From the NCBI GenBank assembly GCA_021205245.1, contig JAJPXZ010000107.1, forward strand, positions 23,591 through 58,353: a DNA stretch of 34,763 nucleotides. The letters are read 5' to 3'. Shown one piece after another: positions 1-34,763 of this stretch; the first letter of the stretch is position 1; each line of letters opens with the position of its first letter. A program made the translations under genes and the position numbers. The DNA is from Planctomycetaceae bacterium (GTDB taxonomy: Bacteria; Planctomycetota; SZUA-567). The notes beneath the pieces were generated by a model. It had not been told where the DNA came from, did not search any database, and saw only the letters and a program-made list of their open reading frames with translations.

Positions 1-1
1 C

Positions 2-139
2 GTGGGCGGCATTGTGTTCCCGTGGCTGATGGGGGTGGTGGGCGAGGCCTGGGGCCTGAACCGGGCCATGCTCCTGAACGTGAGCCTCCTGGCTGTCGCC
101 TTTTTCCTCTGCCTGGCTATCCCCGCCCGGGAGCGATGA
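2..139 (+). CDS. MFS transporter, C-terminal fragment (truncated by window start)
   Basis: Frame 2 reads VGGIVFPWLMGVVGEAWGLNRAMLLNVSLLAVAFFLCLAIPARER* with stop TGA at 137-139. Hydrophobic last-helix pattern typical of MFS transporters. Confidence 0.6.
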   Translation: MGGIVFPWLMGVVGEAWGLNRAMLLNVSLLAVAFFLCLAIPARER

Positions 140-938
140 CCAGCCGCTGGTCCACCGTGGGCAGCCGGTACTCAAGACCGGCAATCGCATCCAGCCCGGT
201 GCGAATTTCGTCCTCTGTGACGGTGTTGAAGGCGAACATGCCGAAGTGGTGCGGTATCAGGAGCGGGATGCCGGCGGCCACGCATAACTCCCCTGCCTCG
301 GGGATGGTGAAGTTGCCGGCGAAGCCGTTGTCGCGGCGGTAGTCGTCCCTGCCGTTGACCGGCAATAACGCCGCGTCGGGGCGATGCGCTGCCAGCGTGT
401 CGACCAGCCCTTCGTAGGGAACGCAGTCGCCCGAGTGGTACACCCGCACGCCGCCCATCTCAATGATATAGCCAAGAAACAGGTTTTCGCCCCGATCGTT
501 CAGGGTAAGCTTCTCGTGGGCGGAGGCGATTGCCTCGACCTTGAGGCTGGAGTAGGCAACGCGCCCGCCAGCGTCCATCGTCACCAGCCGCTCGGGCGGT
601 GCGCCACGAGCCAGCGCCGTGTCGTCGGCGCTGGATGGACAGACGAGCTGGCAGTCGGGATTGGCTTCCATAAACGGCCTGACCAGCCCCGGGTCGAGAT
701 GATCCGAGTGGGCATGGGTGGAGAGAAGCATGTCAGCCCCGATTGCCGCATCCACCGCCAACGGCGGCGGCATCATCCGGGTATGCGGGAATTTCGTCTC
801 CCGATATTTCGCCGCGAGGGCGTCGGAAAGATACGGGTCGATAACGACCAGGCGCTCGTCGCTCCGCAGGATAAATCCGGCCTGACCCAGCCAGTAGACG
901 TGCAGCGTTCCAGCCGCTGCGGGAGGATAGGTATCCAT
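117..938 (-). CDS. MBL-fold metal-dependent hydrolase, UlaG-like (L-ascorbate-6-phosphate lactonase family)
   Basis: 273 aa; WLGQAGFIL, IDPYLSD, THAHSDHLD metal-binding motif, HSGDCVPYEGL, LLPVNGRDDYRRDNGFAGN, IPHHFGMF. Confidence 0.85.
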   Translation of the reverse strand: MDTYPPAAAGTLHVYWLGQAGFILRSDERLVVIDPYLSDALAAKYRETKFPHTRMMPPPLAVDAAIGADMLLSTHAHSDHLDPGLVRPFMEANPDCQLVCPSSADDTALARGAPPERLVTMDAGGRVAYSSLKVEAIASAHEKLTLNDRGENLFLGYIIEMGGVRVYHSGDCVPYEGLVDTLAAHRPDAALLPVNGRDDYRRDNGFAGNFTIPEAGELCVAAGIPLLIPHHFGMFAFNTVTEDEIRTGLDAIAGLEYRLPTVDQRLVIAPGRG

Positions 939-940
939 TG

Positions 941-1891
941 TTAGCGTGCCTCCCGGGCCAACCGGGAGATCTCGTCAAATCCCGGACCGCTGACCGGGAT
1001 GTCGACATGGAACACTTCGGCAATCACCCTGGTCCAGCCATAGATAAAGTAGTCCCAGCCATCGACGATAGTCAAGCCGCGCGCTTCCTGCTGCGCCTTT
1101 GCCTGGTCGAGGAACAATAGGTCGCCCCGGTAATTGAATTCCCACACCAGGCCCTTGTCAGGGAACACCCCCGCGTCGGTGAGAGGCGAGCCCGGCCCGT
1201 CTTTGCCAAGGCCGGTGGCGTTGACGACCAGCGAGCCGGGACGCATGCCGCCCATGACGGCGTCGTTCTGCTCTGGCGTCGGACAGAGGCGGTAATCGAT
1301 AGGGATGGGAAAGTTGATACGGGCGTGGACTGCTCGCATCTCTTCCAGCCGCTTTTCGCTCCGGTTGGTGACGACAATCCGCGACGGCACGTCGCCGCCG
1401 TTTTCCGCCTTCTCCTTGAGATACATGGTCAGGGCCAGCGACGATCCGCCGGCACCAAGCAGCAACAATTCCGCTCCGCTGTTTTTCCAGTAACCTGGGC
1501 CGACGATCCGCTCCAACGCCAGCCCGCTGGTGATGGGATCCTTGGCGTGGCCGCGCAAGCCGCCATCCAGTTTGGAAATGGAGCTGGCTTCCTCCAGCAC
1601 CTCGGCATAGGGGTCGAGATAGTCGAACAGATCCTTGGACGCCTTGAGGAGGTCCAACTTGTGGGTCGTCACCAAGGCACCCATGGACATGGGGTCGTTC
1701 TTGATGAACCGCACCACCTCGCGGTAATGCTCGGGATCGTCGTGCGGGGGAAAATCGAACCCTTCAATGACCGCGTCCAGCCCCAGGTGGTCGGCCCACT
1801 TCGGGAAGACCTTCATGATGGAGGACTTGCCGGTGGTAACGCCGATGAAATACATGGTTCGCCGACTGCGCGGCGCATAGTTGTTGGGCAT
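941..1891 (-). CDS. Shikimate dehydrogenase-like NAD(P)-dependent oxidoreductase
   Basis: MYFIGVTTGKSSIMKVFPKW (AroE-like N-terminal substrate region), GALVTTHKLD, LLLGAGGSSLALTMYL nucleotide-binding region, VVNATGLGKDGPGSPL. Start chosen at MPNNYAP rather than the longer ORF start at 1939. Confidence 0.75.
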   Translation of the reverse strand: MPNNYAPRSRRTMYFIGVTTGKSSIMKVFPKWADHLGLDAVIEGFDFPPHDDPEHYREVVRFIKNDPMSMGALVTTHKLDLLKASKDLFDYLDPYAEVLEEASSISKLDGGLRGHAKDPITSGLALERIVGPGYWKNSGAELLLLGAGGSSLALTMYLKEKAENGGDVPSRIVVTNRSEKRLEEMRAVHARINFPIPIDYRLCPTPEQNDAVMGGMRPGSLVVNATGLGKDGPGSPLTDAGVFPDKGLVWEFNYRGDLLFLDQAKAQQEARGLTIVDGWDYFIYGWTRVIAEVFHVDIPVSGPGFDEISRLAREAR

Positions 1892-2061
1892 ATCCGGTCC
1901 TTTACGTGGAGAGGGAATCGTCAGCGCAAAGTTGTACACCGTTTCTCGGGAAATGCCAAGCCGCTCTTGACGACATCGCCCGCGCGGATATAAGCTAAGC
2001 GTAATTCGAGATGCTCACGCCCGGCTTTTTATCACGTTTCTTTTTGTGAAAGGTTCCAGCC

Positions 2062-2655
2062 ATGCTCACCGGCTCCACCACTCTCGCCCGGCTCTTTTCC
2101 GTAGACACCGTCACCGGCCTTATCGACAACCAACCCGGCATGAAGCGCCACCTCTCGTCCATGCGCGGGATGTTTCACGATACGGAAGCCGTCGCCGCCA
2201 TGCTGGCGGAAGGCGATCCGCTCCTTTATGAATTCTACGACCTCGGCCTGCCCGCAACCGCCGGCGACCTCGCCGTCGGTACCAGCATCGTCCTGCCCGG
2301 CAAGGTGGGAGACGAGTACTATATGACCAAGGGACACTTCCACGAAGTCCTGGAGGCGGCGGAGGTGTACCATTGCCTCGCCGGTCACGGCTATATGATT
2401 ATGGAAAGCCCCGAGGGGGAGTGGGAGGCGGCCGAACTCCACCCAGGCAGCGCCGTCTATGTTCCCGGACGCTATGCCCACCGAAGCGTCAACGTTTCAC
2501 CCACAGATAAATTGATCACCTTCTTCGCCTTCCGCGCCGACGCCGGCCACGACTACGGCACGATTGAACACCAAGGCTTCCGCAAGCTGGTGGTTGAACG
2601 CAATGGCAAACCCGAACTGGTGGACAACCCCGCCTGGCAGAAAGGCCGTTCATGA
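2062..2655 (+). CDS. pgi: Cupin-type glucose-6-phosphate isomerase
   Basis: 197 aa; GTSIVLPGKVGDEYYMTKGHFHEVLEAAEVYHCLAGHGYMIME and PGRYAHRSVNVSP, characteristic of cupin PGI. Confidence 0.87.
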   Translation: MLTGSTTLARLFSVDTVTGLIDNQPGMKRHLSSMRGMFHDTEAVAAMLAEGDPLLYEFYDLGLPATAGDLAVGTSIVLPGKVGDEYYMTKGHFHEVLEAAEVYHCLAGHGYMIMESPEGEWEAAELHPGSAVYVPGRYAHRSVNVSPTDKLITFFAFRADAGHDYGTIEHQGFRKLVVERNGKPELVDNPAWQKGRS

Positions 2656-4163
2656 ATCGACTCATTCTTGCCCACGATCTCGGCACCTCCGGCAACAAAG
2701 CCACCCTCTTTTCGGAAGAAGGCGAACTGATCGCGAGTTGCAGCCATGCCTACGATACTTTTTATGGACCAGGCGGCGTGGCCGAACAGAACGCGGAGGA
2801 CTGGTGGGACGCGGTCCGCATCTCCACCCGCACCCTTCTCGAAGGCCAGGAACCGGACCGGGTCGCCGCCATCGCTTTCAGCGGCCAAATGATGGGCTGC
2901 CTCTGCGTTGACCGGGAGGGACGGCCGCTCCGCAAACACATGCTCTACTGCGACCAACGGTCGGTTGAACAGGCTGCGGTCTTTACCGAGCGAGGCGGCG
3001 AGGACGAGATATACCGCATCACCGGCCACCGCGCCAGCGCCTCGTACTCAGCGACAAAACTAATGTGGGTGCGGGACAACCAGCCTGACATCTACCGCAA
3101 CACCTACAAGATGCTGAACGCGAAAGATTACCTCAACTTCCGCCTCACCGGCAGGATGACATCCGAGCCCACCGACGCGTCCGGCACCAACCTTTTCGAC
3201 CTCAAGGCCGGCGCGTGGTCGGAACAACTGGTGCAAGCCGCCGGGCTGGACATGGACAAGCTACCCGACCTCATCCCCGCCACCGGCGTCGTCGGCGAAT
3301 TGACCCGCGAAGCGGCCGAGGCCATGGGCCTGCGGCAGGGAATACCGGTGGTCGCGGGCGGCGGTGACGGCGTCTGTGCCGGGGTGGGCGCGGGATCGGT
3401 GGCTGAAGGACGGACTTACAACTACCTCGGCTCGTCGTCGTGGGTGGCGACCAGTACGCCCGAGCCGATCTACGATGCAGCCAAACGCACCTTCAATTGG
3501 GCGCACGCCGTGCCAGGCCTGTTCCACCCCTGCGGCACCATGCAGACCGCCGCGTCATCCTATGCCTGGCTGAAATCGGAGGTATGCCTGGCCGAGACCC
3601 TCAGGGCCGAAGCCGAAGGCCGCAGCCCGTATGAAATCATGAACGAGGTCGCCGCGTCCTCGCCTCCCGGAGCCAACGGGCTTATCTATCTGCCGTATCT
3701 TCTGGGCGAGCGTTCGCCCCGCTGGAATCCCCTCACCCGGGGCGGCTTTATCGGCTTGACCATGAACACGAACCGCGCCGACATCGTGCGGTCGGTACTG
3801 GAAGGGGTGTCGATGAATCTCTCTATCATCATAGACATCTTCCGCGGCAACGGCGCGCCGGTGGACGATATCGTCGTTATCGGCGGAGGAGCAAAGGGGG
3901 ATCTGTGGCGGCGGATTATGGCGGATGTGTATGGGTCGACCATCCTGCGGCCCAACTTCCTTGAGGAAGCGACGTCGATTGGCGCGGCGATTATCGCCGG
4001 GGTTGGGTCGGGGATATTTGCCGATTTTTCGGTGGTGGATCGGTTTTTCCATATCGAGGACAAGACCAGTCCAGACCCGGATAACCAGGCGGTGTATGCG
4101 AAGAACAAGGATCTGTTTGAACGCTTGTACCAGGCGATTGAACCGGTGTTTCCGTATTTTTAG
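2652..4163 (+). CDS. xylB: FGGY-family carbohydrate kinase (xylulokinase-like)
   Basis: 503 aa; N-terminal LAHDLGTSGNKATLF, GQMMG, GGGDGVCAGVGAGSV, GGGAKGDLWRRIMADVYG. Start overlaps pgi stop (ATGA). Confidence 0.85.
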   Translation: MNRLILAHDLGTSGNKATLFSEEGELIASCSHAYDTFYGPGGVAEQNAEDWWDAVRISTRTLLEGQEPDRVAAIAFSGQMMGCLCVDREGRPLRKHMLYCDQRSVEQAAVFTERGGEDEIYRITGHRASASYSATKLMWVRDNQPDIYRNTYKMLNAKDYLNFRLTGRMTSEPTDASGTNLFDLKAGAWSEQLVQAAGLDMDKLPDLIPATGVVGELTREAAEAMGLRQGIPVVAGGGDGVCAGVGAGSVAEGRTYNYLGSSSWVATSTPEPIYDAAKRTFNWAHAVPGLFHPCGTMQTAASSYAWLKSEVCLAETLRAEAEGRSPYEIMNEVAASSPPGANGLIYLPYLLGERSPRWNPLTRGGFIGLTMNTNRADIVRSVLEGVSMNLSIIIDIFRGNGAPVDDIVVIGGGAKGDLWRRIMADVYGSTILRPNFLEEATSIGAAIIAGVGSGIFADFSVVDRFFHIEDKTSPDPDNQAVYAKNKDLFERLYQAIEPVFPYF

Positions 4164-4192
4164 CGCTTCGGGGTTATGTGTATACGGTGGAG

Positions 4193-4235
4193 CGGCTGCC
4201 GGGGCGTGGACCCCGGCCGAACCGCCCGTTTTTTG
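4193..4235 (+). terminator. Probable rho-independent terminator downstream of xylB-like gene
   Basis: Stem GCCGGGG (4199-4205)/CCCCGGC (4212-4218) flanked by GCGG/CCGC, followed by CCGTTTTTT. Confidence 0.6.
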
Positions 4236-4302
4236 CCCGGTTGGATGTATGCACGCCGGGGTGACGATGGGGGTGGGTGGAGCGCTGAAGACTACTCCGC
4301 CC

Positions 4303-4839
4303 CTACTCGTTCAGCGTAAACCGCCAGACGCAATTGCTGGTCGGACAGGTGATGTCGGGAAAACAACTGACGCACTCGGTCGTAAAGCGGTCGTCGATGG
4401 TGGAGGCGAACAGGCCGTATTCGACCAGACCCACCGGCTTGCAGGGGTGGAAAGGCATCCCTTTCCGCTCGCGCGCGGCTTGCACCCGGCAGGTGGTAAC
4501 GTCGTAGGTGAGAACATTCCCTTCGATAGTCGTTACCGTCTTATTGAGGGGCGCGTACATGCGAAACGCCAAGGCGCGCCGCAATCCGTCCAACCCGGCC
4601 CGCTCGGGCAGGTCCAGGAACTGTTTGATGCGCTTTGCCTCGATGACGGTGAACCGCCGCCAGGCGTTGATGTTGTGCCGGTTCGCCTCTTCCATGCCGT
4701 GTTCGGATTCGACCGACTGAAACCACAGCCCGTCGTGGGCAATCCAGTTCTTCGAGTAATTCGCAACCAGTTCCAGCAGCTTTTCCTTGGGCAGATCGGC
4801 TATTGAGTCGTACTCCCGCCCTGGTTCATCGTGGGACAT
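4303..4839 (-). CDS. DUF6125-like uncharacterised cytosolic protein
   Basis: About 178 aa with Cys-containing C-terminus (TTCRVQAARERKGMPFHPCKPVGLVEY..CVSCFPDITCPTSNCVWRF). ATG at 4839 is preceded by GAGGAGAGGG. Family assigned from memory of the motif pattern. Confidence 0.65.
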   Translation of the reverse strand: MSHDEPGREYDSIADLPKEKLLELVANYSKNWIAHDGLWFQSVESEHGMEEANRHNINAWRRFTVIEAKRIKQFLDLPERAGLDGLRRALAFRMYAPLNKTVTTIEGNVLTYDVTTCRVQAARERKGMPFHPCKPVGLVEYGLFASTIDDRFTTECVSCFPDITCPTSNCVWRFTLNE

Positions 4840-4965
4840 CACCCTCTCCTCTTCATGCATGCGTTTTTATACCCGTCTGGCGGGCCGGTATATTGTTGCG
4901 GATCGCGATCGTTTTTTCTACAATTAAGTATTCTATACCCTATTTTTTCACACTAGGAGAGGGGC

Positions 4966-6429
4966 TTGATTCATAAACTCAGAGAGTCCGCCGTATCGGT
5001 GATTCCGGTCATGGCTATCGTCTTCCTCCTCAATTTCACCATTGCCCCCCTGCCCCCCGGCCAATTACCCCAATTCATCCTGGGAGGCGTGCTGCTCCTC
5101 CTTGGGTTGAGCATTTTTCTGGTCGGCGCGGATATCGGCATGGTGCCGTTTGGACAGCGCGTGGGCGCGGCACTGACGCACCGGCGCAGCCTGGTGCTGA
5201 TACTCGTCGCCTCCTTCGCCATTGGCTTCGCCATCACTATCGCCGAACCGGATGTGCAGGTCCTGGCGAATCAGGTGGCGGGAGTGGCACCGGGCATGGA
5301 CCGGACCGCGCTGCTCCTCATGATCGCGGTGGGAGTAGGCCTGTTCCTCGTCATCGCCATGCTTCGCGTGGTGCTGCAATTGTCCCTGCCGCTGCTGCTT
5401 ATCCTGTTTTATATCGCCGTTTTTATCGTTGCGAGTTTTGTCGACCCCGCCTTCGTCGCCATCGCCTTCGACTCGGGCGGCGCGACCACAGGCCCTATCA
5501 CCGTGCCATTTATTATGGCGATGGGTATCGGTGTCGCCGCGACGGTGAAGCGTACCGACGGGGCTGATAATTCCTTCGGCTTTGTCGGACTCGCATCCAT
5601 CGGCCCCATCGCCGCCGTCGCCGTTATGGGCTTGTTCAGCCCCATGGACAAAAATGTCGATGTGGCCAACCTCGCCCCCGCGGCCGAGACGTCCCTGTTC
5701 GAGCCGTTCCTGCAGCAACTCCCGCACGTCTCCTACGACATAACGATGGCACTGCTGCCGCTGGTGGCGATATTCTTCATCTTCCAGATTACCCTGCTGC
5801 GGTTGCCCGGGCAACAGGTACGGCGTATGGTGTTCGGCTTTATCTACGCCTGGATCGGCCTTATCATCTTCATGACCGGCGTCAACGGCGGCTTTACCCC
5901 CATCGGCAGATCGCTGGGGATGCAATTGGGCGTCCTTGCCGACGGCTGGGCGCTCCTCCCGGTCGGCCTTATCCTGGGCGCGGTGGTGGTGTGCGCCGAA
6001 CCGGCGGTGTGGGTCTTGACCGAGCAGGTGGAAGAGGTGTCCGGCGGCTCGATACGCCGTTCGGTCATGCTGGGGGCGTTGTCGCTGTCGGTCGCCATCG
6101 CCGTGACCCTTGGCATGCTCAGGGTTATTACCGGCCTGAGCATCTGGTATATCCTTATTCCCGGCTATATCCTGGCCCTTTCCATGACCAAGGTATGTCC
6201 GCCCATGTTCACCGCCATCGCCTTCGACTCGGGCGGGGTGGCATCGGGGCCGATGTCCACCACCTTTGTCCTGGCCCTGACCCTGGGTGCGTCCGCCGCC
6301 ATCGGCGGCAACCCCGCCACCGACGCCTTCGGCATGGTGGCGATGATCGCCATGGCTCCTCTGATCACCATCCAGATTCTCGGTCTGGTCGTTAAATACG
6401 TGGAAGGGAAATCATGCAAAACCACATAG
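4966..6429 (+). CDS. DUF1538 domain-containing integral membrane protein (two tandem halves)
   Basis: 487 aa polytopic protein; AIAFDSGGATTGPIT and AIAFDSGGVASGPMS repeated in the two halves. TTG start preceded by GGAGAGGGGC. Confidence 0.82.
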   Translation: MIHKLRESAVSVIPVMAIVFLLNFTIAPLPPGQLPQFILGGVLLLLGLSIFLVGADIGMVPFGQRVGAALTHRRSLVLILVASFAIGFAITIAEPDVQVLANQVAGVAPGMDRTALLLMIAVGVGLFLVIAMLRVVLQLSLPLLLILFYIAVFIVASFVDPAFVAIAFDSGGATTGPITVPFIMAMGIGVAATVKRTDGADNSFGFVGLASIGPIAAVAVMGLFSPMDKNVDVANLAPAAETSLFEPFLQQLPHVSYDITMALLPLVAIFFIFQITLLRLPGQQVRRMVFGFIYAWIGLIIFMTGVNGGFTPIGRSLGMQLGVLADGWALLPVGLILGAVVVCAEPAVWVLTEQVEEVSGGSIRRSVMLGALSLSVAIAVTLGMLRVITGLSIWYILIPGYILALSMTKVCPPMFTAIAFDSGGVASGPMSTTFVLALTLGASAAIGGNPATDAFGMVAMIAMAPLITIQILGLVVKYVEGKSCKTT

Positions 6430-7109
6430 CCACGCCGGCGCAGATATTGATCTGTTTCACCAAGCGCCACCGGGGCGAAAAACTGGTCGCGGCCGCGAAA
6501 TCGGCCGGCGCCAGGGGCGGCACGCTGGCACTCGGCCAGTCGCTGGGCAACTCCAAGGTTCTGCAGGCGCTGTCCCTCGCGGACATCCAGCAGGACGTTA
6601 TCTTTACCGTTATCGGCGCGGAAGGGCCGGCCGTCGTGAAGGCAATCCGCGACGCGGCCGAACAGGAGCCGCGCAAGTTCGCCGGCACCGCCGTTGTCCT
6701 GAAAGTGCCTGAACTGTTTCTTCGCAAAACGAACGAGACGCAAATTCTCTCCCACGAGCAAACGAGGAGCACCCCCATGGATTCCGGCTACAAACTGATC
6801 ACCGTCATCGTCAATTCCGGCTACGCCGACGACGTCATGGCCGAGGCCAGAAAAGCCGGAGCCAGCGGCGGCACCATCATCAACGCGCGCGGCACCGGCA
6901 CCGAAGAGGACGTCAAATTCTTCGGCATTACCCTGGTTCCGGAAAAAGAAATGCTCCTTATCGTCTCCGAGAAGGAGAAGGTGAAAGGCATTGTCGAAGC
7001 CATCGCCACCGTGCCGACCCTGTCGGAACCGGGCGGCGGCATTATCTTCAACATGAATGTGGAAGAGTTTATTCTGCTGGGTCAGCAGAAGACGTGGCAA
7101 AAGGATTAG
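6414..7109 (+). CDS. Tandem-domain PII-like (GlnB-fold) regulatory protein
   Basis: 231 aa; two similar ferredoxin-like halves, ILICFTKRHRGEKLVAAAKSAGARGGT and LITVIVNSGYADDVMAEARKAGASGGTIINARGTGTEE..VSEKEKVKGIVEAIATVPTLSEPGGGIIFNMNVEEF. Overlaps DUF1538 gene by 16 nt. Confidence 0.82.
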   Translation: MQNHIATPAQILICFTKRHRGEKLVAAAKSAGARGGTLALGQSLGNSKVLQALSLADIQQDVIFTVIGAEGPAVVKAIRDAAEQEPRKFAGTAVVLKVPELFLRKTNETQILSHEQTRSTPMDSGYKLITVIVNSGYADDVMAEARKAGASGGTIINARGTGTEEDVKFFGITLVPEKEMLLIVSEKEKVKGIVEAIATVPTLSEPGGGIIFNMNVEEFILLGQQKTWQKD

Positions 7110-7134
7110 GCTTTTTCCAACTCGCATACTGTGG

Positions 7135-7165
7135 CGGCCCGGCAATGCGCCGGGCCGTTTTTTTT
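7135..7165 (+). terminator. Rho-independent terminator of the DUF1538/PII operon
   Basis: Perfect 9-bp stem CGGCCCGGC-AATGC-GCCGGGCCG followed by TTTTTTTT. Confidence 0.95.
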
Positions 7166-7330
7166 GCACACGTCCATTCGTCTTGCACCGTGCGTTCTCC
7201 CGCCAAATTTCCCATCGACAGCCGCGTCGACTTGTCCTATGCTTCTACTGAAGGCCACACCCTTAGTAACCTTTATAGTATTACAGCTTCACGCTGCTCT
7301 CGTACACCGTGCGCTTGATGGTATCGGACA

Positions 7331-7340
7331 TGACCGGTCA
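7331..7340. promoter_or_regulatory. Perfect 10-bp palindrome TGACCGGTCA upstream of the ureidoglycolate-lyase-like gene
   Basis: TGACCGGTCA is self-complementary and ends 23 bp before the ATG, upstream of an AGAGGAGG Shine-Dalgarno. Confidence 0.4.
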
Positions 7341-7363
7341 ATCCAACCACAGAGGAGGTTACC

Positions 7364-7864
7364 ATGCCCACCGCGAAAATCGAAGAACTGACGCCCGAGG
7401 CCTACCGGCCCTTCGGGACCTACGTCAACATGCTGGACCCCGACACCGAAGCGATTGGCGATAATCCAATCCGCTTCCACCGGGACATGATTCAGGTGGC
7501 GATGGCGCATCCGCGATCGCTGCCGTCGTTCTCAATCTGCCGGGTGGAGAAGCGCCCGCTCGTCGTCGACACCAGTGAAATCCACAACTACACAGCCGAA
7601 GGCAACCTGCCGCTGGACGGCGACGCCCTTATCCATGTCGCGGTCGCGACGCCGAACGGGGTGATGCCGAAAGACCGCATCCGCATCTTCAGAGTGCCGC
7701 GCGGAACTTTCATCACCATGAACGCGGGCGTCTGGCACCACGCGCCGTTCGCCTATGGCCAGGACGCCCTTAACATGATCATCGTCCTGCCGGAACGCAC
7801 CTATGCGAACGACTGCATCGTGGTGCCGCTCCACGGCGATGATCAGGTGCGTATCGTCGAGTAA
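7364..7864 (+). CDS. Ureidoglycolate lyase-family cupin protein
   Basis: 166 aa; EAYRPFGTYV, IHNYTAEGNLPLDGDALIHVAVATPNG..IRIFRVPRGTFITMNAGVWHHAPFA, AllA-like. Confidence 0.78.
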   Translation: MPTAKIEELTPEAYRPFGTYVNMLDPDTEAIGDNPIRFHRDMIQVAMAHPRSLPSFSICRVEKRPLVVDTSEIHNYTAEGNLPLDGDALIHVAVATPNGVMPKDRIRIFRVPRGTFITMNAGVWHHAPFAYGQDALNMIIVLPERTYANDCIVVPLHGDDQVRIVE

Positions 7865-7884
7865 CAGCCACGACGGATGAAAAT

Positions 7885-7936
7885 AAAACGTGAATATTTA
7901 CACACGACCTCTGGTAAAACGTGAAAAACGTGGTAA
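7885..7936 (+). promoter_or_regulatory. Candidate control region upstream of the sugar ABC operon, with direct repeats AAAACGTG
   Basis: AAAACGTGAA at 7885-7894 and 7916-7925 (31-bp spacing), and AAAACGTGGT from 7925; TGGTAAA also occurs twice. Confidence 0.4.
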
Positions 7937-8064
7937 ACATAAGGAAGAGGGGTATTTTTCAGTTCACACCAAACTGTCACGACAATGCGGCGCATCGCCG
8001 CTTTTCCGGGCTTCACGTCCGGCCATCCATACACGGGTAGGACATCTTTTATAAGGAGATCGTG

Positions 8065-8997
8065 ATGAAGAAAACGTTTCTGGCAGTGCTGGCGCTGTGC
8101 ATGTTTTCTGTTGGGGCGATGGCTGGTGAAAAACCGGTGGTCGGCCTGGTGATGAAATCCCTCGCCAATGAGTTTTTCAAGACTATGGAAGAAGGTGCGC
8201 GCAAGTTCGCCGAAGAGGACGGCACCTTTACCCTCATCCCCGTCGGCATGAACTCCGAGACCGACATCGACACCCAGGTGAACGCGATGGAAAACTTCAT
8301 CACCCGTGGCGTCGACATGATTATCCTCGCGCCCGCCGACTCCGTCGGGCTGGTCCCGTCTGTCAAAAAGGCGGTTGACGCAGGCATCCTGGTCCTCAAC
8401 TTCGACGTTACCCTCGATAAACAGGCCCTTGTCGCGAACGACCTGCCGGAAGATTTCCTTTTCGTCGGCCCGGATAACGAAGAAGGTTCGGAACGGGTCG
8501 GTGACTTTATGGCGGCCAAGCTCGGCAGCGGCGCCAAGGTCATTATCATCGAAGGCAATCCCGGCGCGGACAACGCGAAACAGCGCAAGGCCGGCTTCAT
8601 GAAGACGGTCGAAAAGTACAACCTCGAACTCCTCGAATCCACCACCGCCCACTGGGAGACGGAAGAGGCGAACACCGTCATGACCAACCTCCTCACCCGC
8701 TTCCCCGACGTTCAGGGCGTGATGTGCGCGAACGACTCGATGGCGCTCGGCGTCGTCAAGGCGCTGGAAGCGGCGGGACGCATCAACGACATCGACGTGG
8801 TCGGCTTTGACAACATCGGCGCGTGCCAGGAACTGATCCGCGACGGCAAGATGCTTGCAACCGTCGACCAGTTCGGCCCGGAAATGGCCGCAAACGCCAT
8901 CAAGGTCGGCTTCCGCATCATTGGCGGCGAAAAGCTGGACGGCTGGATCAAGACGCCGGTCGCCGTCGTGTCGGCCCAGGATTTCATCAGAAAGTAA
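8065..8997 (+). CDS. Sugar ABC transporter substrate-binding protein (ribose/RbsB type, periplasmic-binding-protein-like)
   Basis: Signal peptide MKKTFLAVLALCMFSVGAMAGEKP; VGLVMKSLANEFFKTMEEGA, LVLNFDVTLD, IIIEGNPGADNAKQRKAGF, VMCANDSMALGVVKAL. AAGGAG RBS upstream; GTG at 8062 is an alternative start. Confidence 0.92.
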   Translation: MKKTFLAVLALCMFSVGAMAGEKPVVGLVMKSLANEFFKTMEEGARKFAEEDGTFTLIPVGMNSETDIDTQVNAMENFITRGVDMIILAPADSVGLVPSVKKAVDAGILVLNFDVTLDKQALVANDLPEDFLFVGPDNEEGSERVGDFMAAKLGSGAKVIIIEGNPGADNAKQRKAGFMKTVEKYNLELLESTTAHWETEEANTVMTNLLTRFPDVQGVMCANDSMALGVVKALEAAGRINDIDVVGFDNIGACQELIRDGKMLATVDQFGPEMAANAIKVGFRIIGGEKLDGWIKTPVAVVSAQDFIRK

Positions 8998-9008
8998 ACC
9001 GTTTGCCC

Positions 9009-9038
9009 GCGGCCGCACCCACCGGTGCGGCCGCTTTT
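9009..9038 (+). terminator. Intra-operon hairpin/attenuator between the binding-protein and ATPase genes
   Basis: Perfect 11-bp stem GCGGCCGCACC-CACC-GGTGCGGCCGC followed by TTTT. Confidence 0.75.
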
Positions 9039-9054
9039 CACCACCCGGTACATT

Positions 9055-10551
9055 ATGACGCCTATCCTCGAACTAAAGAACATCTCGAAATCGTACCCTG
9101 GCGTCCAGGCCCTGTCGGACGTCAGCCTGACCCTGGCGAAAGGCGAATGCCTGGCGCTCCTGGGCGAGAACGGCGCGGGCAAATCCACCCTCATCAAAGC
9201 GGTGTGCGGCTTCCACCACGCCGACTCGGGCGAAATGTACCTGGACGGCCAACCCTACCGGCCCCTCGACCCGCACGCGGCGATGGAGGCGGGTATTCGC
9301 GTCGTCTATCAGGAATTCAATCTTCTTGGCTACCTGTCGGTGGCTGAAAACATCTTCTTCGACAATCTGCCCCGGCGCGGCCCGCTGGTCGATTACCGCC
9401 GCCTCTACCGCGAGGCGCAGGCGGTGCTGGACCGTTTGGGACTGGACCTGAATCCGCGCACGCCGGTGGAACTCCTGGGTGTGGCGCAGATGCAATTGGT
9501 GGAAATCGCCAAAGCCATTTCCAGCCGCTGCCGCGTCCTCATCCTCGACGAACCGACAGCCACGCTGTCGCCAAAGGACTCGGGCCGCTTGTTCGAAATC
9601 GTCCGCGCCCTCAAGGCAGACGGCATCGGCGTTGTGTTTATTTCCCATCACCTGAAAGAAATCTATGAGGTCGCCGATCGGCTTACCGTGCTCCGAAACG
9701 GCGAGGTCGTCGGGAACCGCAATGTGGCGACAACCAAAATCCCGGAAATCGTCTCGATGATGGTCGGCCGGGACATGGATGCGGAATACCCGTTCCGGGC
9801 CGAATTGCAGCCGAATCAAAAAGTCATTTTTGAGGCGCGCGACCTGCGTATACAGGGGAATCCGCACCCGATTTCGTTTTCGCTCCGCGAAGGCGAGAGT
9901 CTCGGCATCTCCGGGTTGGTCGGGTCGAAGCGGACCGAGACGCTGCGGGCCATCTTCGGCGCTGATCCGAAAGACGGCGGCGAAGTTTTCATCGACGGCC
10001 AACAGGTGGATATCCGCTCGCCCCGGGACGCGGTGGCGTCCGGGCTGAGCCTGCTCACGGAAGACCGGAAGAACCAGGGCTTGATCCTCGACATGCCGGT
10101 GTTTGCGAACGTCACCATGGCGGCGCTGGACAAGGCATCCCGGCACGGGCTGATGCGCCGGAACCTGGAGACGGAGGCGGCCGACAAGTATATCGACGAA
10201 CTCGGCATCCGCACCCCGTCGGATAAACAACTGTGCCGCAATCTCTCGGGCGGCAACCAGCAGAAGGTGGTGGTGGCGAAGTGGCTTTACCGCGACGCCC
10301 GCATCCTCTTCTTCGACGAGCCGACGCGCGGTATCGACGTCGGGGCAAAATACGAAATCTACCTGCTCCTCTGGCGGCTGCTGGAGCGGGGCAAAGGCAT
10401 ATTGGTGGTGTCGTCGGACCTGAACGAACTGATGGGCATTTGTCACCGCATCCTCGTGTTTTCAGCCGGCACCATCGCGGGCGAGGTGGAGCGGGCCGAC
10501 TTCAGCCAGGAACGCATCTTGTCCTACGCCTACCAGGAATACATTAAATAA
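9055..10551 (+). CDS. Sugar ABC transporter ATP-binding protein (duplicated ABC domains, RbsA/MglA type)
   Basis: Two ABC cassettes: Walker A LLGENGAGKSTLIKAV, VLILDEPTATLS; second LSGGNQQKVVVAKWL, LFFDEPTRGIDVGAK. Start chosen at MTPILELKNISKSYPGV. Confidence 0.95.
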   Translation: MTPILELKNISKSYPGVQALSDVSLTLAKGECLALLGENGAGKSTLIKAVCGFHHADSGEMYLDGQPYRPLDPHAAMEAGIRVVYQEFNLLGYLSVAENIFFDNLPRRGPLVDYRRLYREAQAVLDRLGLDLNPRTPVELLGVAQMQLVEIAKAISSRCRVLILDEPTATLSPKDSGRLFEIVRALKADGIGVVFISHHLKEIYEVADRLTVLRNGEVVGNRNVATTKIPEIVSMMVGRDMDAEYPFRAELQPNQKVIFEARDLRIQGNPHPISFSLREGESLGISGLVGSKRTETLRAIFGADPKDGGEVFIDGQQVDIRSPRDAVASGLSLLTEDRKNQGLILDMPVFANVTMAALDKASRHGLMRRNLETEAADKYIDELGIRTPSDKQLCRNLSGGNQQKVVVAKWLYRDARILFFDEPTRGIDVGAKYEIYLLLWRLLERGKGILVVSSDLNELMGICHRILVFSAGTIAGEVERADFSQERILSYAYQEYIK

Positions 10552-10560
10552 GGAACCGCG

Positions 10561-11532
10561 ATGACGAAAAAACGGCTGTCCTTCCTGCTTATGAGCGAAG
10601 CCGGCATCGGCCTGGTGCTGGTGCTGCTGTGTCTGATTTTCGCCCTCTACGAGCCGAATTTCCGCAAGCCGAACAACATCTCGAACATCTTCACCCAAAT
10701 CAGCATCAACACCGTGATCTCGGTCGGCATGACCTTCGTCATCCTGCTGGGCGGTATCGACCTGTCGGTCGGGTCGGTGTTGTCCTTGTGTACCATCCTG
10801 GCCGGACTGGTCATCTCCAACGGCGACCTGAGTGTGCCGATGGCAATTATCCTGGCCATTCTCGCCAGCCTTGCGGGAGGCATCGTCTGCGGGTTGTTCA
10901 ACGGCTGGGTGTCGGAACGCTGGCGCATTCCATCGTTTGTCGTCACGCTGGGCATGCTTAATATTGCGCGCGGGTCGGCCTTGTCGATTTCGAATTCGCG
11001 CACGATTTTTAATTTCCCCCGCGCTTTTAATGCGGTCGGCACCCAGTCGTTCTTTGGCATTCCGCTTATCTTCCTGATCGCGCTGGCCATCGTCCTGGTC
11101 GGGCATTTCGTCCTCTCCTATACCGTGTTCGGCAGGATGATCTACGGTATCGGCAATAACGAGGAAGCGGTGCGTTTGTCCGGCCATAACGTCAAATTCT
11201 ATAAGGTGACGGCGTTTGTCATCTGCGGCATGGCGGTGGGACTGGCCGCCATCCTTTATATGCTCCGCCTCAATATCGCCAGCCCCATCCTCGGCGTCGG
11301 CTTTGAACTAAACGCCATTGCCGCCGTCGTCATCGGCGGCACGAGCATGTCGGGCGGCAAGGGCTCGCTCATAGGCACCCTGATCGGCGCCGCGATCATG
11401 GGCGTTCTGACGAATGGGCTGCTGCTGGTGGGGCTGTCGGACTTCGCGCGGCAAATCGTCACCGGCTTTATCATCGTCGCGGCGGTGATCCTCGATACCT
11501 ACCGGGTGAAGCTTTCGCACATGCTGGAGTAA
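10561..11532 (+). CDS. Sugar ABC transporter permease (RbsC type)
   Basis: 323 aa polytopic; NISNIFTQISINTVISVGMTFVILLGGIDLSVGSVLSL and AAVVIGGTSMSGGKGSLIGTLIGAAIMGVLTNGLLL. Confidence 0.95.
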   Translation: MTKKRLSFLLMSEAGIGLVLVLLCLIFALYEPNFRKPNNISNIFTQISINTVISVGMTFVILLGGIDLSVGSVLSLCTILAGLVISNGDLSVPMAIILAILASLAGGIVCGLFNGWVSERWRIPSFVVTLGMLNIARGSALSISNSRTIFNFPRAFNAVGTQSFFGIPLIFLIALAIVLVGHFVLSYTVFGRMIYGIGNNEEAVRLSGHNVKFYKVTAFVICGMAVGLAAILYMLRLNIASPILGVGFELNAIAAVVIGGTSMSGGKGSLIGTLIGAAIMGVLTNGLLLVGLSDFARQIVTGFIIVAAVILDTYRVKLSHMLE

Positions 11533-11539
11533 TCAAATC

Positions 11540-13072
11540 GTGACAGACGACGAACGCAATGCAATCGACAAGCACAACCACACGCTGGTGGACGGGCTGC
11601 CGCCAGACCGCGTACTTGAATATTTCGCCGACCTTTCGTTTGTGCCGCGTGGCTCCGGCGATGTGGCTCGGGCGGGCGTGTTTCTGGAAGAGCTTGCCAA
11701 AAAGAATAACCTGGTTGCGGTGAAAGACGCGACCGGCAACGTGATAATTCGTAAGCCTGCCCAACATTCGTCGTCCAAACACGGCGTCATCCTCCAGGCG
11801 CACATGGATATGGTGTGCATCAAGACGGAGGAGACCGAGCATGATTTCACGAGCGACCCTATCGAACTGGTCCTGAACGGCGACGAATTATGTGCGAACG
11901 GCACCACCCTCGGTGCGGACGACGGCATCGGCGTCGCCATAGCCATGGCGGTCCTGACCAATACGGAAATCGCGCACCCGCCGCTTGAAGCGCTTTTCAC
12001 CGTGGACGAAGAGACCTCCATGATTGGGGCGGAAAATATGGATCCCGCCATGTTGGAAGGCGAGGTGTTGATCAACCTCGATGCCGAGGACTTGGACACC
12101 GCCTATATATCCAGCGCCGCCGGCATACGGTCGGAACTGGTGTTGCCGCTGAAAACAAACCCTAACGCGAAAAGCGCGGCCTACTGCCTTGTTCAGATCG
12201 AAAACCTGGAAGGCGGCCATTCCGGCGTCGAGATTAACCGCGCCCGAGCCAACGCCTATGTCCTCCTCGCCCGCTTCTTGCGGGCGGCGGCACAAGAATA
12301 TCCCGAGCTAAACCTCCACACTTTCGGTCCAGGGAGCAGCAACGGCAAGGATAATGCCATCCCAGCCTATGCCGAAGCGGTGGTGGGGCTGACTTCAAAG
12401 CATGCGGCAGAACACCTTGTCGTCATGGCGAAGACGTGGACCGAAATCTTCCGGAATGAGTACCGCTCGTCGGATGCGGACTGCACCGTGACGATCGAAG
12501 CAACCGACCAGCCCGGCGACGATTCCCCTGCCCTGACTGCGGAGGGGCGCGACACACTCATTCGGACCGTGACCCTGTTGCCGCTCGGGGTATACCGCTT
12601 TATCCAAACCGACGATTTGATGGACGGCACCCTGACGTATGCCGATTTGCTGGTGGAGACGTCCTGCAACATGGGAATAGCCTCGTTATCCGGAGGTATG
12701 ACACAAATGACGTTGCTGGCCCGTGGCTCGACAGAATCGGTTCTGGAAGATCTGATGGAACGGATCGCCGGACTAGCCGCGCTGGCGGGTGGGGAGGTGA
12801 GGGTCGGGAGCACCACCCGTGGCTGGGAAATGCCGGCGCACCTGAACCGGGTACAGGAACTTTTCGCCGCGCAGGGGTTGACCTGCCTGGGCGTCCACGC
12901 TGGATTGGAGTGCGGTTGCCTTGTCGATTCGTTCAAGAAAGCCGGACGAACTCTGGACGCCATCTCCATTGGTCCGGATGTGAAGGACGTGCACACGCCG
13001 AAGGAACGGCTGTTGTGTCATTCGACCGTGCGGCTGTGGGAACAACTAACTGCGGTGCTGGCAAACCTCTAA
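11540..13072 (+). CDS. pepD: Aminoacyl-histidine dipeptidase (M20 family)
   Basis: 510 aa; VILQAHMDMVCIK, GADDGIGVAIAMAVL, FTVDEETSMIGAENMD, NLEGGHSGVEINRARANA, VHAGLECGCLVD. GTG start. Confidence 0.93.
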   Translation: MTDDERNAIDKHNHTLVDGLPPDRVLEYFADLSFVPRGSGDVARAGVFLEELAKKNNLVAVKDATGNVIIRKPAQHSSSKHGVILQAHMDMVCIKTEETEHDFTSDPIELVLNGDELCANGTTLGADDGIGVAIAMAVLTNTEIAHPPLEALFTVDEETSMIGAENMDPAMLEGEVLINLDAEDLDTAYISSAAGIRSELVLPLKTNPNAKSAAYCLVQIENLEGGHSGVEINRARANAYVLLARFLRAAAQEYPELNLHTFGPGSSNGKDNAIPAYAEAVVGLTSKHAAEHLVVMAKTWTEIFRNEYRSSDADCTVTIEATDQPGDDSPALTAEGRDTLIRTVTLLPLGVYRFIQTDDLMDGTLTYADLLVETSCNMGIASLSGGMTQMTLLARGSTESVLEDLMERIAGLAALAGGEVRVGSTTRGWEMPAHLNRVQELFAAQGLTCLGVHAGLECGCLVDSFKKAGRTLDAISIGPDVKDVHTPKERLLCHSTVRLWEQLTAVLANL

Positions 13073-13995
13073 TTCGCTGCGGCACGGCGCAGGCGCGGGC
13101 GGCTGATCACCCACATGGAAATACCGATGACGATACAGCCCAGCCACTGATGCGGCTGCACATCGTTCCCGAGAATGACAATGGATAATATGACCGAAGT
13201 CAGCGGAATGACTCCGGTGAGCGCGGAAATCGTGTACCCGTCGCATACCTTGGCACCGTAAAACATAAAGGCGAATGCCAAGATTGTCACCACCGCTCCA
13301 TACCACGCGAGCGCAAGCCACCCGCTTGGCGGGACGGCAAAAAGGTCCGCCTGCGACGCCTCTGTCAACATCGGGAAAAAGCACAGCACCAGGGCGATAC
13401 CGCTGACGATTCCGGCATGGGCGACCGGGTGAAGGTGTTCGTCGTCTTCCGGATCTTGCATAAACATCCTGCGTGATAACACGACAAAGAACGACTCACA
13501 CGCGGTGGCGGCAAGCACCAGCACATACCCGACGATATGTTCCCGCTCCAGATTAACCGCATTGAAGGGAAATCCCTGCAGTATCAGCATACCCAGCATG
13601 GTCAGAAATATCCCCGCCGCCTTATGGACAGTTATGGAATCCCGCAACACCGCCACGGCGAACAGTGCCGTTATCGCCGGTGCCGTGCCGGTGACGATCC
13701 CGGCTTCGGCCGCACTTATATGGCGCAGGCCAAAGGTGAGAAACACGCGGAAAAGGACGATTCCTAACAACGCCTGCAGGAACAACAACCGCCACCGCTT
13801 CGCGCTTATCCGGCCTATGGCGTCTATAATCATCCCGCCATAAAATGACACCACCGTCGCGACGGCGAAAGCGAGGCTCAGAAAGGTAATGGTGTAGGGG
13901 GGCAGATACGTGGTGATATAACGAGCCGCCACCACCGATGAGCCAGCCAGCATAAAAGCGGCAGCCACATAGCATATTCCCACAGATGTCTTCAC
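13069..13995 (-). CDS. EamA/DMT-family transporter
   Basis: About 10 hydrophobic segments; VFLTFGLRHISAAEAGIVTGTAPAITALFAVAVLRDSITVHKAAGIFLTMLGMLIL and GYTISALTGVIPLTSVILSIVILGNDVQPHQWLGCIVIGISMWV. GTG start proposed at 13995. Confidence 0.82.
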   Translation of the reverse strand: MKTSVGICYVAAAFMLAGSSVVAARYITTYLPPYTITFLSLAFAVATVVSFYGGMIIDAIGRISAKRWRLLFLQALLGIVLFRVFLTFGLRHISAAEAGIVTGTAPAITALFAVAVLRDSITVHKAAGIFLTMLGMLILQGFPFNAVNLEREHIVGYVLVLAATACESFFVVLSRRMFMQDPEDDEHLHPVAHAGIVSGIALVLCFFPMLTEASQADLFAVPPSGWLALAWYGAVVTILAFAFMFYGAKVCDGYTISALTGVIPLTSVILSIVILGNDVQPHQWLGCIVIGISMWVISRPRLRRAAAN

Positions 13996-14012
13996 GCATA
14001 CTCCCGACTTTG

Positions 14013-14102
14013 TCAGTACTGGCAACGAACGATGCATGGTATGATAGGCAAGCGCACTACCATGACCAGTACCAGTTGACACGTTTCCGAGGAGTACCAG
14101 TT
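14013..14102. promoter_or_regulatory. Divergent regulatory region with candidate MocR-type operator repeats
   Basis: Direct repeat AGTACCAGTT at 14068-14077 and 14093-14102, plus inverted CAGTACTGG at 14014-14022, between the EamA and MocR-type genes. Confidence 0.55.
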
Positions 14103-15514
14103 TGAAGAGCGTCATGCTTGGCATTACGGTGGAGCGGGACAGCGACATCACGCTGGTCCGGCAAATACGGGAGCAAATCGCCGACCTCATCCTTACCGGG
14201 CATCTGCATGCGGGCGATGCGTTACCCTCGACAAGAGGGCTTGCCATATCCATCGGAGTTTCGCGGAATACCGTCAATGACGCATATGAAATGTTGTGGA
14301 CAGAAGGATATATCGTCAGTCGCCAGGGATCCGGTTTCACGGTACTGGAGAATATTGCGCTGGAGCGCATGAGTCCTCCAACCCAGATTTCCCTAAAACC
14401 GAACGCACCCCTTGCTCTCCGTTACGATTTCCGGACCGGAATCCCCGACCTGACACATTTCCCTTTTAGCAAGTGGAACCGCGTGCAGCGCGAAGTTCTC
14501 GAGACGGTAAAGCCTGGCGATATGCTGTATGGGAGTATGCAAGGCTATGCCCCGTTGCGAACAGCCATAGCCGATTGGCTGCTGCGGTCACGCGGCATAC
14601 GCGCCAATGGCGATTCTATCTTCATCACCTCGGGCGCAACCCAGGCTATTGGCTTGGCTGTGGAAACGCTGTGCCGGAGAATGCGGACGATAGCTGTCGA
14701 GAATCCCAGCCATTTGGCGGTGACGCGATTCATGCAGCTGAGAAATATCACATTCACACCGTGCGCTGTCGATGCGGGGGGATTACGGGTTGATCTGATC
14801 GACAGGCAAGCGCTTGCGGGAGTGTATGTGACGCCATCGCATCAGTTCCCGTTAGGGTGCGTGTTGTCGGCGTCGAGGCGGGCGCACCTCGTTGCCATGG
14901 CGAGAGAGAACGACTGGTATATTATCGAGGATGATTACGACAGTGAATACCGATTCGGCGGGCAGGCTCTGACGCCATTATATGGCTTGGATCCGGAGCG
15001 GGTCGTTTATATTGGAACATTCAGTAAGACCCTGTTTCCCGCGTTACGGATCGGTTTCGCCATCGTGCCAAAGGCGCTGCAACACAGCTGGTGCGAATTG
15101 CGCCGCTACACCGACGTGCAAAACCCCATAGTCGAGCAGGTGACGCTGTGCCGTTTTCTTGAACAACGACGAATGGATAGGCATATCAAAACCATGACCG
15201 GGATTTACGGTCGAAAGCGTAAAGCCGTCGTCGCCTCCATCGCAGGCGTGTTCGGGGACCATGTCGAGATTATGGGAGACAGCGCCGGACTGCATCTTGC
15301 GCTCCGTTTGCCCGGCAATCGATTCGGGAAAGATTTCCGGGAACGCTGTCTTGACAACAGCCTTGCGGTAATGCCATGCTCCCGATATGTGCAGGATGGA
15401 ACCGAATATGATGATACGCTTCTCATCGGGTACGGTAATGTTGAAGAGAACCGTATTGATGCGGGAATGCACCTGCTTGCAGAGATGGTGGAATCGGCTC
15501 GTACTGGCACATAG
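14102..15514 (+). CDS. MocR/PdxR-type GntR regulator with aminotransferase-like domain
   Basis: N-terminal GntR HTH (YEMLWTEGYIVSRQGSGFTV) and C-terminal fold-type I PLP domain (FITSGATQAIGLAVETLCR, EDDYDSEYRF, YIGTFSKTLFPALRIGF). TTG start preceded by GAGGAG. Confidence 0.93.
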   Translation: MKSVMLGITVERDSDITLVRQIREQIADLILTGHLHAGDALPSTRGLAISIGVSRNTVNDAYEMLWTEGYIVSRQGSGFTVLENIALERMSPPTQISLKPNAPLALRYDFRTGIPDLTHFPFSKWNRVQREVLETVKPGDMLYGSMQGYAPLRTAIADWLLRSRGIRANGDSIFITSGATQAIGLAVETLCRRMRTIAVENPSHLAVTRFMQLRNITFTPCAVDAGGLRVDLIDRQALAGVYVTPSHQFPLGCVLSASRRAHLVAMARENDWYIIEDDYDSEYRFGGQALTPLYGLDPERVVYIGTFSKTLFPALRIGFAIVPKALQHSWCELRRYTDVQNPIVEQVTLCRFLEQRRMDRHIKTMTGIYGRKRKAVVASIAGVFGDHVEIMGDSAGLHLALRLPGNRFGKDFRERCLDNSLAVMPCSRYVQDGTEYDDTLLIGYGNVEENRIDAGMHLLAEMVESARTGT

Positions 15515-15574
15515 AGTGCTGTGACGGTAATTTTTGAAAATCGTAAAGTCTACATTTGCTGAAAAGCGTCGACC

Positions 15575-16402
15575 ATGACCATATATGACAGCCTTGCCCT
15601 CCCTCCGCCATTTCACCGCGGGTCAGCCAACTTCTGGGACGAACCGCATATTTCGGAGCAACTTCTCAAAGCCCATCTTGATCCGAATTTCGAGGGCGCC
15701 AGCCGCAAGCTCGGTTTTATCGACCGCTCAGTCGCGTGGATAACCGCCAGCCTGCCGCCGGATCGGCACCGCGATCTCCTCGATGTTGGTTGTGGTCCGG
15801 GTTTGTACGCGGAACGGCTGCACGACAATGGATACCACGTGACAGGCATCGACTTTTCGCGCCGATCCATCGACTATGCGCGCGAACAGGCGAAGCGGAC
15901 CGGACGCACTATCGAGTATCGATACGGCAATTACTTGGAAATGGACTATGCGGAATGTTTTGATCTCGCCATGCTGATCTATTGCGATTACGGCGCGCTA
16001 TCACCAGGAGAAGGCGCGAGACTGCTCCGCCTCATTCACAATAGCCTCCGCGACGGCGGCACCGTACTCTTGGACGTTTTTACCATGGCGAAGCTGGCTG
16101 GATTCCGTGAGGAACGGGGCTGGTCCTCCCACGAGAACGGAGGATTTTGGCGGCCGGATTCCCACTTCACAATTCAAAATAATTGTATCTATGACCAGCG
16201 GACTACCCTGGAACAGACAGTGGTCGTCTCCCGAGAGAGTACCCAACCGTATTATATTTGGCATCGATATTTCGACAGGGAAACGATTGCGGCAGAATTG
16301 GCAGAAGCCGGTTTTCATAATTTCGCATTCTTCAGCGATGTAACAGGCGTCCTTTTTTCTGAAGGTTCGGAGACATTGGCGATCCGTGCTCAAAAACAAT
16401 AA
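15575..16402 (+). CDS. Class I SAM-dependent methyltransferase
   Basis: 275 aa; LLDVGCGPGLYAERLHDNGYHVTGIDFSRRSIDYAREQ, GTVLLDVFTM. Confidence 0.85.
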   Translation: MTIYDSLALPPPFHRGSANFWDEPHISEQLLKAHLDPNFEGASRKLGFIDRSVAWITASLPPDRHRDLLDVGCGPGLYAERLHDNGYHVTGIDFSRRSIDYAREQAKRTGRTIEYRYGNYLEMDYAECFDLAMLIYCDYGALSPGEGARLLRLIHNSLRDGGTVLLDVFTMAKLAGFREERGWSSHENGGFWRPDSHFTIQNNCIYDQRTTLEQTVVVSRESTQPYYIWHRYFDRETIAAELAEAGFHNFAFFSDVTGVLFSEGSETLAIRAQKQ

Positions 16403-16425
16403 TTTGGCCGAAATGGATGGAGTAC

Positions 16426-17886
16426 CTACGGGTACAGCTCTTCGCACAATGCCATGACCTTGAGGTAACGTTGGTAGTGCTGGGCGTACAGGCTAGTATG
16501 CTCGCCGTTCGGCCGGTAACTCTTTTGGATAGGCGGTGCGGTGGGTGAAGGCGAATCGGGATTGGCTGCCAGCCAAGCCAAAACGGCGCAGCCACGGGAC
16601 GTGGCCTCAAGGCTTTCCGGAACGTCGATAGCCACGCCGCACACATCGGCCTTAATCGACAGCCATAGATCGTTGCCCGCGCCGCCGCCGATGGCGGACA
16701 TGCGGGCGACTGAGACGCCGAGTTCAGCCAAGACATCGATAATGCGGCGAATGGCAAAGCTATTGGCCTCCATTAGGGCGCGGAAAAGGTGTCCCGGGCC
16801 GTGATCACGAGTCAATCCCACAACCGTTCCCCGCACCGCGCCGTTCCAGAAGGGCGTGCGTTCGCCAGTGAGGCTGGGGACGAATATCAGGTTTCCCGAA
16901 CCGGGCGGGATGCCATCAGCCAGCGCGCCCAGTTCCGCCATTGATCGCCCGCCTTCAAGAAGCGTAACGGCATACCAGCCAAGCGTTCCGCCAGCCATAC
17001 CGAGTGGGCCGCCGACCAGCCACATTCCGGGGAGGACGTGGGGATTGGTCACAACGTGCCGGTTGCCGTCCTGCACCAGCTCGGAACCGACAGCAAAAAA
17101 TACATCCGACGTGCCCATTACCGTCACCGCGTCGCAAGGGTTTATTCCACCGGCACCCAAGACTGCGACAGAGCCGTCGGGACCGCCGGCAGCGACGTCG
17201 ACGCGCCCGGACAACCCTAAACCCGCAGCGCACGCTCCATCAATCGAGCCGACAACCGACGTGCCGCCGAACAGCGGCGGCAGCTTGGTCATGTCCACAC
17301 CCAATGCGGCACAGATGTCCGCGTCCCACGAGTCCGTATGGATATTGTACAAGCCGGTGTAGCACGCCATGGTCCGGTCCATGGCGAAGCGGCCGCAGAG
17401 ACGGAAATTGATGTAATCCTTAAGTGAAAGGAGCGCTGCCGTCCGTGCATAGGCTTCGGGCTGGGTATCCATGAGGTGGCGCAGCTTCAATCCGCCCAAC
17501 TCCGGACTTAGCCTGCGGCCGGTGCGATGCGAGAAATCGCGTTCGTCCATGGCCTGCCTGAGGAGTTCCTCTTGCTCCGGTTTGTGATCCATCCAGGTGC
17601 AGGCCGGGGAGACGGGATTGCCGTACGCATCCACCATTACCCACCCCAGCATCGAGCTGACGCCGATGGCGCGGATGTCTCGTCCACCATGATCCCGGCT
17701 CAACCGGCGGATCATGGCTTCTATCGCCAGCCAATAGCGGAGAACATCGGCCTGGCGTTCAGTAGCGTGTTTCTCGGTGCGCGTATCGAGTGCCGCGAGG
17801 TTCTCGTCATAGAGCGTGACGCGCAAGGAACTGGAGCCGATATCCACTGCGAGGATGCCGGTAGCGCTTGGCGTGGCGTTTTCCAT
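16426..17886 (-). CDS. FGGY-family carbohydrate kinase (xylulokinase/gluconokinase-like)
   Basis: LAVDIGSSSLRVTLYDENL, GVSSMLGWVMVD, KDYINFRLCGRFAMDRT, GGPDGSVAVLGAGG, AIGGGAGNDLWLSIKADVCG. Start at MENATPS avoids overlap with the upstream GntR gene. Confidence 0.88.
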   Translation of the reverse strand: MENATPSATGILAVDIGSSSLRVTLYDENLAALDTRTEKHATERQADVLRYWLAIEAMIRRLSRDHGGRDIRAIGVSSMLGWVMVDAYGNPVSPACTWMDHKPEQEELLRQAMDERDFSHRTGRRLSPELGGLKLRHLMDTQPEAYARTAALLSLKDYINFRLCGRFAMDRTMACYTGLYNIHTDSWDADICAALGVDMTKLPPLFGGTSVVGSIDGACAAGLGLSGRVDVAAGGPDGSVAVLGAGGINPCDAVTVMGTSDVFFAVGSELVQDGNRHVVTNPHVLPGMWLVGGPLGMAGGTLGWYAVTLLEGGRSMAELGALADGIPPGSGNLIFVPSLTGERTPFWNGAVRGTVVGLTRDHGPGHLFRALMEANSFAIRRIIDVLAELGVSVARMSAIGGGAGNDLWLSIKADVCGVAIDVPESLEATSRGCAVLAWLAANPDSPSPTAPPIQKSYRPNGEHTSLYAQHYQRYLKVMALCEELYP

Positions 17887-17894
17887 TGGGTATT

Positions 17895-18650
17895 CTACCG
17901 ATAAAGGCACATGAAGATTTCATAGCGCCCGGGGACGTAATAGATTTGGGTGTACTCAATCGCTTGGCCCGATTTCAGATAGGTGGTTCGGGACATTTGC
18001 AAGAGACCGATGCATTCGGACAGTTGCAACTCCTCCACCAGCCGCTTGCCGGGAACCTTTACCCCGACGGTCTGGTTGGCGTAGTCGATGACCAGACCGT
18101 ACTCTTGCTCGAGAATCCGGTATAAAGAGTCGCGTTCGAGACGTTTGGGATCGAAATCGGGGCAAAGCGCCTCGGGAAGATAACACACCTGCGTGGCAAT
18201 CGGCTGCCCGTCGGCAAGGCGTAAACGGCGGAAAGAGAGGACGGGCGCGCCCTCTTCCAGACCCAATTGTCGGGCCACGACGCCCTGCGCGGGTTTACGG
18301 ACCACGCCGTGGATCTTTGACGTGGGTGCTAGGCCTGCCTTGCTCATTTCCTCGTGCAGACCGGTGAGCCGCAAGACCTGGCGGTTTAGTTTGGGCTGCG
18401 CCACCACCGGGCCATGCCCGCGCGTTCGCTCCACCGTGCCGTCGGTGATCAGCTCGGTCAGGGCGCGGCGTACCGTAATGCGGCTGACGCCATAGGCCTC
18501 GATGAGCCACTGTTCGGTTGGCAGCTTGTCGCCCGGTTTGAGTTCCTTGTCGGCGATACGCCGTTTGATGTCGTCCGCGATCTGGTAATAGAGTGGGATC
18601 GGCTTGGACTTGTCGATCATGTCGGGAAGCGATGGTGTTTGCATAGACAT
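17895..18650 (-). CDS. GntR-family transcriptional regulator with UTRA effector domain
   Basis: IPLYYQIADDIKRRIADKELKPGDKLPTEQWLIEAYGVSRITVRRALTELITDGTVERTRGHGPVVA followed by a UTRA-like domain. Confidence 0.92.
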   Translation of the reverse strand: MSMQTPSLPDMIDKSKPIPLYYQIADDIKRRIADKELKPGDKLPTEQWLIEAYGVSRITVRRALTELITDGTVERTRGHGPVVAQPKLNRQVLRLTGLHEEMSKAGLAPTSKIHGVVRKPAQGVVARQLGLEEGAPVLSFRRLRLADGQPIATQVCYLPEALCPDFDPKRLERDSLYRILEQEYGLVIDYANQTVGVKVPGKRLVEELQLSECIGLLQMSRTTYLKSGQAIEYTQIYYVPGRYEIFMCLYR

Positions 18651-18696
18651 CGTACTATTCCGGCGGCGACTTCCAGTGGGTTCAGGGCATCGGAGT

Positions 18697-18728
18697 CGCC
18701 GCGAAAGGGAGCAGTCTCTTTCGCGGCG
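18697..18728. terminator. Strong hairpin immediately downstream of the CoA-transferase operon
   Basis: CGCCGCGAAAG ... CTTTCGCGGCG, 11-bp perfect stem starting 7 nt after the last operon stop codon. No T-tract on the minus strand; CGTTTT follows on the plus strand. Confidence 0.55.
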
Positions 18729-18734
18729 CGTTTT

Positions 18735-19559
18735 CTACTCCTCCAGGGTCGCCCAATCCTGGGTGATGCCCGCATTCAGAAATAATTTCTTCGGATCAAT
18801 CTGTTCACGCAAGAGCCGCAGATCGTCGTCCGATGGCTCCGGCGTTATCGACACGCTCGGTGAAATCTCGATGTCATAGCCGGTGTTGTCGCGGATCTGC
18901 TCAGCTGTGACGCCGGGATGGATACTTTCCACGCGCATCATCTTCGTCTTCGGATTAATACCCATTATACATAAATTCGTCATGACAAAAGCGGTGCCGC
19001 CGCCCGGCAGGCCGGAGCGATCCTCATGACCGGCCGCACCGGAGATAAAATCGCACCGATCAACCAGAATGCGCTTGTCGTGGTTGACGATGATGCCGAC
19101 GCGCTTCGCGTGCGACGCCAATTCCGTCTGGGCCAGGACGCCTGGCAGACGAATCTTCGGGTTGGCATAGTCGCCGATGCAGGCGATGTTCAGGTTACCG
19201 AATTTGTCAACCTGCGCGCCGGACGCGAACGCCAGCCCGACCAGACCAAGGCGGAACATGCCCAGGCAATCTTCCAGCGGTATCTGACTTCGACACGGCC
19301 AGTATATAAGATCATACTCCCAATTGGAACTGGGGATGGTATCATGATCGAGAACCGGGTCAAGAACCGGTCCCATCATACACAGGGCGTTGGGGGCGTG
19401 CCTGAGTTGCGCCAGCCGCACCGCGACCAGTGGAATGCCGCAGGTGCGGATATAGGCCTTGCCGCCGGTGCCGATGCCGGTGAAATTCATCTCATCGTCG
19501 ACGACTCGTTTCGAGACTTCGACCGCGAGAAGTTCTTCAAGAGAATATCGCTTGTCCAT
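18735..19559 (-). CDS. CoA-transferase beta-subunit-like protein (GctB/IpdB-like), copy 1
   Basis: MDKRYSLEELLAVEVSKRV..FTGIGTGGKAYIR..SGAQVDKFGNLNIACIGDYANPKIRLPG..SGLPGGGTAFVMTNL..EQIDPKKLF. ATG overlaps alpha stop (TAATG). Confidence 0.87.
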   Translation of the reverse strand: MDKRYSLEELLAVEVSKRVVDDEMNFTGIGTGGKAYIRTCGIPLVAVRLAQLRHAPNALCMMGPVLDPVLDHDTIPSSNWEYDLIYWPCRSQIPLEDCLGMFRLGLVGLAFASGAQVDKFGNLNIACIGDYANPKIRLPGVLAQTELASHAKRVGIIVNHDKRILVDRCDFISGAAGHEDRSGLPGGGTAFVMTNLCIMGINPKTKMMRVESIHPGVTAEQIRDNTGYDIEISPSVSITPEPSDDDLRLLREQIDPKKLFLNAGITQDWATLEE

Positions 19560-20464
19560 TATCCTGCCCTCCGGGGATGGCCAAGGCGTTTTTCGAGTAA
19601 TTCGTGGCCGCCCAATTTTTCGATGTATTCGTCCTCGTTCTTCGTGCCGTAGATAAATTCGTCCAGGTAGCGGGCAAAGTCCTCGGCTGTGGCTGAGCAC
19701 TCCTGATAATAATCGGCGTGAGCCTGATCGAAGTCGTACCGGGTGTCGCAGGAATTTGGGTGCGCGCCGTGCGGCACGTTGCAGACGGTTTGAATAAACA
19801 GTTTCGGCAACATCGTCTGGGTTGGGGTGCGAATAATCTCTTCCTCGGGGACGAGTTCTTCGACGCTGACAATGGTGTGTTTGCCGCAGCGGGCGATGTA
19901 GATGTCTGTTTCATTGTCCATCATGCGGATGGTGTCTAATTGTACGTTGCCATAGGTGTCGGCCCGGTGGGCGTGGATAATGGACACGTCCGGTTTGAAC
20001 GCCTCCATGGCGACAAGCTTTTCGCCGGTGAAGGGACAGACCACTTCCTTGAATTCGGGATTCTTCAGGAGATCCGAATGCAGCGGCACGCGGCTGATTG
20101 CGTAAGGCAAGCCAAAGGTGCCGGCGCGGAACTTGTCCATGGCGCAGCTTTCGGAGATATCGACAAAGCGAATCTTCTTCTGCTCGACCGCGCGGCGGAA
20201 ATTCTTGGCCATGCCGGCTGTGAACAGGCCCACATAGGAAGACCACGCCTCCTTGACGCAACCGGCTCCGATAAGCATGTCGAAATCCATGCCGGCCGAC
20301 CAGGCATAAATGGTGAGGTCGCGCTTCTTCTGCCGCACGATTTCGCGGACAAGCGCCATAGGGCATTTCCGAATGAGGGAGCCGCCTATGGCCAGCTTCG
20401 CACCGTCCGGGATGGCGCTGACCGCATCGTGAAGCGACTTTAGTTTTGATCTTCTTTGCTGCAC
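19559..20464 (-). CDS. CoA-transferase alpha-subunit-like protein (GctA/IpdA-like), copy 1
   Basis: KLAIGGSLIRKCPMALVREIVRQKKRDLTIYAWSAGMDFDMLIGAGCVKEAWSSYVG; IIHAHRADTYGNVQLDTIRMMDNETDIYIARCGKHTIVSVEE; PHGAHPNSC. Confidence 0.88.
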   Translation of the reverse strand: MQQRRSKLKSLHDAVSAIPDGAKLAIGGSLIRKCPMALVREIVRQKKRDLTIYAWSAGMDFDMLIGAGCVKEAWSSYVGLFTAGMAKNFRRAVEQKKIRFVDISESCAMDKFRAGTFGLPYAISRVPLHSDLLKNPEFKEVVCPFTGEKLVAMEAFKPDVSIIHAHRADTYGNVQLDTIRMMDNETDIYIARCGKHTIVSVEELVPEEEIIRTPTQTMLPKLFIQTVCNVPHGAHPNSCDTRYDFDQAHADYYQECSATAEDFARYLDEFIYGTKNEDEYIEKLGGHELLEKRLGHPRRAG

Positions 20465-20483
20465 GGTAGACCTCCCTTATGCG

Positions 20484-22154
20484 TTAGAATGCTTCGGGCC
20501 AGATACTGTAACTGCCATCGAAAATGACATTGATCAAATACGGACCCTGGTGTTTGCGCGCATTGGCGAAAGCGGCAGAAATTTCTTTTGCCGATTTCAC
20601 CGTTTCCGCGCCCATACCCAATCCCTTGGCCACCGTGGCGAAGTCGACAGAAGAAAGGTCGACGCCGTTGTAGGTGACGTCGTCGCCGAACTTAAACCGT
20701 TCTTCCTGGCGGATGTTGCCATAAGCGGAGTCGTTCAGGACCACGACGATTTGGTTAACGCCGCAGCGCGCCAGCGTCTCTAGTTCGCCCAAACTCATGC
20801 CGAGGGAACCGTCACCAAGAATGCTGATTACCTCCCGCGACGGCTCCGCCAAGCTGCACGCGAGGCCTGCCGTCACCGAGAAGCCCATGTTGCCGTAATT
20901 CACCGGCTTCATGTAGGTCATGCCCTTTTTGATGGTGAGAAGGTGCGACCATGCCCCGGGATTGCCCGCGTCAATACAGACAATGCCGTCCGGCTTCAAC
21001 TGCGCGTCAATGGCGCGGATGGTCGCGACCGGCGTTGCGGGCGTGGCGCTGTCGTCGTTCCAGGCTCCGGAGAAGACTTTGTCCCGCCACGCGGCGCGGG
21101 CGGCCTGTTGCGTACCGAGCCACTTTTTCCGGCTCGTCTGCGCGGCGGCATCGGAGTTCGCGAGGAGCGGGAGCAGCGCGTCCAGCGTCAAGCCAATCTC
21201 TCCGGCGAGTCCGCAGGAGACAGGGTATTGCCTGCCGAGGTTCTTTGTCTCGAAATCGATCTGGACGACATTCTTAAAGTCGAGGGTCCAGCGATTCGTC
21301 CCGACGGCGCTCAAGCTCGAACCAAGAACAAGGACACAGTCCGCTCCCTCAAGCGCTCCCCGGGTGACGGTGCTGCCGTGGCGGGTCCGCGCACCCAACA
21401 CCAGATCGTGATCGGTGGGAACGGAACCGATACCGTTAAAGGAGGTGACAATCGGTGCGTTCAATGCTTCCGCCACTGCCAGAACCGTGTCGCCGGCTTT
21501 GGCCATTTTGACGCCGTTGCCGGAAAGGATGCATACCCGCTTGGCAGCGGTGAGTATTCCCGCCGCCTTTTGTAGAGCATCGGCGGTCGGGAGCACCTGC
21601 GGCGTCGCACAATAACTGGATGGGTCCATCGGCGTATAGGAGACGTTCGCGCTGGGGTCTTCGATAACGTCCCGGTAGAAGTCGAGCACCACCGGACCCG
21701 GACGGCCTGACATGGCTATGCGATAGGCTTCGCGTACAGCCCACGGAACGGCGCTGACATGCCGAACCGGGATGAAAGCTTTCACCAGACTGGAGAAGAT
21801 GGCTTCGTGGTTGGCGTCCTGGGCGTCCCCCCTGCCGACATCGGGCAGCTTGTTTTGGAACAACAGAGCGATGAGGGGGGTGGAATCGCGGAGCGCACCG
21901 CCGAGAGGGGTCACCATGTTGGTCGCACCCGGACCCGTTGTCGCGAGGCACACGCCGGGTTGCCCGGTGAGACGGCCCCAACCGTCGGCCGCGTGGCCGG
22001 CTCCGCCTTCGTGGCGGGTGGCGACAAAGCGGATGGACGAGCCGTTGAGGGCGTCGTTCAGGAAAATGGTTTGCCCGCCGGGAATGCCGAAGACGACTCT
22101 GGTCCCCTGTTCTTCAAGGATTTTGACCACAGCCTGGGCAGCCGTCATGTTCAT
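20484..22154 (-). CDS. Thiamine-pyrophosphate-dependent enzyme (acetolactate synthase-like superfamily; substrate unknown)
   Basis: 556 aa; FGIPGGQTIFLNDAL, ATRHEGGAGHAADGWGRLTGQPGVCLATTGPGATN, GDGSLGMSLGELETLARCGVNQIVVVLNDSAYG (TPP motif). Confidence 0.9.
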   Translation of the reverse strand: MNMTAAQAVVKILEEQGTRVVFGIPGGQTIFLNDALNGSSIRFVATRHEGGAGHAADGWGRLTGQPGVCLATTGPGATNMVTPLGGALRDSTPLIALLFQNKLPDVGRGDAQDANHEAIFSSLVKAFIPVRHVSAVPWAVREAYRIAMSGRPGPVVLDFYRDVIEDPSANVSYTPMDPSSYCATPQVLPTADALQKAAGILTAAKRVCILSGNGVKMAKAGDTVLAVAEALNAPIVTSFNGIGSVPTDHDLVLGARTRHGSTVTRGALEGADCVLVLGSSLSAVGTNRWTLDFKNVVQIDFETKNLGRQYPVSCGLAGEIGLTLDALLPLLANSDAAAQTSRKKWLGTQQAARAAWRDKVFSGAWNDDSATPATPVATIRAIDAQLKPDGIVCIDAGNPGAWSHLLTIKKGMTYMKPVNYGNMGFSVTAGLACSLAEPSREVISILGDGSLGMSLGELETLARCGVNQIVVVLNDSAYGNIRQEERFKFGDDVTYNGVDLSSVDFATVAKGLGMGAETVKSAKEISAAFANARKHQGPYLINVIFDGSYSIWPEAF

Positions 22155-22242
22155 GGTGATGTTCTCCTATACGGTATCGAGCGAGGGATGGGTTGCGTCT
22201 CCAGCCGCTGCGCTGTGCGGTGCGGCGGGAAGAGGGAAAGGG

Positions 22243-23256
22243 TTATTTCTTCTGGAACGAAACCACCGTTTCGTAGATGCTCTGGCCGAGGTCGCCATAG
22301 CGAGCCGCGTATTCCTTCGAGACCTGCGAGACGGCTTCAACCCATTTCTCGCGGTCGGTGATTTCGACGAACTCGAGCCCGGCTTCCTTAATCTTCGCTA
22401 TTTCCTTATCGAGGTTTTCCGCGTGCAGCTTGCGTTGTAGCGTGGCTGCCTCGTCCACAGCCTTCAGGATGAGAGCTTGCGATTCTTTATTCAGGTCGCT
22501 CCATGCGTCAAGGTTGTAGGTGATGAAGAGCGGCTGGAAGACATGGGAGTCGACGATAATATACTTCGCCTGCTCGTAGAACTTCTGCTGGGAGATGAGG
22601 TCGATGGTACCTTCCATGCCGCCGACAGCGCCTGTTTGAAGCGATGTATAGACATCGCCAAGAGGCATGGATATAGCCTGCGCGCCGAGGGCGGAGATGC
22701 TATTGACGTAGATGGGCGAACCGGGAGCGCGGAGCTTGAAGCCGGAGAGATCGCCGTGATTGGTGATGCGCTTGTTGGAGAGAATTTGCCGGGGGCCATC
22801 ATAAAAAGCGCCAAGCATCTTGAAGCCCTGTTCCTGAAAAGCTTTGTCCATGTCATCCCACAACGAGATAACCGCTTCGTTCATCTGGTCGATGGATTCG
22901 AATGCATACCAGGCTTCGAACACCGCAGTCGCAGGCACATACAATCCGATACCGGCGGTACCGGAAAACAGCAATTCGAGCGAGCCTTCCTTCTGGGCCT
23001 GAATGTGATCCTTTTCGCTGCCGAGGGAGCCGCCGTGGAAGATATCGCCCCGGAGGTTGCCGCCGCTCTCGTCCTGGATGATTTTCTTGATAAGCTCCAG
23101 ACCCTGCCCTTGGGTAGTGCCTTTGTTATAGGGGTTACCGATTCGGATCTTTTTCTTCGGATACTCGGCCGCGACGGCGACGGGGATCAAGCACGCCGCG
23201 ACGGCAAGGGAAAGGCAGGCTGCGGCGGCGCGGATAAAGTGTGAAGTCCTGTTCAT
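22243..23256 (-). CDS. TRAP transporter substrate-binding protein (DctP family)
   Basis: Signal peptide; KKIIQDESGGNLRGDIFHGGSLGSEKDHIQAQKEGSLEL, NHGDLSGFKLRAPGSPIYV, SLQTGAVGGMEGT. Confidence 0.92.
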   Translation of the reverse strand: MNRTSHFIRAAAACLSLAVAACLIPVAVAAEYPKKKIRIGNPYNKGTTQGQGLELIKKIIQDESGGNLRGDIFHGGSLGSEKDHIQAQKEGSLELLFSGTAGIGLYVPATAVFEAWYAFESIDQMNEAVISLWDDMDKAFQEQGFKMLGAFYDGPRQILSNKRITNHGDLSGFKLRAPGSPIYVNSISALGAQAISMPLGDVYTSLQTGAVGGMEGTIDLISQQKFYEQAKYIIVDSHVFQPLFITYNLDAWSDLNKESQALILKAVDEAATLQRKLHAENLDKEIAKIKEAGLEFVEITDREKWVEAVSQVSKEYAARYGDLGQSIYETVVSFQKK

Positions 23257-23277
23257 GATTTCTCCTCTAATACTTCC

Positions 23278-24564
23278 TTAGAACAAAAGGTTGGGCAAGG
23301 CTGTCGCGAGGGACGGCACGAAAACGAGAATACAGGCAATGATCACCAGGGTTATGACAAAGGGCATGAGCATGGGGACTATGCGGGTCATGGGTATTTT
23401 GCCGATAGTGGTGGTGACGAAGAGTATGCCTCCCACCGGCGGCGTCACCGCGCCGATCATGCAGATAAGAGTAAACAGCACACCAAAGTGGACTTTATCC
23501 ACACCTATTTCACCCGCGATGGCGGTGAAGGTGGCGGCGAACATGATGACCATCGGTGTCACGTCCACGAACATGCCGAGAATGAAAATAAAGAGAACAA
23601 TTATAAGCAGGATGGCTGTGGGTGATCCGCTCAACGAAAAGAGGATTTCGGCGATGACCTCCTGAAAATGCGACCGCACCAGAACGTTCGCAAAGATTCC
23701 CGACAAGGCGAGAAGCGCGAAGATGGTGCAGGTGGAGTTGGCGGCGGAGCGGGTCACTTCCATTACGTCGGAGACTTTGGTGATGGTCCGGTACCATGCG
23801 CCAAGCAGTAGCGACAGCACGCAGACAATAGCCCCTGCCTCCGACGCGGTGGTCCAGCCCATGATGATGGAGAGGAAGATGGCGGCGGGAATAAGCAGGG
23901 CAGCCCAGCCGCGAACCACGGCGTGCTTCAGCTTTTCCATGGAGAATGGATTGCCTTCCTGGCGAAAGCCGTTCCTTCGGCAGATGATAGTGCCGACAAT
24001 CATCAGGCTGAGGCCAATGACCAGGCCGGGGACCACGCCGCCCATGAACAACCTGGCCACCGAAGTATTGGTGTAGTAGCCGAAAAGGATGAACAAGGTG
24101 CTTGGGGGGATGATGGGGCCGACGACATTGGCGCAGGACGTGAGGGAAATGGCGTATTCCTTCGAGTACCCACGGCTGGCCATATCGGGAATAAGACTGA
24201 CGCCGAGAGCGGCGGCGCAGGCGGTTCCGGAACCGGAGATGCTGGCCATCATCATCGCCGCCAAGACATTGACATAGGTGAGGCCGCCCTTCAGTGAACC
24301 GACGATGGCGTCGGCGAGGTCCAGAATCCGGCGCGTAATGCCCGCCTTGTTCATGATCTCCCCGGCAAAGATAAAGAAGGGGATGGCCATAAGCGGGAAG
24401 GAGTCGACGCCGGAGAAGGTTTGCGACGGGAGAAGGGTCAACGGCACGCCCAAATCGAAAATGTAGATGGTGGCGAGGCTGGCCAGGCCGATACTGACAG
24501 CCACGGGGATGCCAAGAAAGATGAGGGCAATCAGGATGAGGAAGATGGATACCGATTCTGCCAT
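23278..24564 (-). CDS. TRAP transporter large permease (DctM)
   Basis: 428 aa; FLGIPVAVSIGLASL, FPLMAIPFFIFAGEIMNKAGITRRILDLADAIVGSLKGGLTYVNVLAAMMMASISGSGTACAAALG. Confidence 0.95.
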   Translation of the reverse strand: MAESVSIFLILIALIFLGIPVAVSIGLASLATIYIFDLGVPLTLLPSQTFSGVDSFPLMAIPFFIFAGEIMNKAGITRRILDLADAIVGSLKGGLTYVNVLAAMMMASISGSGTACAAALGVSLIPDMASRGYSKEYAISLTSCANVVGPIIPPSTLFILFGYYTNTSVARLFMGGVVPGLVIGLSLMIVGTIICRRNGFRQEGNPFSMEKLKHAVVRGWAALLIPAAIFLSIIMGWTTASEAGAIVCVLSLLLGAWYRTITKVSDVMEVTRSAANSTCTIFALLALSGIFANVLVRSHFQEVIAEILFSLSGSPTAILLIIVLFIFILGMFVDVTPMVIMFAATFTAIAGEIGVDKVHFGVLFTLICMIGAVTPPVGGILFVTTTIGKIPMTRIVPMLMPFVITLVIIACILVFVPSLATALPNLLF

Positions 24565-24588
24565 GGTGTTCGCCTTTACTGTATCGAT

Positions 24589-25113
24589 TTAATCCACCGG
24601 AAGGGCTTCATTCGCTATTTCTCCGGAGTGCACCGCATCCAACGGCCTGCCCCGCAGGACGTCCCAAATGCTGGTCAGGCACTCGAAGAGCACGAAGAAA
24701 GCGCTGACCGGAACAGCCAGGTATGGCCAGAACATACTGATCTGCATGACCGCCGACATCTGGCCGCTGTTGTTGACAGCCGAGCGAATGCCGAACACGA
24801 ACAGCAGGAAAAAGAGGAAACAGACCGTTAGCATCACGAAGATGTGCGACACCCGCCTGCCCTTGGCCGACAAGCGCTCGGAGAGAAGCGTGAGCCGGGT
24901 TTGCGTTCCCCGGCGCATGCCGATGCCGATGAGGAGGAGTGTCCCCCATATCATGGAGAACCGGGTCAGTTCTTCAGCCCAGACCGTTTTCAGGTTAAGC
25001 CCGAAGGTGCGGTCGAGAACGCCAACGAACGTTGCCAGGACCGCGACAAGGAACAGGATGGCGGCGATGTTGGTCAGCCATTTATCCATAATGGAGCGGA
25101 TTTTGTCGATCAC
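24589..25113 (-). CDS. TRAP transporter small permease (DctQ)
   Basis: 174 aa, about four TM segments; VWAEELTRFSMIWGTLLLIGIGMRRGTQTRL. Confidence 0.92.
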   Translation of the reverse strand: MIDKIRSIMDKWLTNIAAILFLVAVLATFVGVLDRTFGLNLKTVWAEELTRFSMIWGTLLLIGIGMRRGTQTRLTLLSERLSAKGRRVSHIFVMLTVCFLFFLLFVFGIRSAVNNSGQMSAVMQISMFWPYLAVPVSAFFVLFECLTSIWDVLRGRPLDAVHSGEIANEALPVD

Positions 25114-25145
25114 GTGGTTCTCCTGCTATTACGTGATTGCCACTG

Positions 25146-26345
25146 CTAGATTAACTTGCGTGCGGCAAGGTCGGCGATTTCCTCTTCGGTCATGTGGAGA
25201 AATGAGGAGAGGATTTCCTGGTTATGTTCGCCCAACTTCGGCGGGAGCTTCTCCAGCGCACCGGGCGTCTTGGACATCTTGACGGTGATACCGGGCAGGG
25301 AAATTTCGCCGACGTCGTGGTATTGACGGTAGTAAATCGCGTCACGGTGCTTGAACTGGACATTTTCAACCAGGTCGGAGACGTCGGCGATTTTCGAAAC
25401 CGGGACGCCTGCGTCGACCAGCAACTCTTCGGCTTCGTCGACATTGAGGGTGCCGATCCATTCCTGGACGTATTCCTCCACCTCAAGAATGCAGGTCATG
25501 CGCTTGTTGGCGGTATCATAGCGCGGGTCTTCGTTTAGTTCGGGCCTGCCCATCAGTTTTGTCAGCCGTGCGAATAGCGGATCGGTGCCTGCGTGCAGAT
25601 AGATCATGCCATCCTTGCAACGGAAGGCATTGGCCGGGCCGGTGACGTTGTCGCGGTTGCCGCGCCGGGGTTGGATTTCTCCGGTCTCGACATAATGGGG
25701 GACGGCGGTGGCGAGAAGCGACAGCACGCATTCGATCAAAGCGATGTCGAGGCGCTGGCCTTCGCCGGTACGCAGTTTGTGGACCAATGCCGTAACCGTA
25801 CCGAAGGCGGCATAGATGCCGGTGGTGAAATCCGCCACCCATGAACCGGTGAGCAGAGGGTCGCCGCCCGCCTCACCGGTCAGGCCCATCAGTCCGCCCA
25901 TGGCTTGTCCGATGCAGTCGAAGGCGGCTCGGTCGCGGTAAGGTCCGTCCTGCCCAAAACCAGAGATGGAGGTCAGGACCAGCCCAGGGTTGATTTTTTC
26001 GAGTTCGTCCGGCGACAAGCCCATCTTGTCGAGGGTACCGGGACGGAAATTCTCGACCAGCACGTCGGCCTTGGCGACCAGCTTCTTGATTATCTCCACA
26101 CACTCGGGGTTGTAGAAGTCGAGGGACAGGCCGCGCTTGTTTTTATTGTATTGGGTATAGTAGAGACTGACTTTCTCGTCGCCCTTGCCGGCAAAGGGGA
26201 GCATATTGCGGCTGGCGTCGCCGGCCTTGCGGTTTTCAATTTTGATAACATCCGCACCCATGTCGCCCAGCATCATGCAGCAGTAAGGGCCTGCAATAAA
26301 GCGGGACATGTCGAGCACCGTGATTCCCTGCAATGGTCCTGCCAT
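25146..26345 (-). CDS. CaiB/BaiF family (type III) CoA-transferase
   Basis: MAGPLQGITVLDMSRFIAGPYCCMMLGDMGADVIKIENRKAGDASR, NKRGLSLDFYNPE, LVENFRPGTLDKMGL, SISGFGQDGPYRDRAAFDCIGQAMGGLMGLTGE. Start at 26345; the longer ORF to 26939 is spurious read-through. Confidence 0.94.
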   Translation of the reverse strand: MAGPLQGITVLDMSRFIAGPYCCMMLGDMGADVIKIENRKAGDASRNMLPFAGKGDEKVSLYYTQYNKNKRGLSLDFYNPECVEIIKKLVAKADVLVENFRPGTLDKMGLSPDELEKINPGLVLTSISGFGQDGPYRDRAAFDCIGQAMGGLMGLTGEAGGDPLLTGSWVADFTTGIYAAFGTVTALVHKLRTGEGQRLDIALIECVLSLLATAVPHYVETGEIQPRRGNRDNVTGPANAFRCKDGMIYLHAGTDPLFARLTKLMGRPELNEDPRYDTANKRMTCILEVEEYVQEWIGTLNVDEAEELLVDAGVPVSKIADVSDLVENVQFKHRDAIYYRQYHDVGEISLPGITVKMSKTPGALEKLPPKLGEHNQEILSSFLHMTEEEIADLAARKLI

Positions 26346-26377
26346 AACGCCTCCTCGTTCGTGAAGGATTGTCCGAT

Positions 26378-27196
26378 TCACTCTGTTTCGAGCCGTGCCG
26401 GTTCCTGGGTAATTTCCGCATGCAGCCACATCTTTTTGGGATCGATGCGGGTACGAATCAAATCGAGATCCTCGGCCGAGGGCGGTTGCGTGACCGGCAC
26501 ATCGTCTGGTACCTCCAGCGCGAAACCGGTCCGCTCGACAACCTGCTGCACCGTCTTCCCCGGATGCACGCTCGCCAGCCGCATGCGGCCGTTTTGCGGA
26601 TTGAAGTCCATGACCGCCAGTTCGGTGAAGAGCAAAGCCGGGCCACCGCCGGGCAGGCCGCTGCGGTCCTTGTTGCCCGCGGCCGAGATATAGTCGACCT
26701 TTTCGACAAAGGTACGCCGGTCGTGCTTTTGGATAGCGAAGACCCGCTTTGCGTGGGCGGCGTGGTCCGGCTGGGCCAGCGGGCCGGGCAGGCGAACCTT
26801 GGGATGGTGGTAGTCGCCGATACAGACAATATTGAAGCTGCCGTATTGATCGACCTGCGCGCCGGAGACAAAACCGATGCCCATCTTGCCGCGCTTGAAA
26901 ATGCACAGGGCTTCCTCGACCGTGATCTGGCTGCGGCAAGGCCAGCGGATGAGATCCGGCTCGAAATTTGTTTCGGGAATGCGGTCGGCGTCCAGCACCG
27001 GATCGAGAATAGGACCGAACATGATGGTGTAATTGGGCGCATGGCGGAGTTGCGCCAGCCGCGACGCGACGGCGGGGATGCCGACCGCGCGAATAAAAGC
27101 CGCCCCGCCCGTACCGACGCCGACAAAACCCATTTCGCCGTCATGGATGTGGCGTGACACCTCTACCGCAAGCAGTTCTTCCAATGAGTAATCCAT
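26378..27196 (-). CDS. CoA-transferase beta-subunit-like protein (GctB/IpdB-like), copy 2
   Basis: MDYSLEELLAVEVSRHIHDGEMGFVGVGTGGAAFIRAVGIPAVASRLAQLRHAPN..SGAQVDQYGSFNIVCIGDYHHPKVRLPG; clear paralogue of 18735-19559. Confidence 0.88.
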   Translation of the reverse strand: MDYSLEELLAVEVSRHIHDGEMGFVGVGTGGAAFIRAVGIPAVASRLAQLRHAPNYTIMFGPILDPVLDADRIPETNFEPDLIRWPCRSQITVEEALCIFKRGKMGIGFVSGAQVDQYGSFNIVCIGDYHHPKVRLPGPLAQPDHAAHAKRVFAIQKHDRRTFVEKVDYISAAGNKDRSGLPGGGPALLFTELAVMDFNPQNGRMRLASVHPGKTVQQVVERTGFALEVPDDVPVTQPPSAEDLDLIRTRIDPKKMWLHAEITQEPARLETE

Positions 27197-27226
27197 GAAT
27201 CGTCCTCGCTCAGTCGTTTGCAGAAA

Positions 27227-28129
27227 TTATCGGGCGATGTCGGTGCGGGTTATGGTGGCCAGGTGCTTTTCGCCTATGATGCCGAGATAGGCGTCCCAAT
27301 CCTTGCAGCCGTAGACATGCCGGTCGAGATAGCTCCTGAAGCCTTCCGGCGTGGCGCTCTTCTCCTGGTACTCTCGGGCGTGGACTATGTCGAAGTCGTA
27401 ACGGAGATCACAGGAGTTCGGGTGCGCGCCGTAGGGAGCGAGGACGACGGCGTCGACAAAGAGTTTGGTCAGCACCGTCTGTTGATTGGTGCGGATGACC
27501 TCCTCCTCGTCCACAAATTCCTCGACAGTGACGATGACCTTCTTCGCCGCCTTGCAGATGAGCATATCTGTCTCGTTGTCCATCATGCGCACCGGGTCAA
27601 GTTGCACATTGCCATAGGGATCGGCGCGGTGGGCATGCATGATGGCGACGTCGGCATGGAAGGGTTCGAGCGCTATCCATTTTTCGCCGGTGAAGGGATC
27701 GGTAACCTCGTGCTGGTATTCGGGGTTCAGCATCAGGTCGGTGTGAAGCGGCGTTTTCGAGAGGGCATAGGGGGCGCCGGTGGCGGCGGCGCGGAAACGA
27801 TCGATTGAACATGTCTCGCTGTGGTCGACATAGCGAATCATCCCCTCCTGCACGGCGCGGCGGAAGTTTTTGGCCAGGCCGACATTCGACAGGCCGACGT
27901 AGGACGAGTGCGCTTCCTTAACGCACCCCGCCCCGATCAACATATCGTAATCGATGCCGTTGTTCCACCCGAACAGGGTGAGGTTCTTACGGCCTTGGCG
28001 GATAATTTCGTGGACGAGCGCCATAGGATGGCGGCGTATCAGTGAGCCGGCTATGGCAACCTTGTCGCCGTCCTTTATCATATGGACGGCATCGGCCAGG
28101 CTCATTCGCTTGCTAACCCTTTCTGGCAT
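27227..28129 (-). CDS. CoA-transferase alpha-subunit-like protein (GctA/IpdA-like), copy 2
   Basis: MPERVSKRMSLADAVHMIKDGDKVAIAGSLIRRHPMALVHEIIRQGRKNLTLFGWNNGIDYDMLIGAGCVKEAHSSYVG; paralogue of 19559-20464. Confidence 0.88.
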   Translation of the reverse strand: MPERVSKRMSLADAVHMIKDGDKVAIAGSLIRRHPMALVHEIIRQGRKNLTLFGWNNGIDYDMLIGAGCVKEAHSSYVGLSNVGLAKNFRRAVQEGMIRYVDHSETCSIDRFRAAATGAPYALSKTPLHTDLMLNPEYQHEVTDPFTGEKWIALEPFHADVAIMHAHRADPYGNVQLDPVRMMDNETDMLICKAAKKVIVTVEEFVDEEEVIRTNQQTVLTKLFVDAVVLAPYGAHPNSCDLRYDFDIVHAREYQEKSATPEGFRSYLDRHVYGCKDWDAYLGIIGEKHLATITRTDIAR

Positions 28130-28232
28130 GGACGGTTCCTCCTTCAAGGATGCATTTTCCAGCAAATTAAAGCGTTGAAACTTCGTAAGGGGTGTTCGGA
28201 GGCTGGAGCAGTTTTGTTATGTTATTGTTATA

Positions 28233-28250
28233 GTGATATAATAATATCAC
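28233..28250. promoter_or_regulatory. Palindromic candidate operator GTGATAT-AATA-ATATCAC upstream of the CoA-transferase/TRAP operon
   Basis: Perfect 7-bp inverted repeat in an AT-rich intergenic region about 105-120 bp upstream of the first gene of the minus-strand operon. Confidence 0.5.
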
Positions 28251-28340
28251 AATCCCCCTTAGTCAAGCGAACCGCCCGACTTTTTTACGATTTCCATAAA
28301 AAATACGCTGATGCGAACTGTGGGTGGGTGCCAAAAGAAA

Positions 28341-28373
28341 AGCGGAATGCCTTCTATGAGAAGGCATTCCGCT
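28341..28373 (-). terminator. Rho-independent terminator downstream of the adenosyltransferase gene
   Basis: Perfect 15-bp stem AGCGGAATGCCTTCT-ATG-AGAAGGCATTCCGCT; minus strand continues with TTTCTTTT. Confidence 0.88.
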
Positions 28374-28433
28374 TGGAAGCACTGAACGCGAGGTAAAAAA
28401 AGGAGAGGTGACCTGGCAGAGAACGGCTTTTCC

Positions 28434-28952
28434 CTAATATTCAATGCCTTCACGGGCAAGAATACCCGCATTATATGGATGCTTGTCCGCCTTTATGGTG
28501 GAGACGTAATCTGCCAAAACACGAATCGATTCCGGAGCATCTCGTCCGGTCAAGACCACTTCCAGTGCCTCTGGCTTTTCAGTGAGGAACGAAACGACAT
28601 CTTCCTGTTCGACCATGTTGGTGGTGATGGCGCTGACGATCTCGTCCAGGACGATGAGATCGAATCTATGCGCATTCTCCCGTGCGTACTGAAGACTGCA
28701 GCGTTGTGAACTGCTATACTCAACCCGCTCTTCGTCGCTCATGGCAGGAAGGAATTTGGTCAACTCGCTCCCGCGATGGATTTCAACGCCCAACTGGCGC
28801 AGCGGGCCAAGCTCGGCCGTGTCCCTCCCCTTCATGAATTGCGCGAAGAGGACGCGGAATCCGGCGCCGCGCGCTCGTACGGCCAAGCCGATTGCCGCGG
28901 TGGTTTTCCCTTTGCCGTCGCCGGTATAAAGATGAATTAAGCCTTGCCGCAT
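28434..28952 (-). CDS. cobO: Cob(I)yrinic acid a,c-diamide adenosyltransferase (CobO/BtuR/CobA-type)
   Basis: 172 aa; IHLYTGDGKGKTTAAIGLAVRARGAGFRVLFAQFMKG, FDLIVLDEIVSAI, VVLTGRDAPESI. Confidence 0.92.
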   Translation of the reverse strand: MRQGLIHLYTGDGKGKTTAAIGLAVRARGAGFRVLFAQFMKGRDTAELGPLRQLGVEIHRGSELTKFLPAMSDEERVEYSSSQRCSLQYARENAHRFDLIVLDEIVSAITTNMVEQEDVVSFLTEKPEALEVVLTGRDAPESIRVLADYVSTIKADKHPYNAGILAREGIEY

Positions 28953-28980
28953 AGGTTTTGACTCCCCTTAGGAAAACTGC

Positions 28981-29010
28981 CATATACTTTTCATACCGTT
29001 ACAGTATATG
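28981..29010. promoter_or_regulatory. Inverted repeat CATATAC-N16-GTATATG upstream of cobO
   Basis: Perfect 7-bp inverted repeat at 28981-28987/29004-29010 in the gap between the hydrogenase operon and cobO. Confidence 0.35.
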
Positions 29011-29094
29011 CATCCTTATGGTAATCTCAACCTGAACTACGTGTGGGGTCATGGAAAAGACGTGCCATGAATAGCGACGCGTTCGCTCTTCCTC

Positions 29095-30888
29095 TTAGTT
29101 ACAGCACCCGCCCTTGTTGGAGAACATTCCGCGCGGCGTATAGTGCGTATGCAACAGGTGGTGCGCTGTTTCACCGTTGGCTTCGCCTAAGAAATCCTTG
29201 TACAACGCGGCGATGTCCGGGTTTTCGTGGCTTTTACGCATGCTCTTCCGTTCGTCCTCGCTGTACAGCGCACGCATGCGTTGCTCGCGGTAGCCGGTCT
29301 CGCGGTTCCGGGGCTGGCCGCCGCCGTTGATGCAGCCGCCCGGACAACCCATTACTTCGATGAAATGGTAGGGGCTGGTGCCGGCAGCCACTTCGTCCAT
29401 GAGGATATCCGCGCCCGCCAAACCGCTTGTCACAGCGATATTCACAGTCACCCCTTCGAGATGCTTAAACGCCGGCAGCGTGTCGGCGATGGTCAACGAA
29501 GCCGATTTCACCTGTTCCAGGCCGACGATGGGCGTCACGTGCAGGCCTTCGAACGGGAGTTCGCGCCCGGTCACCAACTCGTAGACGGTACGGAGTGCCG
29601 CCTCCATCACGCCGCCGGTGACGCCGAAGATATCGGCCGCGCCAGTTGACAGCCCCAAGGGCTGGTCGAAATTGCCTTCGGGCAGACCGGTGAAATCGAT
29701 GCCGGACTGGCGGATCATTCGGGCAAGCTCGCGGGTGGTCAGGACCGCGTCAACGTCGCGGCGGCCGTCCACCTCCATCTCGGGCCGCTGTACCTCGTAC
29801 TTTTTCGCCGTGCAGGGCATGACAGAAACCATGAAAATGTTTTCCGCCGGGACACCGATGCGTCCCGCGTAAAAACTTTTCACCAGCGCGCCCAGCATGG
29901 TGTGGGGTGATTTGCAACTCGACAGGTGATCGAGTTCGCCCGGATAGGCGTGTTCGATATGTTTGATCCAGCCAGGCGAGCAACTGGTGATCATCGGGAG
30001 CGCCGCGCCGCCCGGTTTGACGCCAAGGGCTTGTTCGAGCCGGCCGAGCAGTTCTGTCCCCTCCTCGATGATGGTAAGGTCGGCGGCGAAGTTGGTGTCG
30101 AAAACATCGTCAAAGCCGATCTCCCGGAGGGCCGAAGCCATCTTGCCTGTCACCGGCGTGCCGGTCGGCAAACCGAATTCCTCGCCGAGGGCGGCACGAA
30201 CCGCCGGCGCGACCTGCACCACCACCCGAGTGTTCGGGTCCTGCAACGCCCGCCATACCGGCGCCAGAGCGTCAGTCTCGCTGAGGGCGCCGGTGGGACA
30301 GGCGCTGACGCATTGGCCGCACATGGCGCAAGCGGTGCCGCCCAGGGGCAGATCGAGGCTCGGACCCACCACCGTGTCGAAGCCCCGGTTTTGCAGCGCG
30401 ATAGCACCCACCTTCTGCACCTCGCCGCAGACGGCAACGCAACGGCGGCAAAGGATACACTTGCCGGTATCACGGGTCACCGACGGGCTGACGTCCACAA
30501 TGCGGGTCGACATTTCGCCGCGCAGGCGCGACTCGCCCACGCCTAATTCTTCGCCCAATGCTTGCAGTTCGCACTTGCCGCTGCGGCTGCAGGAGAGGCA
30601 GTCCTTGGGGTGATCGGAGAGGAGCAATTCATACAGTACTTTGCGGGCGGCGCGGACCTTGGGCGAATTGGTGCGGATCGTCATGCCGTCCCGGGCCTTG
30701 ACGATGCAGGATGCCTGGAGGTTGCGCATCCCGTCGACCTCGACCACGCAGATACGGCAGGAGCCGCACTGATGCACGCCTTCCAGGCGGCAGAGGTTGG
30801 GGATGTGGACGTTGTTGGCGTTGGCCGCTTCCATGATGGTACTGCCGTCGGGTGCTGTCAGAGCTTTGCCGTTGATGGTGATGTTCAT
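29095..30888 (-). CDS. hydA: [FeFe]-hydrogenase catalytic subunit (HydA/HndD-like, group A)
   Basis: 597 aa; N-terminal 2Fe-2S (CRLEGVHQCGSCRICVVEV), DHPKDCLSCSRSGKCELQ, two 4Fe-4S motifs (CILCRRCVAVC, CAMCGQCVSACPTGA), H-cluster motifs TSCSPGW, MPCTAKKYE, MGCPGGCINGGGQP. Confidence 0.95.
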   Translation of the reverse strand: MNITINGKALTAPDGSTIMEAANANNVHIPNLCRLEGVHQCGSCRICVVEVDGMRNLQASCIVKARDGMTIRTNSPKVRAARKVLYELLLSDHPKDCLSCSRSGKCELQALGEELGVGESRLRGEMSTRIVDVSPSVTRDTGKCILCRRCVAVCGEVQKVGAIALQNRGFDTVVGPSLDLPLGGTACAMCGQCVSACPTGALSETDALAPVWRALQDPNTRVVVQVAPAVRAALGEEFGLPTGTPVTGKMASALREIGFDDVFDTNFAADLTIIEEGTELLGRLEQALGVKPGGAALPMITSCSPGWIKHIEHAYPGELDHLSSCKSPHTMLGALVKSFYAGRIGVPAENIFMVSVMPCTAKKYEVQRPEMEVDGRRDVDAVLTTRELARMIRQSGIDFTGLPEGNFDQPLGLSTGAADIFGVTGGVMEAALRTVYELVTGRELPFEGLHVTPIVGLEQVKSASLTIADTLPAFKHLEGVTVNIAVTSGLAGADILMDEVAAGTSPYHFIEVMGCPGGCINGGGQPRNRETGYREQRMRALYSEDERKSMRKSHENPDIAALYKDFLGEANGETAHHLLHTHYTPRGMFSNKGGCCN

Positions 30889-33800
30889 GCGTCGAACCTC
30901 CTCTCGCAGTGCAGACAGCGGAGCGTCTCCGCCAACGCGTCCAGTTTGTGGAAGCCCAGTTCCACTTCGCGGAAGTTGTCGAGCCTGTCCTTCACCGGCA
31001 TGGTTCGCATGGGGAAGCGTTGATGTGGCTCGGTGACCTCCGGGTCCTGGGCCAGGCCCACGTCGAACCAGGTTCCTTTGTTGAGACTGCCGTCGCCGCC
31101 GAGAAATTTGTCAATATTCGCCGCCGCCCGCTTGCCGTCGGCAATGGCGTGGATGACCACGTTCGCGCCCCACGGCGACACGTCGCCGCCGGCGAATACG
31201 CCAGACTGCGAGGTCGCGGCGGTAAAGCGGTCGATGGCCAGCGTCCCCGACTTGTTGACCTGCATGTTGGCGCTTTCGTAGAACGCGGTGTCCACATCCT
31301 GGTTAATGGCGGCGACCACGCCGTCGCATTCGAGGATGAACTCGCTGCCCTTCACCGGCACGCTGCGGCGGCGTCCATCCTTGCCGAAATCGGCCATGTC
31401 GCGACGTATAAACCTGACGCCGGTGACCTTGCCGCCCTCGCCCAGTACTTCTGTCGGCGAAGCCAGGGCGATTATCCTGACCCCTTCCTCGCGGGCGTCC
31501 TCGATTTCCTCGCGGCTGGCGGACATCTGCCTGAGGGTGCGCCGGTACACCACCGTCACCTCCTCTGTGCCAAGCCGCAGCGCGCTCCGGGCCACGTCCA
31601 TGGCGGTGCTGCCGCCGCCGACAACGACGAGTCGCCTGGGAACGGACTGATCCGTACCGAGGCCGATGCGACGCAGGAACGTCAGGCCGCTTTCGACTCC
31701 TGCGAGGTTTTCGCCGGGGATGTTCATGGCACGGGATTTCTGCGTACCGACGGCGACGTAGACGGCGTCGTGATCGCGCCGGACCTGGTCAAACGGCATG
31801 TCATCGCCGACGCCGCGGCCGAGGTGAATCGTGACGCCCGCCGCCTCGATGGCGCGGATTTCCTTTGCCAATACCGCTTTCGGCAGGCGGAATTCGGGGA
31901 TGCCCCAATACATGACTCCGCCCGCCACCACTTCGCGCTCATAGACGTCGACGGCATGGCCGTTGTTGGCGAGGTAGTAGGCGCAGGCCAGCCCGGACGG
32001 CCCCGAGCCGATGACGGCGACCCGTTTGCCCGTGGACGGGCGGCTCTCCACCGCCGGGACGTTATAATCGTCCCGCAGAGCGTAGTCGCCGATGAAACGT
32101 TTGACGCCGCAGATCGACAGCGCCTCGTCCACTTGGGACCGGCGGCAATGGTCTTCGCACGGATGGGTGCAGACGCGGCCGCACACCGCCGGAAATGGGT
32201 TTTCCTGGCGGATCAACTGATAGGCTTCCGACAGCTTGCCCTTGGCCGCCAGCGACATGTAACCGGGAATAAAGACATTGGCCGGGCAGGCATTGCGGCA
32301 TGGCGAGGTCTGCAAATCGGCACACACACCGGCTGCGCAATGGTGATCGTGGATGTGACTCTCATATTCGTCGCGGAAATAACGGAGGGTCGAAAGAACC
32401 GGATTCGGCGCGGTTTGCCCGAGGCCGCACATGGCGGTCTGCTTGAGCGTCTCGGCCAACTCCTCCAGCAGCTCGATATCACCCTCCTGCCCCTTGCCTT
32501 CGGTGATGCCTTCAAGGATCTCCAGCATGCGCTTGGTACCGACCCGGCACGGCAGGCATTTGCCACAGCTTTCGTCGCGGATGAAATCCATAAAGTAGCG
32601 GGCGGTGTCCACCATGCAGGTGTCTTCGTTCATTACCACCAGCCCGCCCGACCCCATGATCGCCCCGAGCGCGGCCAGATTGTCGTAGTCCACTGGTGTG
32701 TTGAGGTGCGCGCGCGTCAGGCCGCCGCCGGAGGGACCGCCGGATTGGATGGCCTTGAATTTCTTGTCGCCTCGCAGGCCGCCGCCGATGGTGTAGACGA
32801 TTTCGCCGAGCGGAATGCCCATCGGCACCTCGATGATGCCTGTGTTGACAATATGGCCCGCCAGGGCAAAGACCTTGGTCCCGGCGCTCTTCTCGGTGCC
32901 GAAGCCCCGGTACCATTCCGCCCCGTTCAGGACAATGGGCGCGATGTTTGCGAGCGTTTCCACATTATTGATGATTGTCGGTTTGCCGTAGAGGCCGCAT
33001 TCGAAGGGGAAAGGTGGCTTCTGGCTTGGTTCGCCGCGCCGCCCCTCGATGGATGCGAGGAGCGAGGTTTCCTCACCGCAGACAAACGCCCCCGCGCCAA
33101 TACGAATCTCCAGGTCGAAGTGGAAGCCGGAACCGAGAATATTCTCCCCCAGGAGCCCCGCTTCCCGCGCCTGGGCGATAGCTGCCTGCAGGCGCTCGAT
33201 AGCCATGGGGTATTCGGCCCGCACGTAGGCATACCCCTTATCCGCGCCGATGGCGTAGCCGCCCAGCAGCATGCCTTCGATAACCGAATGCGGATCGCCT
33301 TCGATAATGGAACGGTCCATGAACGCGCCCGGATCGCCTTCGTCCGCATTGCAGACGATGTATTTCCGGTCCGAGTGCTGGTCGTGGGCCGCCTGCCACT
33401 TGACGCCGGTGGGGAAGCCAGCCCCGCCCCGGCCACGCAGCCCCGACGCCTTGACAATGTCGACGACCGCCTGCGGTGAGTCAGCCAACGCCTGTGCGAG
33501 CGCCTGGTAGCCGTCCCGGGCGATGTACGCTTCAAGGGAGGAGTAATCCATCGCACCGCAGTTGCGGAGAGCTATCTTCACCTGGGCGGCAAAGAAGTCG
33601 ATGTCGGAGAGCCTTGGCACATACTCTTCGCGGCGCGGGTCGTAATAGGTATATTCCTCAAGTATTTCGCCGCCGACCAGATGGCGCTCGACCACTTCAG
33701 TAACTTTATCCGGGGTCATGGCGGTATAGAAGATGTCGCCGGGGCGTACCAGCAGGACCGGCCCGACGGCACAGAGGCCCATGCAGCCGGTTGTGACAAC

Positions 33801-33989
33801 GCGGGTCTCTGCTGCCAGGCCCGCCGCTTCGAGGCCGACAACGAGGGCGTCCCGAACCTCCAGGCAACCCGAAGACACGCAGCCAGCACCGCCGCAGACC
33901 AGAATTTCGCGCGAAAAAGCTTTCGCTTCCCGGTCGTAGACGGCGGCGACGGCCGCCAATTCGTGGGGGTTCGCGATTCGGTTAGACAT
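30885..33989 (-). CDS. NuoF/HydB-like NADH-binding flavoprotein fused to a GltD/NfnB-like NAD(P)H:FAD oxidoreductase domain
   Basis: 1034 aa from MSNRIANPHE. 2Fe-2S thioredoxin-like N-terminus (CGGAGCVSSGC..TTGCMGLC); NuoF domain (GLRGRGGAGFPTGVKW, CNADEGDPGAFMDRSIIEGDPH, ESCGKCLPCRVG); GltD-like domain (CRNACPANVFIPGYMSL, CGRVCTHPCEDHCRR, VAVIGSGPSGLACAYYLANNGHAVDVYE, VVVGGGSTAMDVARSALRLG, GVFAGGDV). Stop overlaps hydA ATG. Confidence 0.93.
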   Translation of the reverse strand: MSNRIANPHELAAVAAVYDREAKAFSREILVCGGAGCVSSGCLEVRDALVVGLEAAGLAAETRVVTTGCMGLCAVGPVLLVRPGDIFYTAMTPDKVTEVVERHLVGGEILEEYTYYDPRREEYVPRLSDIDFFAAQVKIALRNCGAMDYSSLEAYIARDGYQALAQALADSPQAVVDIVKASGLRGRGGAGFPTGVKWQAAHDQHSDRKYIVCNADEGDPGAFMDRSIIEGDPHSVIEGMLLGGYAIGADKGYAYVRAEYPMAIERLQAAIAQAREAGLLGENILGSGFHFDLEIRIGAGAFVCGEETSLLASIEGRRGEPSQKPPFPFECGLYGKPTIINNVETLANIAPIVLNGAEWYRGFGTEKSAGTKVFALAGHIVNTGIIEVPMGIPLGEIVYTIGGGLRGDKKFKAIQSGGPSGGGLTRAHLNTPVDYDNLAALGAIMGSGGLVVMNEDTCMVDTARYFMDFIRDESCGKCLPCRVGTKRMLEILEGITEGKGQEGDIELLEELAETLKQTAMCGLGQTAPNPVLSTLRYFRDEYESHIHDHHCAAGVCADLQTSPCRNACPANVFIPGYMSLAAKGKLSEAYQLIRQENPFPAVCGRVCTHPCEDHCRRSQVDEALSICGVKRFIGDYALRDDYNVPAVESRPSTGKRVAVIGSGPSGLACAYYLANNGHAVDVYEREVVAGGVMYWGIPEFRLPKAVLAKEIRAIEAAGVTIHLGRGVGDDMPFDQVRRDHDAVYVAVGTQKSRAMNIPGENLAGVESGLTFLRRIGLGTDQSVPRRLVVVGGGSTAMDVARSALRLGTEEVTVVYRRTLRQMSASREEIEDAREEGVRIIALASPTEVLGEGGKVTGVRFIRRDMADFGKDGRRRSVPVKGSEFILECDGVVAAINQDVDTAFYESANMQVNKSGTLAIDRFTAATSQSGVFAGGDVSPWGANVVIHAIADGKRAAANIDKFLGGDGSLNKGTWFDVGLAQDPEVTEPHQRFPMRTMPVKDRLDNFREVELGFHKLDALAETLRCLHCERRFDA

Positions 33990-34506
33990 GGGCGGGGGCC
34001 TCCTCATGCTGATAGCGCTCGAGAATATGATCCAGCTTATCGGGTAGCACCTGCTTGTAGACGACATCGTCGATGGCGAGGGCGGGCGCCAGGCCGCAAG
34101 CGCCGATGCAACGCGCCACCTCGAGAGTGAAGAGCCGGTCCGGAGTGGTCTCGCCCACTTTGACGCCCAGGGTTTTGCCCAGCTTCTCGACAATCTTCTT
34201 GCCGCCCCGTACATAGCAGGCAGTGCCAAGGCAGACGCGGATGGTGTGTTTTCCCCGTGGTTGCGGGGTGAAGAATGAATAGAAGCTGACCACGCCCGAG
34301 ACGTGGGCCAACGGCAACCCCATCTCCCGCGCCACCACCTCCTGGACTTCCAGCGACAGGTGGCCGTACACTTCCTGGGCCATATGCAGAACCTGGATGA
34401 GTGAGCCGTCGGCCTTGTTGTCCCGCGCGAACTGCGCAATTCGCTCCAGCAGGGTCTTTTCGTCCGTGGTGCCGCAGCAACCGCACCCGCAATGCGCCTC
34501 TTCCAT
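33982..34506 (-). CDS. NuoE/HydC-like [2Fe-2S] subunit
   Basis: 174 aa; VSFYSFFTPQPRGKHTIRVCLGTACYVRGGKKIVEKL..CIGACGLAPALAIDD. Overlaps the downstream fusion gene by 8 nt. Confidence 0.94.
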   Translation of the reverse strand: MEEAHCGCGCCGTTDEKTLLERIAQFARDNKADGSLIQVLHMAQEVYGHLSLEVQEVVAREMGLPLAHVSGVVSFYSFFTPQPRGKHTIRVCLGTACYVRGGKKIVEKLGKTLGVKVGETTPDRLFTLEVARCIGACGLAPALAIDDVVYKQVLPDKLDHILERYQHEEAPAHV

Positions 34507-34580
34507 TCTGGTTCCCCTTATGACAATACCATGCCCGGACGCCCTTGGAACGACTCCACAGGGCGCAATAAACCCATCAA

Positions 34581-34606
34581 CCGTCCGGAAGCGGCGCTCC
34601 GGACGG
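34581..34606. terminator. GC-rich hairpin in the right-hand intergenic region
   Basis: Perfect 9-bp stem CCGTCCGGA-AGCGGCGC-TCCGGACGG; TTTTT occurs about 11 nt further on the plus strand, so terminator assignment is tentative. Confidence 0.45.
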
Positions 34607-34763
34607 ATGCGGGATACTTTTTCGGTTATCGGGAAAACGAGCGCCCTGGAGGATTGCCGCCTGCCTGGGTAGTGCGCACAATGCCGCTCTGGTGGAGCCT
34701 GAGTTAAGCGGAAACAGGGCGCGATATGACGCCGTCTTCTCCTTCAGTATATATCACAAAAAC

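Follow-up and report, generated by a model that had tools for sequence, protein, structure and literature searches.

The gene pair at positions 4966–7109 of the window (the whole stretch of 34,763 nucleotides that was analysed, from a Planctomycetota genome) is rather likely to encode a UmpAB-type antiporter together with a cognate PII regulator that would be made as two products from one gene. The transporter family (UmpAB) and the PII family are already known; what is new here is that DUF1538 and PII go together in all loci examined, that the halves of the membrane protein are inverted repeats and that the PII gene has a conserved internal start.

Layout of the two-gene unit

The first open reading frame (4966–6429, 487 aa) begins at a TTG placed after AGGAGAGGGG, and the second (6414–7109, 231 aa) begins inside it; the overlap is exactly 16 nt, the figure given in the sequence-only reading. 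The features of the unit are as follows.

4866–4894, + strand: candidate sigma-70-like promoter TTTATA-17-TATATT (consensus scan, 9/12, a weak match)
4955–4959, + strand: Shine-Dalgarno AGGAG, 6 nt 5′ of the DUF1538 TTG (sequence; duplex energy −7.3)
4966–6429, + strand: predicted fused double-DUF1538 (UmpAB-type) cation/H+ antiporter, 487 aa, 7+7 TM helices, inverted (PF07556, NCBIfam, AlphaFold2, charge bias)
5008–5637, + strand: DUF1538 domain 1, UmpA-like, N-terminus predicted inside (domain match, from contig coordinates; charge bias)
5764–6390, + strand: DUF1538 domain 2, UmpB-like, N-terminus predicted outside (domain match, from contig coordinates; charge bias)
6414–7109, + strand: tandem PII-like protein, full-length product of 231 aa (Pfam, hhalign, AlphaFold2)
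6414–6757, + strand: PII domain N, probably a diverged copy (hhalign of N against C, 99.6%; ferredoxin-like fold)
6764–6769, + strand: internal Shine-Dalgarno GAGGAG within the PII frame (sequence; duplex energy −7.6; kept in relatives)
6777–7109, + strand: predicted second product, free C-terminal PII domain of 110 aa, from the in-frame ATG at 6777 (start conserved in 80/81; separate gene in 9 relatives)
7133–7159, + strand: intrinsic terminator, 11-bp GC-rich stem and T tail, ending the two-gene unit

The gene upstream of the DUF1538 frame runs in the opposite direction. Together with the strong terminator at 7133–7159 and the weak promoter match on the 5′ side, this makes 4966–7109 a closed, self-contained two-gene unit. 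It may be noted that a DUF6125 gene (4303–4860, − strand) is divergent from the antiporter unit.

The membrane protein is a fused pair of DUF1538 domains

The 487-aa protein matched PF07556 (DUF1538) in two copies, with an overall E-value of 2.6e-133 and 442 bits against a gathering threshold of 22.6. When matched separately, the two halves gave 6e-66 and 9e-69; both domains were complete, with AIAFDSGGATTGPIT in one half and AIAFDSGGVASGPMS in the other, so that the duplication and its repeated motif, first read from the letters, were borne out. The NCBIfam model for UmpA fell on the first half and that for UmpB on the second, in the same order as UmpA/UmpB. In 2017, the DUF1538 pair UmpA and UmpB from Halomonas zhaodongensis was demonstrated to act as a Na+(Li+,K+)/H+ antiporter, heterodimeric and with an optimum at pH 9 (PMC5484666). 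The sequence-only reading had proposed an uncharacterised transporter or channel with a dedicated PII sensor; the word ‘uncharacterised’ thus has to be given up, while the dedicated sensor stands on the linkage described below. From homology to UmpAB, Na+(Li+,K+)/H+ antiport by the window protein is probable (PMC5484666). Since its NCBIfam scores, 181 and 164 bits, lie well under the equivalog cut-offs for UmpA and UmpB (490 and 500), the protein is assigned by sequence to the UmpAB family with equivalog status not established and the exact ions uncertain. In both proteins, two homologous DUF1538 units of seven predicted helices would work as a pair in the same order; the Halomonas units differ in being separate chains (fused here), their identity to the window protein is distant, and a PII partner is not mentioned for them (PMC5484666).

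The AlphaFold2 model of the 487-aa protein (pLDDT 89.1, pTM 0.88; plasmid sequences were left out of the AlphaFold2 input alignments) yielded a helix list consistent with seven helices per DUF1538 half. Each half had helix breaks at AEP and FDSGG, and alignment and model placed the invariant acidic residues E94, E345, D169 and D421 at these breaks. The AEP and FDSGG..GP helix breaks in each half probably form the ion site. When Lys and Arg residues were counted, the loops of the N half and those of the C half fell on opposite sides (49/49 and 48/49 sequences). By this charge bias, read through the positive-inside rule, the two DUF1538 halves are inverted repeats of 7+7 helices. No sequence relatives of DUF1538 were found in the PDB, and among solved structures the antiporter model had no significant fold relatives (best E 0.046, TM about 0.2 or less).

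A further DUF1538 gene of this genome is single-domain and is followed by a single PII gene (L027:8058–9129, G000:C156). Its product is balanced in charge (6 vs 5; another single-domain sequence, L039, was disregarded in the charge count), and this one protein and a near-copy are suggestive of a dual-topology homodimer.

A PII-like gene adjoins DUF1538 in every locus examined

In 102/102 loci with readable downstream sequence, from several phyla, a PII-like gene adjoined DUF1538, often with gene overlap. These loci comprised 19 from Planctomycetota, 77 from a genome scan (L062 was read by eye, L041 and L107 were left out as they end too early, and L040 is the G004 locus) and 6 plasmid records. 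The pair was present in Bacillota, Spirochaetota, Desulfovibrionaceae, Planctomycetota, Alphaproteobacteria and others, its hosts being anaerobic bacteria, many from animal guts. Such recurrence goes far beyond what chance would give. Because the adjacency held throughout, a dedicated PII regulator for DUF1538 is well supported; conserved linkage was the point on which the sequence-only reading had staked this pairing. No gene was constant as a third partner at these loci, and a literature search found no paper linking DUF1538 with PII.

As the genome scan comprised the 80 matches scoring best against the query, the proportions of arrangements are biased towards the query subtype; Pseudomonadota genomes, Halomonas included, lay outside the genome search. 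Among these best 80 matches, the fused double DUF1538 with a fused tandem PII was the commonest arrangement (68 loci), and two separate PII genes occupied the place of the tandem in nine loci. Hence, the covalent tandem is not obligatory. Gene pairs for UmpA and UmpB with a single PII also occurred, as did a fused double DUF1538 with a single PII (G011) and a single DUF1538 with a single PII, the last also in the same genome. The alphaproteobacterial UmpA-UmpB-PII operons (Methylocystis and Chelativorans plasmids) have the same families in the same order, but UmpA and UmpB are separate and the single PII is closer to the C than to the N domain.

It had been suggested from the letters that the duplication of both partners reflects a matched pseudo-twofold symmetry, with one PII domain for each half of the transporter. 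The commonest arrangement among the best 80 matches, double DUF1538 with two PII domains, agrees with such a match, and so does the single DUF1538 with its single PII in the same genome. However, a single PII accompanies UmpA+UmpB as well as the fused DUF1538 of G011. Moreover, the inversion of the DUF1538 halves places their twofold axis within the plane of the membrane, so that two equal docking sites are not available on the cytosolic side. The matched symmetry was rejected on these two grounds and is very improbable.

Some loci showed further features. A LuxS-like gene (by eye) stands beside the module in L066 and 11 other spirochaete loci, mostly from Treponema; it was rejected as a conserved third partner because it is lineage-specific, being shared only among Treponema loci. 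In a Spirochaetales locus (L049:1958–5744), the PII gene stands between two DUF1538 genes, each of them double (DUF1538-PII-DUF1538). In other Planctomycetota (L128:2624–3010 and L130:2623–2949), a second, extremely diverged PII-like gene comes after the first.

The second gene encodes two PII-like domains

The C-terminal half of the 231-aa protein matched PF00543 (P-II) over residues 127–220 with an E-value of 5.8e-13 (49.5 bits vs a gathering threshold of 25); Pfam gave no P-II match in the N-terminal half. When a profile of the N halves was compared with a profile of the C halves by hhalign, the probability was 99.6% (E 3.3e-24). The AlphaFold2 model (mean pLDDT 85.9, pTM 0.81) had the same alpha/beta ferredoxin-like layout in both halves, and GlnK/PII entries were the best single-domain matches in a structure search with the PII model. 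Both PII-like domains are thus real, as had been supposed, and the PII fold extends to each half; the N domain is strongly diverged.

The window PII departs from canonical GlnB/GlnK in several respects. Its T-loop is about 6 residues shorter than that of E. coli GlnB, and the uridylylation tyrosine is absent. The region of GlnB K58 reads PEKE here, with an invariant E177 (59/59 sequences); K90 is replaced by I, and R101 and R103 are absent. We take K58, K90, R101 and R103 to be the ATP phosphate contacts of GlnB. As these triphosphate contacts are missing, binding of ATP in the way typical of PII proteins appears unlikely, and the regulator probably responds to another ligand or by another mode of binding.

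The C-domain profile gave the single PII proteins of other DUF1538 loci higher scores than the N-domain profile did (for example, 96.5 vs 66.6 bits for that of Methylocystis), and in relatives with two separate PII genes, the first scored as N and the second as C. Judged by these profile scores, the C domain is probably the ancestral regulator and the N domain a diverged copy of it.

The PII protein might also sense the same signal without gating the antiporter and act on other targets, like GlnB. PII proteins have many targets in general, and members of the subfamily occur as orphans away from DUF1538 (L138 of G009 and L137 of G010). Against this, all DUF1538 loci examined show the adjacency, often with overlap, and share no other constant neighbour, and the T-loop is short and without its tyrosine. 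We consider an action confined to other targets unlikely and favour regulation of the antiporter.

Of the two orphans, the one in G009 (L138:4198–4521) is of the single type, with priA on one side and a lipoate ligase gene on the other. That in G010, a relative with no DUF1538 (L137:3225–4999), is directly before an ArsB/CitMHS-type permease, and its subfamily may serve other ion transporters too.

A conserved internal start lies at the boundary of the PII domains

The PII gene contains a site that the sequence-only reading did not mention: GAGGAG and, 7 nt further on, an in-frame ATG (6764–6779), placed precisely where the second PII domain begins. The duplex energy of this internal site (−7.6) is stronger than that of the gene's own start (−6.0). 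An in-frame start codon was observed at the domain boundary in 80 of the 81 fused tandem-PII genes, being ATG in 71/81; a gene of Vescimonas (L131) was the sole one without it. A good Shine-Dalgarno (≤ −6 kcal/mol) was found at the boundary in 70/81, compared with 19–20% of control windows taken from the same two genes (Fisher 3e-36), controls which count related sequences as independent. Among representatives below 60% identity, which only lessen the effect of kinship, 49/58 had the site (p 2e-25). In 9-codon windows, ATG was present at the junction in 67/81 genes vs 28% elsewhere in the gene.

When the linkers were recoded synonymously, 25.6 strong sites were expected, against 61 observed, and the Shine-Dalgarno core was found in all three codon phases (31/22/21). 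This excess, with the spread over codon phases, argues for selection on the RNA and not on the amino acids. The linker Arg codon was AGG in 7/7 cases vs 15% elsewhere. The mRNA at the site was less structured than at other ATGs in 79/79 genes, to which the purine-rich linker contributes.

Two other explanations of the site were weighed. The first is that a purine tract resembling a Shine-Dalgarno pauses the ribosome between the domains for folding, with no start of translation. Such tracts within genes have been proposed to slow ribosomes, and the linker is indeed rich in purines. Pausing needs no start codon, however, and a correctly spaced one is almost always present, with ATG enriched at the junction as above; the low local mRNA structure also fits initiation. 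We regard pausing as a distinctly improbable account. The second is that the site is a relic of two fused PII genes, only the full-length tandem being made or needed today. The nine loci with two separate PII genes at the same place are in its favour, as the fused and separate states interconvert, at least two changes being forced on the tree. A relic would nevertheless be expected to decay, and here the start signal persists, whatever its codon phase, while the linker between the domains is highly variable. In a clade of 32 fused genes (spirochaete, Desulfovibrionaceae, Planctomycetota) that is deep, spans at least three phyla and has long branches in the tree, ATG was kept in 32/32 and a Shine-Dalgarno of ≤ −6 in 28/32. 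A relic is therefore improbable.

The best reading of the site is that the PII gene gives two products, the tandem of 231 aa and a free C domain of 110 aa, both of which would be produced. Given the internal start, the label ‘tandem PII’ covers half the story. A parallel internal start between the DUF1538 halves, considered as the same design in the first gene, was rejected, being present in 9/79 genes only.

Genes of this design are known elsewhere. SctQ (SpaO/YscQ) of type III secretion is made as the full-length protein and its C-terminal domain from an internal in-frame start, in a ratio of about 1:3 (PMC4443714). Cas11 within cas8 (PMC11899642) and RpnS within rpn (PMC10327210) are likewise separately used C-terminal products of internal in-frame starts. 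The likeness to SctQ lies in the gene design only (more C than N domains), fold and process being unrelated, and that to Cas11 and RpnS in the internal start, proteins and function being unrelated. The hallmark of the SctQ and Cas11 type, a conserved in-frame start with a Shine-Dalgarno at a domain boundary, is present in the tandem-PII genes at the frequencies given above (80/81 and 70/81).

Proposed mechanism

From the computed domain content, linkage, inverted orientation (charge bias) and conserved internal start, we infer a scheme that adds the making of both products, PII regulation, ligand sensing and N.C.C assembly. The first gene would give a UmpAB-type monovalent cation/proton antiporter, one chain with two opposed 7-helix halves, and the second a cognate PII-like regulator binding its cytosolic side; a small ligand would set the regulator and so turn the antiporter on or off. 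Ribosomes starting at 6414 would make the N-C tandem, and those starting at the internal Shine-Dalgarno/ATG (6764–6779) extra free C domain. PII domains act in threes. One tandem may thus join one free C domain in a PII-type trimer, N.C.C, which one unlike face would make asymmetric; this asymmetry would suit a transporter without threefold symmetry. The separate N and C genes of the nine relatives indicate that both domains are kept and fit a need for N plus free C. That such an N.C.C trimer gates a non-trimeric, inverted-repeat antiporter, with internal initiation setting the stoichiometry of the sensor, is put forward tentatively. UmpAB was active in E. coli from a fragment without a PII gene among its reported ORFs (PMC5484666), which argues that PII is not required for transport; the regulator would accordingly be expected to tune antiport rather than enable it.

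Few signalling proteins are as widespread as PII proteins. As in GlnK-AmtB and SbtB-SbtA, the gene for a PII-family protein is here next to that for a membrane transporter, and control of the transporter by the PII protein is expected. In the cases known so far, a homotrimeric PII binds a trimeric transporter, and such control appears restricted to trimeric transporters (PMC10710835). In contrast, UmpAB is a heterodimer, represented here by a predicted inverted single chain, and the window PII is tandem and short-looped, lacks the GlnB ATP phosphate contacts and has a second start. If true, N.C.C gating would overturn the notion that only trimeric transporters come under PII control. The constant place of a PII gene next to a dimer-type cation/H+ antiporter across several phyla suggests that salt and pH balance are controlled post-translationally, and we found no paper describing such PII-linked control. 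Given the conserved internal start, one protein of these operons is probably absent from current annotation.

Other genes of the window

Two similar CoA-transferase-like genes (19559–20464 and 27227–28165, − strand; by eye) flank TRAP-transporter-like genes, and genes at 29095–34439 (− strand) resemble, by eye, subunits of an iron hydrogenase or NADH dehydrogenase-type complex.
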